Position numbers and translations under genes: made by a program. DNA of 64,000 nt from Bacillus andreraoultii (lineage in GTDB: Bacteria; Bacillota; Bacilli; Bacillales; Caldibacillaceae): contig NZ_LN868937.1 of the NCBI RefSeq assembly GCF_001244735.1, positions 169,876-233,875 of the forward strand, given 5' to 3'. The notes beneath the pieces are model-generated. The model ran no database searches. It was not told the origin of the DNA and was given only the letters and a program-made list of their open reading frames with translations. Below, piece after piece: positions 1-64,000 of the stretch. The stretch's first letter is position 1. Every line of letters starts with the position of its first letter.

Positions 1-1
1 G

Positions 2-1306
2 TTTTATGGCTTTATGTTATTTTCTATGTTATTTGGTGCAGGAAATTTAATTTTCCCTGCTTTTTTAGGACAAGCTGCTGGGGAAAATGTTTGGCAAGCG
101 GTTAGTGGGTTTATCATCTCAGATGCGGGATTAGCACTCGTATCATTTATTGCTATAGCGAAATCTGGTAGCTTTGAGAAGTTAATCCAACGTGTCCATC
201 CCCTTTTTGCGATTGTTTTTCCAGTTGCAATTTATTTATCCATTGGTCCAGGACTAGCAATACCGCGCGCTGGAAGTCTTGCTTATGAGATGGGAGTGAA
301 ACCTTTCTTACCAGCGTCACTTTCTGGTTCACCAATAGGGCTGTTTACTTATACGATTTTATTTTTTTTTATCGTCTTTTGGTTTGCAAAAACGCCTACG
401 AAACTAGTAGATCGATTAGGAAAAATGTTAACACCGGCATTATTATTTTTGATTTTCATTGTTTTCATAAAATCGTTATTTAAAGATTTCCCACCACTTA
501 ATGCGGCAGTTCCCCCATATAGTAGAAATCCATTCACAACGGGGATTTTAGATGGATATCAAACGATGGATGGACTTTGTGCTTTAATTTATGGGGTCAT
601 ATTTATTAATCTTTTTAAAGAAAAGAAGATAGAAAGTCGTTCCCTACAGGTGAAGTATTTAATCGTATTTGGACTCATTTCCGGTCTTTTACTATCCATT
701 TGTTATCTTATCATTGCTTATTTAGGGGCAGCTACACCACTTCCTGGAACAGTAGATAATGGGGCGGTTGTTTTAAGTAGTGTTATGAAACAATTATTTG
801 GTAATGGTGGAGCCATTGTTTTAGGACTAATTTTTACATTAGCATGCTTAAATGTTTGTATTGGGTTAATCACTTCTTGTGCTCAATTTTTCTCGAATTT
901 ATTTCCAAAGGTATCCTATATTGGCTGGTCAATCATTTTATGTATTGCAAGTGGTGTTGTTGCCAATTTAGGTTTAACACAAATTTTAAAAGTCTCTGTA
1001 CCTATTTTACGTTTATTATATCCATTGGCAATTACATTAATGATCTTCGGCCTAATCCATGATCGTATTCCATACCATCATCGTCCAGTCTACGGTATGA
1101 CGATTAGCTTTGTGGGGTTATTTAGTTTATTAGATGTAATAAATTCCACCCTTTTGAACGGGGCGATTTCAGGAGTACTTTCCGTTGTTCCGTTGCAAAA
1201 CTTAAGCTTTGGTTGGGCCATTCCAGGTCTAATTGGATTTATCTTAGGAAGTATTATTGAAAAGCAAACGTATAGAGCTAATAAAACAAATAGGGAAGCA
1301 GCATAG
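2..1306 (+). CDS. brnQ: Branched-chain amino acid transporter, BrnQ/LIVCS family (5' truncated by window edge)
   Basis: This is a cation-coupled importer of leucine, isoleucine and valine in the cytoplasmic membrane. The frame is open from base 2, and the residues before the first Met (FYGF, then MLFSMLFGAGN) continue the conserved family N-terminus, so the true start lies outside the window. The motif GAGNLIFPAFLGQ is typical of BrnQ. About 12 hydrophobic segments follow, and the C-terminus ends with a short basic tail. Roughly 10-20 N-terminal residues are probably missing, judging by usual family lengths near 440. A hairpin terminator follows the stop codon. Substrate preference among branched-chain amino acids is inferred from the family. 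Confidence 0.92.
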   Translation, partial: FYGFMLFSMLFGAGNLIFPAFLGQAAGENVWQAVSGFIISDAGLALVSFIAIAKSGSFEKLIQRVHPLFAIVFPVAIYLSIGPGLAIPRAGSLAYEMGVKPFLPASLSGSPIGLFTYTILFFFIVFWFAKTPTKLVDRLGKMLTPALLFLIFIVFIKSLFKDFPPLNAAVPPYSRNPFTTGILDGYQTMDGLCALIYGVIFINLFKEKKIESRSLQVKYLIVFGLISGLLLSICYLIIAYLGAATPLPGTVDNGAVVLSSVMKQLFGNGGAIVLGLIFTLACLNVCIGLITSCAQFFSNLFPKVSYIGWSIILCIASGVVANLGLTQILKVSVPILRLLYPLAITLMIFGLIHDRIPYHHRPVYGMTISFVGLFSLLDVINSTLLNGAISGVLSVVPLQNLSFGWAIPGLIGFILGSIIEKQTYRANKTNREAA

Positions 1307-1321
1307 AATTTCTTTTATTCC

Positions 1322-1353
1322 AAGGGGACATGAATGGTGTGCCCCTTTATTTG
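1322..1353 (+). terminator. Rho-independent terminator after brnQ
   Basis: The arms AAGGGGACA and TGTGCCCCTT pair with one bulge and are followed by a T-rich stretch, 15 bases after the brnQ stop codon. Confidence 0.6.
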
Positions 1354-1498
1354 TATGTAATTCGTAAAAATGGTGATGCTAATCATTCCATAATATTCCC
1401 TCATTATTCTAATAAGCCACTTTAGATGTAAGTACTTTCAAAAAGGTATATAATTTTTATAAAATACTTGCTCATTACATTTTTCGCACTACCGAGAA

Positions 1499-1527
1499 TT
1501 GACATAAATATTTTTGTAATGGATTAT
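1499..1527 (+). promoter_or_regulatory. Candidate SigA promoter for the sulfurtransferase gene
   Basis: TTGACA at 1499-1504 is followed after 17 bases by GATTAT at 1522-1527. The -35 is perfect and the -10 matches 4 of 6 positions. It lies 50 bases upstream of the GTG start. Confidence 0.5.
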
Positions 1528-1576
1528 TCTTTTAAGCATGTTCCATTGAAACTTAACCAAGTTAGGAGTGGTTTAA

Positions 1577-2425
1577 GTGAAGTTTGTTGTTAACAAAGAG
1601 TGGTTATTTGAACAGTTAAATAATCAGCAGGTGAAAATTGTTGATTGTCGCTTTGATTTAGGAAATCCAGACTTTGGGGAAAAACGGTATCAAGAGTCAC
1701 ATATTCCTGGTGCTTACTATTTTCATCTTGAGAAGCAACTATCAGGACCAGTAGTAGAACATGGAGGGAGACATCCGCTTCCGGAAATGGAGAAATTTAA
1801 ACAAGATCTTGAAAAAGTAGGAATCGACCATTCCAAAACGGTCATAGCTTACGATGGAGGAGAGGGCCAATTTGCATCACGCTTTTGGTGGCTACTTACT
1901 TATCTTGGTCATGACAATGTGTATGTGTTAAATGGAGGATTTCGAGGGTGGGTTCAAGCTGGTTTTCCGACAACGAAGGAAATTCCTGAACATGAGCATG
2001 CTTATTTCAAAGTAAATATTCGTAAAGAAATACTTGCTACTTACAATGAAGTAAAAGAGATTGTTACGGATGGAAAAAAATCATCAGTATTAATCGATTC
2101 AAGAGACCCCGCTCGGTACGTAGGAGACATTGAACCAATTGATAAAATTCCGGGGCATATTCCAGGTGCAATAAACAAGTTCTGGGAAAATGGATTAGAG
2201 AAAGGGTTTTTTAAAAGTAAAGAAGAACAAAAGAAAAGATTTGCTGAAATTGACCAAGATAAACCGATTATTGTTTATTGTGGGTCTGGTGTAACGGCTA
2301 CACCAAATTATATAGCGTTAAAAATGGCTGGTTATAAAAATGTGAAACTTTATGCAGGTAGTTATAGTGATTGGGTTTCTTATGAAGGAAATCCAGTGGA
2401 AAAGGGAAATGAGAACGCTAAGTAA
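1577..2425 (+). CDS. Two-domain sulfurtransferase (thiosulfate / 3-mercaptopyruvate sulfurtransferase)
   Basis: A tandem rhodanese of 282 residues, the usual size for this family; it transfers sulfane sulfur from thiosulfate or 3-mercaptopyruvate to an acceptor through a cysteine persulfide. The N-terminal domain (about 1-130) lacks an active-site loop cysteine and is likely structural. The C-terminal domain (about 150-275) carries the loop CGSGVTA with catalytic Cys235. This loop resembles the CG[S/T]G[V/T]T form of 3-mercaptopyruvate enzymes more than classic thiosulfate rhodanese, but substrate cannot be settled from sequence alone. The start is GTG, supported by TTAGGAGTGG directly upstream. 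It stands alone between two spaced genes. Confidence 0.88.
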   Translation: MKFVVNKEWLFEQLNNQQVKIVDCRFDLGNPDFGEKRYQESHIPGAYYFHLEKQLSGPVVEHGGRHPLPEMEKFKQDLEKVGIDHSKTVIAYDGGEGQFASRFWWLLTYLGHDNVYVLNGGFRGWVQAGFPTTKEIPEHEHAYFKVNIRKEILATYNEVKEIVTDGKKSSVLIDSRDPARYVGDIEPIDKIPGHIPGAINKFWENGLEKGFFKSKEEQKKRFAEIDQDKPIIVYCGSGVTATPNYIALKMAGYKNVKLYAGSYSDWVSYEGNPVEKGNENAK

Positions 2426-2808
2426 ATCAGTCATGTTCTTTCGATGACTAGGACAATAAATTTTATGGAAGAAAAGCGAAACGAGTTACACATAACTATG
2501 TCGAACAAAAGACAATAATCATATGAAATAAATAAAAGATCAAGTCATCAGGGAGGAAACAATCATTTCACTTTGACCGATTGTTTCCGTGTTACTCTTC
2601 AAACGAAATGGTACCAGTTGCATTTTGATTTTCCACGTTCATGTCATTTATAACTATCTTAGAATAGCAAAATAATATTTTAATCCATTAAAAATTCTGA
2701 TAGAATAAAATTAAGGTATACTGTATTCAAAAAGTTCTATGTCCATGTTGGTTACGTTAATTAAATAGGTAAAATGTCAATATTAATCATAACTTTAAGG
2801 GGATAAGG
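2426..2808. other. Intergenic region before mqo
   Basis: No credible gene was seen in these 383 bases. They hold a perfect 10-bp inverted repeat, GGAAACAATC at 2555-2564 and GATTGTTTCC at 2579-2588, not followed by a T-run. A weak promoter candidate for mqo has TATACT at 2717-2722 with TTCTGA 16 bases upstream. Confidence 0.5.
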
Positions 2809-4347
2809 ATGGGGAAAATGAGTAACATACAAACAAAAACAGATGTGATTCTGATTGGTGCTGGAATTATGAGTGCAACATTAGGTTCATTATTAAAGGA
2901 ATTAGCTCCTGATTGGGAAATTAAAGTGTTTGAGAAATTACCTAAGCCTGGTGAGGAAAGTTCGAATGAATGGAATAATGCGGGGACAGGACATTCGGCT
3001 TTATGTGAATTAAACTATACACCAGAAAAGCCGGACGGAACAATTGATACGAATAAGGCGATAAAAGTAAATGAACAATTTCAATTATCAAAGCAGTTCT
3101 GGGCTTATCTTGTAAAAAGTGATTTAATTCAAAACCCGCAAGACTTTATTATGCCTTTACCTCATATGAGTTTTGTTGAAGGGGAAAGCAATGTACAATT
3201 TTTAAAGAAAAGATATAAAGCGCTGTCAACTAATCCGTTATTTCAAGGTATGGAATTCTCTGATGACCCAGAAAAACTGAAAGAATGGATACCGTTAATG
3301 ATGGATGGTCGTACCTCAAAAGAGCCAATTGCAGCAACAAAAATTGATTCTGGTACGGATGTAAATTTCGGTGCACTTACCCGAATTTTATTTAAACATT
3401 TAACGAACCAGGGTGTGGAAATGAATTATAAGCACCAAGTTAAAAATATTAAGCGGACGAGTGATGGACTGTGGGAAGTAAAGGTACAAGATATTGATGG
3501 AGGAAACATAGAATATCATACAGCAAAATTTGTGTTCATCGGTGCAGGTGGTGGAAGTCTACCATTACTTCAAAAAACAGGAATCCCAGAATCTAAGCAT
3601 ATTGGTGGTTTCCCAGTTAGTGGGTTATTTATGGTATGTAAAAATCAAGAAATTATTGAACAGCATCATGCAAAGGTGTATGGAAAGGCAAAAGTTGGTG
3701 CGCCACCAATGTCTGTCCCACATCTTGATACAAGATATATTGATAATAAAAAAGCATTATTATTCGGTCCGTTTGCAGGATTTTCACCTAAATTTTTAAA
3801 AACGGGTTCAAACTTAGATTTAATTGGATCTGTGAAACCAAATAATGTGATGACAATGTTAGCCGCCGGAGTAAAAGAAATGTCATTAACAAAGTATTTA
3901 ATCCAGCAAGTCATGCTCTCTAATGAAAAGCGATTAGAAGAGTTACGTGAATTTATCCCTAATGCTAAATTAGAAGATTGGGATATTGTTGTAGCAGGAC
4001 AGCGAGTTCAAGTGATAAAAGATACTGAAACAGGTGGTAAGGGAACACTGCAATTTGGAACGGAAGTAGTAAGTGCTGCAGACGGATCCATTGCTGCTTT
4101 ACTCGGTGCCTCACCTGGTGCTTCAACTGCTGTACATGTCATGTTAGAAGTATTAGAAAAATGTTTTCCACAATATATGAATAAATGGGAACTAAAAATA
4201 AGGGAAATGATACCTTCTTATGGTGCATCACTCGTTGCCAATCCAGGTCTATTCCAAGATATTCATGAGTCCACATCGCAAATACTAGGACTTAAAACGG
4301 AAGCAACCATACCGCCAACACCGGAGAAAGTATTACAAGAAGTATAA
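2809..4347 (+). CDS. mqo: Malate:quinone oxidoreductase
   Basis: A peripheral membrane FAD enzyme that oxidises malate to oxaloacetate and passes electrons to menaquinone, linking the citric acid cycle to the respiratory chain. The 512-residue length fits the family. The N-terminal Rossmann motif is [15 protein letters not shown] (about residues 13-27), and family blocks such as [20 protein letters not shown] and [13 protein letters not shown] are present. The C-terminal [16 protein letters not shown] segment is also typical. The first ATG is preceded by AAGGGG at a good distance; a second in-frame ATG lies three codons later. The gene is flanked by its own long leader and terminator, so it is probably monocistronic. 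Bacilli often carry a soluble malate dehydrogenase as well; none is in this window. Confidence 0.96.
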
Positions 4348-4385
4348 AAAATATGCAAGTTTCATAAAACTTTGGGTAAATGGTA

Positions 4386-4424
4386 GAAGGTCATCTAGAT
4401 AATTCTAGATGGCTTCTTTTTCCT
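4386..4424 (+). terminator. Rho-independent terminator after mqo
   Basis: A stem built on CATCTAGA and TCTAGATG, extended by GAAG/CTTC, is followed by TTTTTCCTTT, 39 bases after the stop codon. Confidence 0.8.
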
Positions 4425-4619
4425 TTACAAGTAAAGGAAGTGACGATGATGGGTTTATGAGGTTATCCTTCATCATTTATGCATGGAGAAACGAGGTTTG
4501 AGTTGTGAGTCCGTTGATTAAAGCCTACGACATATAAAAAGTTACTAATAGAAATTTCACAAAGACAGTCCGAATGATTTATAGCTTGGCTGTACTTTTT
4601 TATAGGTGGAGTGAAGGAT

Positions 4620-5837
4620 TTGACAATAGACAAGATAAATAAAGGATTACAAATGAAGGCGACCTCACTAGACTCTCTACCGAACCATTGGGAAGTTGTC
4701 AAACTAGGCAATTATATGACGATTTATAGTGGAGACAGCCCTTCTAATTTACAATTTAATGAAAATGGAATTCCCTATTTTAAAGTAGATGATTTAAATC
4801 GTTCAGCAAAATATATGGTAGACAGTAAATTAAACATCGCGAATCAAAACATAAAGAAAGTTGTACCAAAAGGAAGCTTAATTTTCCCGAAACGTGGGGC
4901 AGCAATTTTAACAAATAAAATCCGCATATTAACAGAGGATAGTTACTTTGACACAAATATCATGGGTGTTAAAGTCGATGAAGAACAATTTGATAGAGAA
5001 TTTCTATACTACTTTTTACTAAATAAAGGGCTATATAAAATTGCGGATACATCGACAATTCCTCAACTTAACAACAAGCATATACAACCGCTCTTAATTC
5101 CAAAACCACCTATAAATGAACAGCGGAAGATAGCTGCGATTCTAGCTACTTGGGATAAGGCAATTGATTACAAAGAAAGAATGCTAGAAGAAAAAAGGAA
5201 AGTAAAACGTGGATTAATGGAGCGATTGTTATCTGGGAAAGTAAGGTTACCAGGTTTTCAAAATGAATGGATAAAAGTTAAATTTAGAGACGTAATGAGT
5301 TTTTTGAAGAAAAGGCCAGTGAAGGATCCGTATAATTATTATTTATTAACAGTGAAGCTATATTTAAAAGGTATAGAGGCTACGGATAAAAAACCAAATA
5401 TTACAGTAAAGGGTCGACCATATTATATAAGGGATCCTGGCGAGTTACTCATAGGAAGGCAAAATTTCCACAACGGAGGCATGGGTATGGTCCCAGAAGG
5501 AATGGTCAATTATGTTGCTTCCAATGCAATTAGTAGTGTACATGGTATAAAAGGTAATTTGAAGTTTTATTATTACTATATGTCTAACCCTAACTTTTAT
5601 AAAAGAATAGAACTTCTTATCGGAGGAACGGGACAAAAGGAAATATCTGAAGCGATGATGAAGCAGTTAAGGCTCTTTATTCCTTCAGACGAAAAGGAAC
5701 AGACTGCAATTGTTCATCTACTTGAAACAGCAGATAATGAATTAAATCTATTAGAAGAAGAATTGTTGCAAGTAAAACAGCAAAAGGAAGGGTTAATGCA
5801 ATTACTATTAACAGGAAAAGTGAACGTGTCCGTATGA
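4620..5837 (+). CDS. hsdS: Orphan type I restriction-modification specificity subunit (HsdS)
   Basis: Type I S subunits choose the bipartite DNA target for methylation and restriction. Two target-recognition domains are visible (roughly residues 20-175 and 225-355). Each is followed by a conserved coiled-coil spacer: NEQRKIAAILATWDKAID with a LMERLLSGKV end, and EKEQTAIVHLLETAD with a LMQLLLTGKV end. The gene is therefore full length (about 405 residues) and not obviously broken. No hsdM or hsdR lies beside it: mqo is upstream and ahpF faces it downstream. The start is uncertain. GTG at 4611 sits almost on the AGGTGG ribosome site, TTG at 4620 is better spaced and is chosen here, and an ATG occurs at 4653. 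It may serve methylase subunits elsewhere, or be a leftover of a shuffled locus. Confidence 0.88.
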   Translation: MTIDKINKGLQMKATSLDSLPNHWEVVKLGNYMTIYSGDSPSNLQFNENGIPYFKVDDLNRSAKYMVDSKLNIANQNIKKVVPKGSLIFPKRGAAILTNKIRILTEDSYFDTNIMGVKVDEEQFDREFLYYFLLNKGLYKIADTSTIPQLNNKHIQPLLIPKPPINEQRKIAAILATWDKAIDYKERMLEEKRKVKRGLMERLLSGKVRLPGFQNEWIKVKFRDVMSFLKKRPVKDPYNYYLLTVKLYLKGIEATDKKPNITVKGRPYYIRDPGELLIGRQNFHNGGMGMVPEGMVNYVASNAISSVHGIKGNLKFYYYYMSNPNFYKRIELLIGGTGQKEISEAMMKQLRLFIPSDEKEQTAIVHLLETADNELNLLEEELLQVKQQKEGLMQLLLTGKVNVSV

Positions 5838-5864
5838 AAATAAATAAGTTAATAGAAAAAAACC

Positions 5865-5987
5865 GGGGTTGTCCGAAAAGGCGATATCCCAAAAAATGTG
5901 ATAGTCAAGTAAGATGTTATATCAAGGTTTTGAAACATGAAAAGGGGGCATCCAGAAATAAAAAATACGACTTTCTGAACGGCCCCG
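5865..5987 (-). repeat. Two-hairpin repeat element, copy A
   Basis: Read on the minus strand, this 123-bp element begins GGGGCCGTTCAGAAA and ends TTTTCGGACAACCCC. The ends are imperfect inverted repeats of each other. It aligns along its length with the elements at 45061-45180 and 48669-48763. Its first 45 bases fold into a hairpin (arms near TTCAGAAA and TTTCTGGA) followed by CTTTT, which may act as the terminator of ahpF. Confidence 0.75.
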
Positions 5988-6022
5988 TTTTTATAACCAT
6001 TTATTAAAATCAAAATGAGTAA

Positions 6023-7555
6023 TTAATTTCGAATTAAGTAGTCAAACGCACCTAGTGCAGCAGTAGCTCCGGACCCCATGGAGATGATAATTTGTTTGTA
6101 AGCACTGTTTGTACAGTCACCAGCTGCAAAAACACCTGGAATACTTGTTGCACCGTGTTCATCAACAATAATTTCACCCATTCTTGTCCGTTCAAGGGTT
6201 CCTTCTAACCATTCAGTATTAGGAACAAGACCGATTTGAACAAACACACCAGCCAATTCGATATGATGCTCTTCACCAGTTTCACGGTCAATATAAGTTA
6301 GTCCGTTTACTTTATCTGTACCAGTAATTTCTTTCGTTTGAGCATTTTTTATAACGGTCACATTTGGAAGACTATATAAACGATCTTGTAGTACGGAATC
6401 TGCTTTCAATTCTGGAGCAAATTCAATAACGGTCACATGTTTTACAACTCCAGCAAGGTCAATAGCCGCTTCAATACCTGAGTTACCGCCACCAATAACA
6501 GCTACATCTTTACCTGCAAATAACGGTCCATCACAATGTGGACAATACGCTACACCTTTTGTTTTAAACTCTTCTTCACCTGGAACACCGACATTACGCC
6601 AACGAGCACCAGTTGATAGAATAACAGTTTTGCTCTTTAATACGCCACCATTTTCTAATTCAACTTCAACGAGGTTATCTTTCTTTTCTAATCGTTTTGC
6701 TCGTTGTAAATTCATAATATCAACAGGGTATTCTTTTACATGTTCTTCAAGGCTGGCTGCAAGTTGTGGACCTTCTGTATACTTCACACTAATGAAGTTT
6801 TCAATCCCTTTTGTATCCATAATTTGTCCACCGAAACGTTCAGCAACTATTCCTGTACGAATCCCTTTACGTGCTGCATAGATTGCTGCGCTTGCACCAG
6901 CTGGGCCACCACCGACAACAAGAACGTCAAACGGTTCTTTATTTGAAAACTCGGACGGATCACTAGTTTTCCCCAATTTTGCAAGAATTTCTTCTAGTGA
7001 CATACGGCCACTGCCAAATTCCTCACCATTTAAGAAGACAGTTGGGACCGCCAAAATATTTCTGCTTTCAGCTTCTTCTTTAAATGCGGCACCATCAATC
7101 ATTGTGTGAGTAATATTTGGATTGAGTACACTCATTACATTTAGGGCTTGAACAACGTCTGGACAATTATGGCAAGTGAGACTAACGAAAGTTTCAAAAT
7201 GGTATTCACCTGTTAAACTTTTCACTTGATCAATGACTGCTTGATCTACTTTTGGAGGCCTTCCACTTACTTGTAATAAGGCTAAAACAAATGATGTAAA
7301 TTCGTGTCCTAATGGAATACCAGCAAAGACAACGCCAGTATCTTCCCCGATACGATTTACACTAAAGCTAGGTGTTCTTTGTAAGCTTGCATGTTCCACT
7401 TTAATTTTAGGTGACATAGTAGCTAGCTCATCAACAAGAGCTAGCATATCACCTGATACTTTATCAGAACCTGCACTTACTTTAATTAAAATATCATTCT
7501 CCATTAACTGAAGATATTGATTTAATTGTGCCTTAATATCTGCATCTAGTATCAT
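6023..7555 (-). CDS. ahpF: Alkyl hydroperoxide reductase subunit F
   Basis: This NADH-dependent flavoprotein disulfide reductase recharges AhpC during peroxide breakdown in the cytoplasm. The 510-residue protein has an N-terminal double thioredoxin-fold domain with redox pair Cys128/Cys131 (CHNC). Next comes an FAD Rossmann motif VGGGPAG near 214-220, then a thioredoxin-reductase-type CPHC pair at 338-341 and an NAD(P)H-binding motif VIGGGNSG near 353-360. All catalytic cysteines are present. The start is preceded by AAGGAG, and only 13 bases separate it from the ahpC stop, so the two genes form an operon driven from the PerR-controlled promoter upstream of ahpC. Confidence 0.97.
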
Positions 7556-7568
7556 TTATAAGCACTCC

Positions 7569-8132
7569 TTAAATTTTACCTACAAGATCAAGGCTAGGTT
7601 TTAATGTTTCCCCAGTTTCTTTCCATTTAGCTGGACAAACTTCACCTGGATGTGTACGAACATATTGTGCTGCTTTAATTTTATCAATTAGTTGGCTAGC
7701 ATCGCGGCCAATTCCGTCTGCATTAATTTCTACGGCTTGAATTACCCCATCTGGATCGATAATGAAAGTTCCGCGTTGAGCAAGGCCTTGTTCTTCATCA
7801 AGAACTTCAAAGTTGCGAGAAATTACGTGAGAAGGGTCTCCAATCATTGCGTATGTAATTTTGCTAATCGCATCTGAATGATCATGCCATGCTTTATGCG
7901 TAAAGTGAGTATCAGTAGAAACTGAGAATACTTCTACACCAAGTTCTTGTAATTTTGGATATTGTTCTTGTAAATCTTCAAGTTCTGTTGGACAAACAAA
8001 TGTAAAGTCTGCTGGATAGAAGCAAACAACACTCCAATGACCTTTCAAATCTTGTTCAGAAACATTAATGAATTCTCCGTTTTTGTAAGCTTGTGCATTA
8101 AATGGTAGAACTTCTTTTCCTACTAGTGACAT
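7569..8132 (-). CDS. ahpC: Alkyl hydroperoxide reductase subunit C (2-Cys peroxiredoxin)
   Basis: A typical 2-Cys peroxiredoxin of 187 residues that reduces hydrogen peroxide and organic hydroperoxides and is reduced in turn by AhpF. The peroxidatic cysteine is Cys47 in the motif FTFVCPTEL, and the resolving cysteine is Cys166 in the motif GEVCPAKW. The start has AGGAGG upstream. It is first in the ahpCF operon and lies about 100 bases downstream of a perfect SigA promoter overlapped by a PerR-like box, so induction by peroxide through PerR is expected. Nothing about the gene looks damaged. Confidence 0.98.
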
Positions 8133-8226
8133 GATGTAATTCCTCCTAAAATATATTTTAATAAATAGTAGATAACAGAATAAATTGTATAGCTTGTGTT
8201 TCTTTTTGATTATATCAATTTCTTTA

Positions 8227-8241
8227 TTACAATTATTATTA
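8227..8241 (-). promoter_or_regulatory. PerR box over the ahpC promoter
   Basis: On the plus strand this reads TTACAATTATTATTA, matching 12 of the 14 fixed positions of the Bacillus PerR consensus TTATAATNATTATAA. It overlaps the -10 element of the ahpC promoter, as expected for repression. Confidence 0.8.
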
Positions 8242-8265
8242 TATAGTACTAAATATCTTTGTCAA
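8238..8265 (-). promoter_or_regulatory. SigA promoter of ahpCF
   Basis: On the minus strand a perfect TTGACA (8265-8260) is followed by a 16-base spacer and a perfect TATAAT (8243-8238). The ahpC start codon is about 105 bases downstream. Confidence 0.85.
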
Positions 8266-8449
8266 ATAAAACAAGGCTTATTCACATATCTTTAACATTT
8301 TGTACAGAGGTGAGCAATAATATAATTGAGAAACGGATAGAATCATAATTGTTTAACGAGTAAAATAGACAACTCTATCAATTCTCTTAATAATAATTGT
8401 ACAATATCCGAATATGAATGTTAAATTTTATGCATTGTAAGCTCTCTAA

Positions 8450-8482
8450 ATAAAAAGACATTCTACTACGAATAATAGAATG
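8450..8482 (-). terminator. Terminator of the F420-ligase-like gene
   Basis: On the minus strand the arms CATTCTA and TAGAATG pair and are followed by CTTTTTATTT, 25 bases after the stop codon. Confidence 0.7.
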
Positions 8483-8506
8483 CCCATTTGAAAAAAGAAT
8501 ATATCA

Positions 8507-9703
8507 TTATTTTGTGTAATTATCGAAGTACCCTTGAATATAAATGATTGGTGTTCCTTTATCACCACTACCTGAAGTTAAATCTGATAGAGAACCAATT
8601 AGGTCTGTTAGTCTTCTAGGTGTTGTGCCTTGCGATTCCATGGCACCGACTAAATCTTCATCTTTATGAGAGATATAATCAGAAATGGCTCTTTTCAATT
8701 CTTCTCCCTCTAAATGTGCAAAGTTATTATCAGCAAGGTATTTTAATTTAACTTCATTCGGTGTTCCCTCGAGGCCAGTTGTATAAGCAGGAGAAACGAC
8801 TGGGTCTGCCAATTCCCAAATTTTCCCAACCGGATCTTTAAATGCTCCGTCTCCATAAATCATTACCTCAACTTGTTTACCAGTCTTCTCGTTTAAAAGC
8901 TCCTGAATCTTGTTTACGACTGGTTGGCAATTCCGTGGAAACAATTTAATCGTATCTTCAGTTGATTTGTTCGAACCAAGTAAGCCAAAATCTTCATTAA
9001 ATCCACTACCATTTATTGACTCATTTAAAATATCATCAAGGCTAAAAACGTTTTCGGCACCATTTGCTTTTAATATTTTCTTTGTTCGTAAACGTGTATG
9101 TATATCACATGTAAGTATATTTTTTGTATAGTCTAAAATTGTTTTTGGATTGTTAGAGAAAATGACTTCACATTTTGCACCAGTTTCTTCTATTATATTC
9201 TTATAATAATCAATGTAGTCAATACCAGTGAATGGATGTGGGTTATGGCCAAAATAAGTTCTAAATTGTTCTTCCGTTAGCACATCTGTCCAAGGATTCA
9301 CTCCCTTTTCATCGAGTACATCAATGTCAACTAGATGGTTCCCCACTTCATCTGATGGATAACTAAGCATAAGAATAATTTTCTTCGCACCTTTTGCAAT
9401 GCCCCTTAAAACGACGGCAAAACGGTTTCGACTTAAAATCGGGAAGATGACACCAATTGTTTCTTCTCCAAACTTTTTACGAATATCATGTGCAATATCA
9501 TTCGTAGTAGCATAATTTCCTTGGGCGCGGGCAACAACGGACTCTGTAACGGTAACGATGTCTTTGTCTTGAACTTGAAACCCTTCTTTTTCAGCAGCAT
9601 CTAATACACTATGAACAACAATTTCTTCTATATTGTCACCTTGTTTAATGATTGGGCACCGCAGTCCTCTAACAACAGTTCCAACTACTCTTTCCAAGTT
9701 CAT
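8507..9703 (-). CDS. Coenzyme F420-0:L-glutamate ligase-like (CofE-family) protein
   Basis: A 398-residue protein whose N-terminal region carries CofE-family features: the opening GTVVRGLRCPIIKQGD and the block DKDIVTVTESVVARAQGNY near residues 47-65. CofE adds gamma-linked glutamates to coenzyme F420, which Bacillaceae are not known to make. The protein is also longer than archaeal CofE (about 250 residues), with an additional C-terminal part including QPVVNKIQELLNEKTGKQVEVMIYGDG. The real substrate is unknown; a glutamate-type ligation of another acceptor is only an inference. The start ATG is preceded by AGGAGAG. It is monocistronic, lying between ahpC and katA but with no PerR-like box of its own that I could see. 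Confidence 0.75.
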   Translation of the reverse strand: MNLERVVGTVVRGLRCPIIKQGDNIEEIVVHSVLDAAEKEGFQVQDKDIVTVTESVVARAQGNYATTNDIAHDIRKKFGEETIGVIFPILSRNRFAVVLRGIAKGAKKIILMLSYPSDEVGNHLVDIDVLDEKGVNPWTDVLTEEQFRTYFGHNPHPFTGIDYIDYYKNIIEETGAKCEVIFSNNPKTILDYTKNILTCDIHTRLRTKKILKANGAENVFSLDDILNESINGSGFNEDFGLLGSNKSTEDTIKLFPRNCQPVVNKIQELLNEKTGKQVEVMIYGDGAFKDPVGKIWELADPVVSPAYTTGLEGTPNEVKLKYLADNNFAHLEGEELKRAISDYISHKDEDLVGAMESQGTTPRRLTDLIGSLSDLTSGSGDKGTPIIYIQGYFDNYTK

Positions 9704-9802
9704 CTCTCCTAGCGTTATTTAGTAAACAATTCTCAAATGAATAAAAGAGCCAATAGTTAGCTCTCTATTTAAAGTGGAATCAAATTCACATTTTCCTTAT
9801 TT

Positions 9803-9811
9803 ATTATAACA
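9803..9811 (-). promoter_or_regulatory. Candidate extended -10 promoter of the F420-ligase-like gene
   Basis: On the minus strand TGTTATAAT provides an extended -10 (TGnTATAAT) about 100 bases upstream of the start codon. No good -35 was seen. A GAGAGC/GCTCT hairpin followed by TTTT lies in the leader (9744-9767) and could attenuate transcription. Confidence 0.4.
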
Positions 9812-9921
9812 AAGAATCGGCAATTTATGACATAATCGATAAAATTATCATATAAATGAAATTAAGACTATACTAATCCTTCAACTTGGTTAATAGGAGA
9901 GTACAATTTTTTGATTTCTAC

Positions 9922-9965
9922 TTCCTTTTATGCATAAGTGCACAAGGAAGGCTTCGCTAGCATTA
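9922..9965 (+). repeat. Hairpin repeat R2, copy 1
   Basis: The arms CTTCCTT and AAGGAAG enclose a loop region and are followed by GCTTCGCTAGCATT. A closely similar sequence (shared block CACAAGGAAGGCTTCG) occurs at 41353-41397. Confidence 0.55.
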
Positions 9966-10311
9966 AAACTATCTTTCTTTCAGCGAATTCTACTTATAGG
10001 CATGATGGAAAGATTGTTTGCATGACGGGCTTTACCATATAAAACAATTGGAATTGTTAATAAGCAAGACAAGATAAAGATAAGCAAGTTAGAGAGGATT
10101 GTCAATAAACCATTTTGTTTTCAATAGTTCCTTTTGAGATGGCTAAAAATTATCATTAATATATAGTAATTGAGAATAATTTAGGTTCTTATATTGGACA
10201 CGGTTTTAATCATAATCAACGTTAACTCCGCTTATATATTGGTGTTACGCGTATGGTTGAAGGGTTTTTTATATTAGAAAGTAAAATTAATATATTTTTA
10301 AGTTATATTAA

Positions 10312-10340
10312 TTGTAAAGTTATAATAACTATGATATTAT
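10312..10340 (+). promoter_or_regulatory. SigA promoter of katA
   Basis: TTGTAA at 10312-10317, a 17-base spacer, and TATTAT at 10335-10340. The start codon is 52 bases downstream. The spacer contains the PerR-like box. Confidence 0.75.
10320..10334 (+). promoter_or_regulatory. PerR box in the katA promoter
   Basis: TTATAATAACTATGA matches 12 of the 14 fixed positions of the PerR consensus TTATAATNATTATAA and fills the spacer between -35 and -10. Confidence 0.8.
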
Positions 10341-10392
10341 AAAATTGTTAATGTGGTTGACGATAAAATGCGATTTTAGGAGGTACATATAA

Positions 10393-11880
10393 ATGAGTGA
10401 TGAAAAGAAAAGAATGACTACAGCGTTCGGTGCTCCAGTGCCAAATGATGATGATTCAAAAACAGCTGGCCCACGTGGTCCTTTATTAATGGAAGACTAC
10501 TGGTTTATTGAAAAACTTGCTCATTTCGATCGAGAAGTAATTCCTGAACGCCGTATGCATGCAAAAGGCTCCGGTGCTTATGGGACATTTACTGTAACGA
10601 ACGATATTACAAAGTATACAAAGGCAAAACTTTTTTCTGAAGTTGGGAAAAAGACGGATATGTTTATTCGCTTTTCTACAGTAGCGGGTGAACGTGGAGC
10701 TGCTGATGCTGAGCGCGACATCCGTGGTACGGCAATGAAGTTTTATACAGAAGAGGGGAACTGGGACCTTGTAGGAAATAACACACCTGTATTCTTTATG
10801 AGAGATCCTAAGAGATTCCCAGATTTAAACCATGTTGTAAAACGCGACCCTCGTACGAATATGCATAATGCTCAATCAAACTGGGATTTCTGGTCATCAC
10901 TCCCAGAAGCACTTCACCAAGTAACAATCGTTATGAGTGACCGTGGTATCCCTGCGAGTTATCGTAATATGCATATGTTTGGAAGCCACGCATACAGTAT
11001 GTTTAATGCAAACAATGAGCGTGTATGGGTTAAATTCCATTTCAAAACACAACAAGGTATTAAAAACTTAACAGATCAAGAGGCAGAAGCATTAATTGGT
11101 AAAGACCGCGAGAGCCATCAAAGAGATTTATATGAAGCGATTGAACGTGGGGATTATCCGCGTTGGACAATGTATATTCAAGTGATGACTGAAGAGGAAG
11201 CAAGACAATTACCATATAATCCATTTGATTTGACAAAAGTTTGGTATAAAAAGGACTTCCCTCTAATTGAAGTTGGTGTTGTGGAATTAAATCGCAATCC
11301 AGAGAACTACTTTGCGGAAGTAGAACAAGCTGCTTTTGCTCCAACAAATATTGTGCCTGGAATTGGTTTCTCACCTGATAAAATGTTGCAAGGCCGTCTA
11401 TTCTCTTACGGTGATGCCCAACGCTACCGTTTAGGTGTTAACCATTGGCAAATTCCAGTTAACTATCCGAAAAATGCGAAGAACTTTAACCCTTACCATC
11501 GTGATGGAGCGATGAGAATAATGAATACTGTTCAAGGTAATGGGATTTCGTATAGTCCAAATAGCTATGGTGAATGGCAAGATAGTAAAGAACATCAAGA
11601 ACCTGAATTAGATATTTTCGGTACTGCAGATTATCACAACTTCCGTGAAGATGACGATCTTTACTATGAACAACCAGGTAAATTGTTCCGACTAATGACT
11701 GCTGACGAACAACAAAGACTGTTTTGTAATACAGCAAGAAATATGGAAGGAACAACAAAAGAAGTTCAATTACGTCATATTACAAACTGCTATAAAGCTG
11801 ACCCAGCGTATGGTGAAGGTGTAGCTAGAGCACTAGGTATTCCATTAAGCGAAGTTGAGGCCGCCGTAGCAGGAAAATAA
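10393..11880 (+). CDS. katA: Vegetative heme catalase
   Basis: A monofunctional small-subunit catalase of 495 residues that dismutates hydrogen peroxide in the cytoplasm. The distal catalytic pair is His56 (in [14 protein letters not shown]) and Asn129 (in [14 protein letters not shown]), and the proximal heme ligand is Tyr339 in [14 protein letters not shown]. The length matches Bacillus KatA and not the larger KatE type. AGGAGG precedes the ATG. It is a single-gene unit with a PerR-like box in its promoter and a strong terminator, so it should be induced with ahpCF. All active-site residues are intact. Confidence 0.98.
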
Positions 11881-11886
11881 TAACTA

Positions 11887-11931
11887 AAGGCATCTAGATA
11901 GTGGGATTTTCGACTTCTAGATGCCTTTTTT
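11887..11931 (+). terminator. Terminator after katA
   Basis: A stem of AAGGCATCTAGA paired with TCTAGATGCCTT is followed by TTTTT, six bases after the stop codon. Confidence 0.85.
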
Positions 11932-12087
11932 CATCTTTCAAAACCCATGATATAGGACAACAGCTGTTAATAACCTCTTGGATCGTTCCTTTTTCTATTA
12001 TCCTCAATCTTAAATATGAGTTACCACCTTGCTTGAATGACAGTGAATTTTCCCCTTCAAAACATAAAATCTTTGAGAACATAGCTT

Positions 12088-12122
12088 GAAAAAAAGGACA
12101 TTTCCATTTCACTCATGGAAAC
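12088..12122 (-). terminator. Terminator after the ornithine cyclodeaminase-like gene
   Basis: On the minus strand TTTCCATG and ATGGAAA form a hairpin followed after a few bases by a run of seven T. Confidence 0.65.
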
Positions 12123-12147
12123 TGCCCTTTATAAATGGAAAACGAGT

Positions 12148-13137
12148 TTATAGATTAAATTCCACACCTACTCCTTTTTGAATGGCCTGCTTATATACGG
12201 CATATGCAACTGCTAAGTCAAAATAGGCGGTACCGACAGATTTAAAAAAGGTAATTTCATCATCATCTTCACGACCAGAAATTTTATTCTCAACAAGTTG
12301 AGCTAATTCTCCATGAATGAGGTCAAAACTCCATATTCCTTTATTTGCAAGAGTAATGAATTCGCCTGCTTCTTCTTTTACACCAGATAACGTATCAACA
12401 ACAATTTTATTTGATTTTAAAATCGTAGTTTCATCAACTTCTTGCATATGAGGAAGATAGGAGCCTACCCCATTAATATGAGTACCAGCCTTTAAAGAAT
12501 CACCGGAAAATACAGGAGTTTCAGATCTTGTTGCACATATAATAATATCAGCATCCCCCACTGCTTCATCAGGATGGTCTACGACAAATATTTCCCCGGG
12601 AAATAACGGATGTCTATTCTTTATATTTTTTGCAAAGAGAAAAGCTTTATTTTTTGTTCTATTATATAAGTAAATCTTTTTAATCTTTCTTACAGTAAGG
12701 ACGGCTTCAAGTTGTTCCACAGCCATTGCTCCACAGCCAATAACAGCAACATGCTCAGCATTTTCCCGCGCCATATATTTTGTAGCTATCCCGCTAATTG
12801 CTCCAGTACGTAATCGGGTTAAGTAAGAAGCATTCATACAAGCAAGATGGTCTCCTGTCTTTGCATCGCTTAGTAATAGGACACCTTGAGTTGTCTTTTT
12901 CCCTTGTAAAGGATTGTTAGGGAAAATTGTCACTACTTTTACACCAGTGACCCCTGCATTCTCCATAGCGCTCGGCATATAAAGAGCTGATGCATTCTCG
13001 CTCGGAAAGTCAATCACAGTCCGATGAGGATTCGCAACGCGTCCGTTCAAATACTCGGATTGTGCAATTTCCAAATCGGATATCGCTAGTTCCATCGTAT
13101 ATAAATCTTTTATATCGCTTTCTGATAATAGTAACAT
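12148..13137 (-). CDS. Ornithine cyclodeaminase / mu-crystallin family NAD(P)-dependent enzyme
   Basis: Members of this family act on amino or imino acids with NAD(P): ornithine to proline, or reduction of cyclic imines and iminosuccinate-type substrates. The protein has the Rossmann motif VAVIGCGAMAVEQLEAV in its middle and the preceding substrate loop around LTRLRTGAISGIATKYMA. The conserved NGVGSYLPHMQEVD segment is also present. I chose the start at 13137 (MLLLSESDI), which matches the family N-terminus and has AGAAGGG upstream; an ATG ten codons earlier lacks a ribosome site. The upstream transporter gene ends close by on the same strand, suggesting co-transcription and that the transported solute is linked to this enzyme. 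The exact substrate is not decided by sequence. Confidence 0.85.
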   Translation of the reverse strand: MLLLSESDIKDLYTMELAISDLEIAQSEYLNGRVANPHRTVIDFPSENASALYMPSAMENAGVTGVKVVTIFPNNPLQGKKTTQGVLLLSDAKTGDHLACMNASYLTRLRTGAISGIATKYMARENAEHVAVIGCGAMAVEQLEAVLTVRKIKKIYLYNRTKNKAFLFAKNIKNRHPLFPGEIFVVDHPDEAVGDADIIICATRSETPVFSGDSLKAGTHINGVGSYLPHMQEVDETTILKSNKIVVDTLSGVKEEAGEFITLANKGIWSFDLIHGELAQLVENKISGREDDDEITFFKSVGTAYFDLAVAYAVYKQAIQKGVGVEFNL

Positions 13138-13198
13138 TTCAAACAAACCCTTCTGTGTATCACTCATTTTTTGTAATGGAGAAGAATATTCATCCTCA

Positions 13199-14494
13199 TT
13201 ATAGCTTTATTTGTTCTGACGTACTTGTCACTTGTTGTTTCTTTTCACGAACGAACATAACGCTAATTAGTGAAATGAATGCTGTAAACATAATATAAAT
13301 GGCTACTGGAACGTAAGAATTGTTAAAAGTCGTTAGTAAAGCGGTTGCAATTAACGGTGCCGTACCACCTGCAACAGCTGCCCCGATTTGGTAGCCTAAG
13401 GAGACACCTGTATAACGCACATTGGATTTAAAAATTTCCGAAAACATTGTACCTAAGACAGCGGTAATTGGTGACCAAATAATTCCTAGACCAATAATCG
13501 TTGCGACAGTTAGTGCGACGTTTGTACGAAGCTCAAGTATCCAGAAATACGGAAATGCGTAAAGAATCATGAATACAGTCCCGATAACATAAAGACGTTT
13601 ACGCCCAAATTTATCCGACAAGCTCCCCATAATCGGTATTAAAATAGTTGTAATAATTGTTGCGATTGTTACAGCATTTAATGCCTTTGTACTTTGAAAC
13701 CCTAAATTATTCGTTGCGAAACTAACAATAAATGTACCAAAGATATAGAATGGAGCTGTTTCGACAACTTTTCCACCAATAGCAATGAAAACTTCCTTCC
13801 AATGAGTACGAAGTGTTTCGAATAAAGGTACCTTTGCAACTTCCCCTTTTTCTTTTACTTGTTTAAACTCAGGTGTTTCGTCAATTCCTTTTCGTACCCA
13901 TAAACCAAAAACAACTAATATAGCACTAAGTAAAAACGGAATTCTCCAACCCCAACTTAAAAATAAATCATTTGGCATTAATGTCATTAAGGACATAACC
14001 AACGTCCCGAGCAATAGCCCAATTGTTACCCCCATTTGAGGAATACTGCCAAAAAGCCCTCTTTTTCCGGCTGGTGCATATTCATAGGCTAGAAGTAGAG
14101 CGCCACCCCACTCACCACCAAGTCCAATCCCTTGGATGAGTCTTAATGTAATAAGTAAAATAGGTGCCCATATCCCGATTGTTTCATAAGTTGGCAATAA
14201 ACCCATACCTGCAGTTGCAATCCCCATTAAACTTAATGTTAGGACTAATGTTTTCTTACGTCCAATCTTATCACCAATATGACTAAAAATAATTCCACCT
14301 AAAGGACGTATAAAAAAAGATAAAGCAAATGTTGCGTAAGATAAGATAAGTCCAATGGCGGGATCTTCATTTGGAAAGAAGAGTTGGTTAAACACTAAAC
14401 CTGCAATCGTACCATAAAGAAAATAATCGAACCACTCAATGGAACTACCAACAAGACTGGCAACTAAAACCTTTTTTGATACTTGGTTATTCAT
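13199..14494 (-). CDS. MFS transporter, metabolite:H+ symporter (MHS) family
   Basis: A 431-residue, 12-helix major facilitator resembling the ProP/KgtP/ShiA group of proton-coupled importers of organic acids, betaines or amino acids. The N-terminus has the typical block GSSIEWFDYFLYGTIAGLVF. The A-like loop GDKIGRKKTLV and RLIQGIGLGGEWGGALLL are family signatures, and a second-half loop GSLSDKFGRKR is present. GGAGGGGTGAG precedes the start. It lies about 60 bases upstream of the ornithine cyclodeaminase-like gene on the same strand, so the pair probably takes up and processes one substrate. A TATAAT (14538-14533, minus) lies 40 bases upstream, but no convincing -35 was seen. Confidence 0.9.
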   Translation of the reverse strand: MNNQVSKKVLVASLVGSSIEWFDYFLYGTIAGLVFNQLFFPNEDPAIGLILSYATFALSFFIRPLGGIIFSHIGDKIGRKKTLVLTLSLMGIATAGMGLLPTYETIGIWAPILLITLRLIQGIGLGGEWGGALLLAYEYAPAGKRGLFGSIPQMGVTIGLLLGTLVMSLMTLMPNDLFLSWGWRIPFLLSAILVVFGLWVRKGIDETPEFKQVKEKGEVAKVPLFETLRTHWKEVFIAIGGKVVETAPFYIFGTFIVSFATNNLGFQSTKALNAVTIATIITTILIPIMGSLSDKFGRKRLYVIGTVFMILYAFPYFWILELRTNVALTVATIIGLGIIWSPITAVLGTMFSEIFKSNVRYTGVSLGYQIGAAVAGGTAPLIATALLTTFNNSYVPVAIYIMFTAFISLISVMFVREKKQQVTSTSEQIKL

Positions 14495-14595
14495 TTACTC
14501 ACCCCTCCATAATCATAGCTTAATAATTTTATATTATAGTAAATAATTAGAATAATCAATCAAACACACTGTAGTTTTATAAGTTATTTTGTCAT

Positions 14596-14624
14596 TTGTA
14601 ACGAAACGAAAATTCTCTTATAAT
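14596..14624 (+). promoter_or_regulatory. SigA promoter of pheB
   Basis: TTGTAA at 14596-14601, 17 bases, then TATAAT at 14619-14624, 38 bases upstream of the start codon. Confidence 0.7.
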
Positions 14625-14662
14625 AACAGTCGTATAGTAGTATAAAAAATGGAGAGTTTATA

Positions 14663-15106
14663 ATGGATCATAAAGAAGAATTTTATTTAATTCGAGCTGA
14701 TGTATTACCAGAGGCGATTTATAAAACGGTTGAGGCCAAAAAGTTAATTGAAACAGGTGAAGTAAATACAATTAATGAAGCAGTAGAAAGAGTAAATTTA
14801 AGTCGAAGTGCCTTTTATAAATATAAAGATAAAATCTTCCCATTTAATGCGGCAACATATCAAAAAATTATTACCATTTCACTTATTCTCGAACATCGTC
14901 CGGGAATCTTATCAGAAGTTTTAAAGTTTGTTGCGAATAAGAAGGGGAATATTTTAACAATAAATCAAAGTATTCCCCTTCAAGGTATTGCTAACGTCGT
15001 CTATTCAATTGACACAAGTAATCTAATCACCTCAGCGACAGAATTTATTGAGGATTTAAAATTGGTAGATGGTGTGAGGAAAGTAATTATTGTTGGACAA
15101 AGTTAA
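14663..15106 (+). CDS. pheB: ACT domain protein PheB (UPF0735 family)
   Basis: A 147-residue protein matching the full length of Bacillus PheB. The N-terminal third contains a helix-turn-helix-like segment (VNLSRSAFYKYKDKIFPF, about 47-64) found in this family. The C-terminal half (about 71-145) is an ACT domain, usually an amino acid sensor. In B. subtilis pheB sits directly before pheA (prephenate dehydratase), suggesting a role in aromatic amino acid metabolism. Here it stands alone with its own promoter and terminator, so that neighbourhood link is lost. The precise function is unproven. Confidence 0.9.
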   Translation: MDHKEEFYLIRADVLPEAIYKTVEAKKLIETGEVNTINEAVERVNLSRSAFYKYKDKIFPFNAATYQKIITISLILEHRPGILSEVLKFVANKKGNILTINQSIPLQGIANVVYSIDTSNLITSATEFIEDLKLVDGVRKVIIVGQS

Positions 15107-15113
15107 TTTGAAA

Positions 15114-15150
15114 TAAAAAAAGGGCATCTGTAAAAAGGTGCCCAATTTTT
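15114..15150. terminator. Bidirectional terminator between pheB and the DUF3899 gene
   Basis: GGGCA and TGCCC arms flanked by AAATAAAAAA on one side and AATTTTT on the other serve the two converging genes. Confidence 0.75.
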
Positions 15151-15161
15151 CTATGAATCGT

Positions 15162-15521
15162 TTAATCAAAAATATAAAAGATAACAGTCAATAAAAGTAG
15201 AACAGTAAGTAAAATGATTGTTTGCCATTTGAAAACGTGATATATTTTTGCATTAAAATTTTCGGAAGGTAATGGTTTATCCTTCCACTCCTCTAAGTAA
15301 TCATCTCGTTTGAACATGACATGATTAAATCGCCGAAATCCATAAACGAGTCCGTCAAAAAATCTCCCCTTAACTGTAAATAGAAATAAAAACCCAACTA
15401 AATACATAAATCCAATATAGAAGAAAGAATTGATAAGTTTAATTAATGAGAGACTATGTGTAAGAAATATGATTATTAATAAATTTATAAGTAATATAAT
15501 GAAGTTTAATTTATTTGCCAT
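15162..15521 (-). CDS. DUF3899-type small membrane protein
   Basis: A 119-residue protein with two hydrophobic segments near the N-terminus (about 5-25 and 32-50) and one at the C-terminus (about 98-118). Between them is a cytoplasmic-looking segment, GLVYGFRRFNHVMFKRDDY, followed by EEWKDKPLPSE, which I recognise as the DUF3899 pattern. The function is unknown. It converges on pheB and shares its terminator. The following 345 bases up to oppA hold no other gene. Confidence 0.65.
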   Translation of the reverse strand: MANKLNFIILLINLLIIIFLTHSLSLIKLINSFFYIGFMYLVGFLFLFTVKGRFFDGLVYGFRRFNHVMFKRDDYLEEWKDKPLPSENFNAKIYHVFKWQTIILLTVLLLLTVIFYIFD

Positions 15522-15761
15522 GGTTTTTCACCTTATCATTATTTGTTTTCAATCACTAAATTATTATAACATTTTCGTTATTAATATAAATAATAATTAT
15601 ACACTATCCTTCTTTGCAACGTTAACCCTTTATTGATATACAGAAATAGAGGTATTTATAAAATAGTTAATGTTAACTTTCTTTAAAACACCTATAAAAA
15701 TGGTAATATATTAATAAAAACTACTGATTCTAAAAATTATAGCAATATATTTATTTTCTTC

Positions 15762-15790
15762 TTTACAAAACAAACAAATAATTGTATACT
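15762..15790 (+). promoter_or_regulatory. SigA promoter of the opp operon
   Basis: TTTACA at 15762-15767, a 17-base spacer, and TATACT at 15785-15790, 76 bases upstream of the oppA start. The rest of the gap from 15522 is AT-rich, with nothing else recognisable. Confidence 0.75.
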
Positions 15791-15866
15791 TCTAAATAAC
15801 CAAGCAATAAACCTATTGAGTCCAAGGTGTCAGAAAATTAAAAACAAACATTAAGGGGGCAAAAGT

Positions 15867-17558
15867 ATGAAAAAAAGAAAGTGGTCACTTCTTCTGGCGG
15901 TACTTCTTCTTGTAAGCACAGTACTTGCTGCATGTGGAGGATCAAAGGAGAGCTCAGGTTCTTCTGAAAAGGGGAAATCTGGTAGCAATGCAAAAAAGGA
16001 AACAGAACAAGTATTAAAACTATTAAATGGTGATACGATTCCGTCCATGGATTCATCAGTTGTAACAGACCGATACGGTTTTGAATTTTTAGGAGCAACA
16101 ATGGAAGGGTTATACCGTCTGGATGAAAATGGGGAAGCTTCAGAAGCGATGGCTATTGAACATAAAGTATCCGATGACGGGCTAACTTGGACATTCAAAT
16201 TACGCGAAGATGCAAAATGGTCAAATGGTGACCCAGTTACTGCGCATGACTTTGTTTATGCTTGGCAACGCGCTGTTAATCCAGATACAGGATCAGAGTA
16301 CGGTCCATATATGATGGGTGGCGTAATTAAAAATGCAACAGCAGTGAATAAAGGAGAAGCTAAAGTTGAAGAGCTTGGTGTAAAGGCAGAAGATGATTAT
16401 ACATTAGTTGTAGAGCTTGAAAACCCTACACCATACTTCGAGTCGCTTACAACTTTCGGAACATTCTTGCCTTTAAACAAAAAGTTTGTTGAAGAACAAG
16501 GCGATAAATACGCAACGAGTACAGAAACTTTACTATTCAATGGTCCATTTACATTAAATAAATGGAAAAGTACTTCTGATAAGTGGGAACTTGTGAAGAA
16601 CGAAAATTATTGGGATAAAGACTCTGTTAAATTAGATAAAATTACATTTGTAGTTGTAAAAGATCCGCAAGCGGGTGTTGATTTGTATGAAAAGGGTGAA
16701 GTGGACCGTGCAGGTTTAACTTCAGACTTAGTAGATGTTTACTCAACACATGAAGACTTTACAACGATTCCGGATACATCTGTATTCTACTTAAAATTAA
16801 ACCAAGTGCGTAAAGGTGAAAAAACACCGCTTGCAAACGTAAATATTCGTAAAGCCATCTCGATGTCTTTTGATAAGCAAGCAGCTGTAGACGAAATTCT
16901 TAACAACGGTTCGATTGTAGCAAATGGTTTAATACCAAAAGATTTCGTTCAAGTACCTGCTACAAGTAAGGACTTCCGTGAAACAAACGGTGATCTTGTA
17001 ACTTATAATGTAGAAGAAGCGAAAAAATATTGGGAACAAGGTCTAAAAGAGTTAGGCGTTGACTCTCTCGAACTAGAGTTTTTGGGCGATGATGGTGAAA
17101 GTGCAAAAATTATGAACGAATATATTGCAAACCAAATGCAAACAAATCTACCAGGATTAAAAATTAAAATTAAAAACGTTCCATTCGAACAAAGACTTGA
17201 TTTAGATACTGCACAAGATTACGATATTGAATTTGCAGGTTGGGGTCCAGATTACTTAGATCCATTTACATTCTTAAGCCTATGGGTAACAGATGGTGGA
17301 AACAACAAGATGGGCTATTCTAACCCAGAATATGACAAACTATTAAATGACGCTCAAACAACTTATGCAAACGATCAAGACAAACGTTATGAAGCGCTAT
17401 TACAAGCAGAAAAACTATTATTTGAAGATGCTGCAATCGCTCCTGTATACCAACGTTCTCGTGCGTTACTCGTATCTCCAAAAGCACAAGGTATTATTGC
17501 GAATAAGTTCGGTGCAGACTACGAATATAAATGGGCATTTATAGGATCAGAAGAATAA
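15867..17558 (+). CDS. oppA: Oligopeptide ABC transporter substrate-binding lipoprotein OppA
   Basis: This extracellular, lipid-anchored protein captures oligopeptides for the OppBCDF importer. The 563-residue protein has a lipoprotein signal peptide with lipobox LAAC (Cys23), then a Ser/Gly/Lys-rich linker and the SBP_bac_5 fold. Typical blocks include LREDAKWSNGDPVTAHDFVYAWQRAV, the peptide transporter signature near residues 115-140. It opens a complete opp operon, with AAGGGGGC as ribosome site. A stable hairpin lies between oppA and oppB, which would explain higher OppA than permease levels. A paralogue of very similar sequence lies at 36620-38284. Peptides as substrate is established for the family; exact peptide size preference is not visible. 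Confidence 0.95.
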   Translation: MKKRKWSLLLAVLLLVSTVLAACGGSKESSGSSEKGKSGSNAKKETEQVLKLLNGDTIPSMDSSVVTDRYGFEFLGATMEGLYRLDENGEASEAMAIEHKVSDDGLTWTFKLREDAKWSNGDPVTAHDFVYAWQRAVNPDTGSEYGPYMMGGVIKNATAVNKGEAKVEELGVKAEDDYTLVVELENPTPYFESLTTFGTFLPLNKKFVEEQGDKYATSTETLLFNGPFTLNKWKSTSDKWELVKNENYWDKDSVKLDKITFVVVKDPQAGVDLYEKGEVDRAGLTSDLVDVYSTHEDFTTIPDTSVFYLKLNQVRKGEKTPLANVNIRKAISMSFDKQAAVDEILNNGSIVANGLIPKDFVQVPATSKDFRETNGDLVTYNVEEAKKYWEQGLKELGVDSLELEFLGDDGESAKIMNEYIANQMQTNLPGLKIKIKNVPFEQRLDLDTAQDYDIEFAGWGPDYLDPFTFLSLWVTDGGNNKMGYSNPEYDKLLNDAQTTYANDQDKRYEALLQAEKLLFEDAAIAPVYQRSRALLVSPKAQGIIANKFGADYEYKWAFIGSEE

Positions 17559-17600
17559 TAAATTTCTATTTACTAATAATAGTTTGAGAGTTAAAATAAG

Positions 17601-17637
17601 GAGAGTATATGTCCGGAAGGTGGCATATACTCTCTTT
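17601..17637 (+). terminator. Hairpin between oppA and oppB (partial terminator or mRNA stabiliser)
   Basis: The perfect 11-bp arms GAGAGTATATG and CATATACTCTC are followed only by TTT and a few bases. This suits partial read-through into oppBCDF and protection of the oppA message. Confidence 0.75.
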
Positions 17638-17711
17638 ACTCTTGTAAGTAAAAGATTCAAACAATAGGGAACATTATTATTTTACCCTTTAATTCTTTAG
17701 GAGGTGGCATA

Positions 17712-18641
17712 ATGACTCGATATATTCTACGAAGATTAGGATATATGTTAATCACACTATTTATCATCGCAACTGTTTCATTTTTCCTTATGAAAATGTT
17801 GCCAGGTACTCCTTTGAGTGCGGAAGATAAATTAAGTGAAGAACAAAAAGAAATTGTATTGGAAAAATATGGGTTGAACGATCCGCTACCTGTACAATAT
17901 GCTCACTATATGGCAGGTCTTGTGCAAGGGGATTTAGGAATCTCATTTAAATTTGACAACACACCTGTAACAACTATATTGATGGATCGAATAGGGCCGT
18001 CAGCGCTTATAGGTCTCCAAGCAATGATAGTTGGGACGTTTTTTGGAATCATATTGGGACTAGTTGCTGCAGTATTCCATAATGGTTTTCTTGATTATAC
18101 CTCAACAATAATCGCTGTATTAGGAACTTCTATTCCTTCCTTTGTATTTGCCGGACTTCTTCAATATGTATTTGCAGTTGAACTAGGCTGGTTCCCAGTT
18201 GCCCTATGGGGTGAATTTAGACATACGGTTTTACCGACGATTGCATTGGCGATTGGCCCAATGGCGACAGCAGCAAGGTTTATAAGAACAGAGATGGTTG
18301 AAGTGTTAGGTTCTAATTACATGTTGACAGCGAAGGCGAAAGGGATAGGACAAGCTGGTCGTGTTTGGAAGCATGGTTTCCGTAACGCACTTATCCCGCT
18401 TATTACCGTTATCGGCCCAATGGCAATCGGTTTAATGACAGGTTCACTAGTTATTGAAAAGATATTTGCAATCCCTGGTATTGGTGAACAGTTCGTATCA
18501 TCAGTAATGGTGAATGATTATCCAACAATTATGGGGACGACGTTATTATATGCTTTTGCATTTATCGTAATTATCTTAATTATTGACCTCCTTTATGGAT
18601 TAATTGATCCGAGAATTAGAGTGACTGGAGGGAGTAAATAA
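17712..18641 (+). CDS. oppB: Oligopeptide ABC transporter permease OppB
   Basis: One of two membrane permeases of the peptide importer. The 309-residue protein has an N-terminal transmembrane helix (about 9-29), a short extracytoplasmic region with GDLGISFKF, and five more helices. The EAA-type loop, including LTAKAKGIGQAGRVWKHGFRNALIP (about 212-236), contacts the ATPases. AGGAGG precedes the ATG. The stop is immediately followed by the oppC start, so the two are translationally coupled. It sits after the oppA hairpin and depends on read-through from the oppA promoter. Confidence 0.96.
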   Translation: MTRYILRRLGYMLITLFIIATVSFFLMKMLPGTPLSAEDKLSEEQKEIVLEKYGLNDPLPVQYAHYMAGLVQGDLGISFKFDNTPVTTILMDRIGPSALIGLQAMIVGTFFGIILGLVAAVFHNGFLDYTSTIIAVLGTSIPSFVFAGLLQYVFAVELGWFPVALWGEFRHTVLPTIALAIGPMATAARFIRTEMVEVLGSNYMLTAKAKGIGQAGRVWKHGFRNALIPLITVIGPMAIGLMTGSLVIEKIFAIPGIGEQFVSSVMVNDYPTIMGTTLLYAFAFIVIILIIDLLYGLIDPRIRVTGGSK

Positions 18642-19796
18642 ATGGAAAACAAAAACTTAAATAACGTACCGAAAGATTTATTTAAACCTCTAGTTCGTAA
18701 AGAAGATACGAGTGAATTCATATCTCGTCCAAGTCGAACTTTCGGTCAAGATGCAAGAAGAACATTTTTTAAGAATAAACCTGCAGTAATTAGTTTGATT
18801 TTACTTATTATTATTATTTTAATGAGTATCTTTGGACCACATATGAATGAATATGGGAATGATGAACAAGATTTAGCTCGTGCAAAAATGCCGCCACATG
18901 CCCCAGTATTAGAAAAAGTATCTTGGCTTGGTTTTGACGGAACTTTGAAGGAAGAATATAAGGGCCCGAACGTTGAGGCAGCAAAAAGAAAAGCACTTGC
19001 TCGTTTTAAAAACGATAAGGACTATATTGATTTTAAAGTGATAAGTGAAGGCGATGGCAGTAAGGATTCAGCAGAAGTACAAGCTACTTATCATATATAT
19101 GAAGCAAAAGGAATGAAAGACCAATATTTCTGGTTGGGTACTGACCAATTAGGTCGTGACCAGTGGACGCGTCTATGGTTAGGCACACGTGTATCATTAA
19201 TTATTGCTTTTGTTGCGGCATTTTTTGACCTTATTATCGGTGTCGCTTATGGTGGGATTTCTGGATTCCTTGGTGGAAAGGTCGATAATGTTTTGCAACG
19301 GATTGTTGAAGTATTAGTTGGTATTCCGAGTTTAGTTATTATTTTATTAATGATGCTATTCTTAGACCCAGGTATTACGTCAATCGTTATTGCCTTAGCG
19401 ATTACTGGTTGGATAAGTATGTCACGGATTGTCCGTGGGGAAGTACTGAAATTGAAAAACCAAGAATATGTATTGGCAGCAAGAACTTTAGGTACACCAA
19501 ATAGAAAAATTATCTTAAAGCACTTATTACCAAACATTAGTGGAATTATCATTGTTAATACAATGTTTACAATTCCAAGTGCGGTTTTCTTTGAAGCATT
19601 CTTAAGCTTTATCGGTTTAGGGATTGTCCCTCCAGATGCTTCACTAGGTTCTTTAATTAATATCGGTTTCCAAAACTTACGTATCTATCCATTCCTATTA
19701 TTTTATCCAGCAGTTTTATTATCAATTATTATGATTGCTTTTAATATTTTAGGTGATGGATTACGTGACGCATTTGATCCGAAAATGCATAAATAA
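18642..19796 (+). CDS. oppC: Oligopeptide ABC transporter permease OppC
   Basis: The second permease subunit, 384 residues. A cytoplasmic N-terminal tail of about 45 residues precedes the first transmembrane helix (about 46-66). Then comes an unusually long extracytoplasmic stretch (about 67-160) before the WLGTDQLGRDQWTRLWLGTRVSL motif that opens the transport domain. The EAA-type loop is VLAARTLGTPNRKIILKHLLPN. The extra loop makes the protein about 80 residues longer than short OppC homologues of roughly 300 residues; similar insertions are known in Bacillus OppC proteins. It begins on the base after the oppB stop codon, with GGAGGGAG inside the end of oppB as ribosome site. Confidence 0.95.
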   Translation: MENKNLNNVPKDLFKPLVRKEDTSEFISRPSRTFGQDARRTFFKNKPAVISLILLIIIILMSIFGPHMNEYGNDEQDLARAKMPPHAPVLEKVSWLGFDGTLKEEYKGPNVEAAKRKALARFKNDKDYIDFKVISEGDGSKDSAEVQATYHIYEAKGMKDQYFWLGTDQLGRDQWTRLWLGTRVSLIIAFVAAFFDLIIGVAYGGISGFLGGKVDNVLQRIVEVLVGIPSLVIILLMMLFLDPGITSIVIALAITGWISMSRIVRGEVLKLKNQEYVLAARTLGTPNRKIILKHLLPNISGIIIVNTMFTIPSAVFFEAFLSFIGLGIVPPDASLGSLINIGFQNLRIYPFLLFYPAVLLSIIMIAFNILGDGLRDAFDPKMHK

Positions 19797-19814
19797 AAGG
19801 GTAGGTGTTATTAA

Positions 19815-20864
19815 ATGAGTAAACTATTAGAAGTAAAGGATTTAAGAGTTTCATTTAACACCTACAACGGTGAAGTACAAGCTGTTCGAGGTGTTAGCTT
19901 TGATTTAAATGAAGGAGAAACATTAGCGATTGTTGGTGAATCGGGTTCAGGGAAGTCGGTTACATCATCAACTTTAATGGGGCTCCTTCCAAAGCCACAA
20001 GGGATTATTAAAAGCGGGGAAATCCTTTTCCAAGGGGAAGATCTTGTAAAAAAATCAGAAAAAGAGATGCAAAGAATAAGAGGAAAAGAGATCTCTATGG
20101 TTTTCCAAGACCCTCTTTCTTCATTAAACCCAACAATGAAAATCGGAAATCAAATTATGGAAGGTTTAATTAAGCATCAAAAAATGAATCGTGCCGATGC
20201 AAAGAAAAAAGCGATTGAGCTTTTGCATCTAGTAGGAATTCCACAACCGGAAGTTCGTGTAAATCAATTTCCACATCAGTTTTCTGGTGGTATGCGCCAA
20301 CGGGTTGTGATTGCCATCGCTCTTGCATGTAATCCGAAAATTTTGATTGCAGATGAGCCGACTACTGCACTTGATGTAACAATTCAAGCACAAATATTAG
20401 AACTAATGAAAGATATACAAAAGGAAACAAATTGTTCCATTATTTTTATTACCCATGATTTAGGTGTTGTTGCAAATGTTGCTGATCGTGTAGCTGTCAT
20501 GTATGCTGGGAAAATTGTTGAAGTTGGAACAGTAGATGATATTTTCTATAATCCAAAACATCCATATACATGGGGATTACTTGGTTCAATGCCGACATTA
20601 GATAGTGATGATGAAGAACTTTATACAATTCCAGGGACACCACCGGATATGTTAAACCCACCAAAAGGGGATGCGTTTGCACCGAGGAATCAATTTGCTC
20701 TTGAAATTGATACAGAAATGGAGCCACCAATGTTTAAAGTATCTGATTCACATTATGCTGCTACATGGTTACTTCATGAAAACGCCCCTAAAATTGAAAT
20801 TCCTGAATCTGTAAAACGAAGAATTGAGGGGTTCTCAAAAACGGGTAAGAAAGGGGGACAATGA
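19815..20864 (+). CDS. oppD: Oligopeptide ABC transporter ATP-binding protein OppD
   Basis: A cytoplasmic ATPase of 349 residues that powers peptide import with OppF. Visible motifs are Walker A GESGSGKS (about 41-48), the ABC signature FSGGMRQR, Walker [13 protein letters not shown], and a switch histidine in FITHDLG. The C-terminal oligopeptide-transporter extension (about 235-300) includes [11 protein letters not shown]. It overlaps oppF by 4 bases (ATGA), which argues for coupled, roughly equal synthesis of the two ATPases. Confidence 0.96.
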
Positions 20865-21808
20865 AGATGACAACCGAAGCAGAAAAAATTCTTGAAGTTA
20901 AACATTTAAAAAAATACTTCCAAGTTGGTCGAAATAAAGTCATTAAAGCTGTTGATGATGTTTCATTCGATGTTTATAAAGGAGAAACATTCGGATTAGT
21001 AGGTGAGTCTGGTAGTGGTAAGTCTACAACTGGACAAACGATTATTCGCCTATATGATGCTACGGATGGAGAGATTCTTTTCCATGGTGAAAATGTTCAC
21101 GCTAAGAAATCAAAAGCTGAAAAGTTAAAATTCAATCGGAAAATGCAAATGATTTTCCAAGACCCATCCTCATCACTTAATCCTCGGATGACTGTATTGG
21201 ATATTATTGCAGAAGGACTAGATGTTCACCATCTCGTTAAAAATGAAAATGAACGAAGAGCTCGTGTTGAAGAATTACTTGAGGCTGTTGGTCTAAATAA
21301 AGAACATGCAACTCGATTCCCACATGAGTTTAGTGGTGGACAAAGACAACGGATTGGTATCGCACGTGCTCTAGCTGTAGAACCTGAGTTAATTATCTGT
21401 GATGAGCCAATTTCAGCATTAGACGTTTCCATCCAGGCACAAGTAGTTAATTTATTGAAAAAATTACAAAAAGAGCGTGGTCTAACCTACTTATTTATTG
21501 CGCATGACTTATCCATGGTAAAATATATAAGTGACCGAATTGGTGTTATGCATCTTGGTCATATGGTGGAACTAGCAGATAGTGATGAGCTTTATTCACA
21601 TCCAGTTCATCCATATACAAAATCCTTATTGTCTGCTATTCCCTTGCCAGATCCAGAATACGAACGTAATCGTACACGAATTCATTATGATCCATCTATT
21701 TTAGATACGAGTGAAGAGGCGAAATTCAGGGAAATTCGCCCAAGACACTGGGTTCGTTGTACAAGTAGAGAGTTCGAACAATATAAAAAAGAGCTTGAAA
21801 ATAAATAA
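20861..21808 (+). CDS. oppF: Oligopeptide ABC transporter ATP-binding protein OppF
   Basis: The second ATPase subunit of the peptide importer, 315 residues. Motifs are Walker A GESGSGKS, signature FSGGQRQR, Walker B LIICDEPISALD, and switch FIAHDLS. The C-terminal extension has the usual PYTKSLLSAIPLPDP. The ATG at 20861 overlaps the oppD stop, and a second ATG two codons later is also possible; AAGGGGG lies upstream of both. This is the last gene of the operon, closed by a strong terminator. Confidence 0.96.
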   Translation: MKMTTEAEKILEVKHLKKYFQVGRNKVIKAVDDVSFDVYKGETFGLVGESGSGKSTTGQTIIRLYDATDGEILFHGENVHAKKSKAEKLKFNRKMQMIFQDPSSSLNPRMTVLDIIAEGLDVHHLVKNENERRARVEELLEAVGLNKEHATRFPHEFSGGQRQRIGIARALAVEPELIICDEPISALDVSIQAQVVNLLKKLQKERGLTYLFIAHDLSMVKYISDRIGVMHLGHMVELADSDELYSHPVHPYTKSLLSAIPLPDPEYERNRTRIHYDPSILDTSEEAKFREIRPRHWVRCTSREFEQYKKELENK

Positions 21809-21811
21809 CAG

Positions 21812-21861
21812 AAAAAGCCGTTTAGAAAGATCACTTTAGATTCTTTTAAACGGCTTTTTTA
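21812..21861 (+). terminator. Terminator of the opp operon
   Basis: AAAAAGCCGTTTA pairs with TAAACGGCTTTTT, ending in a T-run, a few bases after the oppF stop codon. Confidence 0.9.
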
Positions 21862-21934
21862 TCATTGAGCCTTCATTGTAAAAGGCCTTTACAATTGATA
21901 AACTTGTAATAATTCTTATGTATTGGGTGATGTT

Positions 21935-22222
21935 ATGGAACCACTGGCAACATTGATTTATTATAAAGTTCATCGAGAAATTGATTTGTTTTATGAACAG
22001 AAATTGATTGAAGAAGAACGAAACATGCATTTGTATGTCGATAGAATTACGACTCACTATCGGCAATTCCCAATAGAAAACATTCACGATATTACGTTTA
22101 GACCTTTTGGAAATGGAGGAGGACTCTTGTATTTACATACAAATCATGGTGTTTACTCATATCATGTGAAGACCTCACCGAATTCATTTATTCATACTTG
22201 TAAAAAGATGATATCGAAATAA
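21935..22222 (+). CDS. Small protein of unknown function
   Basis: A 95-residue soluble-looking protein that I do not recognise. The N-terminal half is charged with a likely helix (DLFYEQKLIEEERNMHLYVDRITTHYRQF). The C-terminal half has alternating hydrophobic residues suggesting beta strands (DITFRPFGNGGGLLYLHTNHGVYSYHVKTS). The ATG at 21935 is preceded by GGGTGA at good spacing; a TTG four codons earlier is less likely. It lies between the opp terminator and a thioesterase gene, with 115 bases to the latter. Codon use looks like its neighbours, and the reading frame is clean. Confidence 0.6.
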   Translation: MEPLATLIYYKVHREIDLFYEQKLIEEERNMHLYVDRITTHYRQFPIENIHDITFRPFGNGGGLLYLHTNHGVYSYHVKTSPNSFIHTCKKMISK

Positions 22223-22337
22223 AAAATGTATTAAAAAATTTAAAAATAATCAAGTTAAAACAAAATGAATACGATAAATTCTTTTGCATTTTACATAAAA
22301 CAAATGAATATAAATGCTACAAATGGAGGGGAATTAA

Positions 22338-22829
22338 ATGGAAAAAGAGTATGTTAAACAGGCGGTACAAGATTTCTATGGGGACGATATTGCTTGGTGT
22401 TATGGATGTGGGAGATTAAACGAAATGGGCCATCATTTTCGAACGGGTTGGTTTACTTCTGGTGAAAAGACAATTACATATTATCAGCCTAAAGAAGAGC
22501 ATACCGCTATTCCAGGATTTGTGTACGGTGGGTTACTCGCATCTTTTATTGATTGTCATAGTACTGGATCTGCTTCTCTAGCTTTACATAAGAAAAATGG
22601 GCATCAACTGGGCGATGGTACAGAGCCACCGAGATTTGTAACAGGTTCATTACATGTCGATTTTTTAAAACCGACTCCTCAAGGAACATTACTTAAAGCG
22701 CTTGGAGAAGTTGAAGAGATTCATCCAAAAAAGTGGAAAATTACTACGAATGTGTACGCGGGAGAGGAACTTTGTGTACAAGGGGAAGTGATTGCGGTAG
22801 TTATGCCAAAAACTTTTGGAGCAAAATGA
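22338..22829 (+). CDS. PaaI-type hotdog-fold thioesterase
   Basis: A 163-residue protein of the 4HBT/PaaI superfamily, which hydrolyses acyl-CoA thioesters. The hotdog core shows GFVYGGLLASFIDCHSTGSASLA (about 61-83) around the central helix, followed by strands in RFVTGSLHVDFLKPTPQGTLLKALGEV. The N-terminus has an extra CYGCGRLNEMGHHF segment with two cysteines, seen in a subset of these proteins. GGAGGGG precedes the ATG. The substrate is unknown. No operon partner is adjacent; a long gap follows. Confidence 0.8.
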   Translation: MEKEYVKQAVQDFYGDDIAWCYGCGRLNEMGHHFRTGWFTSGEKTITYYQPKEEHTAIPGFVYGGLLASFIDCHSTGSASLALHKKNGHQLGDGTEPPRFVTGSLHVDFLKPTPQGTLLKALGEVEEIHPKKWKITTNVYAGEELCVQGEVIAVVMPKTFGAK

Positions 22830-23131
22830 TAACGCTTCCTAAAATGGTATTAATTTACCATTGCTATTTGAAGATGAATAGTTTATTATTCTTATATAAG
22901 CTACATTGTGCGTATAGATAATTAAGTTTTTCACCTAAGTATTTATAGGGAGTTTAAGAGATGTGGTATTGAATTGACATACCTCTGTCTAGACGACATG
23001 GAGGGCAAGCAATTTAGCCACTGCAAACACCCACTTGTTGAGAGTGGTGGTTTTAAAACTTCATTATAAAGGTACGGCAATTGTGGCCTAACTTAAAATG
23101 AAAACCAGCCAATGATTTGGCTGGTTTTTTT
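22830..23131 (+). ncRNA. Structured intergenic segment ending in a terminator, candidate small RNA or long 3' region
   Basis: No gene fits here. The final 30 bases (23101-23130) form a strong terminator, AAAACCAGCC paired with GGCTGGTTTTT. Upstream, CCACT and AGTGG (around 23030-23050) form another hairpin, and the stretch 22995-23060 is richer in G and C than its surroundings. TTGACA occurs at 22974-22979 but has no -10 at the right distance. The transcript could be an independent RNA or the 3' end of the thioesterase message. It does not match any riboswitch consensus I know. Confidence 0.35.
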
Positions 23132-23370
23132 ATAGTTAACATAAATGGGACAACCTTTAATCATTCTTATCGTGCAATATCGATAGGATCATTAATTTTA
23201 GTTTTTCTAAAAATCATACTCGGTATAGGAACTTAATAGGATAAATACAAATAAAATAAAATGTAATTATGGTCATCTTTTTAACGTTTCATCTTATAAT
23301 ATCAAAGCCATTATATTAGAAGTTACGATCTTAAACATTAGAATTGTTACTTAGATGGGGGATTACGAAA

Positions 23371-24186
23371 ATGGAGATGAATGTATTATTTGCATTTGGA
23401 CTAACATTAATGGCTGGCTTAGCTACAGGAATCGGAAGTTTATTAGCCTTCTTCACATCACGTACAAATACGAAATTTTTATCTTTAGCATTAGGATTTT
23501 CAGCAGGAGTCATGATTTATGTTTCAATGATTGAAATATTTGTTAAAGCTCAAGATGCGCTTGTATCAGACTTAGGTAGCCCAATCGGAAATTGGGTAAC
23601 TGTTATAAGCTTTTTTTCTGGCATGTTAGTAATAGCGTTAATTGATAAGTTTATTCCGAAACAAAATAACCCGCATGAGTTAAGAAAAGTGGAAGACATG
23701 AATTTGCAACCACAACAGATTCCCGCCACAGATTCTAATTTAATGAAAATGGGCATATTTGCTGCATTAGCAATAGGAATTCATAACTTTCCTGAGGGTA
23801 TAGCGACTTTTGCTTCTGCACTTAAAGATCCAACATTGGGTATTTCTATAGCGATAGCGATTGCGATTCACAACATTCCGGAAGGGATTGCTGTTTCTGT
23901 TCCAGTATATTATGCTACTGGAAGTAAACGTAAGGCATTTAAACTTTCCTTTTTATCAGGTCTTTCCGAGCCGCTTGGTGCATTAGCCGCCTACTTAGTG
24001 TTAATGCCGTTTTTAAATGATTTAATATTCGGGATTATCTTTGCGGCAGTAGCAGGAATCATGGTTTTCATATCATTGGATGAATTATTGCCAGCTGCTA
24101 AAAAATATGAAGAAGCACATACATCCATTTATGGATTAATTTTAGGGATGTTCGTTATGGCTATATCTTTACTGTTGGTTATGTAA
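23371..24186 (+). CDS. zupT: Zinc/divalent metal transporter ZupT (ZIP family)
   Basis: A ZIP-family importer of zinc and other divalent metals in the cytoplasmic membrane. The chosen start gives 271 residues and about eight transmembrane helices. The paired metal-binding motifs of ZIP helices IV and V are clear: HNFPEGIATF and HNIPEGIAVSVP. The N-terminal block LMAGLATGIGSLLAFFTSRTNTKFL is typical of ZupT. A histidine-poor variable loop lies at about 95-125. ATG 23371 has GGGGGA nine bases upstream, whereas the earlier in-frame TTG at 23344 has no site. No Zur-like box was recognised. Confidence 0.94.
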   Translation: MEMNVLFAFGLTLMAGLATGIGSLLAFFTSRTNTKFLSLALGFSAGVMIYVSMIEIFVKAQDALVSDLGSPIGNWVTVISFFSGMLVIALIDKFIPKQNNPHELRKVEDMNLQPQQIPATDSNLMKMGIFAALAIGIHNFPEGIATFASALKDPTLGISIAIAIAIHNIPEGIAVSVPVYYATGSKRKAFKLSFLSGLSEPLGALAAYLVLMPFLNDLIFGIIFAAVAGIMVFISLDELLPAAKKYEEAHTSIYGLILGMFVMAISLLLVM

Positions 24187-24229
24187 AATAAAAGACGAAC
24201 CGTTAGTAAATGTATGGCGTTATTCCCAA

Positions 24230-24270
24230 TTAAAAAATAGGCAAGCTCAGTTACAAGAGCTTGCCTTAAA
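24230..24270. terminator. Bidirectional terminator between zupT and pyrP
   Basis: The perfect 10-bp arms AGGCAAGCTC and GAGCTTGCCT stand between the converging genes. On the minus strand the stem is followed by ATTTTTTAATT. Confidence 0.85.
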
Positions 24271-24272
24271 CT

Positions 24273-25562
24273 TTATTGATCTTCGTTTGATAGTTTCAAC
24301 GCATCTAGTAACTTAAAGAATAGACTCAAGCCAATTGCAACGATGGTAGCTAATCCCATTCCTTTTAACGGTACTGTACCAATATGAATAGTGGCACCAC
24401 TGAGGCCAACGACTAACACGACACAGGTTAAGATTAAATTGTGTGATTTGTCATAGTTTACACGGGCATCAACTAATGTACGTAGTCCACTAACTGCAAT
24501 CATTCCAAATAATAAGAGTGAAATTCCACCCATTACTGCAGTTGGAATGGCAGAAATGATTGCAGCAATTTTTCCGAAAAAGGAAAGGAACATTGCAATG
24601 ATTGCTGCGCCACCGATGACCCATGTTGAGTATACTTTTGTGATTGCTAAGACACCAATATTTTCACCATAAGTTGTATTTGGTGTAGAACCAAGTAAAC
24701 TTGAAATAATGGTTGATATCCCGTTTCCTAGAAATGATCGATCGAGTCCTGGATCTTTCGTTAAATCCTTCCCAACGATATTCCCAGTCACCATTGTGTG
24801 ACCAATATGTTCAGGTAATAAAACAAGTGCTGCTGGGAGAATAGCGAGAATATCTGCAAGATTAAACTTAATATGATAAAAGGTTGGTAATGCAAAGAAT
24901 GATGCTTCTTTAACAGATGTGAAATCAACAAGACCTGCAAAGTAAGCAATAATATAACCACTAACGATTCCGATTAAGATGGGAATAATTTTTAGGAAAC
25001 CACGTAATGTAACCCAGCAAACGATTGTAATAGCTAGAGTTAAAAGGGACACCATAACGACCTTTGGATCCATTGTCCAGTTATTTGCTGCATCAGCCGG
25101 TTTAATTAGACCAGACATTTCTGCTGCAACAGGTATAAGTTCAAGACCTATTACCGCGACAATAGCACCCATAGCAGCAGGTGGGAAAATAATATCTAAC
25201 CAATTCGTTCCTACTACATTAATAATTAATCCAATAATGATAAGTACCACACCAACGGCAAGGAATCCCCCTAATGCGTAGCTGTACCCCTCTTCAACAC
25301 CACTGTAACGATCAAGCACAACGAACACCGGAGATATAAAGGCGAAACTTGACCCGAGGTAGGCAGGAATCTTTCCCTTTGTAATAAATATATAAATTAA
25401 AGTTCCAATTCCATTCATTAAAAGAACGATTCCAGGGTCAATACCGAATAATACAGGAACGAGGACAGTTGAACCGAACATTGCAAATAAGTGCTGTAAA
25501 CTTAAAGGGACACTTTCCCAAAATTGCGGTTTTTCATCAACTTGAATAATATTTTTTTGCAT
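24273..25562 (-). CDS. pyrP: Uracil permease
   Basis: A nucleobase:cation symporter-2 family importer of uracil, 429 residues with about 12-14 membrane spans. Typical features are the N-terminal SVPLSLQHLFAMFGSTVLVP block, the conserved PAALVLLPEHIGHTMVTGNIVGKDL motif, and NTTYGENIGVLAITKVYSTWVI near the substrate site. GAAAGGGAG precedes the ATG. The assignment to uracil rather than xanthine or uric acid is reinforced by the PyrR-binding leader directly upstream. In B. subtilis pyrP is the second gene of the pyr operon; here it stands alone with its own attenuator. Confidence 0.95.
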   Translation of the reverse strand: MQKNIIQVDEKPQFWESVPLSLQHLFAMFGSTVLVPVLFGIDPGIVLLMNGIGTLIYIFITKGKIPAYLGSSFAFISPVFVVLDRYSGVEEGYSYALGGFLAVGVVLIIIGLIINVVGTNWLDIIFPPAAMGAIVAVIGLELIPVAAEMSGLIKPADAANNWTMDPKVVMVSLLTLAITIVCWVTLRGFLKIIPILIGIVSGYIIAYFAGLVDFTSVKEASFFALPTFYHIKFNLADILAILPAALVLLPEHIGHTMVTGNIVGKDLTKDPGLDRSFLGNGISTIISSLLGSTPNTTYGENIGVLAITKVYSTWVIGGAAIIAMFLSFFGKIAAIISAIPTAVMGGISLLLFGMIAVSGLRTLVDARVNYDKSHNLILTCVVLVVGLSGATIHIGTVPLKGMGLATIVAIGLSLFFKLLDALKLSNEDQ

Positions 25563-25615
25563 TTGAAACTCCCTTTCCGAAATAATTGAAGCCTTTCATT
25601 CAAATCCATGTGGGC

Positions 25616-25735
25616 AAAAAAAACACCAAGCCGATTTAGGCAAGGTGTTAAAAATATCACGACAAAATAAAAGAAATAATCGTCTCTTTTATTTTACCAC
25701 CGTCAACCTTGCCAGCCTCACAGGACTGAATTTAA
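25616..25735 (-). promoter_or_regulatory. PyrR-controlled attenuator leader of pyrP
   Basis: Reading the minus strand, the leader contains the PyrR-binding motif AGTCCTGTGAGGCT (25727-25714), a perfect match to the consensus ARUCCNGNGAGGYU. Next is an AAAATAAAAGA/TCTTTTATTTT hairpin (25695-25664). It ends with a terminator, AACACCTTGCC paired with GGCTTGGTGTT, then eight T (25649-25614). GGCAAGG just after the PyrR motif can pair with part of the terminator arm (CCTTGCC), giving the alternative antiterminator. With UMP bound, PyrR should favour termination. Confidence 0.92.
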
Positions 25736-25761
25736 AGGTACTCATTCACTTGTCAAACAAC

Positions 25762-25790
25762 ATTATTGCAAGAAAGTCATCGAAAGTCAA
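25762..25790 (-). promoter_or_regulatory. SigA promoter of pyrP
   Basis: On the minus strand TTGACT (25790-25785), 17 bases, then AATAAT (25767-25762). Transcription would start about 30 bases before the PyrR-binding motif. Confidence 0.7.
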
Positions 25791-26003
25791 CAGAAAACTT
25801 ATCAAAATTAGACAAAAAAATGGGTTGCTCTTTTTATTGGAAAATTGTATATTTTAGAATATAAAGGAATTATTAGAAAAAGGTGTGTTGCTATGGAGAA
25901 TTGATTATGGAGAAAATGGTTATGTTATCGTACTCATTTTCCTTTTATACTAAATTACAAATATTATTTTATTAGTATGATAGCGGACAACGATTTTCTG
26001 ATT

Positions 26004-26017
26004 TGTAAGCGCTTTAG
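26004..26017 (+). promoter_or_regulatory. Candidate CcpA binding site (cre) upstream of the DUF485-actP pair
   Basis: TGTAAGCGCTTTAG matches 12 of 14 positions of the cre consensus TGWAANCGNTNWCA. It ends 17 bases before the DUF485 start codon, where binding could block transcription when sugar is plentiful. Carbon control of an acetate symporter would make sense. Confidence 0.45.
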
Positions 26018-26034
26018 AAACTGGGGAGGTGGAG

Positions 26035-26379
26035 ATGTTGAATCGAGCGAGACAAGAGTTTAATGAGCAGAAAACAAAATACGAAAAAATGATTGAAACG
26101 GATAAGTTTAAAGAGTTAATGAGTAAAAAGAAAAAGTTTATTGTTCCGCTAACAATATTTTTCTTAGTCATTTATTTTACATTACCAATATTAACATCGT
26201 ATACAAAAGTATTACATGCGAAAGCAATTGGAGATATTACTTGGGTTTGGATTTTTGCCCTTGCCCAATTTATTATGACATGGACACTTGTAACAATTTA
26301 TATGAAAAAATCAGCAACTTTTGACCGACTAGCATCGGAAGTGATTGAGGAAGAAACGAAAGAGGTAGGTGGTAGATAA
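26035..26379 (+). CDS. DUF485 membrane protein, partner of the acetate symporter
   Basis: A 114-residue protein with a charged N-terminal helix (about 1-35) and two transmembrane helices (about 38-58 and 74-96). The pattern FIVPLTIFFLVIYFTLPILTSYT is that of DUF485 (B. subtilis YwcB). Such proteins are nearly always encoded directly before ActP-type sodium:solute symporters and are thought to support them, but their action is not established. ATG 26035 follows GGGAGGTGG; a GTG at 26029 lies within that ribosome site and is rejected. Its stop overlaps the actP start by one base, so the genes are coupled. Confidence 0.88.
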   Translation: MLNRARQEFNEQKTKYEKMIETDKFKELMSKKKKFIVPLTIFFLVIYFTLPILTSYTKVLHAKAIGDITWVWIFALAQFIMTWTLVTIYMKKSATFDRLASEVIEEETKEVGGR

Positions 26380-27917
26380 TGGATACAACGGTTGTCGTCT
26401 TGTTCTTATTAATTGTAACTAGTACACTTGTCATTACTTATTTTGCAGCAAAGAAAACAAAAACAACAAGTGAATTTTATACAGCTGGCGGTGGTTTGAC
26501 AGGATGGCAAAATGGGCTTGCGATTGCAGGTGATTACTTATCTGCAGCCTCTTTTTTAGGTATTGCAGGCTCAATTGCTTTAACAGGATTTGATGGTTTC
26601 TTCTTTAGTATTGGATACCTCGTTGCCTATTTAGTTGTCTTATTTATTGTTGCTGAACCGCTTCGAAACCTTGGTAAATACACGTTAGCTGATATGATCA
26701 ATGCAAGGTTTGATGCGAAGAAAGTAAGGGGTGTAGCTGCATTAAGTACAATAACGATTGTCATTTTCTACATGATTGCTCAACTCGTTGGTGCGGGTGC
26801 ACTTATTCAATTATTATTTAACATTGATTATTGGGTAGCTGTCTTAATCGTTGGGGCAATGATGACTATTTATGTTTTATTTGGAGGAATGACCGCGACG
26901 AGCTGGGTACAGATTATTAAAGCGGTTCTGTTAATGATTGCAACCGTTGTTATCTCATTTATTGTATTATCTAAGTTTAATTTCAATATACTCACCATGT
27001 TTAGTGAAATGAAAACAGCGACACCACTTGGGGAAGACTACTTAAATCCAGGTGTGAAATATAAAATACCACTTGATACAATTTCTTTGATGACAGCTCT
27101 TGTCCTAGGTACAGCAGGTTTACCACATATTTTAATGCGCTTTTTCACAGTAAAGGATGCCCAAACAGCACGTAGCTCTGTTATGTGGGCAACTTGGATT
27201 GTAGGCTTATTTTATATTTTAACCATTTTCCTTGGCTTTGGGGCTGCGGCTTTTGTTGGATCTGAAATGATTATGGAAGCGAATGCAGCTGGTAATATGG
27301 CTGCTCCATTACTTGCACAAGTTCTTGGCGGGGATTTCTTAATGTCATTTGTTTCAGCAGTGGCATTTGCAACAATACTAGCGGTTGTTGCCGGTCTTGT
27401 ATTAAGTGGCGCATCAGCCTTTGCACACGATATTTATGCCCAAATTATTAAAAAAGGGAAAGTCACTGAAAAACAGCAAATGCGAGCGGCTCGATTTGCA
27501 TCTTTAGGTGTATCAGTATTTTCAATCTTGCTGGCACTATTTGCGCAAAAGATGAACGTTGCCTTCCTCGTATCTTTAGCTTTCTGTATCGCCGGAAGTG
27601 CTAACCTACCAGTTATTGTATATACAATTTTCTGGAAAAGATTCAATACTGCTGGTGCTGTAACAGCCGCGTTATCAGGATTAATCTCTGCGTTAGTATT
27701 AGTAAGTGTTAGTCCAAGTGTATTTTCTCCTGTTGAGGGAGCGGCAATTTTTGTAGGGGAGCCGATCTTTCCATTAACGAACCCAGCAATTGTTTCTGTT
27801 CCACTCGGATTTTTGGGTGGATTTTTAGGAACGGTATTGTCTGGTAAAACAGACTTCGTTCGTTATGCAGAAGTAAAAGTTCGTGCCAATACCGGATATC
27901 GTGAAAATAATAATTAA
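26379..27917 (+). CDS. actP: Cation/acetate symporter, sodium:solute symporter family
   Basis: A 512-residue SSS-family transporter with about 13 membrane spans, resembling ActP and B. subtilis YwcA. Typical blocks are TTSEFYTAGGGLTGWQNGLAIAGDYLSAASFLGIAG at the sodium/substrate site and GGMTATSWVQIIKAVLLM. It probably takes up acetate, pyruvate or related short monocarboxylates; the specific substrate is inferred from the family. Translational coupling to the DUF485 gene and a cre-like site upstream fit a role in overflow-acetate reuse. Elsewhere in the window, pta and a CoA-transferase handle acetyl units. Confidence 0.9.
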   Translation: MDTTVVVLFLLIVTSTLVITYFAAKKTKTTSEFYTAGGGLTGWQNGLAIAGDYLSAASFLGIAGSIALTGFDGFFFSIGYLVAYLVVLFIVAEPLRNLGKYTLADMINARFDAKKVRGVAALSTITIVIFYMIAQLVGAGALIQLLFNIDYWVAVLIVGAMMTIYVLFGGMTATSWVQIIKAVLLMIATVVISFIVLSKFNFNILTMFSEMKTATPLGEDYLNPGVKYKIPLDTISLMTALVLGTAGLPHILMRFFTVKDAQTARSSVMWATWIVGLFYILTIFLGFGAAAFVGSEMIMEANAAGNMAAPLLAQVLGGDFLMSFVSAVAFATILAVVAGLVLSGASAFAHDIYAQIIKKGKVTEKQQMRAARFASLGVSVFSILLALFAQKMNVAFLVSLAFCIAGSANLPVIVYTIFWKRFNTAGAVTAALSGLISALVLVSVSPSVFSPVEGAAIFVGEPIFPLTNPAIVSVPLGFLGGFLGTVLSGKTDFVRYAEVKVRANTGYRENNN

Positions 27918-27927
27918 AAAAAGGAAA

Positions 27928-27957
27928 AGCGGCAAATATCCATTTGCCGCTTCTTTA
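27928..27957. terminator. Bidirectional terminator between actP and pepT
   Basis: AGCGGCAAAT and ATTTGCCGCT form a perfect 10-bp stem with a 4-base loop. The plus-strand side continues TCTTT. Confidence 0.85.
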
Positions 27958-27958
27958 C

Positions 27959-29191
27959 TTATGCCTTTTCTTCAAATACTTTTGCAATTTCAATGATCAC
28001 TTTAGTTGCTTTTTCCATTGTTTCTACAGAGACATATTCAAACTTCCCATGCATGTTTTCTCCGCCAGCAAATATATTTGGCGTAGGTAAGCCCATAAAA
28101 GATAATTGTGAACCGTCTGTACCCCCGCGTACAGGTTCTACTACTGGGGTGATTCCAATCCGTTCCATTGCCTCTTTCGCATAATCGAAGACTTCTTTTA
28201 CTGGCTCAATTTTTTCACGCATATTATAGTATTGATCTTTTAAGTCAAGTTCAATTGTTCCTTCTCCATACTTTTCATTTAATTGATGAACTACCCTCGA
28301 AAGGTTGATTTTCTTTTCTTCAAATTTATTACGATCATGGTCTCGGATGATATAAGACAGAACTGTTTTTTCAACATCTCCATGAAAAGACAATAGATGG
28401 TAGAAACCTTCGTAACCATCTGTATATTCAGGAGCCTCTTTCGCAGGGAGCAATTCATTTAACTCTATACCAATCTTTATGGAGTTTACCATTTTCCCTT
28501 TAGCAGATCCGGGGTGAATATTGGTCCCGTTAATGGTTATCTTTGCTGCTGCGGCATTAAAACTTTCGTATTGTAATTCACCAAGTGGCCCACCATCTAT
28601 CGTATAGGCATATTTTGCATTGAATCGTTTAACATCAAATTTATGAGGACCACGACCGATTTCTTCATCCGGTGTGAACGCAACTCGTATTTCTCCATGT
28701 TTAATTTCCGGATGTTGAATGAAGTAGTTCATGGCGGTCACAATTTCGGCTACACCAGCCTTGTCATCAGCACCAAGAAGTGTTGTCCCATCCGTTGTTA
28801 TTAGCGTTTGTCCTTTATAATTTTGTAAAGAAGGGAATGACTTTGGTGATAAAATGACACCGCGTTCTTTGTTTAAAATAATTTCGCCACCGTCGTAGTT
28901 TTCAACAATTTGTGGATTTACATTTTTACCAGTGAAATCAGTGGCAGTATCAACATGCGCTAAAAATCCAATTGTAGGAACTTCCCTTTCAGTGTTTGCT
29001 GGTAGTGTAGCAAATAAATAGCCGTTCTCATCAGTTGACACATCACTCAAGCCAATTTCTTTTAATTCCTTTTCTAAAAGATTTAATAAATCCCATTGTC
29101 CAGAGGTTGACGGGCATGTTGTACTTTCTTCATTTGATTGGGTATCAATTTTTACATAGGTCGTAAAACGCTTAATTAATTCTTCTTTCAT
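27959..29191 (-). CDS. pepT: Peptidase T (tripeptide aminopeptidase)
   Basis: A cytoplasmic M20B zinc peptidase that removes the N-terminal residue of tripeptides. The 410-residue length is standard. Metal-site motifs are visible: GFLAHVDTA (about 76-84), LLGADDKAG with the bridging Asp, TPDEEIGRG with the catalytic and metal Glu residues, TIDGG, and the C-terminal [16 protein letters not shown] with its His. GGAGATGAAG precedes the ATG. With the Opp importer and the M42 peptidase in the same window it supports peptide use as a nitrogen and carbon source. No operon partner is seen. Confidence 0.97.
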
Positions 29192-29284
29192 ATCTTCATC
29201 TCCTACGTGTAGTCTATATGTATTATGTAATATTTATTCTCTAATTAGCAACCACCAGTTTAATTTTTGCCAATTACACATATA

Positions 29285-29312
29285 GGCCAAACCTCTCATA
29301 AAAGGTTTGGCC
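29285..29312 (-). terminator. Perfect inverted repeat after tcyP, probable terminator
   Basis: GGCCAAACCT and AGGTTTGGCC form a perfect 10-bp stem 14 bases past the tcyP stop codon. There is no clean T-run on either strand, so termination is likely but not certain. Confidence 0.6.
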
Positions 29313-29325
29313 AAATATCAATAAA

Positions 29326-30717
29326 TTATACTTCAACGATATCTTGTTTAGAATGGTCATTATATACTTCTTTATTCAAATCTCCAGTTATTTTACTAGT
29401 TAAAATACCAGATGTCATACTGCCGCTAACATTTAATGCAGTTCGGCCCATGTCAATTAAAGGTTCTACCGATATTAATAATCCAACGATAGCGACTGGT
29501 AAATTTAAAACGGATAGGACAATTAAAGAAGCAAAGGTTGCCCCACCACCAACACCTGCAACACCAAAGGAACTAATAACAACAACAGCGATAACGGTTA
29601 AAATAAATTTCGGGTCAAATGGATCAATACCTGCTGTAGGTGCTACCATCACAGCGAGCATAGCAGGATAAATACCAGCACAACCATTTTGTCCGATAGA
29701 TAAACTAAACGGTCCGACAAAATTGGCTACCCCTTCTGAAACACCAAAACTATCTGTTTGTGTTTTTATATTGATCGGTAATGATCCTGCGCTAGAACGT
29801 GAAGTAAAAGCAAATGTTAATGTTGGTAATGCTTTTTTCACATACGTAACTGGGCTTAATTTTGCTAAACTGATTAAAAGTAATTGAACAATAAACATTA
29901 AAATAATAGCTACATATGATGCAATGACAAATTTCCCAAGTTTAGCAATCGCAGCATAATCACTTGTAGCTGTTACTTTTGTCATTAACGCCAATACCCC
30001 ATATGGAGTGAGCCGTAAAATTAATGTAACAATGCGCATCGTGATTGCATAAAGAGCATTAATGATTTTCGCAAAAAGATCCGCTTCTTCTGGTTTTTTT
30101 CGTTTTACGCCTAAATATGCCATACCGATAAACGATGCGAAGATAACAACGGCAATCGTTGAAGTTGGACGAGAGCCAGTTAAATCAGCAAATGGATTAG
30201 AAGGAATAAATGAAAGAATTTGCTGTGGTATTGTTAAATCTTGAACCATTGTGATATTTTCTGTTAATGCTTCATTTCTTGCATTTTCTGCGTCACCAGC
30301 TGTTAATTCAATTCCATCTAAACCAAAACCAAGAGCAGACCCAATTCCAATCGCGGCAGCAATTCCTGTTGTAACGAGTAAAATGCCAATTCCAAGGAAA
30401 CTTATTTTTCCAAGATTTTTCGAAAGTTGAACTTTTGTAAATGCCCCAACGATTGAAATGAATACGAGTGGCATAACAATCATTTGCAATAATTTTACAT
30501 AACCAGAACCAACGATGCTAAACCAGTCAATTGTTTTTGTCGTGACATCAGATGCTGTACCGTATATGAGATGAATTACGATACCTAAAACAATCCCGAG
30601 ACCAAGACCTGTAAACACCCGTTTTGAAAAGGAAACGTGTTTCTTCTGCATTGAATACAACAATGCCACAAGGGCAAATAAAATAATAATATTAATAATA
30701 ACGAGTAATGTATTCAT
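29326..30717 (-). CDS. tcyP: L-cystine symporter TcyP
   Basis: A DAACS-family, cation-coupled importer of L-cystine in the cytoplasmic membrane, 463 residues, the same length as B. subtilis TcyP. The N-terminus (MNTLLVIINIIILFALVALL) and blocks such as YVKLLQMIVMPLVFISIV, FTSRSSAGSLPINI and SIGQNGCAGIYPAML match TcyP closely, rather than the glutamate or C4-dicarboxylate branches. The internal FGVAGVGGGATFASLIVLS motif and the ISVEPLIDMGRTALNVSGSM end are also conserved. AAGGAGG precedes the ATG. In B. subtilis tcyP is repressed by CymR; I could not confirm a CymR site here. Confidence 0.94.
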   Translation of the reverse strand: MNTLLVIINIIILFALVALLYSMQKKHVSFSKRVFTGLGLGIVLGIVIHLIYGTASDVTTKTIDWFSIVGSGYVKLLQMIVMPLVFISIVGAFTKVQLSKNLGKISFLGIGILLVTTGIAAAIGIGSALGFGLDGIELTAGDAENARNEALTENITMVQDLTIPQQILSFIPSNPFADLTGSRPTSTIAVVIFASFIGMAYLGVKRKKPEEADLFAKIINALYAITMRIVTLILRLTPYGVLALMTKVTATSDYAAIAKLGKFVIASYVAIILMFIVQLLLISLAKLSPVTYVKKALPTLTFAFTSRSSAGSLPINIKTQTDSFGVSEGVANFVGPFSLSIGQNGCAGIYPAMLAVMVAPTAGIDPFDPKFILTVIAVVVISSFGVAGVGGGATFASLIVLSVLNLPVAIVGLLISVEPLIDMGRTALNVSGSMTSGILTSKITGDLNKEVYNDHSKQDIVEV

Positions 30718-31289
30718 ACGAACCTCCTTAATTTGTAGCCATTCGTTTAATTTCTATACAGATTAGTTTTCTGCATAATTCGTGTATTAATATGAACACA
30801 ATATATACTATAATACCTAAAATCATATTGGTAAAGTAGGATTAATTATTTTCAATATTTTTTTACCCCAACACCGAACTTTTGAACGTTTTTGATAAAA
30901 GGATTACCTATAATAAGGAAAGGTCCTTTTAACTCCTATTGTAGACTTGATTTTTGATAAAATAAACATATTGAGAATAGCGTCTAACTTCTCTTAGTAG
31001 TGCCTTATGATAAAGTTTATCTTGTTCGAAAAAGGTTATTCAACTGCTCCTATAAGTAATTTGCCCTTATTTAAATGGTTTTATCACCATTCCTGAACGA
31101 AGAGGTAACGGAATGAAATCACTTAACTGGACAGAATCCTATGGAGTTAAAGAATCGGAAAAAGGCATGAAATGGAGTATTAGAAATATTACGTATAAGG
31201 TAATGTCAAAAGGTTCTATAAAAAACGGATAAGCAAACAAGATTTATTCCGAAATAAGGTGGTTACCTGTCTTAGTGTAAGTATAAATT
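30718..31289. other. Long intergenic region upstream of tcyP
   Basis: This AT-rich stretch holds no conserved gene. It contains the tcyP upstream region (30718-30830) and one short open frame at 31113-31232 described separately. Confidence 0.5.
31113..31232 (+). CDS. Possible small ORF of 39 residues
   Basis: ATG at 31113 follows AGAGGT at seven bases and opens a 39-residue frame (MKSLNWTESYGVKESEKGMK, then WSIRNITYKVMSKGSIKNG) ending in TAA. It is hydrophilic and basic, without a membrane segment or signal peptide. I recognise no family. It could be a real small gene, a decayed fragment, or chance; the only support is the ribosome site and the otherwise empty surroundings. Confidence 0.25.
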   Translation: MKSLNWTESYGVKESEKGMKWSIRNITYKVMSKGSIKNG

Positions 31290-31333
31290 GATAAAAAATA
31301 GCTACCCCATAAAGATTGAGGGGGTAGCTATTT
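31290..31333 (-). terminator. Terminator of the ykoS-ykoT-like operon
   Basis: On the minus strand ATAGCTACCCC pairs with GGGGTAGCTAT and is followed by TTTTTTATC, a few bases after the glycosyltransferase stop codon. Confidence 0.9.
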
Positions 31334-31339
31334 TGATAG

Positions 31340-32347
31340 TTATTTTTTATATTCGAAAAGAAGATTGTCTCGTATATGTTCATGATTTCTTTCAACCATT
31401 GAGCCTGTATATAAATCAATTTCTACCGCAAATTTAGGTCTTGCTTTTACTTCAATGAAAATTTTCCCGATATACTCGCCGACTGTTCCAATGGCAATTA
31501 ATTGTAAGGCACCGATTAACCAGAGGGAAATCATTGTTGGATTCACACTTACTATAGGAAAATGAAATACATTTAACGTCCCAATGATTAGGCTGATAAT
31601 AAATAGGAAGAATCCTAAAAAAGTAATATAACGTATTGGTACAATGCTAAAGGAGGTAATACCATCTAATGCAAACGAGAGCATTTTCTTTAACGGATAT
31701 TTTGTCTCACCGGCAACACGCTCTTTACGGTCGTAAAATACTTTCGTTGAACGGAACCCAAGAAGTGGGAAAATACCCCTTAAAAATAAATTGTTTTCCG
31801 AATACCTCGCCATTTCGTCTAACGCTCGCTTACTTAATAGACGAAAATCGGCATGATTATATACAAGTTCAATACCCAACTTTTCCATCAGGCGATAAAA
31901 ACTTAATGCCGTTGTTCGTTTGAAAAATGTATCTGTATCTCGCCGGTTTCGTACACCATAAACAATCTCGTATCCTTTATGATAGTTTTCAATAAATTCT
32001 TCTATAACTGTAATATCGTCTTGAAGATCTGCATCAATTGAAATAGCACAGTCACATTTTTCCCGTGCTTTCAAATACCCTGCCAACAGAGCCTTCTGAT
32101 GCCCAACATTTCGTGCTAATTTAATTCCAGTAACAAATTTATTTCGCACACTCTCCATCGCGATTAAAGACCAAGTTCGGTCTTGGCTTCCATCATCGAC
32201 AAAAAGAATGTTACTATTTTTCCCAATTAACTTCTTTTGACAAAGTTCTTTCATTAAGCTTGTTAACTGAGTTATTGTTTCAGGTAGAGCAGCTTCTTCA
32301 TTGTAACAAGGCACAACAATGGTTAACATAGGTGGTTGATTATTCAT
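31340..32347 (-). CDS. ykoT: Family 2 glycosyltransferase, membrane-anchored (YkoT/GtrB-like)
   Basis: This enzyme probably moves a sugar from a nucleotide sugar to a polyprenyl phosphate on the inner face of the membrane. The 335-residue protein has the GT2 fold with LTIVVPCYNEEAALPETI at the start and metal motif SIDADLQDD. Two C-terminal transmembrane helices (about 228-250 and 262-285) fit the GtrB/DPM-like group. I chose ATG 32347, which follows a perfect AAGGAGG at nine bases and overlaps the upstream gene by eight bases; an earlier ATG at 32374 lacks this. Coupling to the multispan DUF6044-type gene suggests a lipid-linked sugar is made here and used by that protein, as proposed for CsbB/YfhO-type pairs. 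The gene name rests on resemblance to B. subtilis ykoST. Confidence 0.85.
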   Translation of the reverse strand: MNNQPPMLTIVVPCYNEEAALPETITQLTSLMKELCQKKLIGKNSNILFVDDGSQDRTWSLIAMESVRNKFVTGIKLARNVGHQKALLAGYLKAREKCDCAISIDADLQDDITVIEEFIENYHKGYEIVYGVRNRRDTDTFFKRTTALSFYRLMEKLGIELVYNHADFRLLSKRALDEMARYSENNLFLRGIFPLLGFRSTKVFYDRKERVAGETKYPLKKMLSFALDGITSFSIVPIRYITFLGFFLFIISLIIGTLNVFHFPIVSVNPTMISLWLIGALQLIAIGTVGEYIGKIFIEVKARPKFAVEIDLYTGSMVERNHEHIRDNLLFEYKK

Positions 32348-34055
32348 GGTTGCTGTCCTCCTTAACTGTTTCAACCGGAGTAGTGACTGAATATACGTAT
32401 ATTTTCATATAACCTGTTTCATCTTGGAAACTTTTTTCAAAATGCAGATGATTTTCCGTGGCATTTTTAATAGGAAGAGCGGAAAGGATATATCGCCCAC
32501 CCATATCATAAAAAGCCTTTGTGTCTAGTTGTAAGTTTTGTATTTGCCTTTTTGATGTCTTTGTGAAATTGTACTTTTTTCCAAGCTCAGCAACAAAAAT
32601 ATAACAGCGACTACCCCACTCATCGAAATAAGTTTTTAATGTGTTATTCTTTTCTAGTTCATGCCTTATTATTTTTCTAAATTGGTATTTATATGTAAGT
32701 GGGTAAAAATTATTATATGTGTCTAGAGTATAATATCCGTTATATTGTGGAATGGATGGGTGTAATCCGATACTTGCTACTCGATAAGATGATTTTGGTT
32801 CACCAATATATTGGTCAATTTCAGAAAACAAATCTTCAGCAAAAAATTCTTTAAACGATGGAGTTTTATGTATATATCCATAGTGGATTTCTTCATTATA
32901 AGGAATTAAAACGATTATTTGGGCAATAATTGTCATTTTCACAAGCTTTTTCCACCCAATCTTCCATAAATAGGAACAAGCCATTCCAAAAGATAAATAA
33001 ATAATCATCGGTCGTAAAAAATGAAAGCGAGCAAAATTAAATGTGTTTAAAATGTCAAGCCGTTCTTTTAAGGGAATCCACATGTTGTTAAACCAAAGGG
33101 CATACCATAAGGAAAGTAAGTAGTTGAGAATACAGAGGAAAATAAAGAGCTTTTCTTTCCTCCATTCTTTTCGGTAAAAAATTAGTATAAAGGCAGCAAA
33201 TAAAATGGGTAGAATAACAATTGTATGTAAGGTCATAACATGGGTATGTCCAAATAGAAAGTTTTTAATAGAAAGCTTGATTGACCAAAAAAAAGGATGT
33301 CTTGATGAAACAAATTCCGAACGATGAGTTATTTCATCATCGAATATGGTTGAATAAACGAGACGATACTCGACAAAGAGAAACATAAGACTCATAAAAG
33401 CAATGCTTGCGAGAAAACGCCAATTAATCCTTTTTGTTCTGATGAGGTCGTATAGCCATAACAGTCCAATGGCAACTAGAAAGAAGAAGAAGCCAAGAAC
33501 AATGCTTGAGTAAAATGGTAGTAGGCCAAGGGTGAGCCATTCTCTCCAAGTGTTTTTCCCTGCGCGGATTTTTAAAAATGCCCATAAGGCGAGTGGGTGT
33601 CCAAGAGTACTTAACATGCCAGATGGCCAGAACGGAGTCAATGCGAATGCAAGTGCAACACCAATTCGAATAAATCTTCCTTTGTCCTCTTTAACGAAAA
33701 AGTCCCTTAAGAGTAGGTACATTCCAAGGAAGGCAAATACTCTTGTAATCGTTTGACTCAGGGCATAGGCAAACATTGTTGGAAAGAGAGCATGTAACCA
33801 CACGATGCCTGTCCACTCTGAACCATATGCATTCCGAGGAAGGCCATTAATGACTTGTGGAACGACTGCATCTACTGGGCCAAATGTTTGTCCACTTTCA
33901 ATTAATACTTTGTACCAGGCTAAATTTGAATCTAAGTTATCATGCACACGGATATGAGCGTCTTCTCCAAGTATAAAAAGGGGAGCTACAAAAAGAAAAA
34001 TACAAATATATGCGATAATAAGACTTTTGCGTTCAAGACTTGTATTTAAATCCAC
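32340..34055 (-). CDS. ykoS: Multispan membrane protein, DUF6044/YkoS-like (putative GT-C-type transferase)
   Basis: A large membrane protein of about 571 residues with some ten hydrophobic helices, then an extracytoplasmic-looking C-terminal domain of about 180 residues. An acidic motif after the first helix (GEDAHIRVHDNLDSN) resembles the first-loop Asp/Glu motif of GT-C glycosyltransferases. The pattern agrees with the DUF6044 family (B. subtilis YkoS), whose function is not established. A TTG at 34094 opens the frame, but GTG at 34055 is better placed after AGGATGTGAT and is used here. It overlaps the ykoT-like gene, so the two act together; transfer of a lipid-carried sugar to an outer surface target is an inference. 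Confidence 0.75.
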   Translation of the reverse strand: MDLNTSLERKSLIIAYICIFLFVAPLFILGEDAHIRVHDNLDSNLAWYKVLIESGQTFGPVDAVVPQVINGLPRNAYGSEWTGIVWLHALFPTMFAYALSQTITRVFAFLGMYLLLRDFFVKEDKGRFIRIGVALAFALTPFWPSGMLSTLGHPLALWAFLKIRAGKNTWREWLTLGLLPFYSSIVLGFFFFLVAIGLLWLYDLIRTKRINWRFLASIAFMSLMFLFVEYRLVYSTIFDDEITHRSEFVSSRHPFFWSIKLSIKNFLFGHTHVMTLHTIVILPILFAAFILIFYRKEWRKEKLFIFLCILNYLLSLWYALWFNNMWIPLKERLDILNTFNFARFHFLRPMIIYLSFGMACSYLWKIGWKKLVKMTIIAQIIVLIPYNEEIHYGYIHKTPSFKEFFAEDLFSEIDQYIGEPKSSYRVASIGLHPSIPQYNGYYTLDTYNNFYPLTYKYQFRKIIRHELEKNNTLKTYFDEWGSRCYIFVAELGKKYNFTKTSKRQIQNLQLDTKAFYDMGGRYILSALPIKNATENHLHFEKSFQDETGYMKIYVYSVTTPVETVKEDSNHE

Positions 34056-34165
34056 AACATCACATCCTAAGTCGCAGTTATCATTTTTAAACAATGAAGA
34101 CTACCAAATATATCCTTTCCCTTGCTTACTATGCCCAATGGAAGCTTTTCTATTCTACATAAAAT

Positions 34166-34226
34166 GATAAAAGAGGCTAATGATCCCGGTTAGTAAAAAC
34201 AGTCTAAACAGGATAACTAGCCTCAA
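34166..34226 (-). terminator. Terminator of the uspA-like gene
   Basis: On the minus strand GAGGCTAGTTATCC pairs imperfectly with GGATCATTAGCCTC and is followed by TTTTATC. Confidence 0.75.
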
Positions 34227-34247
34227 AATGAAATTTCACTTCACTCA

Positions 34248-34673
34248 TTAAGGAACAATTGTTACAGGACAAGGTGCAAGTTGTAAAACTCCTAGGCTTA
34301 CACTTCCTAAAACAGCACTTTTCACAGGTCCCATACCTCGAGAACCCATAACGATTGAATAGGCATCAAGTTCTTTTGCCAAATTACATATTTCCACTTT
34401 TGGAATCCCAATTCGAAAAACCTTTTCCATTTGTATTGATTCTTTAACAATTAAATCTTCAGCCTTATTCAAAATTTCATCTCCAAGTTCTTGTAAATAC
34501 GTATGGATCTCTTGTTTTGCAACAAATCGCTGAATATTAGGTGTGAATAAATTTGGTTGGACATTTACGATAACAATTTTTCCGCTAATTTGTTTTGCCA
34601 CTGTTACAGCAAAGTAGAGAGCTTGATGAGAGTGAACAGAACCATCTATTGGAACGATAACTACATGACCCAT
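34248..34673 (-). CDS. Universal stress protein, UspA family
   Basis: A single-domain cytoplasmic UspA protein of 141 residues. The strand opening HVVIVPIDGSVHSHQALYFAV and the ATP-binding loop GSRGMGPVKSAVLGSVS (the G-2x-G-9x-G(S/T) pattern, about 110-127) indicate the ATP-binding subgroup. The start at 34673 follows AAAGGGG at eight bases; an ATG eleven codons earlier has no site. It forms its own transcription unit. Such proteins help cells survive stress, but the target here is unknown. Confidence 0.9.
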   Translation of the reverse strand: MGHVVIVPIDGSVHSHQALYFAVTVAKQISGKIVIVNVQPNLFTPNIQRFVAKQEIHTYLQELGDEILNKAEDLIVKESIQMEKVFRIGIPKVEICNLAKELDAYSIVMGSRGMGPVKSAVLGSVSLGVLQLAPCPVTIVP

Positions 34674-34873
34674 ATCTTCTGCCCCTTTCTTAATAAACGT
34701 ATTCATAAATATAGATTTCTACAGTTATCTATTAATTCCCTTCTATCTTTATGCACTGTCATAAAATTATCAGAATTAGCATAATATCAAAACGTTTTAA
34801 TGTAAAAAATGATTATGATAAAATAAGATAGATTAGGTTAAAATTTATTAATAGAGAATGAACTAAAGGAGAA

Positions 34874-36229
34874 GTGAGTAGACTTTTGGACAGTCTGTGG
34901 ATTTCAATTATTATCATACTTATATTAATCGTTGCCAATGGTATATTTTCAATGACTGAAATAGCCATTGTTACATCAAGAAAAGCAAGACTTGAAAAAT
35001 TAGAAGAAGACGGAAATAAAAAGGCAAAATTAGCATTAAAATTAGCAGAAAACCCAAATCAATTATTATCGACCATTCAAATTGGGATTTCTCTCATTGG
35101 TGTCGTCACTGGTGCTTTTGGAGGTGCGACGATTGCAAGGCAGTTATCTGTTTATCTGGATAAAATAGACTTTCTTCAACCGTACAGCTACCAAGTAAGC
35201 TTTATCGTTGTTATCGGATTTACAACTTATTTGTCTCTAATTATTGGTGAACTTGTTCCGAAAAGATTAGGGATGTCTAATCCAGAAAAGGTTTCGTTAA
35301 TTGTTGCTAAGCCAATGTATTACTTTGCTAAAGTTGGTAAACCGATTATTTGGTTATTAAGTAAGTCAACGGAACTTGTACTAAAAATATTAGGCGTAAA
35401 GACGACAAATCAACCAGATGTCACTGAAGAGGAAATTACACAGCTGATTGAACAAGGTGTTTATAGCGGTGTTGTTGAAGAAATTGAGCAAGATATGGTG
35501 GAGCAAATCTTTTACCTCGGTGATAAAAGATTAGGTGATATTTTAACTCCTCGAACGCAAATTGTGTGGCTAGATATTGAAAAACCGTTTGAAGAGAATA
35601 TTCGTAAAATGAATGAGAGTAATCATTCACGGTTTCCGGTAGGTCAAGGAAGTTTAGATAATTTTCTTGGAATTATTCATACGAAAGACGTTTTTGCTAA
35701 AATGGCTGAAGGAAAACCATTTCGATTGGCGGACTGTATTAAAGAGACGATTGTATTACCTGAGCCGATGAAGGTTTTTCAAGCGTTAGATGCGTTTAAA
35801 AAATCTGGACAGCATGAAGCAATCGTTATCGATGAGTATGGTGGAATTGAAGGTTACGTAACAATTTATGACTTTATGGAAAATATCGTTGGTGACTTGC
35901 CTCAAGATGAGGATGAGGAGGAGCCACAAATTATCCAACGAACAGAAAATACATGGCTTGCTGATGGTTTAATTTCGATTGACCAATTTCGTCGTTACTT
36001 TGACTTGGAGGATGAACCTGAATTACGTGGGGGTAATAATTTTCATACATTAGGTGGCTTTATTACGATGAGTTTAGGTGACATCCCAAAAGTAAAAGAT
36101 ACCGTCGAAATAGAAAGTCTAATTTTAGAAGTAGTCGACATGGATCATGTTCGTGTAGATAAAGTATTAATTACACGAATTGAACAAGATCATGAAGATG
36201 AAGATGATGAAGATGAGGAGGACTTTTAA
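34874..36229 (+). CDS. CNNM/CorC-family membrane protein with CBS domains (HlyC/CorC-like)
   Basis: A 451-residue protein: an N-terminal DUF21/CNNM transmembrane domain (about 1-190, with about four helices and the motif ANGIFSMTEIAIVTSRKARLE), two CBS domains (about 210-335), and a C-terminal CorC/HlyC domain (about 355-440). The tail EQDHEDEDDEDEEDF is very acidic. B. subtilis relatives (YhdP/MpfA, YugS) include a magnesium exporter, so divalent-cation efflux is plausible. The start is uncertain: GTG 34874 sits two bases after AAAGGAGA, and TTG at 34886 is an alternative. It is followed by its own terminator. Confidence 0.87.
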   Translation: MSRLLDSLWISIIIILILIVANGIFSMTEIAIVTSRKARLEKLEEDGNKKAKLALKLAENPNQLLSTIQIGISLIGVVTGAFGGATIARQLSVYLDKIDFLQPYSYQVSFIVVIGFTTYLSLIIGELVPKRLGMSNPEKVSLIVAKPMYYFAKVGKPIIWLLSKSTELVLKILGVKTTNQPDVTEEEITQLIEQGVYSGVVEEIEQDMVEQIFYLGDKRLGDILTPRTQIVWLDIEKPFEENIRKMNESNHSRFPVGQGSLDNFLGIIHTKDVFAKMAEGKPFRLADCIKETIVLPEPMKVFQALDAFKKSGQHEAIVIDEYGGIEGYVTIYDFMENIVGDLPQDEDEEEPQIIQRTENTWLADGLISIDQFRRYFDLEDEPELRGGNNFHTLGGFITMSLGDIPKVKDTVEIESLILEVVDMDHVRVDKVLITRIEQDHEDEDDEDEEDF

Positions 36230-36279
36230 CAACCTTCTTGATTATTTGAAATAAAGATAAATCTTGTATATGGATAGAT

Positions 36280-36331
36280 AGAGCTACTCAATAAGATGTC
36301 AATGATGACAATTATTGGTGGCTCTTTTTTT
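36280..36331 (+). terminator. Terminator after the CNNM/CBS gene
   Basis: A long interrupted stem (AGAGC/GCTCT, CAATAA/TTATTG, TGTCA/TGACA) is followed by seven T. The rest of the gap to the second oppA contains only that gene's promoter. Confidence 0.8.
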
Positions 36332-36469
36332 CGATTAATTTCTACTTCTTAATGGAGAAATGATGACAATATACTACAAAATTATTCAAAAAAATCACCT
36401 AATATGTTAAAAGCGAAACATTTGTCTAATTTTGAAATACAAAATAAAACGGAATTATGAATAAAATAG

Positions 36470-36499
36470 TTTACAACTCATAGTTTACTAGTTTATAAT
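36470..36499 (+). promoter_or_regulatory. SigA promoter of the second oppA gene
   Basis: TTTACA at 36470-36475, an 18-base spacer, and a perfect TATAAT at 36494-36499, about 120 bases before the start codon. Confidence 0.75.
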
Positions 36500-36619
36500 A
36501 ATTTCTAAATTGATTGCACTGATTTAGTATTTTAACATAGTAAAATTGATTCATTATTAGCAATTTTATAGAAAAAATGAAGTGCAGTCGTTTTGGATAT
36601 AATAGGGGGAAGTTTTTCT

Positions 36620-38284
36620 ATGAAACGGAAACATTGGTCATTATTATTAGTAGTTGGCTTATTAGTAGCCATTCTCACAGCCTGTTCCGGTGATAAGACA
36701 GAAAAAACAAGTGGTAAGTCTAAAACAGAGACAGGAAAGAAAACAGAAAAAGTATTAAACTTTACAAACCCAGAGGCGATTCCTTCGATGGACCCATCGC
36801 TTGCTACAGACGAATCTTCTTTTGTATATTTAGCAGCAACAATGGAAGGTTTATATCGTTTAGATGAAAATACAAAACCTGTACCAGGGATCGCAATGAA
36901 ACATGAAGTGAGTAAAGATGGTTTAACGTGGACATTCACATTACGTGAAGATGCAAAATGGGAAAATGGTGATCCAGTAACTGCCCATGACTTTGTGTAC
37001 TCATGGAAACGAGCAGTTGATCCTGCAACGGGTTCTGAATATGGCCCTTATATGATGAATGGTGTCATTAAAAATGCAACGGCCGTTAGTAAAGGGGAAA
37101 AGTCTCCAGATGAGCTTGGCGTAAAAGCAGATGGCGATTATAAATTAGTTGTTGAGTTGGAACACCCGACCGCATACTTTGAATCTTTAACGACATTCGG
37201 TACATTTTTACCGTTAAATCAAAAATTTGTTGAGGAGCAAGGAGATAAGTTCGCAACAAGTTCGGATACCATACTTTCTAATGGTCCTTATACAATTGAA
37301 AACTGGCAAAGCACAAGTAATTCTTGGGAACTTGTTAAAAATGATAAATATTGGGACAACGAAACTGTTCAAATGGATAAGTTAACATTCCAAGTTGTAA
37401 AGGATCCACAAACGGGTGTAGGTTTATACGAGGAAGGTACAGTTGACAGAGTAGATTTAACTTCAGATCTTGTCGATCAATACTCTACTCACGACGATTA
37501 TACAATTACACCAGATACATTTGTTTACTTTGCGAAATTCAATCAAACGAAGAGTGAAGCATTAGCAAACACAAATATTCGTGCTGCAATTAGCCGTGCA
37601 TTCGATAAAGAAGCATTAGTTACCCAAATTCTTAACAACGGTTCCCTTGTGGCAAACGGTCTTATTCCTGCTGACTTTACACCACTACCTGACACGGGTG
37701 AGGATTTCCGTAAAGTTAATGGAGACTTAATGACATATGATTTGGATGCGGCAAAAGATTTTTGGGCTAAAGGATTAAAAGAGTTAGGTACAGATAAAGT
37801 TGAACTTGAATTATTAACAGACGATGATGAAACAACGAAATTAATGTCTGAATATATTGCGAACCAATTGAAAACAAACTTAGAAGGCTTGTCTATTAAA
37901 ATAAAACGAGTGCCAAAAGAGCAACGTTTAGATTTAGATACAGCGATGGATTATCAAATGCAAATATCTAGATGGGGTCCTGACTTCCTTGATCCATTTA
38001 CCTATATGAATTTATGGACAACGGATAGTGGAAATAATTTGATGGGTTATTCTAATGCCAAATACGATGAGTTAGTATTTGCAACTGGTTCCGATCTTGC
38101 TACAGACAACAAGGCACGGTACCAAAATTTCTTGAAAGCAGAAAAAATATTATTTGAAGACGCTGCAATTGCACCGATTTATCAATCTTCTCGAGCTCAG
38201 CTTGTTTCACCAAGAGTAAAAGGGGTTCACGTCAATCCGTTTGGTGCAACATACGAATATAAATGGGCAGATGTAGCAGAGTAA
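36620..38284 (+). CDS. Orphan OppA-like peptide-binding lipoprotein
   Basis: A second peptide-binding lipoprotein of 554 residues, clearly a paralogue of OppA at 15867-17558 across its whole length. The signal peptide ends in lipobox LTAC (Cys22), and the family signature reads LREDAKWENGDPVTAHDFVYSWKRAV. No permease or ATPase genes lie beside it, and it has its own promoter and terminator. It may deliver a different set of peptides to the OppBCDF channel encoded 15 kb away, or act in signalling-peptide uptake. The ATG at 36620 follows AGGGGG; a TTG nine codons earlier is not supported. Confidence 0.92.
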   Translation: MKRKHWSLLLVVGLLVAILTACSGDKTEKTSGKSKTETGKKTEKVLNFTNPEAIPSMDPSLATDESSFVYLAATMEGLYRLDENTKPVPGIAMKHEVSKDGLTWTFTLREDAKWENGDPVTAHDFVYSWKRAVDPATGSEYGPYMMNGVIKNATAVSKGEKSPDELGVKADGDYKLVVELEHPTAYFESLTTFGTFLPLNQKFVEEQGDKFATSSDTILSNGPYTIENWQSTSNSWELVKNDKYWDNETVQMDKLTFQVVKDPQTGVGLYEEGTVDRVDLTSDLVDQYSTHDDYTITPDTFVYFAKFNQTKSEALANTNIRAAISRAFDKEALVTQILNNGSLVANGLIPADFTPLPDTGEDFRKVNGDLMTYDLDAAKDFWAKGLKELGTDKVELELLTDDDETTKLMSEYIANQLKTNLEGLSIKIKRVPKEQRLDLDTAMDYQMQISRWGPDFLDPFTYMNLWTTDSGNNLMGYSNAKYDELVFATGSDLATDNKARYQNFLKAEKILFEDAAIAPIYQSSRAQLVSPRVKGVHVNPFGATYEYKWADVAE

Positions 38285-38360
38285 ATAAGAGAATAGGACA
38301 AAAAACTAAATTGCCGTTGTAAGCGCAAATAAATTCAATTTTAAATGAACAATATTAATA

Positions 38361-38420
38361 AAAAACCCGAACGATAACGAAACTCTAAATAGGAATTTCG
38401 CATGAAAAGTTCGGGTTTTC
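38361..38420 (+). terminator. Terminator after the second oppA
   Basis: AAAAACCCGAAC pairs with GTTCGGGTTTT across a loop that holds a smaller hairpin. Confidence 0.75.
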
Positions 38421-38500
38421 CTGTACGCTTGGGCGAACGACGGCTCTCGTTTCGTCTAAGGCTCGATCCCGTTCATTTATTGTCCTAGCTTCTTTTAACT

Positions 38501-38680
38501 TTATGAATATAGTAACTCACGCAGTTGTTTTAATTCTAACTCAATTTCTTCAAGCAGTTTTTCCGAATATGAAACATTCCCGTTCTTTCCGAGTGATTCT
38601 AGCTTCTCCATATCTCCTTGTATACGAATATAGTCACTTTTCAATTCATCTATACGTTTTTGAATTTCTTCTTTCGTCAT
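38501..38680 (-). CDS. SE1832-type small coiled-coil protein
   Basis: A 59-residue hydrophilic protein, almost entirely helical with heptad-like spacing (MTKEEIQKRIDELKSDYIRI and EKLLEEIELELKQLRELL), so a short coiled coil. It resembles the SE1832 family of small Firmicutes proteins, whose role is unknown. The ATG at 38680 is placed after GGTGGTGGGGG; an ATG six codons earlier falls before this ribosome site and is rejected. It lies between the second oppA and the CoA-transferase gene, probably as its own unit. Confidence 0.7.
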   Translation of the reverse strand: MTKEEIQKRIDELKSDYIRIQGDMEKLESLGKNGNVSYSEKLLEEIELELKQLRELLYS

Positions 38681-38747
38681 TCCCCCACCACCTTTCAAGA
38701 GCGTACCATCTATAAATACAATACAATTTTTTAAGTAATTGCTAAAA

Positions 38748-38792
38748 CAAAAAGCCTTCCTTCGTACTGGATGAGAGTGGAAGTAAGGCTAG
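38748..38792 (-). terminator. Terminator of the CoA-transferase gene
   Basis: On the minus strand AGCCTTACTTC pairs with GAAGGAAGGCT and is followed by TTTTG, 22 bases past the stop codon. Confidence 0.8.
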
Positions 38793-38811
38793 GAAAGGCC
38801 CTTAAGCTAAG

Positions 38812-40323
38812 TTAAACTTGTGGGACCTTTTCCATCATTGAACCAGTTTTTGCGTAATTTTCATGCCAAGAAAATGCCTTTTCAAGTACATGAGGTGTTT
38901 GACCACCGCGAGAAAGTGCTTCATGATAATAGTCTAGTAATTGTTGCCTATACATTGGATGGGCACAATGCTCAATAATTAGAGGAGCTCGTTCTTTAGG
39001 TGCAAGTCCTCGTAAGTCCACATAACCTTGTTCAGTAATAATAACATCAACATCATGTTCTGTATGATCAACGTGAGAGACAAATGGAACAATACTTGAA
39101 ATATCTCCGTTTTTCGCAATTGATTTTGTAACAAAAATAGCTAGACGGGCATTACGTGCAAAGTCACCAGAGCCACCAATTCCGTTCATCATTTTTGTAC
39201 CGGACACATGTGTTGAGTTCACATTACCATATATATCAACTTCTAACGCGGTATTAATTGAAATAAGTCCGAGTCGACGGATGATTTCAGGATGATTAGA
39301 AATTTCTTGTGGACGTAAAATTAACTTGTCACGATATTTTTCAAAGTTTTCAAACACTTGTTTGCCCTTTTCTTCAGAAAGCGTAATGGAACATGCAGAG
39401 GCAAACTTTACTTTACCTGCATCAATTAAATCAAAAACAGCATCTTGAAGTACTTCTGAGTATACTTCAAGGTTTTCAAATTCAGAATCAATCATTCCAT
39501 GAAGGACTGCGTTTGCTACTGAGCCAATTCCGGATTGAAGTGGTGCCAATGTTTCTGTTAGGCGGCCTGCTTCAATTTCTTTTCTTAAAAACTCAAGTAA
39601 GTAGTTCGCCATAATTTTCGTCTCTTCATCAGGTGGAACGATCGTCGATGGCGAGTCGGAAAGGTTCGTTAAAACAATTCCTTTAATTTTGGATAAATCA
39701 ATATGAATACCAGTTGTACCAATTCGATCATTCGCCTTTGTTAGAGGAATTGGACTTCTTTCTCCTTGTTTCTTTAGGCTGTATATATCATGAACACCAA
39801 TTAATTCTTTTGGTGCATTTGCATTTAATTCAACAATAACATTTTCTGCCTTTTCTGCAAAAATAGATGAGTTTCCTACAGATGTAGTTGGAATAATTAA
39901 TCCATCACCAGTTATTGCCACTGCCTCGACAATAGCAAAATCTACTTTTGGTAATACATCAGCACGAAGTAATTCTGCCGTATGTGATAAATGTTGGTCG
40001 ACAAACAGTAATTCCCCTTGGTTAATCTTTGTTCGCATTGTCTTATCTGCTTGAAATGGTAATCTTTTTAGGATCATCCCGTTTTCTGCCATCAACTTAT
40101 CAACATCAGAGCCTAATGAGGCACCGGTGTAAACGTTTACTTTTAAAGGCTGCGATTTAGCCCTTTCAATTAAAGCGAAAGGAACTGCCTTTGCATCTCC
40201 TGCACGTGTAAATCCACTTAACCCCAATGTCATCCCATCTTCTATCCAAGTAGCTGCCTCATCTGCAGAAACAATTCGATCCTTAAGAAAATCTGGAACC
40301 GTATTCATTGTATGTTTCTCCAT
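38812..40323 (-). CDS. Acetyl-CoA hydrolase/transferase family protein (succinate:acyl-CoA transferase-like)
   Basis: A 503-residue class I CoA-transferase that probably exchanges CoA between acetyl- or propionyl-CoA and a carboxylic acid such as succinate. The N-terminal half opens with ADEAATWIEDGMTLGLSGFTRAGDAKAVP. The C-terminal half has NTALEVDIYGNVNSTHVSGTKMMNGIGGSGDFARNA, with the likely active-site Glu in ALEVD. ATG 40323 follows AGAGGGG; the longer frame to 40401 has no ribosome site and covers the promoter region. A LytTR-type regulator gene lies directly upstream on the same strand, and an inverted repeat sits between them, so local regulation is likely. Preferred donor and acceptor are not decided by sequence. 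Confidence 0.9.
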   Translation of the reverse strand: MEKHTMNTVPDFLKDRIVSADEAATWIEDGMTLGLSGFTRAGDAKAVPFALIERAKSQPLKVNVYTGASLGSDVDKLMAENGMILKRLPFQADKTMRTKINQGELLFVDQHLSHTAELLRADVLPKVDFAIVEAVAITGDGLIIPTTSVGNSSIFAEKAENVIVELNANAPKELIGVHDIYSLKKQGERSPIPLTKANDRIGTTGIHIDLSKIKGIVLTNLSDSPSTIVPPDEETKIMANYLLEFLRKEIEAGRLTETLAPLQSGIGSVANAVLHGMIDSEFENLEVYSEVLQDAVFDLIDAGKVKFASACSITLSEEKGKQVFENFEKYRDKLILRPQEISNHPEIIRRLGLISINTALEVDIYGNVNSTHVSGTKMMNGIGGSGDFARNARLAIFVTKSIAKNGDISSIVPFVSHVDHTEHDVDVIITEQGYVDLRGLAPKERAPLIIEHCAHPMYRQQLLDYYHEALSRGGQTPHVLEKAFSWHENYAKTGSMMEKVPQV

Positions 40324-40385
40324 AATATCCCCTCTTTTGCATACTTTGATTGCATTATATTCGACGAAGAGGAAGCACACTTTAG

Positions 40386-40413
40386 TAATGGAATAAAACA
40401 ATCATTTCCATTA
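40386..40413. promoter_or_regulatory. Inverted repeat upstream of the CoA-transferase gene, candidate regulator site
   Basis: TAATGGAA (40386-40393) and TTCCATTA (40406-40413) form perfect 8-base inverted half-sites separated by 12 bases. They lie 63-90 bases before the CoA-transferase start and just after the LytTR gene. Binding by that regulator is an inference; LytTR sites are more often direct repeats. Confidence 0.5.
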
Positions 40414-40458
40414 TTAAAACAGTGAAATACTACATAGGACAGATACTTCTTTTTATCA

Positions 40459-41115
40459 TTAAAACATTAATTGCCTTCTGAAATAGCTTGCGTAAGATTG
40501 GCTAACGGGGATTCGATCACCATTATTCATAATTAAAAGAAAAGTAGAATGAAAATCAGGTTGAATCTCGGCAATTTGATTTACATTCACAATAAAAGAG
40601 CGATGACAACGTAAAAATTGCTCGCTTGGTAATAAATATTCAATCTCTGAAAGGTTCAATTTATGGTAGCCTTCTTTATGGTTTGTTACAATTTTTGCTT
40701 TTCTATTTTCTGCTTCTAAGTATAAAATATCGGACGTTGCAATAGGGAACCATCGATCATCATTTTTTACGGTTAAGAATGACGGTAAAGAGTAGTTCGT
40801 CCGAATTGGAAATATAGCCGTCACACAACTAACTGGCTTCCCTTTCTTAAAAATTGGAACAGATAATCCAAAATATGAGATTCCGAAAATACTACTATCA
40901 ATATACGAAAAAATACTTCTCCGCAAAGAGATTGCCTTATATGTAGCACTTCCTGGTTTCACTTGATCCCCTGGCTGAATATTTAAATCAATCACAGGGC
41001 TCGGCTTGTAGTAAATAAACGTGCGTGAATCTGCAATGGCAATAGAAGTATCCTCAGGAAAAATCTCAGAAAAAGTGTCCAACAATGTCGTCGTTGATAG
41101 TTGATTCACGTTCAT
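40459..41115 (-). CDS. LytTR-domain transcriptional regulator
   Basis: A 218-residue regulator without a response-regulator receiver domain. The N-terminal part (about 1-110) looks like a sensor domain (DTSIAIADSRTFIYYKPSP, then GLSVPIFKKGKPVSCVTAIFPI), similar to PAS/GAF-like ligand sensors. The C-terminal part (about 118-218) is a LytTR DNA-binding domain with DDRWFPIATSDILYLEAENRKAKI and QFLRCHRSFIVNVNQIAEI. It lies upstream of the CoA-transferase on the same strand, with a palindromic site in between. It probably senses a metabolite and activates that gene. The ATG at 41115 follows ATGGGGGA; the ATG at 41124 lies within that site. Confidence 0.85.
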   Translation of the reverse strand: MNVNQLSTTTLLDTFSEIFPEDTSIAIADSRTFIYYKPSPVIDLNIQPGDQVKPGSATYKAISLRRSIFSYIDSSIFGISYFGLSVPIFKKGKPVSCVTAIFPIRTNYSLPSFLTVKNDDRWFPIATSDILYLEAENRKAKIVTNHKEGYHKLNLSEIEYLLPSEQFLRCHRSFIVNVNQIAEIQPDFHSTFLLIMNNGDRIPVSQSYASYFRRQLMF

Positions 41116-41352
41116 TTCCCCCATTTATTTTTTGAATTATTTAACGTTTAAAGACGATGGAACAAATACCCCAATTACTCTGGTGATACAATATTAGAAA
41201 GATTATAAAGTTTACTTCATTATACAATAGAGCTGAAAAAAATTACATAAATAAGCATTTATCTGATTAAGATATTTATAATGTTCCGTCATGGTTACTG
41301 AAACTGAACCGTATTTTTTAGCTAATAGGAAAGTATTAATTTTGCAAATTCC

Positions 41353-41478
41353 TCTTTCCTTTTACGCTTAAGCACACAAGGAAGGCTTCGAGCATTGCAT
41401 CGCAGCCGAAAAAAGCTTTTTCAACGAACTCTAGTCTCTTTAGTTGTCTGAAGGATCTAGTGTCCTTGTGTTTTTTTA
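41353..41478 (+). repeat. Hairpin repeat R2, copy 2, with terminator-like end
   Basis: The opening block (41353-41397) repeats that at 9922-9965: TTTCCTTTT, a loop, then ACACAAGGAAGGCTTCG. In this copy ACACAAGGA (41374-41382) also pairs perfectly with TCCTTGTGT (41463-41471), followed by a T-run. The segment could be a transcribed, self-terminating structure. The rest of the gap 41116-41587 holds nothing recognisable. Confidence 0.5.
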
Positions 41479-41587
41479 TAAAATCACAAAAATGGGTAGC
41501 AATAGCTTACTTTGTTATTGCATTTTATTGTTACTTGTTCTATTATGTATATAACAGTTAAAACATATATCACAAGGAAGTGTTGGT

Positions 41588-41992
41588 ATGATTATTTCCC
41601 TTGATTTACAATCGGATGTACCTATTTATATTCAATTAAAAAATAAAATTATTGAAGGTATTGCTTCGAAACAGTTAAAGCTAGGAGAAGCACTTCCATC
41701 CGTACGTGTTTTCGCTCAAGATCTTGGTGTGAATATGCATACGGTCAATAAGGCTTACCAGTTATTAAAACAAGATGGATATATTCAAATTCATCGACAA
41801 AAAGGTGTAGTTATTAATCCAGACGGAATGCCCCCACAAGATGCGGATTTTCGAGTAAAATTACAAGAACAATTACGGCCACTTATTAGTGAATCTATAT
41901 GTCGAGGCATGAGTATGGAACAAATTACGAATTTATGTAAAGAAATATATAATGACATTCTTAGTGGAGGGAACGAAGATGATTTACGTTAG
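41588..41992 (+). CDS. GntR-family regulator, YtrA-type
   Basis: A short GntR regulator of 134 residues. It has the N-terminal winged helix (SDVPIYIQLKNKIIEGIASKQLKLGEALPSVRVFAQDLGVNMHTVNKAYQLLKQDGYI) and only a short C-terminal helical tail of about 50 residues, which is typical of the YtrA subfamily that controls transporter operons. AAGGAAGTG precedes the ATG. It overlaps the next gene by 14 bases and heads a three-gene operon with a DUF1648 membrane protein and a CPBP protease-like protein. Autorepression is likely by analogy with YtrA. Confidence 0.9.
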   Translation: MIISLDLQSDVPIYIQLKNKIIEGIASKQLKLGEALPSVRVFAQDLGVNMHTVNKAYQLLKQDGYIQIHRQKGVVINPDGMPPQDADFRVKLQEQLRPLISESICRGMSMEQITNLCKEIYNDILSGGNEDDLR

Positions 41993-43070
41993 CATGTTAC
42001 TCATTTTTTTACCGTTAATATTAATTACTTCAATCACACCTTACATTACTAGAAAGACGGAGAGTTTTGGTGTTTCCATTCCATCGGATATGTTTAATCA
42101 TTCGAGTATTAAACAATACCGAAAACAGTATACAACTCAATCCAGTTTAATTGGTATTATTCTTGTCATAATCATTGGGTTATTGGCAAAAGCTGTAACT
42201 GAAGAAACTTGGGTCATTTTCTATACGGTCGGAATCTTTGCTTACATGATTATTACATTTTTTGTTTATTACCAATTTCATAAAAAAATGAAGGAATTAA
42301 AGGAAAAGGAGAATTGGAAGGTAGTAAAAAAAGAAGTCGTTGCAGTTGATCTTTCCTTTTACAAACAAAAATTAACGTATTCAAATGTATGGTTTATCAT
42401 CCCATTCTTTATTACAGTAATAAGTTTCATCTGGACGTTTTTAAACTATGACCGTATACCAGAAAAAATCCCTATGCAATATAGTCTTGATGGCACAGTT
42501 ACAAACTGGGTTGACAAATCGATTGGTTCTGTTTTGACATTTCCGCTTATTCAGCTGTTTATGTTAGGGGTGTTTATCTATATTAATATAGTGATTGGAC
42601 GTAGTAAACAGCAAATGGATCCAGCGAACCCTAAAGAATCAATTAAACAAAATATGATATTTCGCAGACGTTGGTCTCTATATATGATTATATCTGGTAC
42701 AATGATGATTTTGTTGTTTGTTTATCCACAAATATCGTTCGTTTATCCGATTAATCCGACTTTATCATTTATCATTACATTGGTTGTTGTCGGAATTATG
42801 GTTATATGGGCAGCAATATTATCCATTACAACAGGTCAAGGTGGAAGTCGTGTGAAAGTGGCCGCAAACAAACGTGATGAAGTGATGAATCGAGATGATG
42901 ATCAGTTTTGGAAACTAGGGGTATTCTACTTTAATCCAGATGATCCATCTGTTTGGCTTGAAAAGCGGTTCGGAAGCGGTTGGACGGTAAATTTTGCAAG
43001 ACCAACAGCGTGGCTTTTTCTATTGCTAACCATCTTGATTCCAATTGCCATTGCTATTTTTTCATCTTAG
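41979..43070 (+). CDS. DUF1648-domain integral membrane protein
   Basis: A 363-residue membrane protein with about eight helices. The middle region NYDRIPEKIPMQYSLDGTVTNWVDKSIGSVLTFPLIQL (about 161-198) is a clear DUF1648 motif. The C-terminal segment with DDDQFWKLGVFYFNPDDPSVWLEKRFGSGWTVNFARP resembles the short DUF5808 pattern. Both occur in proteins near GntR regulators in Firmicutes, and their function is unknown. ATG 41979 follows GGAGGG inside the end of the GntR gene. The stop is four bases before the next start, so all three genes are one operon. Confidence 0.85.
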   Translation: MIYVSMLLIFLPLILITSITPYITRKTESFGVSIPSDMFNHSSIKQYRKQYTTQSSLIGIILVIIIGLLAKAVTEETWVIFYTVGIFAYMIITFFVYYQFHKKMKELKEKENWKVVKKEVVAVDLSFYKQKLTYSNVWFIIPFFITVISFIWTFLNYDRIPEKIPMQYSLDGTVTNWVDKSIGSVLTFPLIQLFMLGVFIYINIVIGRSKQQMDPANPKESIKQNMIFRRRWSLYMIISGTMMILLFVYPQISFVYPINPTLSFIITLVVVGIMVIWAAILSITTGQGGSRVKVAANKRDEVMNRDDDQFWKLGVFYFNPDDPSVWLEKRFGSGWTVNFARPTAWLFLLLTILIPIAIAIFSS

Positions 43071-43073
43071 TGA

Positions 43074-43868
43074 GTGAATGAAATGGTACAGAAAAGAAGA
43101 ATAAAAGGAATGATTATTTATATAGCTATTGGAATTTTAGCAATTTTATCAATGTACCCGATGCAAAAACAAGTGCTTGAAACACAATTGGACCAAATAC
43201 CTGTCACACCAGGAATGTCAATAGAAATGTTAGCGGTCCTCTCATTAATTAATCCATTGATACTATTAGTGATTGCATTAATTGCAGGATATTTTACAGC
43301 TGATAAAGTACGACTATTTTCAATGATGATCCATCCGACCATGACAGGGTTCGTTGAATTAAAAAAAGGATTGAAACCTGCGCTCATTGGTGGAACGATA
43401 TTCGGAATCATTGCTATTTTATTTGATTTTATTATGCGGCCTTTTTTGCCAGATGTATTTTCGGGACCGATACAAGCACCTAAGCTAGGAAGTCTTGTAC
43501 CAGAAATTCTTTATGGTGGAATTGTCGAGGAGTTACTCATGCGGTTTGGTTTTATGAGTTTAATCGTATTCCTTCTCTGGAAACTGTTCCAAAAAAGAAG
43601 AGAAACACCAACAAAGGGTATTTATGTAATAGCAATTATAATAAGTGCTCTACTTTTTGCTTTCGGACATTTGCCAGCTACTATGGCGATAACAGAAATG
43701 ACCGCAATTGTCTGGATTCGAATGCTATTTTTAAATGGAGCGGGTGGACTCTTATTTGGTTGGTTATTTTGGAAATATAATTTAGAAACAGCGATGGTTG
43801 CACATATGATGGCACATGTTGCAATGGATGTAGTTGTTCTTTTGCTTGCTGTTTTTATACCGCATTAA
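43074..43868 (+). CDS. CPBP family intramembrane glutamic endopeptidase-like protein
   Basis: A 264-residue protein with about seven transmembrane helices and the CPBP (CAAX protease and bacteriocin-processing) motifs: EELLMRFG (EExxxR, about 158-165), FGHLP (about 204-208), and HMMAHVAMD near the C-terminus. All the expected Glu, Arg and His residues are present, so it is probably active. Its substrate is unknown; relatives protect against bacteriocins or process membrane peptides. The GTG at 43074 is close to the previous stop; an ATG at 43083 is also possible, and neither has a strong ribosome site, consistent with coupling. Confidence 0.85.
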   Translation: MNEMVQKRRIKGMIIYIAIGILAILSMYPMQKQVLETQLDQIPVTPGMSIEMLAVLSLINPLILLVIALIAGYFTADKVRLFSMMIHPTMTGFVELKKGLKPALIGGTIFGIIAILFDFIMRPFLPDVFSGPIQAPKLGSLVPEILYGGIVEELLMRFGFMSLIVFLLWKLFQKRRETPTKGIYVIAIIISALLFAFGHLPATMAITEMTAIVWIRMLFLNGAGGLLFGWLFWKYNLETAMVAHMMAHVAMDVVVLLLAVFIPH

Positions 43869-44001
43869 CATGGCAGTTATTGTCCGAAAAGGTTCACATG
43901 ATATAAAGGAAATTTTTATATTCAAATATTTTTCCAACACCATTTCCATAAATTGTGATTAAATAAAACTATGAAAAAAGTTAGTTGAAAGGAAGATAAA
44001 T

Positions 44002-45054
44002 GTGACCTACCAATCCAACAGTAAAGAAACACTTGAACTTATTAAAAAGCTAGTTTCCATTCCAAGTCCATCCGGAAACACAGAAAAAGTTATTTGCTTT
44101 GTCGAGGATTTTTTTAAAAAGATAGGAGTAGAAACATACCGCAATCGAAAAGGTGGATTGATTGCAACAATTAAAGGGAAAGATGACACAAAGCATCGGA
44201 TGTTAACGGCACACGTTGATACATTAGGTGCGATGGTAAAGGAAATAAAAAATAATGGTCGCCTTCGTTTAGATTTAATCGGTGGCTTTGCGTGGAATTC
44301 CATTGAAGGAGAGTATTGTGAAATAGAAACAGCGGAGGGAAAAGTTTATACGGGTACAATACTTATGCATCAACAATCCGTCCATGTTTATAAAGATGCT
44401 AAAACAGCAGAACGAAATCAACAAAATATGGAAGTGCGAATTGATGAAAAGGTAACGAACGCCGAAGAAGTACGGGCACTCGGTATTGAAGTAGGTGATT
44501 TTGTCTCCTTTGATCCACGTGTCCAAATTACAGATTCAGGGTATATAAAGTCACGCCATTTAGATGATAAAGCAAGTGTTGGCATTCTAATGAATTTAAT
44601 AAAACATATAACAAGAAATAATATTGAACTACCATATACAACGCATTTTTTAATCTCTAATAATGAAGAAATTGGTTATGGGGGTAATTCGAATATTCCA
44701 CCTGAAACGGTTGAATATTTAGCAGTCGATATGGGGGCCATAGGTGATGGTCAATCAACTGATGAATACACAGTGTCAATTTGTGTAAAGGATGGAAGTG
44801 GTCCATATCATTATAAATTGCGAAAACGACTTGTCGAACTTGCGAAACAAAATCAAGTTCAGTATAAATTAGATATATATCCTTACTATGGATCGGATGC
44901 TTCAGCAGCAATACGTAGTGGTCATGATATTGTTCACGGCTTAATAGGTCCTGGTATTGACTCATCTCACGCATTTGAACGGACACATATTTCTTCCATA
45001 CAAAACACGGAAAAACTTCTTTACCATTATTTATTATCGAATATGATTGATTAA
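44002..45054 (+). CDS. M42 family metallo-aminopeptidase
   Basis: A 350-residue cytoplasmic dinuclear zinc or cobalt peptidase of the M42 family (FrvX/YsdC type). Motifs are LTAHVDTLGAMVKEI (metal His and Asp, about 72-86), SRHLDDKASVGIL with the bridging Asp, SNNEEIGYGGNS with the catalytic and metal Glu residues, and SSHAFERTH with the last metal His near the C-terminus. It likely forms large oligomers that trim peptides. The start is GTG after AAAGGAAG. Seven bases after the stop codon begins copy B of the two-hairpin repeat. Confidence 0.93.
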   Translation: MTYQSNSKETLELIKKLVSIPSPSGNTEKVICFVEDFFKKIGVETYRNRKGGLIATIKGKDDTKHRMLTAHVDTLGAMVKEIKNNGRLRLDLIGGFAWNSIEGEYCEIETAEGKVYTGTILMHQQSVHVYKDAKTAERNQQNMEVRIDEKVTNAEEVRALGIEVGDFVSFDPRVQITDSGYIKSRHLDDKASVGILMNLIKHITRNNIELPYTTHFLISNNEEIGYGGNSNIPPETVEYLAVDMGAIGDGQSTDEYTVSICVKDGSGPYHYKLRKRLVELAKQNQVQYKLDIYPYYGSDASAAIRSGHDIVHGLIGPGIDSSHAFERTHISSIQNTEKLLYHYLLSNMID

Positions 45055-45060
45055 CATGAA

Positions 45061-45180
45061 GGGGCTGTCCAGAAAGTTGTATTTTTGATTTCTGGATGCC
45101 CATATTCATCTTCAATATGTTGGTATATCAGTATTCTTAATTGATACATTATTGGGGATATCCATTTTTCGGACTGCCCT
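45061..45180 (+). repeat. Two-hairpin repeat element, copy B
   Basis: The element runs from GGGGCTGTCCAGAAAG to TTTTTCGGACTGCCCT. Its ends are imperfect inverted repeats (GGGC.GTCC.GAAA). The first 41 bases fold into a hairpin through TCCAGAAA and TTTCTGGA. It starts seven bases after the M42 peptidase stop and points the same way. Confidence 0.75.
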
Positions 45181-45397
45181 CTATGGAGCAGGAATCCGAC
45201 AATCGTCATCAAAAAGGTTGAGAAGCCTCGAGGTTGTGGGAATTTTAAAAAGGTTTCAAACCTCTGGTATGTGAATGTTGCCACTATAATCATTTGATTC
45301 CTAATTGACGTAAAGAGCGCTTTTATACGTCATGCTCGGTAGGTTCAGTGAAAATTGGCTTTATACTCCTGAAGTTTGGTAACATCCGTAAAAACTA

Positions 45398-45494
45398 GTT
45401 TATAGAAAGAATTTATAAGCCGAACGTGATGGGGATTCCGCAAAAAAGGGTTCATAGAAGCGATCTATGAGCCAAAAATGAGGAGTGTTTTTAA
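45398..45494 (+). repeat. Two units of the 52-bp hairpin repeat
   Basis: The units start at 45398 and 45449. Each holds a hairpin of the type GGTTCATAGA/TCTATGAGCC. The unit spacer GATTCCGCAAAAA is the same as in the six-unit array at 54476-54790. The rest of the gap 45181-45794 holds operator-like sites but no gene. Confidence 0.7.
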
Positions 45495-45533
45495 TATGTG
45501 AACCCCTTAACGTTATAGTTGTTCAAACGTTTG

Positions 45534-45543
45534 TACAAAATCT
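45534..45543. promoter_or_regulatory. LacI-type operator palindrome upstream of malR-like gene
   Basis: CAAACGTTTG is a perfect palindrome with central CG, flanked by TTGTT and TACAA, which extends the symmetry. It is typical of LacI-family operators. Confidence 0.5.
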
Positions 45544-45654
45544 ATTACATAGAATCTTATTGTTAACTTCCTAGAATAAAAGAAATTCTCCCAAATAAAG
45601 CTATATAAAGCATTGATTATTTATAGTATCAATGGTAATATTATAGTGCAATTA

Positions 45655-45668
45655 TGCAAACGTTTTCC
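45655..45668. promoter_or_regulatory. Second LacI-type or cre-like site upstream of malR-like gene
   Basis: TGCAAACGTTTTCC matches 12 of 14 positions of the cre consensus and shares the core CAAACGTTT with the palindrome 120 bases upstream. It could bind CcpA or the neighbouring LacI regulator. Confidence 0.5.
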
Positions 45669-45794
45669 CTACCTCCTCAATTAACAATCTAAAAATGATA
45701 AATACGAATAAATGTAAAAAAATCACTTGAATAAATTCCATTATGAAGACAATCATTTAAAATTTTGTTCTTTAATAGAAACGTGGTGAGAATC

Positions 45795-46832
45795 ATGGCA
45801 GTAACGATCAAGGATGTTGCTAAAAAGGCGAATGTTTCAATCTCAACTGTTTCCCGTGTATTATCAAATAGTCCAAAAATTAGTGAACAAACAAAGCGTC
45901 ATGTCCGTAAAGTTATTAAGGAATTAGGTTATCATGCAAATTTAACTGCGCGATCATTAGTACAACAAACAACAAGAACAATTGGTATTGTGATGAAAAA
46001 CTCTTCAAGGGAAGCGCTCCATACAACTTTTTTGCCTGAAGTTTTGGGTGGAATAACAGCGATTACAAGTAAGTATGAATTTAGTATACGACTGGCTATA
46101 GGTGAATCTGAAGAGGAAATATTCCAAGATGTGACAAAAATGGTACAGGGGAAGCAAGTGGATGGTGTCATTGTTTTATACTCGAAAAAGGATGACCCTG
46201 TAATTAACTATTTAAAGGACAGTCAAATCCCATTTGTGATTTTAGGAAGGCCAACAAAAGATATAAATAAAATTACTTTTGTTGATAACGATAATCGACA
46301 AGCAGCTATGGATGCAACGAACTATATCATTCAGTTAGGACATAAAAGAATTGCCTATATTGGTGATGATACGAAATTTGAAGTAGCTAAGTTACGTATT
46401 ACAGGATTTCGTCAGGCGATACTTGATAATGGGCTTAAGCTGCAAGAGAACTTTATAAAGTATATTAACGGAAACTATGAAGAGGGATTTGAAGCAGTAA
46501 GGGAATTAATGTCACTACCGAATCGTCCTACGGCTATCGTGCTCTCTGATGATATTAATGCACTTATTGTTTTATCTGCATTATCAAATTTAGCTATAAA
46601 GATTCCAGAGGATGTTAGTATAATCAGTTTTAATAATTCAACGATTGCTAGAATTACTTATCCGCGATTGACAACAGTAGATGTGCAAGTTTATCAGCTT
46701 GGACAAGAGGCTGCAAAGGCGATAATCGAACAAGTGAATGAACCGAATGTGATAAAGAAAAGCTTACTTATTCCGACGGTTATTATAGAAAGAGAATCAT
46801 GTAAAAAACTAACAACTGTAAATGAAATTTAA
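45795..46832 (+). CDS. LacI-family transcriptional regulator (MalR-like)
   Basis: A 345-residue LacI-type repressor. It has an N-terminal helix-turn-helix with hinge (MAVTIKDVAKKANVSISTVS through RSLVQQTT) and a periplasmic-binding-protein-like sugar-sensing domain (about 60-335). It is encoded 40 bases upstream of an alpha-glucosidase gene, so it probably controls use of maltose, isomaltose or related sugars. ATG 45795 follows GGTGAG; an earlier ATG ten codons upstream does not match the family N-terminus. Two operator-like sites lie upstream and suggest autoregulation. No sugar transporter is encoded nearby. Confidence 0.88.
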   Translation: MAVTIKDVAKKANVSISTVSRVLSNSPKISEQTKRHVRKVIKELGYHANLTARSLVQQTTRTIGIVMKNSSREALHTTFLPEVLGGITAITSKYEFSIRLAIGESEEEIFQDVTKMVQGKQVDGVIVLYSKKDDPVINYLKDSQIPFVILGRPTKDINKITFVDNDNRQAAMDATNYIIQLGHKRIAYIGDDTKFEVAKLRITGFRQAILDNGLKLQENFIKYINGNYEEGFEAVRELMSLPNRPTAIVLSDDINALIVLSALSNLAIKIPEDVSIISFNNSTIARITYPRLTTVDVQVYQLGQEAAKAIIEQVNEPNVIKKSLLIPTVIIERESCKKLTTVNEI

Positions 46833-46872
46833 CAAATAAACAGTGAAAATAATCTAAAAAGAGGTGTGCAGC

Positions 46873-48546
46873 ATGAAGAAAAAGTGGTGGAAAGAAAGCG
46901 TTGTATATCAAATATACCCACGTAGTTTTAAAGATAGTAATGGGGATGGAATTGGTGATCTTCAAGGCATTATTGAGAAACTAGACTACTTAAAAAATTT
47001 AGGGATTGATATTATATGGCTATGTCCAATTTTCAAGTCACCGAATGATGATAACGGTTATGATATTTCCGATTATCAAGACATTATGGATGAGTTTGGA
47101 ACAATGGAGGATTTTGATCAATTATTAGACGAAGCCCACAAGAAAGGGATAAAAGTTGTTCTTGATTTAGTTGTTAACCATACAAGTGACGAACATCCAT
47201 GGTTTATTGAGTCACGATCCTCGAAGGAAAACCCAAAACGCGATTGGTACATATGGCGCGATGGCAAAGATGGAAAAGAGCCAAATAATTGGAAGTCCAT
47301 CTTTGAAGGTTCCGCTTGGGAGTATGATGAAGAAACCGACCAATACTACTTTCATTTATTCTCAAAAAAACAACCAGATTTAAATTGGGAAAACCCTGAA
47401 GTAAGAAGAGCGTTGAAAGATATGGTATGTTGGTGGCTTGATAAAGGGATTGATGGTTTCCGTATTGATGCAATCTCACATATTAAAAAGCAACCAGGTT
47501 TTCCTGATTTACCAAATCCAAACAATGAAGATTATGTTGATGCCATGCCGTATACAAGAAATGTGGAAGGAATCGACGAATGGTTAAGTGAGTTTTCTCA
47601 AGATACATTTAAAAACTATGACATTATGACAGTTGGAGAAGCAAACGGTGTAACAATTGAAGATGCGGACCGTTGGGTTGGCGAAGAACATGGTTATATG
47701 AATATGATTTTCCAATTTGAACATCTTGGCTTATGGGATAAAGAAGTAACGCAAAAGCTTGATGTTGTCGCATTAAAGAAAGTGTTAACAAAATGGCAAA
47801 AGGGATTAGAAAATCGGGGCTGGAATGCACTCTTTTTCGAAAACCATGATCAAACTCGAAGTGTGTCGACTATAGGGAATGATAAGGAGTATTGGAAGGA
47901 AAGCGCCAAGATGCTCGCAACGGTCTATTTCTTCATGCAAGGAACCCCTTATATTTATCAAGGTCAGGAAATCGGGATGACAAATGTTAAATACCCAAAT
48001 ATTGAAGATTATGACGATATTAGTATGCGCAATTACTATAATGTTGAGCGGGCAAAAGGTCGTTCCCATGAAGAGGTTATGGAAGTTGTATGGAATAAAA
48101 CTCGTGATAATTCACGGACACCGATGCAATGGGATGCGAGTCCAATGGCGGGGTTTACAACGGGGAATACATCGTGGCTTGGAATTAATGAAAATTACGT
48201 TGATATTAATGTTGAACAGCAAGAAAAGGATCCTGATTCAATTTTGAATTATTATAAGAAAATGATTCAAATTCGTAAAGAACATGAATTATTTGTCTAT
48301 GGTACGTATGATTTATTGTTCCCAGATGATACGAAGCTATTTGTATATACTCGTACACTCGAAAATAAACAAGCCATTGTTATTTGTAATTTCAGCGAAG
48401 AAGAAACAGACTTTACCCGGCCTGAGGAGTTAGTTATGAAACACTCGCAATTGTTGCTAGCAAACTACCCGAATGTTGAAAATGAACTACCCGTTGAAAT
48501 TACATTAAAACCATATGAAGCTAGAATCTATTTGTTGGAAAAATAA
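46873..48546 (+). CDS. malL: GH13 alpha-glucosidase / oligo-1,6-glucosidase
   Basis: A cytoplasmic 557-residue glycoside hydrolase family 13 enzyme that releases glucose from maltose, isomaltose or sucrose-like oligosaccharides. Conserved blocks are DLVVNHTSDEHPWF (region I), DGFRIDAISHI with nucleophile Asp (II), MTVGEANGV with acid/base Glu (III), and FFENHDQTRS with the third acid (IV). The opening KKKWWKESVVYQIYPRSFKDSNGDGIGDL is typical of the MalL/oligo-1,6-glucosidase group. ATG 46873 follows AGAGGTG; the GTG at 46864 lies in that site. It is co-directional with the LacI regulator, and the repeat copy C lies downstream. Confidence 0.93.
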   Translation: MKKKWWKESVVYQIYPRSFKDSNGDGIGDLQGIIEKLDYLKNLGIDIIWLCPIFKSPNDDNGYDISDYQDIMDEFGTMEDFDQLLDEAHKKGIKVVLDLVVNHTSDEHPWFIESRSSKENPKRDWYIWRDGKDGKEPNNWKSIFEGSAWEYDEETDQYYFHLFSKKQPDLNWENPEVRRALKDMVCWWLDKGIDGFRIDAISHIKKQPGFPDLPNPNNEDYVDAMPYTRNVEGIDEWLSEFSQDTFKNYDIMTVGEANGVTIEDADRWVGEEHGYMNMIFQFEHLGLWDKEVTQKLDVVALKKVLTKWQKGLENRGWNALFFENHDQTRSVSTIGNDKEYWKESAKMLATVYFFMQGTPYIYQGQEIGMTNVKYPNIEDYDDISMRNYYNVERAKGRSHEEVMEVVWNKTRDNSRTPMQWDASPMAGFTTGNTSWLGINENYVDINVEQQEKDPDSILNYYKKMIQIRKEHELFVYGTYDLLFPDDTKLFVYTRTLENKQAIVICNFSEEETDFTRPEELVMKHSQLLLANYPNVENELPVEITLKPYEARIYLLEK

Positions 48547-48668
48547 TCGTCTAACTTATAGTAGGAAATTCGTTTAACACCAGCAGGAAAGTATGAATAG
48601 TAACGTTAGAAACGATACAATACCGAATTAAGGAATGATCCGCAAAATAGAATACAAGCGAAACGAAA

Positions 48669-48763
48669 GGGGCTATTCAGAAGTAATTTCTGGATGCCCC
48701 TTTTCATGTTTCAAAACTATGATATATCAACTTTCTTGATGATCATATTTTTGGGGATGGCCC
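48669..48763 (+). repeat. Two-hairpin repeat element, copy C (shortened)
   Basis: It begins GGGGCTATTCAGAAG, contains ATTTCTGGATGCCCC followed by TTTTCATGTTTCAAAAC as in copy A, and ends GGGGATGGCCC with a T-run. The first hairpin loop lacks about ten bases and the right end is cut short relative to copies A and B. It lies 120 bases after malL in the same orientation. Confidence 0.7.
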
Positions 48764-48790
48764 TTTTTTAATAAAAGCTAAAATTTTATA

Positions 48791-48819
48791 TTGACCTTTA
48801 CGTAAACGTTAACTATAAT
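48791..48819 (+). promoter_or_regulatory. Promoter of the acyl-CoA operon with MerR-type palindrome in the spacer
   Basis: TTGACC at 48791-48796, 17 bases, then a perfect TATAAT at 48814-48819. The spacer holds TTTACGTAAACGTTAA, a quasi-palindrome of the kind bound by MerR regulators of fatty or branched-chain acid breakdown. Repression by the MerR protein encoded next is likely. Confidence 0.75.
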
Positions 48820-48851
48820 ATAAATAAAATTATCGGAAAGTTGTGATTTGT

Positions 48852-49247
48852 ATGGAAACCATTTATACCATTTCAAACTTAGCGGAAGAGTTCGATGTAA
48901 GCACACGTACAATTCGATATTATGAGGAGCTTGGATTAATTCATCCGAAGCGGACGGATGGCGGACAGAGAATGTATACACGGAAAGATCGCGCGCGGCT
49001 TCGACTCATTTTACGAGGAAAACGTTTTGGTTTTTCCTTAGAAGAAATATCCGAGATGATTTTGCTGTTTGATGATGACCGTACTGGAGAAAGACAACTT
49101 GAGGTTACGATTGAGTATGGATTAAGAAAAATAAAGGAGGTGGAGGAAAAAATTCAAGATATGCTTTCATTAAAACAAGAGATGGAAGGATTAGTTGAGG
49201 ATTTTCAAAGACGGCTAAGTAATATAAAAGGGGAGAAAGGGAAATGA
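48852..49247 (+). CDS. MerR-family transcriptional regulator (LiuR-like)
   Basis: A 131-residue MerR protein. It has an N-terminal winged helix (TIYTISNLAEEFDVSTRTIRYYEELGLIHPKRTDGGQRMYTRKDRARLRLIL) and a C-terminal dimerisation helix rich in Lys and Glu (about 75-125). No metal-binding cysteines are seen, so it belongs to the organic-ligand or acyl-CoA-responsive branch. It overlaps the acyl-CoA ligase gene by four bases. Regulators of this type (LiuR) control leucine or fatty acid degradation in bacilli, which fits its neighbours. ATG 48852 gives the family N-terminus; a GTG three codons earlier is an alternative. Confidence 0.88.
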   Translation: METIYTISNLAEEFDVSTRTIRYYEELGLIHPKRTDGGQRMYTRKDRARLRLILRGKRFGFSLEEISEMILLFDDDRTGERQLEVTIEYGLRKIKEVEEKIQDMLSLKQEMEGLVEDFQRRLSNIKGEKGK

Positions 49248-50761
49248 ATATTTCAGAACTCTTGGCTCGTAATGGGAGAAAGTTTGCAAATAAAGTAGGG
49301 TTTATTTCGGGAGATTTACGTTTAACATACAAAGAAGTAGATGATGTAGTTAATCGTCTTGCAAATGCTTTGAAAAATCGTGGTGTTTCCAGGGGAAAGA
49401 AAGTCGTATTATTCTCGCCAAATACAATTGAGTTTGTTTATAGCTATTTTGCCGTTCAACGTCTAGGTGCCATTATTGTACCTGTAAATGCAAAATTAAC
49501 AACGGGTGAACTGAAATATATTATTGAACATAGTGAAGCAAAGACATTTATTGGACACCATATTTTATGGCCGCAAGTTGCTCCACTTATAAATGAATAT
49601 GCAATAGATTGGATTTCTACCGCACCAGGGATTGTAGGGGTGGAGAATTTATACGATTTAATTGAAGGCGGTACCAATGATATGATTGAATGTGACTTAA
49701 CGGAGGATGATTTATCGACAATGTTATATACGTCCGGAACAACCGGAAGTCCAAAAGGTGTTCTCTTTTCTTGCCGGAATATTTTAACTGTGGCAACGAT
49801 GATGTGTATTGAGACTGGAATAAATGATGATTCAATATTATTGCATATGATGCCTCTGAGTCATTCCGCACCATTACACTTGTTTTTTGCAGCTGGTACG
49901 TACGTCGGGGCAACACATGTATTAGCACCAACCTTCACACCAGATTTGCTTTTACATCTCATATCGAAGGAAAAAGTTACGCATTTCTTTGGTGCGCCAA
50001 TTGTTTATTTAGCAACTGCCAATCATCCAGAAATCAATCGGTATGATTTAACGAGTGTAAAACGATGGGTTTATGGAGCAGCACCGTTATCAGCACCTGA
50101 AGTTCAATTCATTCAGGAAAAGTTTAAGACAGACCAACTCATGTGTGTTTATGGATTAACCGAGGCCGGTCCGAATGGTACGTATTTAAGTCCAGCGGAG
50201 CATTCGACAAAGGCAGGTAGTGTTGGTAAGAGAGCGGCACTAAATTGTGAGATTCGGATTATAAACGAAAACGGAGAAGATGTAGGGACAGATGAAATAG
50301 GGGAAGTTCTATTACGTGGGGATGGAAATATGGTCGGCTACTATAAGAATGAAGAAGCGACAAGTGAAACGCTACGGAATGGATGGATTTATACGGGGGA
50401 TATGGCAAAGATTGATGAGGACGGCTTTATTTGGATTGTCGATCGGAAAAAGGATTTGATTATCTCTGGCGGTGTTAATATTTATCCTACTGAGGTTGAG
50501 AATGTCTTAAAAACTCACCCTGATATTGTTGATGTAGCAATAATTGGTGTACCACATAAAGAATGGGGAGAAACAGCAAAAGCATTTATCGTAGCTAGTA
50601 AACCAATAGATAATCTAGATCAAGTATGTAGAGACTTTTTAAAGGATAAATTGGCTAAATATAAAATCCCACGCCTCTATGAACAAATTGATGAGCTTCC
50701 ACGAAATGCAACAGGGAAAATTTTAAAACAACCTTTAAGAGAGAAGGTGCAAAATAAATGA
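49244..50761 (+). CDS. AMP-binding acyl-CoA synthetase (long-chain fatty acid-CoA ligase-like)
   Basis: This 505-residue ANL-family enzyme activates a carboxylic acid to its adenylate and then to acyl-CoA. The P-loop motif is MLYTSGTTGSPKGVLFS (about 163-179). Other family blocks are YGAAPLSAPEV, VYGLTEAGPNG (A5 core), GWIYTGDMAKIDEDGFIWIVDRKKDLIISGGVNIYPTEVE (A7-A8), and the C-terminal lysine in PRNATGKILKQPLREKV. Start and stop overlap its neighbours by four bases (ATGA), so it is the middle gene of a tightly coupled operon. Chain length of the acid is not clear; feeding the dehydrogenase encoded next is likely. Confidence 0.93.
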   Translation: MNISELLARNGRKFANKVGFISGDLRLTYKEVDDVVNRLANALKNRGVSRGKKVVLFSPNTIEFVYSYFAVQRLGAIIVPVNAKLTTGELKYIIEHSEAKTFIGHHILWPQVAPLINEYAIDWISTAPGIVGVENLYDLIEGGTNDMIECDLTEDDLSTMLYTSGTTGSPKGVLFSCRNILTVATMMCIETGINDDSILLHMMPLSHSAPLHLFFAAGTYVGATHVLAPTFTPDLLLHLISKEKVTHFFGAPIVYLATANHPEINRYDLTSVKRWVYGAAPLSAPEVQFIQEKFKTDQLMCVYGLTEAGPNGTYLSPAEHSTKAGSVGKRAALNCEIRIINENGEDVGTDEIGEVLLRGDGNMVGYYKNEEATSETLRNGWIYTGDMAKIDEDGFIWIVDRKKDLIISGGVNIYPTEVENVLKTHPDIVDVAIIGVPHKEWGETAKAFIVASKPIDNLDQVCRDFLKDKLAKYKIPRLYEQIDELPRNATGKILKQPLREKVQNK

Positions 50762-52428
50762 ATACATTCATAACTCAAGAACAGGCATTAATACGAATCT
50801 TAAAGAAAAAGTTAAAACCTGAATTATACGAATATGCGGTGCGGGAATTAAATATATTTTATGATAAATGTTATAACGAGTTTGATGAGCGTGCAACGTA
50901 TACGGATCGTGACGGACAACCGAAACTAGTAAAATATAATAAGTTTGGAGAAGAAGTTTCTGAGATTTGGGTGAATGAAGGATATAAACAAACAGTAAGT
51001 GATACTTACAATGCCGGTATTGTCGGTTATGTTCACAAGGAGATACCGGAGTTAGGTGAAAAAGGGAATTATTTATATAGTTATGCACAAGGTTATCTCC
51101 TCTCTCAAGTAGAGCCTGGATTTTATTGTCCAGTAACACTTTCAATGGCAGTAGCTTACGTAATTGACCATTATGCAGATGTAGAATTAAAAGAAAAATT
51201 TTTACCGCATGTTTTGTCGACGGGTGAAGTTGAACTGTATGAAGGCGCTACTTTTCTTACTGAACGTCAAGGTGGTTCAGATGTTGGAGCGAACGAGGTA
51301 AAGGCAGTTTGTCAAAATGATGGAACGTACCGAATATACGGTGAAAAATATTTTGCCTCAAATGCGGGCCAGTGTGGCGTTGCTGCGGTATTAGCACGGA
51401 TTGAGGGGAGTGAGCCAGGAACAAAAGGCTTGAGTTTATTTTTAGTTCCGTGGCGTAAAGAGGATCAGTCAATCAATCATATTCAAATAAGAAGATTGAA
51501 AGATAAACTAGGCGTAAGAGCAGTTCCTTCTGCAGAGATTGTTTTTGAAGGAGCGAAAGGGTATCTTGTTGGTGATGCAAAAAGAGGTTTTTACTATATG
51601 ATGGAAGCACTAAATTTATCAAGGGTATGTAATGCGGTTGCTTCACTTGGGATTATGAAACGGGCACTAAAAGAATCAATTGAATACGCTAATTGGAGAA
51701 GTGCATTTGGGAGTCCAATCATCCAATACCCAATGATACAAGAAACATTGGCAACGTTACAGGCTCGCTTTGAAGTCCAACTCTCTGCACTATTTGAATC
51801 TATTGAACTGTTTGACTTTGTAATGGGAAATCCCGAACAAGCCACACGGGAGCAAATAGCTATGAACCGACTAAATATAGCCTTGTTAAAAGCAAGAACT
51901 GCGGATGAAGCAATCGATTTTTCTCACCAAGCGATTGAAACCCACGGAGGAAACGGGTATATTGAAGATTTTGTTACGCCAAGACTTTTGCGTGATGCTC
52001 AAGTATTAACTGTTTGGGAAGGAACGGCAAATATTTTAGGTTTGGAAGTACTTCGTCTAATGAAAAAATACGAAGTCCATCAGTTGTTCTTGAAACAAGT
52101 AGGAGAAAAATTAGAATCTTTAACTTTGGATGGAAAAAGGTTGGAAAAGGTGAAAGAACGATACGAAAATCTAAAATTGATGTTCTACTCTCTAGCTGGT
52201 GGAGTTGAGTCTGTACAAACATACCACGCGAAAAGAATTGCAAACGAAATGACAAATTTATTGCTGGCAACTCATGCGATAGAACGAGTTGAGAACGATC
52301 GGGATTATGTTATTGCCCAAATCTATATCGACCATCTTTATCGTGAAAATGGTTTTGATGATGAAATGTTGCCTTGTAAGTATTTCAAGGAAATTATAGG
52401 AGTTAGTCCAGCTGTTTTACAAAAATAG
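50758..52428 (+). CDS. AidB-like acyl-CoA dehydrogenase
   Basis: A 556-residue flavoprotein of the larger acyl-CoA dehydrogenase branch that includes AidB. The FAD/substrate motif is LTERQGGSDVGANEVKAV (about 166-183). The central and C-terminal dehydrogenase helices follow, with THGGNGYIEDFVTPRLLRDAQVLTVWEGTANILGLEVLR near 393-431. The C-terminal extension of about 120 residues (LESLTLDGKRLEKVKERYEN onward) sets it apart from short 380-residue enzymes. It shares a four-base overlap with the ligase gene and is the last gene of the operon. Beta-oxidation-type dehydrogenation of the acyl-CoA made upstream is the simplest reading; a role in alkylation defence like E. coli AidB is not indicated by context. 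Confidence 0.9.
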   Translation: MNTFITQEQALIRILKKKLKPELYEYAVRELNIFYDKCYNEFDERATYTDRDGQPKLVKYNKFGEEVSEIWVNEGYKQTVSDTYNAGIVGYVHKEIPELGEKGNYLYSYAQGYLLSQVEPGFYCPVTLSMAVAYVIDHYADVELKEKFLPHVLSTGEVELYEGATFLTERQGGSDVGANEVKAVCQNDGTYRIYGEKYFASNAGQCGVAAVLARIEGSEPGTKGLSLFLVPWRKEDQSINHIQIRRLKDKLGVRAVPSAEIVFEGAKGYLVGDAKRGFYYMMEALNLSRVCNAVASLGIMKRALKESIEYANWRSAFGSPIIQYPMIQETLATLQARFEVQLSALFESIELFDFVMGNPEQATREQIAMNRLNIALLKARTADEAIDFSHQAIETHGGNGYIEDFVTPRLLRDAQVLTVWEGTANILGLEVLRLMKKYEVHQLFLKQVGEKLESLTLDGKRLEKVKERYENLKLMFYSLAGGVESVQTYHAKRIANEMTNLLLATHAIERVENDRDYVIAQIYIDHLYRENGFDDEMLPCKYFKEIIGVSPAVLQK

Positions 52429-52459
52429 GTTGATCTTGTGAACTGTCGGAAAACAAAAG

Positions 52460-52535
52460 AGCCAGGCACCCTCAAGCACAGGAATCGGTTGTATTTCTTT
52501 ATCTTGTGATTTTGAAGGGTGCTTGGAACTTTTTA
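52460..52535 (+). terminator. Terminator of the acyl-CoA operon
   Basis: AGCCAGGCACCCTCAAGCACA pairs with TTGTG and TGAAGGGTGCTTGG across about 20 bases, then CTTTTTAA follows. The stem is long and slightly imperfect. Confidence 0.7.
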
Positions 52536-52578
52536 AATCGTCCATTTTATTTGGGGGTTAGGAGAGGCAATCCATAAA

Positions 52579-53085
52579 CTAGTTTTCTAGATATATCCAG
52601 TAATAACAGCTACCATTTTGTACTTTTTCTAATACTCCCCGATTATTTTCTATTACTTTACGGGATCCAATATTGTCATCATCACATGTTAATAATACTT
52701 CAGTTAGCCCTTTCCTTTTTGCCTGCGTTAAAATCTCCTGTAATAAAATAGTCGCATAACCTTGTTTTCGAGCAGTCGGGCGAATACAGTAGCCAATATG
52801 TCCCCCATGTTCTCTCAAGGCATCCGTTAAATAGTGGCGAAATTTTCCGTAGCCAACAGGAATTCCATTGACGTAAAGCCAATAGATTGTTTGCGGTACC
52901 ATATTAGGCAATAAATTTATCCCGCGAGAAGTTTCGAAGTTTTTTACTAGCTTCCGTTTAAACTGGTCCATGTTATCTGCATATAAGCTATTAACGAATC
53001 CATTTCCTCCCCCACCAATTTCCTGTATCATCTGCAATAATTCTCCCCCATCTTCTATTTGTAGTTCGCGAAGTTCGTAATTCAT
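52579..53085 (-). CDS. GNAT-family N-acetyltransferase
   Basis: A 168-residue acetyltransferase with the GNAT fold. The acetyl-CoA binding region reads GHIGYCIRPTARKQGYATILLQEILTQAKRKGL (about 95-127), with the RxxGxA-like loop RKQGYA, followed by VLLTCDDDNIGSRKVIENNRG. The acceptor is unknown. AGGAGGATC precedes the ATG. The flanking genes are in separate units, and the frame is intact. Confidence 0.88.
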   Translation of the reverse strand: MNYELRELQIEDGGELLQMIQEIGGGGNGFVNSLYADNMDQFKRKLVKNFETSRGINLLPNMVPQTIYWLYVNGIPVGYGKFRHYLTDALREHGGHIGYCIRPTARKQGYATILLQEILTQAKRKGLTEVLLTCDDDNIGSRKVIENNRGVLEKVQNGSCYYWIYLEN

Positions 53086-53295
53086 CCGTGATCCTCCTAA
53101 AGTAGTAGTTTGAAATAGGTCGTTTTATTAAAGATTGTTGCTTGTTGAAGAAAAAGTTTATTGTTGTTGAAGCATGATTCCTTGGTGCAAGGGCCTAAGA
53201 AGATTATTCGAGGAAGCAGTTCTGGCTGAGGTCGTGTCCTAAGGATGCCCGTCCACTCGAGCGAATAACAACAAAGTTTTCAATAATAGCCTAAT

Positions 53296-53332
53296 AGAAA
53301 AATAGAGCCAGCTTCTGCTTAAAACTGACTCT
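53296..53332 (-). terminator. Terminator of the yojF-bshB2 operon
   Basis: On the minus strand AGAGTCAG and CTGGCTCT pair around a loop and are followed by ATTTTTC, about 11 bases past the bshB2 stop. Confidence 0.75.
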
Positions 53333-53342
53333 AGCTCCCATA

Positions 53343-54017
53343 TTAATCATTCCATTTATATGTCCAAAACCGTTCAAATTGTAACCATTTTATCGCATCT
53401 GGGTCTTTTGCTTCTAGTCGCTTAGACATATCATCGTAAAACAAGGCTGTTTGTGTTTCATGTGCTTTTATTGCCTCAATTTTTTCATTTGAACAAGCAA
53501 GTACATCATGAATAATATCTGGTTTCCCCAATTCCTCTTCACAATTATTAGAAAAAGCGACACAATGAAGTTTAGGTCGTGATTCTTTCGGAAGACGTTC
53601 GACTGCTCGCACAACAGCTCTCCCAGTAGCCTCATGGTCTGGATGTACAGAATATCCAGGATAAAATGTAATAATTAAGCTTGGATTTAGCTCGTCAATG
53701 ATTTCAGAAATGAGGTTACTAACCTTTTCTTCATCTTCAAATTCCACCGTTTTATCACGGAATCCAAGCATCCGTAAATCTTTTACACCCATAGCCTTTG
53801 CTGAATTTTGTAATTCCTTTTTTCTAATTTTCGGGAGAGATTCCCGTGTTGCAAAAGGTGGGTTCCCAAGGTTCCGGCCCATTTCCCCTAATGTTAAGCA
53901 CGCATACGTAACGGGTGTCCCTTGTTTAACATGGGAAGCAATCGTTCCTGAAACGCCAAAAGCCTCGTCATCGGGATGGGGGAATACGACTAGAACATGC
54001 CTTTCTTTGTCAATCAT
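53343..54017 (-). CDS. bshB2: Bacillithiol biosynthesis deacetylase BshB2
   Basis: A 224-residue zinc-dependent deacetylase of the PIG-L/LmbE family that removes the acetyl group from N-acetylglucosaminyl-malate during bacillithiol synthesis. The metal motif is HPDDEAFG (about 14-21), and the third metal histidine lies in PGYSVHPDHEATGRAV (about 129-144). AAAGGAG precedes the ATG. It lies 38 bases after yojF on the same strand, the same pair order as yojF-yojG in B. subtilis. The BshB2 name rather than BshB1 rests on this partner and sequence; BshB proteins also act as bacillithiol-conjugate amidases in some species. Confidence 0.92.
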   Translation of the reverse strand: MIDKERHVLVVFPHPDDEAFGVSGTIASHVKQGTPVTYACLTLGEMGRNLGNPPFATRESLPKIRKKELQNSAKAMGVKDLRMLGFRDKTVEFEDEEKVSNLISEIIDELNPSLIITFYPGYSVHPDHEATGRAVVRAVERLPKESRPKLHCVAFSNNCEEELGKPDIIHDVLACSNEKIEAIKAHETQTALFYDDMSKRLEAKDPDAIKWLQFERFWTYKWND

Positions 54018-54055
54018 AAATAAAAAACTCCTTTCAATACTAAGTCTTTTAAAAT

Positions 54056-54403
54056 CTATTCAAATGGTGTTCGACTAATTTCTAATGCGATTGCTAATTT
54101 ACCCGAAGGATCTAACCCGGCCATTAAAAGACGCCCGTATTCATCTAACTCATAATGGGTTAATCCTTCACCATAAATCCAACCGAATTCCATTTTAAGG
54201 CCAACTCGAAACGGTCCTTCTCCGGCAATCGCTCCTCTTTCATACCGTACCCTTGCATTGCGAATAAACGCTCCGGCATTGAAAAATGAAGCGTCATGAT
54301 GAGTTGCATACGCACCATTCGTCGTTTCTAAATGTATATAAACATCTTCATTTACAAATTGATTAATTAGTTCTTGCACTCGCGATTTATTAAATGGCTC
54401 CAT
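54056..54403 (-). CDS. yojF: YojF family protein (DUF1806), partner of BshB2
   Basis: A 115-residue protein of the DUF1806 family, recognised by LETTNGAYATHHDASFFNAGAFIRNARVRYERGAI and GWIYGEGLTHYELDEYGRLLMAGLDPSGKLAIALEIS. The function is unknown, but it is regularly encoded beside bshB2. ATG 54403 follows GAGGAGG at a somewhat long distance; the TTG four codons earlier is too close to that site. It is the first gene of the yojF-bshB2 operon. Confidence 0.92.
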   Translation of the reverse strand: MEPFNKSRVQELINQFVNEDVYIHLETTNGAYATHHDASFFNAGAFIRNARVRYERGAIAGEGPFRVGLKMEFGWIYGEGLTHYELDEYGRLLMAGLDPSGKLAIALEISRTPFE

Positions 54404-54475
54404 AAAAATGTACAACCTCCTCTGGAAGAATTATATTTAATTATAATTCACAGTCAAATAAATAAAAAGATTAAA

Positions 54476-54790
54476 GCCTTTATAGAAGGGGGCTATGGGC
54501 TGAAAATAATGGGGATTCTTCGGGGATTGGTTCATGGAAGGGGGCTATGAGCTGAAAATAATGGAGTTTCCACGAAAAAGGGTTTATAGAAGAGTTCTAT
54601 GAGCCGAAAATGATGTGGATTCCGCAAAAAGTGGTTCATAGAACGAATCTATGAGCCCGAAAATCGGTTGAAGGATCAAAAATGGGTTCATAGAACGAAT
54701 CTATGATCCCGAAAATCGTGTGAAAGAACAAAAATAGGTTCATAGAAGAGTTCTGTGATCCAAAAATGATTGCAAACCTCTGCATTTTTC
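54476..54790 (+). repeat. Six-unit tandem array of a 52-bp hairpin repeat
   Basis: Units begin near 54476, 54529, 54580, 54633, 54684 and 54737, spaced 51-53 bases. Each contains a hairpin of the form GGTTCATAGA/TCTATGAGCC and then (C)GAAAAT, with an A-rich stretch before the next unit. The outer units have diverged most. Two further units lie at 45398-45494. The array is between yojF and nagA, in a gap without genes. Confidence 0.85.
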
Positions 54791-54951
54791 TGCACTTTTC
54801 TATTGCAAAATACAACAATCAAAAGTGTACATAAACCTATTGACATTTATACAATGTGACACTTATTAAAAACAGGAAAATTGTTACTTTTTCCTCTCAT
54901 AGCATATTCCTCTAAGGTAATCCCCAAATTGTGTGAAATCATCATAAAAAA

Positions 54952-55002
54952 TACTCTTCCAAATTAATGTGCAAAAAATTCAGCATATTAATTTGGAAGA
55001 GT
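54952..55002. repeat. Near-perfect 20-bp inverted repeat upstream of nagA
   Basis: The arms are ACTCTTCCAAATTAATGTGC (54952-54971) and GCATATTAATTTGGAAGAGT, with 19 of 20 bases pairing around a loop of about ten bases. No T-run follows on the plus strand, so it is not an obvious terminator. It lies about 130 bases before nagA. Confidence 0.8.
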
Positions 55003-55074
55003 ACAGAGATTAAGCCGGATAATATAAAGTGGAGATTTACAGTTTTACTTTCCGAAAATAAAGCTGACTCAAAA

Positions 55075-55088
55075 TGGTATAGACAACT
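55075..55088. promoter_or_regulatory. NagR (dre-type) operator of the nag operon
   Basis: TGGTATAGACAACT agrees closely with the dre sites bound by NagR/YvoA (TGGTATAGA followed by a partial inverted half). It lies 43 bases before the nagA start. The regulator gene itself closes this operon. Confidence 0.75.
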
Positions 55089-55130
55089 AGATAAGGTAAA
55101 TGATAAGCTTAAAATATAAGAAAGGAAGTA

Positions 55131-56336
55131 ATGAAAATGAACAATACTTCAAACCGGATCCTTCTCAAAAATATGAGAGTTTTTGCAGGAGATCAAATGA
55201 TCGAACACGGATACATTAAGATGGAAGATGGGAAAATAACGGACATTGGCGATGTAGAGAACTTACAAACAGATGGTGATGATTATACAGAAGTTGCCAT
55301 TTTAGAAAACTATATTGCTGTTCCTGGTTTTATTGACATGCATATTCATGGAGTAAATGGAGCAGATACGATGGACGCTACAAAGGAAGCTTTAGATACG
55401 ATGACCGAGTCGTTACCGAAAGAAGGAACGACGAGTTTTCTTGCAACGACAATGACTCAACATGTAGATGCAATTGAAAAGGCGCTTCGTAATGTAGGTG
55501 ATTATATTAAAAATGGCTCCACACCAGGAAGAGCTGAAATTATAGGTATTCATTTAGAGGGACCGTTTGTTAATAGTGAAAAAGCTGGTGCACAGCCAGA
55601 AGAATTTATGATTAACCCAGATATTGAAATTTTTGAAGAATGGCAAAAGCTTACGAATAATATGATTAAATTAGTAACGGTTGCTCCTGAATTACCAGGA
55701 GGATTACCTTTTGTTCGACATCTAAACAGTCATGGGGTTATCGCTTCAATTGGGCATACGAATGCGACTTATGATCAAGTGGTGGAAGCAATCGATGCGG
55801 GTGCAACTCATGTAACACATTTATATAATCAAATGCGTGGTTTGCATCACCGCGAACCTGGCGTTGTCGGTGCAGCTTTCCTTCATGAAGAGCTAAAAGC
55901 AGAGATGATCGTAGATGGCGTTCATGTTCATCCGAAAATGGTCAAATTGGCGTATGAACAAAAGCATGATGATGGCTTAATTTTAGTTACGGATGCAATG
56001 CGAGCAAAATGTTTACCTAATGGTACGTATGACTTAGGCGGGCAAGATGTTCATGTGAAAGATGGTAGAGCTACTTTAGCCGACGGAACTTTAGCTGGTA
56101 GTATTTTAAAGCTCGGTCAAGCAGTTAAAAATATGATTGAGTTTTCAGGCTGTACACTGAAGGAAACAATTCAAATGGCTTCGGTTAATCCAGCCGTACA
56201 ATTAAATATTTTTGATAGAAAAGGAAGCATAGAAGTAGGGAAAGACGCTGATATTGTTATTTTAGACGATCAATTAAATGTTCAATATACGTATTGTATG
56301 GGGAAGTTAGCGTATGAGAAAAACGACGGAGTTTAA
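55131..56336 (+). CDS. nagA: N-acetylglucosamine-6-phosphate deacetylase
   Basis: A cytoplasmic 401-residue amidohydrolase that deacetylates GlcNAc-6-phosphate, the first step in using cell-wall or chitin amino sugars. Metal and substrate motifs are PGFIDMHIHGVNGAD (about 65-79), GIHLEGPFVNSEKAGA, SIGHTNATYDQV, THLYNQMRGLHHREPG and LVTDAM. GAAAGGAAG precedes the ATG at 55131; another ATG two codons later is possible. It is the first of three genes (nagA-nagB-nagR), preceded by a NagR-like operator, so derepression by GlcNAc-6-P or GlcN-6-P is expected. Confidence 0.97.
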   Translation: MKMNNTSNRILLKNMRVFAGDQMIEHGYIKMEDGKITDIGDVENLQTDGDDYTEVAILENYIAVPGFIDMHIHGVNGADTMDATKEALDTMTESLPKEGTTSFLATTMTQHVDAIEKALRNVGDYIKNGSTPGRAEIIGIHLEGPFVNSEKAGAQPEEFMINPDIEIFEEWQKLTNNMIKLVTVAPELPGGLPFVRHLNSHGVIASIGHTNATYDQVVEAIDAGATHVTHLYNQMRGLHHREPGVVGAAFLHEELKAEMIVDGVHVHPKMVKLAYEQKHDDGLILVTDAMRAKCLPNGTYDLGGQDVHVKDGRATLADGTLAGSILKLGQAVKNMIEFSGCTLKETIQMASVNPAVQLNIFDRKGSIEVGKDADIVILDDQLNVQYTYCMGKLAYEKNDGV

Positions 56337-56388
56337 TCCCAGAAACAGAATGGGGGAAAATGAGCTATACGATTGGAGAGGAATTATG

Positions 56389-57144
56389 ATGAAAATTATT
56401 AAAGTAAAAGATTACGAACAACTGAGTAATACGGCGGCAAAATTTATCATTGAACGAGTAAAAAACAAACCGAATATCGTTTTAGGATTAGCGACTGGTG
56501 GGACTCCTGAAGGAACATATAAAAATGTAATACAAGACCATCAACAAAATGGAACGAGTTATGAACAAGTAGTGACTTTTAATTTGGACGAATATATCGG
56601 CTTACCAGGTTCTGATAAAAATAGTTACCGCTATTATATGAACGAACATCTTTTTAACCATATTAATGTCAAAAAAGAGAATACACATATTCCTAATGGA
56701 GAAGCAAGTAATGTAAAGCAAGAATGTGAAGATTATGAAGGGCGCATTCAACAAATTGGCGGTATTGATTTACAAATTTTAGGTATAGGTGAAAATGGTC
56801 ATATTGGATTTAATGAGCCTGGCACTTCTTTTAACTCTCGGACTCATGTCATTGGATTGACAGAAGAAACACGACAAGCGAATGCACGTTATTTTCCAAG
56901 TATCGAACATGTTCCAGCCCATGCAATTACGATGGGAATCGGTACAATTATGGAGGCGAAAGAGATTATTCTTCTTGCATCAGGTGAGAAAAAACGGGAA
57001 GCGATGAAAAAATTAATAAATGGAGAAGTTACAGAGGATTTCCCAGCATCCATTTTACAAAAACATCAAAATGTAACGATTATTGCTGATGAGGCATCAC
57101 TTTCAGATGTTCAACTTAGTGGAGATGGGAAACTTGATCATTAA
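56389..57144 (+). CDS. nagB: Glucosamine-6-phosphate deaminase
   Basis: This enzyme converts glucosamine-6-phosphate to fructose-6-phosphate and ammonia, feeding amino sugars into glycolysis. The 252-residue protein shows the substrate loop GLATGGTPEGTY (about 36-47), FNLDEYIGL (about 69-77) and GIGENGHIGFNEPG with the catalytic residues. It starts MKIIKVKDYEQLS; the ATG at 56389 and another one codon earlier both follow GGAGAGGAATT, so the longer frame to 56314 is rejected. Its 3' end overlaps the nagR gene by 11 bases. Confidence 0.97.
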   Translation: MKIIKVKDYEQLSNTAAKFIIERVKNKPNIVLGLATGGTPEGTYKNVIQDHQQNGTSYEQVVTFNLDEYIGLPGSDKNSYRYYMNEHLFNHINVKKENTHIPNGEASNVKQECEDYEGRIQQIGGIDLQILGIGENGHIGFNEPGTSFNSRTHVIGLTEETRQANARYFPSIEHVPAHAITMGIGTIMEAKEIILLASGEKKREAMKKLINGEVTEDFPASILQKHQNVTIIADEASLSDVQLSGDGKLDH

Positions 57145-57862
57145 TAAAAAGTCTCATGTGCCCATTTATTTTCAGTTGGAAGAGGCAATTAAAGAGCAAA
57201 TTGAAAAAGGAATACTGAAGCCTGGTGATTTACTACCATCTGAACGAGAATATGCAGAAGAAATTGGTGTCAGTCGGATGACAGTGAGACAGGCGATTAC
57301 AAAGTTAGTTCATGACGGGTTTTTATATCGAATTCAAGGAAAAGGAACCTATGTCGCAGAGGGAAAAATTGAACAGCCTCTTGCTCGTATTACAAGCTTT
57401 ACGGAGGATATGATCAGAAGGGGATTGAAACCAGGAAGTCAATTGTTAAGCTTTGAGACAATTACTGCTAGTCCCTCAATCGCTAAACAGTTAGAAATCA
57501 ATGAACATAGTCCTGTTTATGAAATTAGAAGGATCCGCCTAGCCGATGGTGTCCCAATTGCTTTAGAAACAACTTATATTGATGCCAATCTTTGTAGAGG
57601 ATTAGACGAAGACATCATTACGAATCAGTCCTTGTATGAATTCATCGAAGGACACCTACAGTTGAAAATTGCAAATGCTACACAAAGTATTGAATCTTCC
57701 ATTGCTGATATAGATGAAGCACAATATTTAGATATAAATAAAGGGGCACCAGTACTTTTAATTGAGCAACGAACTTTTTTGGAAAATAGCGTTCCAGTGG
57801 AGATTGTCAAATCTGTTTACCGTGCCGACCGTTATAAATTTAAAGTTCAATTAAAACGATAA
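57134..57862 (+). CDS. nagR: GntR/HutC-family repressor NagR
   Basis: A 242-residue HutC-type GntR regulator (B. subtilis NagR/YvoA). It has an N-terminal winged helix (HVPIYFQLEEAIKEQIEKGILKPGDLLPSEREYAEEIGVSRMTVRQAITKLV) and a UTRA effector domain (about 85-235) that should bind GlcN-6-P or GlcNAc-6-P. I place the start at TTG 57134, giving MIINKKSHVPIYFQL, which lines up with the B. subtilis protein MNINKQSPIPIYYQ and follows GGAGATGGG; ATG 57125 lies on that site. It overlaps nagB by 11 bases and closes the operon it probably represses. Confidence 0.92.
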   Translation: MIINKKSHVPIYFQLEEAIKEQIEKGILKPGDLLPSEREYAEEIGVSRMTVRQAITKLVHDGFLYRIQGKGTYVAEGKIEQPLARITSFTEDMIRRGLKPGSQLLSFETITASPSIAKQLEINEHSPVYEIRRIRLADGVPIALETTYIDANLCRGLDEDIITNQSLYEFIEGHLQLKIANATQSIESSIADIDEAQYLDINKGAPVLLIEQRTFLENSVPVEIVKSVYRADRYKFKVQLKR

Positions 57863-57902
57863 GTAGATAACGAACGATAAACAATCTCATACAGTAAAAG
57901 TG

Positions 57903-57937
57903 TAAAACCTGCCTTCTCATTGGAAAGGCGGGTTTTA
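57903..57937. terminator. Bidirectional terminator between nagR and speE
   Basis: GTAAAACCTGCCTT pairs with AAGGCGGGTTTTAC with one mismatch, placed between the two converging genes. Confidence 0.75.
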
Positions 57938-57980
57938 CGTGCTTCTTATCTTCTGTGGCGAAAAGTTTTTTCATCTTCTA

Positions 57981-58847
57981 TTAATCATTCGGAACAATCC
58001 TTTTCAAAAATTCAGGTAAAGCAAAGCAATTTTGTAAAACTTCTTGATTAAAATAATGGGTCTCTACATGTTTTCCTTTTACTAGTGACGTATGAATTGG
58101 ACTTACTTTCGAACCAATTGTAAAACTCCACATTCCACCTGGGTAAGTAGGAACAACTGCAGTATATGTTTTAGCATATGAAAATAATTTCTCAAAATTT
58201 TTTCTTGTTTGTTTCACGATCTTTTGTTGAAAAATAGGTGACTGGCTTTGACAAACAAGAATTCCATCCTTTTTTAATGCATGATGTAAATGTTGATAAA
58301 AGTCATACTCAAATAAAGCTTCTGCCGGTCCGACTGGATCAGAAGAATCAACAATAATGATGTCGTATTCATCCGTCTTTTCTCGAGCAAATTGTAATCC
58401 GTCTGTGAAAATAAAGTTCACCCTTGGGTCATTTAAGTTTCCTGATACTTCTGGGAGATGCTTTTTACAGGAAGAGACGACAAGCTCGTCAATTTCGACC
58501 ATATCTATTTGTTCAACCGTTTCGTATTTCGTTACTTCTCTTGCTGCCCCACAGTCACCTCCACCAATGATAAGGACCCTTTTCGGATTCGGATGGAGTT
58601 GGAGTGGGACATGAGTAATCATTTCATTATAAATATGACCGTCCATCGCAGTCGTTTGAACGACCCCATCAAGAACAAGCATTCGACCAAAATCATCGGA
58701 TTCCACAATCATAACATGTTGAATCGGTGATTGCTCTGAGAAAATAATATTCTTTAAACGATAACTAACTTTTAAATGGTCGCGATCATCTTCTGTGAGC
58801 CATAGCACGCCATTTCTTTCCTCAATCCAAGAAGGATACTTTACCAC
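57981..58847 (-). CDS. speE: Spermidine synthase (polyamine aminopropyltransferase)
   Basis: A 288-residue aminopropyltransferase that makes spermidine from putrescine and decarboxylated S-adenosylmethionine. Motifs are VLIIGGGDCGAAREVTKY (about 90-107), the acidic MVEIDELVV, TDGLQFA, and the active-site block VDSSDPVGPAEALF (about 166-179). The start is GTG after AAAGGAG. In B. subtilis speE is followed by speB; no speB is present here. Slightly longer than the usual 275-residue Bacillus enzyme, mainly at the C-terminus. Confidence 0.96.
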   Translation of the reverse strand: MVKYPSWIEERNGVLWLTEDDRDHLKVSYRLKNIIFSEQSPIQHVMIVESDDFGRMLVLDGVVQTTAMDGHIYNEMITHVPLQLHPNPKRVLIIGGGDCGAAREVTKYETVEQIDMVEIDELVVSSCKKHLPEVSGNLNDPRVNFIFTDGLQFAREKTDEYDIIIVDSSDPVGPAEALFEYDFYQHLHHALKKDGILVCQSQSPIFQQKIVKQTRKNFEKLFSYAKTYTAVVPTYPGGMWSFTIGSKVSPIHTSLVKGKHVETHYFNQEVLQNCFALPEFLKRIVPND

Positions 58848-59099
58848 TTCGTCATCTCCTTTATCATTTTTATAAACTTAGTGTAACAATAATTGCTGGT
58901 CGATGCTATTTTAACATGGAATATGTCGAATCATGTAGGTTTAGCGGGGAATCTTCATCGGTAATCGCAAACGGGCATAAGCGATATTGTTTGTGTTTTA
59001 TAGCCGATATACTCATAGCTTGCTATTCCGTTCCATTTCTAGATAAAATAAGGATAGTTATTCAGCTTGTCCGAAAAAAATAGCTGAAAAGAAGGTGAA

Positions 59100-59396
59100 A
59101 TGATGCAAATCTCTTATCAATCTCTTTTGAATAAAATGGGTGAGAAAATAAATGAGGCAAGACTAGAAAACGCCGATGCCAAAATACGAGAACATGTGCA
59201 GGCGATTAAAACCCTTTGTGAAGTTATTCTTGAAGAAACAAGCGGAAATAGACGGCATGAAGAGTATGTAAAACCAGTACAGACACAATCACTACCAACT
59301 CAACCGACTGTAGTGGTCAGTCAGCCGAATACGTTAATGGAGAAAAAACTACAAACAGATGATGGGGCAAATGGCGATTCTTTATTTGACTTCTAA
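59100..59396 (+). CDS. ywdI: YwdI family protein (DUF5327)
   Basis: A 98-residue hydrophilic protein. The N-terminal half is helical (SLLNKMGEKINEARLENADAKIREHVQAIKTLCEVIL) and the C-terminus ends in the family hallmark DDGANGDSLFDF. The middle is Pro/Gln/Thr rich and variable. The function is unknown. The position just before ywdK and near gerQ is as in B. subtilis. AAGGTG precedes the start, and an alternative ATG is the next codon. It is 18 bases upstream of ywdK, so the two are one unit. Confidence 0.9.
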   Translation: MMQISYQSLLNKMGEKINEARLENADAKIREHVQAIKTLCEVILEETSGNRRHEEYVKPVQTQSLPTQPTVVVSQPNTLMEKKLQTDDGANGDSLFDF

Positions 59397-59414
59397 TAAG
59401 AAAGGGAGAGGACA

Positions 59415-59786
59415 ATGAATATCTTTTTATTTTTAGGTGGGTTAAATGGATTTTTATCAGTAGCTTTAGGGGCTTTCGGAGCACATATTTTAGAAGGAAG
59501 ATTAAGTGACCATTATTTATCAACGTGGCAAACAGGTGTCCAGTATCAAATGTTTCATGCAGTAGCCCTACTAGCAATTGGCATTCTCCTATCAAAGTTT
59601 CCAGACAGTTCATTACTCTCTTGGTCAGGTTGGTTATTCTTTGTTGGGATTGTCCTATTTTCAGGAAGTTTATATATTTTAAGTATTAGTGGAATAAAAG
59701 TACTCGGTGCAATTACACCAATTGGAGGAGTATCCTTCTTAGCGGCCTGGATATTATTAATGGTCGCTTCTAGTAAATTATTTTAA
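59415..59786 (+). CDS. ywdK: DUF423 membrane protein YwdK
   Basis: A 123-residue protein with four transmembrane helices. The family pattern GGLNGFLSVALGAFGAHIL at the start and WQTGVQYQMFHAVALLAIGIL mark DUF423. Its role is unknown. AAAGGGAGAGG precedes the ATG. It follows ywdI and converges on gerQ, sharing a terminator. Confidence 0.93.
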   Translation: MNIFLFLGGLNGFLSVALGAFGAHILEGRLSDHYLSTWQTGVQYQMFHAVALLAIGILLSKFPDSSLLSWSGWLFFVGIVLFSGSLYILSISGIKVLGAITPIGGVSFLAAWILLMVASSKLF

Positions 59787-59821
59787 TCAAGATATCGTAT
59801 ATGAATATATAAGAAAAATAG

Positions 59822-59859
59822 GGCTGTAAATGGATTTACCTTTTTTCCAATTACAGCCT
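59822..59859. terminator. Bidirectional terminator between ywdK and gerQ
   Basis: GGCTGTAA and TTACAGCC pair across a T-rich loop. The minus strand continues CTATTTTTC, fitting termination of gerQ. Confidence 0.7.
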
Positions 59860-59867
59860 TTCATCGG

Positions 59868-60368
59868 TTACCGTGGTTGATATGTTGCCGCTTGTTGAAA
59901 TCCAGGAGCAAACGGATAGTTGTAGGAAATTTCCTCTTCGAAAACAGCATAATTAAAGTAAACCATTGGTAATAAGTAACGATAGCCAGTTTCAGGGTCA
60001 CTTAAGATTAAATGATCACGGCCTGCAGCTTCGACAATTCCTCGAAAAACCTTTGAATTCCATTCTTGACTGCCTTCAAATGACATATAAACGGTAACTA
60101 ATTTTCCTTTGTTAAGTCGTAAAATATTTTCAATGTATGATTGTTCGATTGGAAGCATGCCAGGTACTTGAACGCCAGTTGATGCCATCCCTGGCGTTTG
60201 CATCATTGTTCCAGCTGGAATTTGTGGAAAAGTAGGCATAAAAGCAGCACCTTGTTGTTGACCCTGCTGGACAGGTTGGGAGAATTGATACCCCGTATTA
60301 GTTTGGTAAGGATTCACTTGGCGGTAATTAGAGTTATTATAGCCTCCGTAAGTTCCTTGATTGGACAT
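59868..60368 (-). CDS. gerQ: Spore coat protein GerQ
   Basis: A 166-residue spore coat protein needed for CwlJ to function and localise in germination. The N-terminal half is rich in Gln, Asn, Tyr and Pro (GYQFSQPVQQGQQQG), as expected for a protein cross-linked by transglutaminase. The C-terminal half is the conserved GerQ domain, with SYIENILRLNKGKLVTVYMS and AAGRDHLILSDPETGYRYLLPMVYFNYAVF. GAGGAGG precedes the ATG. In B. subtilis it lies directly after cwlJ; here about 330 bases of unexplained sequence intervene. Expression in the mother cell under SigE is expected. Confidence 0.95.
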   Translation of the reverse strand: MSNQGTYGGYNNSNYRQVNPYQTNTGYQFSQPVQQGQQQGAAFMPTFPQIPAGTMMQTPGMASTGVQVPGMLPIEQSYIENILRLNKGKLVTVYMSFEGSQEWNSKVFRGIVEAAGRDHLILSDPETGYRYLLPMVYFNYAVFEEEISYNYPFAPGFQQAATYQPR

Positions 60369-60701
60369 AAAAAAACCTCCTCATAAAATCGATCATTCAT
60401 CTTTTGACAGTCTTGAAGGGTAGACGTATCCCTATTTTGAAACTGCCTAATATGAAATGCACCAAGCCGCATTTGTGCCCGACTTTTTTTCGAGCTTCCT
60501 TAAAGAAAAGTTCCCTTTGAAAAATCGTGGCATCCGCCGGGGGCTTTAGGTCAACACGATGTTGGTCACTTAGGAAAATCCACACTGTTTGAGCGCCACA
60601 AGTCTTGCGTTCCTTTATTTCAGCGGAATTTGAACCCTTAGCAGTTTGGCCTCTTGCATTCATCCTCCACTTGTAGCAGTGGGGGAAATCTTTGAATAAA
60701 G
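60369..60701. other. GC-richer insert of unknown nature between cwlJ and gerQ
   Basis: Roughly 60440-60690 is visibly richer in G and C than the surrounding genes. It holds a strong hairpin (CCTCCACT at 60664-60671, AGTGGGGG at 60678-60685) of the kind found near ends of IS200/IS605-group elements. A minus-strand frame runs through the block but shows no family resemblance. It may be the remains of a mobile element, an associated structured RNA, or unrelated foreign DNA. Confidence 0.4.
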
Positions 60702-61124
60702 TTAGAAAACAGAAGGGCATACGGATTGACTTGGAGAGTAGAAACAATGTGACTTATGACGACCGGAATTCCATTGGTTAAACCATTGGGCAGGGCAGCC
60801 TTCAGTAGGCATGAAAAACCATAACGAATTGGATGCAGGATGGAATCGCTCTCCATTCACTACTCTCCTTGCCAAGCGAATTTCATTTTGCCTGGCTGGC
60901 TGATAAAAATATCCTTTTTGAGTAGCTTCAAAACCACCCGGAGATTGAAATACCATCTGCCTTAAGGTTCGAACATCGCGAAAGTCAAGGCAGTCTGCTC
61001 GAACACGGTTGACACCAACATTCCCGACCATCAGCATACCGAGGTTGCCCTCACCCTCGGCTTCCGCTCTGATTAGTCTTGCAAGCAGTTTAATTTCTGC
61101 TTCGTTAGTAGCAATGACAGCCAA
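60702..61124 (-). CDS. cwlJ: Spore cortex-lytic cell wall hydrolase CwlJ
   Basis: A 140-residue SleB/CwlJ-family hydrolase that breaks spore cortex peptidoglycan during germination. The catalytic-domain start ARLIRAEAEGEGNLGMLMVGNVGVNRV carries the conserved Glu, and the end has TEGCPAQWFNQWNSGRHKSHCFYSP. It has no signal peptide or peptidoglycan-binding repeats, as is usual for CwlJ, which is deposited from the mother cell. The start is TTG after GGGGGA. A SigE-like promoter lies upstream. The length is normal, so the insert after it has not truncated it. Confidence 0.94.
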   Translation of the reverse strand: MAVIATNEAEIKLLARLIRAEAEGEGNLGMLMVGNVGVNRVRADCLDFRDVRTLRQMVFQSPGGFEATQKGYFYQPARQNEIRLARRVVNGERFHPASNSLWFFMPTEGCPAQWFNQWNSGRHKSHCFYSPSQSVCPSVF

Positions 61125-61167
61125 AAATAATCCCCCATTTCAGAAAAAGAGTTAGGCTCTAATCTCC

Positions 61168-61196
61168 ATTGTATGAGGGATTGTTAGTGATGGTTC
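61168..61196 (-). promoter_or_regulatory. SigE-type sporulation promoter of cwlJ
   Basis: On the minus strand CATACAAT (61175-61168) matches the SigE -10 consensus CATACAMT exactly. GAACCAT lies 14 bases upstream as a partial -35. The start codon is 44 bases downstream. Confidence 0.65.
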
Positions 61197-61320
61197 ATAG
61201 ATTTAAAGAAATTACTTCATGTAGTAGGAGGTTTGTAGGAAAACATAGCTTTAAAAGGAAATAGAATGACTACACTTCATATATATGCAGAAGTCTTTTT
61301 GCTATTCCTGAAAAGATGAC

Positions 61321-61350
61321 AAAAAAATAGGAGCAACCGCCTGTGCTCCT
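61321..61350 (-). terminator. Terminator after hemQ
   Basis: On the minus strand GGAGCA and TGCTCC form a stem followed by TATTTTTTT. It separates hemQ from cwlJ. The rest of the gap 61125-61463 shows only the cwlJ promoter. Confidence 0.75.
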
Positions 61351-61463
61351 CATTCTTGCTCTTTTATCGTACAATTTTGTCGTGAATGACCGTAGTACCC
61401 CATTGCAAATGGTTCATAATGAGTTGAGAAAATTTTCGTGACCTTAAATAATTGTAATCGAGT

Positions 61464-62216
61464 CTATTCAATATTCATCATTGCTTCAAAACGTTCGTTA
61501 TCAAGTAAGGTTCCGACGAAGAATGAACCAAATTCACCAAATCGTGCACTTGTTTCATCAAAGCGCATTTCATAAACAATCTTTTTAAATTGAAGAACAT
61601 CATCTGAGAATAGTGTCACACCCCATTCCCAATCATCGAAACCGACAGATCCAGTAATAATTTGCTTTACTTTACCTGCATAGCTTCTACCAATTAATCC
61701 GTGACTTCTCATAAATTCGCGGCGTTCTTCCATTGATAACATGTACCAGTTATCATTTCCTTCACGACGTTTATCCATTGGATAGAAACAAACATATTTT
61801 GATTTTGGAAGTGAAGGATATAGTCGAGATTGGACGTAAGGATTTTCATACGGATTACTGCCATCATCCTTTGCTAAATAGCTGCTCAATTCTACGACAG
61901 ATACATAGGAATAGGCAGGGATTAAATATTCAGCCAATGTTGTTTTATTTAATGCTGTTTCGATTTCATTTAATTCATCCATTGTTGGACGTAAAATCAT
62001 GAACATAAAATCTGCCTTTTGGCCAACAATCGAGTAAAATGCGTGACTACCTTGTTTTTCTTCATCAACCATTTGCCATTTATGTAAAATACGTCGAAAT
62101 TCATCAAGTGCTTTTTGTCTCTCTTCAGAAGATAATTTTTTCCATGAAGTCCAATCAATATGACGAAAATCATGTAAACAATACCAACCATCTAACGTTT
62201 GTACTGCCTCACTCAT
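61464..62216 (-). CDS. hemQ: Coproheme decarboxylase (HemQ/ChdC)
   Basis: A 250-residue chlorite-dismutase-like protein that performs the last step of the coproporphyrin-dependent heme pathway of Firmicutes, turning coproheme III into heme b with hydrogen peroxide. The opening [20 protein letters not shown] and the C-terminal [30 protein letters not shown] are family blocks. A tyrosine-containing segment [23 protein letters not shown] lies between them. ATG 62216 follows AAGGAG at eight bases. It diverges from pta, the same order as ywfI-pta in B. subtilis. Confidence 0.96.
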
Positions 62217-62415
62217 TGGAAACACTCCTTGTTCAATTTTCCTATACTATAACATAATTTAACTTTTAAATTCTCCTTTCATGCATTTGACAAATTTGTG
62301 AATAAAACATCTTTGCTATCCGCTTTATTTTCTTCTGCTTGAAAGAATAGTCTGTCAGAAATTGAAGAACAATACGCATACACGTGTAATATTTTTTCAC
62401 AATAACATATATGAC

Positions 62416-62443
62416 TTGCATTTTTTTTCACAAATAGTATGCT
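62416..62443 (+). promoter_or_regulatory. Candidate promoter of pta
   Basis: TTGCAT at 62416-62421 and TATGCT at 62438-62443 are separated by 16 bases, 33 bases upstream of the start codon. The match is moderate, and no clear cre site was found. Confidence 0.4.
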
Positions 62444-62475
62444 AAAAATGGATATTTTAAAGGAGGATGTAATAC

Positions 62476-63447
62476 ATGGATTTATTCTCAATTGTGAAAG
62501 AAAAAGTAGCTGGAAAAGATTTGAAAATTATTTTTCCAGAAGGGTCTGATGAACGAATTTTAAAAGCAACGTCACGCCTTGCAGCGGAAAATATTTTAAA
62601 ACCAATTTTAGTAGGTAATGAATCAGAGTTAACGAATAAAGCAGAAGAGTTAGGTCTATCTATAGAAGGTATTGAAATTTTAGATCCGAATACATATCCT
62701 GAAATGGACATGCTTGTAGAAAAATTTGTGGAACGACGCAAAGGAAAAGCAACGGAAGAACAAGCTCGCCAATTATTAAAAGATGAAAACTATTTCGGAA
62801 CAATGCTTGTTTATTTACATAAAGCAGACGGCCTTGTCAGTGGTGCCGCTCATTCTACTGCAGATACAGTTCGTCCAGCACTACAAATTATTAAAACGAA
62901 ACAAGGTGTTAAGAGAACTTCAGGGGCGTTCATTATGGTTCGTGGTGATGAAAAATATGTATTTGCAGACTGTGCCATCAATATTACATTAGATGCAGAA
63001 GGTTTAGCTGAAGTAGCGGTTGAAAGTGGAAAAACAGCAAAAATGTTTGATATTGATCCGAAAGTGGCGATGTTAAGTTTTTCGACAAAAGGATCAGCGA
63101 AATCAGAAGAAACTGAAAAAGTAGCAGAAGCAGTAAAATTAGCGAAAGAAATGAATCGAAATTTAGTTGTAGATGGGGAATTCCAATTTGACGCTGCATT
63201 TGTACCATCTGTTGCTGAGAAAAAAGCACCAGGTTCTGTTATTAAAGGAGATGCAAACGTATTTGTTTTCCCAAGTTTAGAAGCAGGAAATATCGGTTAT
63301 AAAATTGCTCAACGTTTAGGGAATTTTGAAGCTGTCGGACCAATTTTACAAGGATTAAATGCCCCTGTAAATGATTTATCCCGTGGCTGTAATGAAGAAG
63401 ATGTCTATAAATTAGCTTTAATTACTGCAGCACAAAGCTTACAATAG
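62476..63447 (+). CDS. pta: Phosphate acetyltransferase
   Basis: A 323-residue short-form phosphotransacetylase that interconverts acetyl-CoA and acetyl phosphate in overflow metabolism. Family blocks are KIIFPEGSDERILKA at the start, GAAHSTADTVRPALQIIKT (about 114-132) and SLEAGNIGYKIAQRLG (about 271-286). AAAGGAGGATG precedes the ATG. It has its own terminator and is followed by lipL, as in B. subtilis. It works together with the acetate symporter and CoA-transferase in acetyl-unit handling. Confidence 0.97.
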   Translation: MDLFSIVKEKVAGKDLKIIFPEGSDERILKATSRLAAENILKPILVGNESELTNKAEELGLSIEGIEILDPNTYPEMDMLVEKFVERRKGKATEEQARQLLKDENYFGTMLVYLHKADGLVSGAAHSTADTVRPALQIIKTKQGVKRTSGAFIMVRGDEKYVFADCAINITLDAEGLAEVAVESGKTAKMFDIDPKVAMLSFSTKGSAKSEETEKVAEAVKLAKEMNRNLVVDGEFQFDAAFVPSVAEKKAPGSVIKGDANVFVFPSLEAGNIGYKIAQRLGNFEAVGPILQGLNAPVNDLSRGCNEEDVYKLALITAAQSLQ

Positions 63448-63475
63448 AATTTATAAAGGAATAGGAAGAGTTAAG

Positions 63476-63535
63476 AAAGTTGGCTTATGGAAAAACCTTT
63501 TACATATTAATGAAGGCGAGTAAGTCAACTTTTTC
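63476..63535 (+). terminator. Terminator after pta
   Basis: AAAGTTGGCTTA pairs with TAAGTCAACTTT with one mismatch around a large loop, followed by TTC and more T. Confidence 0.65.
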
Positions 63536-63623
63536 TTTATAACTAGAACGGTCATGACTGTTCGTGATAGTCAAGTAAAAGCCTAGGTGAGGTGCTTTTA
63601 CGTTGTAGATAGGAGAATAACGT

Positions 63624-64000
63624 ATGGAAGATGTTCTTTCACTTCTTCAACAATCAGAATGGAGAATTATTGATCAATCTAGCTTAGGTCCATTGTTTCA
63701 TCCACTTCAATCATTCGCGATGGATGATACGTTATGTGAATCAGTAGGAACAGGCAAGTCAAAAGCAGTTGCCCGGACGTGGGTACACTATGATTCCATT
63801 ATTTTGGGGATTCAAGATATTCGACTGCCTCATTTAGAAGACGGACTAAGTTATTTAGAAGAAGAAGGTTTCCGATATATTGTACGTACTTCAGGTGGAC
63901 TAGCGGTCTTTTTAGATGAAGGTGTATTAAATATCACTCTAATCTTCCCAGAAAAAGAAAAGGGAATCGATATTAACCGTGGCTATGAAGCGATGTATCG
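63624..64000 (+). CDS. lipL: Octanoyl-[GcvH]:protein N-octanoyltransferase LipL (3' truncated by window edge)
   Basis: The first 125 or so residues of a lipoyl-relay amidotransferase that moves octanoyl groups from GcvH to E2 subunits. The N-terminus reads [31 protein letters not shown]. The BPL/LplA/LipB fold block with [24 protein letters not shown] is visible, and the frame stays open to the window end. AGGAGA precedes the ATG. The position after hemQ-pta matches ywfL of B. subtilis. The catalytic cysteine lies beyond the window. Confidence 0.9.

Follow-up and report, generated by a model that had tools for sequence, protein, structure and literature searches.

A leading-strand-oriented, helically phased 52-bp tandem repeat of Bacillus andreraoultii and other Bacillales, with a possible role in nucleoid architecture

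In Bacillus, tandem repeats of 51-53 nt form the most abundant class of such repeats, according to Subirana and Messeguer (2021; PMC8161180), and they occur in other Firmicutes as well. The class combines a constant size with a variable sequence, and its function was left without explanation; nucleoid protein binding and small RNAs were both proposed, with no decision between them, and the 52-nt repeats of B. coagulans were reported to be transcribed (PMC8161180). The array studied here lies in a 64,000-nucleotide stretch of the Bacillus andreraoultii genome (the window) and is a member of this class. It comprises six units of 52 bp, where the class is delimited by at least four repeats of 51-53 nt; its period is not a multiple of three; the arrays are intergenic and hence non-coding; and the same genome holds other dyad families with periods of 52-53 bp (GGTCATCTAGA-type; L108:18686-18827 and L123:5367-5556). 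Period, non-coding placement, taxonomic range, the presence of several families and many arrays per genome, and differences in unit number between related genomes all agree with the published account. Sequence, in contrast, was described as species-specific and without conservation, whereas the core ATAGA-N5-TCTAT is common to about 30 species. This shared core corrects the description of the class and does not exclude membership, and the dyad geometry recurs in the published consensus repeats. To the published account, which reports no sequence conservation, replication polarity, dyad rule or helical register, the present analysis adds a dyad rule with a shared core, helical spacing, leading-strand polarity, and a 3'/convergent placement with persistence at orthologous sites.

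An earlier note, made from the sequence alone, had described a tandem array of a hairpin repeat in the window, with six units at spacings of 51-53 bases. The array and its six units are real, and the spacing proved to be exactly 52 bp throughout (Table 1). Two more units of the family had been placed about 9 kb away; they are present, again one 52-bp step apart, and share the linker GATTCCGCAAAAA with the main array. All eight units have the same layout, with an arm of 10 nt, a spacer of 5 nt, a second arm of 10 nt and a linker of 27. Tandem Repeats Finder scored the array at 164 and 190, and a covariance model search of the window returned exactly these eight units on the + strand (E 5e-17 to 5e-8), besides weaker hits on the reverse strand that echo these palindromes; nothing else in the window qualified as a credible unit. 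The outer units of the main array are decayed, the first most of all. The probable nagA gene on the right flank is followed by a glucosamine-6-phosphate isomerase gene (nagB-like), and the array sits between divergent genes, as one of few to do so and contrary to the trend of the class. Elsewhere in the window, a PyrR binding site (RF00515) at 25615-25742 on the - strand is the sole Rfam match at gathering score.

Table 1. Repeat units and neighbouring genes, in window coordinates
Feature	Position	Strand	Evidence
Main array, six 25-bp dyads and 27-bp linkers	54477..54761	+	Covariance model, repeat analysis
Main-array dyads	54477-54501, 54529-54553, 54581-54605, 54633-54657, 54685-54709, 54737-54761	+	
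Two-unit satellite copy (dyads 45397-45421 and 45449-45473)	45397..45473	+	
DUF1806 family gene (yojF-like), left flank of main array, reading away from it	54056..54415	-	PF08830, E 8e-53
PIG-L deacetylase gene adjoining the DUF1806 gene, bshB2-like by context	53343..54017	-	
Amidohydrolase gene, right flank of main array, probably nagA (N-acetylglucosamine-6-phosphate deacetylase)	55131..56336	+	
M42 peptidase gene, upstream of two-unit copy	44002..45054	+	
LacI-type regulator gene, downstream of two-unit copy	45765..46832	+	

The unit is a 25-bp base-centred dyad followed by a 27-bp linker, and this geometry is common to many sequence families. A base-centred dyad was found in 151 of 154 arrays with the ATAGA core, in 24 of 28 other arrays and in all eight published consensus repeats, and the size of the dyad stays within 25-27 bp across unrelated families and the published repeats. 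Complementarity stops at +/-13; at +/-12 the two bases are complementary in 98% of the arrays with the core and in 93% of the others, despite differences in the inner arms (such as TGTCCTTCAT-N7-ATGAAGGACA and GTCGTCATAG-N5-GTATGACGAC). Among 423 unit steps, 333 measure 52 bp and 58 measure 51 bp, and maxima in the mean A/T profile recur every 10.4 bp, a period that takes 33% of the power versus 3.8% if the profile were flat. Length variants are few and differ by about one turn. In G001, a genome of the same genus, the period is 115 bp (52 + 63), the spacer of 5 alternating with one of 16 and the linker staying at 27, which is a spacer change of one helical turn; a local 42-bp period occurs in L098. 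Strong intrinsic curvature was rejected, since the curvature predicted with approximate wedge parameters is only moderately raised.

Compensated stem changes had been proposed for the window array, on the example of TATGAGCC versus TGTGATCC. This example was mistaken: the opposite arm, GGTTCATAGA, is unchanged, so that the difference leaves a T-T mismatch and a T.G wobble. Across species, three positions of the arms do show compensatory change and two others do not. Covariation between arrays reaches z values of 6.8, 5.2 and 6.4 at positions -1, -2 and -6, that within arrays is weak at -1 and -2 (z 2.8 and 3.5), and there is none at -3 and -4. Position -4 (pair 15/37 of A2) has T/G against A/C, and about half of the units are mismatched there. 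G.U pairs are at or below expectation when read in the sense direction in tandem gene contexts. A structured RNA would be marked by covarying pairs with G.U preferred over A-C, and here covariation is confined to some of the pairs.

The three covarying positions could nevertheless mean that the units work at the RNA level, whether by stabilising 3' UTRs, as small RNAs or as a protein sponge. The transcription of the B. coagulans repeats and the RNA role suggested for the class (PMC8161180) speak for this, as does the predicted fold of the window array, whose leading-strand RNA is far better than shuffles (z -8, versus z -4 for the other strand). Set against them are the lack of any G.U preference, the frequent mismatch at -4, the many dyads of genome G119 that would form hairpins of only about -4 kcal/mol, and a polarity that tracks replication even between convergent genes (see below). 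The window array, moreover, gave no Rfam match at gathering score, on which a known Rfam family was rejected, and no terminator-like site was found in it. Terminator arrays were likewise rejected, both on this ground and from tandem-context arrays in general, where the sense strand is the A-tract strand in 23 and the T-tract strand in 12 (p 0.09). A transcribed hairpin array, one of three options raised in the earlier note, is therefore less supported, and we judge it unlikely. On balance the data point to half-sites in DNA more than to a selected RNA helix, although a single protein does not fully account for the covariation.

Origin and terminus were placed by GC skew in three genomes (G000, G119 and G242). 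Of their 49 arrays, 47 have a dyad asymmetry aligned with the leading strand (p 4e-12, a value that overstates the evidence because the arrays common to G119 and G242 are non-independent), and 43 have a linker polarity that follows it. Arrays between convergent genes follow the leading strand in 18 of 19 cases, and head-on tandem cases in two of three. Model hits in G122, G175 and G331, where replichores were not derived from skew, follow the same two-arc layout, apart from some exceptions. In G119 and G242 the units have T at -4 and C at +4 on the leading strand, opposite to the purine skew of that strand, so that composition does not explain the polarity there; it could account for the asymmetry in the B. 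andreraoultii genome (T at -3, G at +3). Hairpin stability was rejected as the cause of polarity, as it yields no consistent strand rule, the more stable strand being the leading one in G000, the other one in G119 and neither in G242. The only G242 array that opposes the leading strand (L321, C1:24731-24956) is the orthologue of a G119 array (L319, C1:4485650-4486007) that lies just left of the origin, and its orientation may be due to relocation from one side of the origin to the other.

Dyads that are asymmetric and imperfect, and that point with replication on both replichores, would also suit a polar, Ter-like fork barrier, at which a protein bound to the dyad stops forks arriving from one direction only. 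This is very improbable, because the Bacillus terminator protein RTP (PF02334) does not score above cut-off in any array-bearing genome tested, a result on which the RTP/Ter system was rejected, and because the G119 arrays are spread along both chromosome arms and are not gathered at the terminus. The same spread led us to drop an origin-proximal clustering that had appeared among the own-genome matches first listed.

The genome-wide search for the unit that the earlier note had called for gave 260 BLAST matches in the B. andreraoultii genome (4.11 Mb, 14 contigs); the loci concerned lie on contigs C12, C13 and C14. At least about 15 array loci are present, and the true number must be higher, since two of 20 arbitrary 20-kb samples of this genome held arrays absent from the first list. 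One region of C13 carries about 100 units with a 208-bp higher-order repeat (L032), a copy number made uncertain by the N gaps beside it. Assembly breaks, N gaps or duplicated array ends were seen at arrays in several places (L031:9544-9621, L032:16787, L038:8907, L092:1 and L095:1), which makes unit counts from draft assemblies unreliable. Two other kinds of repeat were met beside the arrays: a GGTCATCTAGA-type array lies about 90 bp from an ATAGA-core array, and 45-bp repeats (15 codons; L031:1566-1803 and 6174-6524), probably inside a repetitive surface-protein gene, adjoin a 52-bp array in the same genome.

Beyond the genus, units occur in G005, which belongs to a different genus of the family; their outer pair is T-A in place of G-C. 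This genome also has a CRISPR array (L093:13213-14981, repeat ATTTCAATCCACGCACCCATGTAGAGTGCGAC), which lies some 6 kb away from a 52-bp array. A tandem pattern search for the core found at least 117 stretches in about 30 Bacillales species. When 397 genomes of the order, representing 135 genera, were searched with model R2, built mostly from such stretches, 31 of them in 12 genera matched. The core is conserved across genera and families. Plasmid or phage origin was rejected, there being no blastn match to either at E 1e-3. A Bacillus-type array in a record titled Chryseobacterium sp. ISL-80 (L211) looks like contamination or mislabelling.

With flanking genes taken from a crude gene caller, 26 arrays had convergent, 41 tandem and 8 divergent flanks, versus 20, 81 and 39 among control gaps of at least 200 bp. 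Convergent flanks are enriched (odds ratio 3.2, p 8e-4) and divergent ones depleted (odds ratio 0.31, p 3e-3), the arrays lying mostly in 3'/convergent intergenic regions. Repeated palindromes in such 3' regions recall REP elements mobilised by a RAYT (Y1_Tnp) transposase. An associated Y1_Tnp gene (PF01797) is, however, absent from the array-bearing genomes G090 and G220 and present in genomes such as G002, G009 and G016, where no arrays were found; REP/RAYT mobilisation is disfavoured on these grounds and seems extremely unlikely.

Of the 16 arrays in G119, nine have an orthologue in G242, in which the unit number is usually different. In one slot, flanked by the same pair of genes (62-83% identity), an array is present both in the B. 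andreraoultii genome and in Sutcliffiella-type genomes of another family. Empty orthologous sites occur, and a comparison of two such cases could demonstrate neither a clean boundary of insertion nor a target duplication. Within a locus the arrays are homogenised, as in the higher-order repeat of L032. Variable unit number, empty sites, homogenisation and a polarity that follows replication would all fit a neutral or selfish satellite, devoid of host function and spreading by fork-associated slippage or by insertion at lagging-strand single-stranded DNA, its polarity arising as only one orientation is stable or insertable. We regard this account as rather doubtful. By itself it leaves unexplained the 51-53-bp period and 25-bp dyad in unrelated families, the 10.4-bp phasing and the arrays in the same slot in different genera and families, and hairpin stability supplies no consistent strand rule. 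Replication slippage, another of the three options in the earlier note, explains why orthologous arrays differ in unit number, yet it does not account for the fixed period, the fixed dyad geometry or the polarity with respect to replication.

The remaining option, a protein-binding REP-like cluster, fits best in location, helical phasing and polarity, and our preferred reading extends it: the arrays may form a polar, helically phased, putative protein-binding satellite with a role in nucleoid architecture. We give this a probability of about 45%. The arrays keep a constant geometry and a 10.4-bp phasing from which variants depart by about one turn, and they retain their placement and leading-strand alignment and persist at orthologous sites despite turnover of sequence and unit number; helical register and replication direction together suggest a DNA-protein architectural role rather than one in RNA. 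A run of 25-bp near-palindromic sites five helical turns apart, and thus all on the same face of the DNA, would act as a DNA-level element. Each dyad could be occupied by a putative dimeric DNA-binding protein, and neighbouring dimers may touch across the 27-bp linker to build an ordered, polar DNA-protein filament. Such a filament might serve chromosome architecture in a BIME/REP-like manner, by acting as an element of the nucleoid or of supercoil domains that always presents the same orientation to the replication fork, its unit number changing through slippage or unequal exchange.

Several observations count against this satellite model. Arms that vary and yet remain self-complementary are not predicted by one protein of fixed specificity, the curvature is only moderately raised, one-turn variants are few, the window array lies between divergent genes, species differ in unit number and arrays are missing from some sites. 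A bolder version, which we think somewhat doubtful, is a conserved bacterial chromatin system in which a dedicated putative protein builds polar filaments on phased 52-bp satellites, set in the direction of the fork at conserved intergenic sites of Bacillales, and so organises the chromosome during replication. If confirmed, it would mean that bacteria possess a chromosome-organising system based on satellite DNA. For a class without known function, the polarity, the helical phasing and the conservation of position lead to testable predictions, namely that half-turn insertions disrupt the element, that inversion matters and that a protein binds.

Among other known systems, CRISPR arrays also have palindromic repeats at regular spacing. 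Here, unlike in CRISPR, the linkers are related to one another and shared between units and arrays, and the whole 52-bp unit repeats; a CRISPR, which calls for unrelated spacers, was rejected, as the earlier note had argued. The BIME/REP arrays of enterobacteria, in which BIMEs bind gyrase, IHF or Pol I, are likewise tandem palindromic units mostly in 3'/convergent intergenic regions, a location that the class shares and the window array itself does not, and a protein-binding or supercoil role is plausible by this likeness. The arrays described here differ from them in their greater length, strict 52-bp period, replication polarity and lack of a link to RAYT. KOPS/SRS, Chi and Ter are oriented relative to replication, as the 52-bp units are, but these are short or single sequences, whereas the units described here, in genomes where RTP did not score above cut-off, form long phased arrays.
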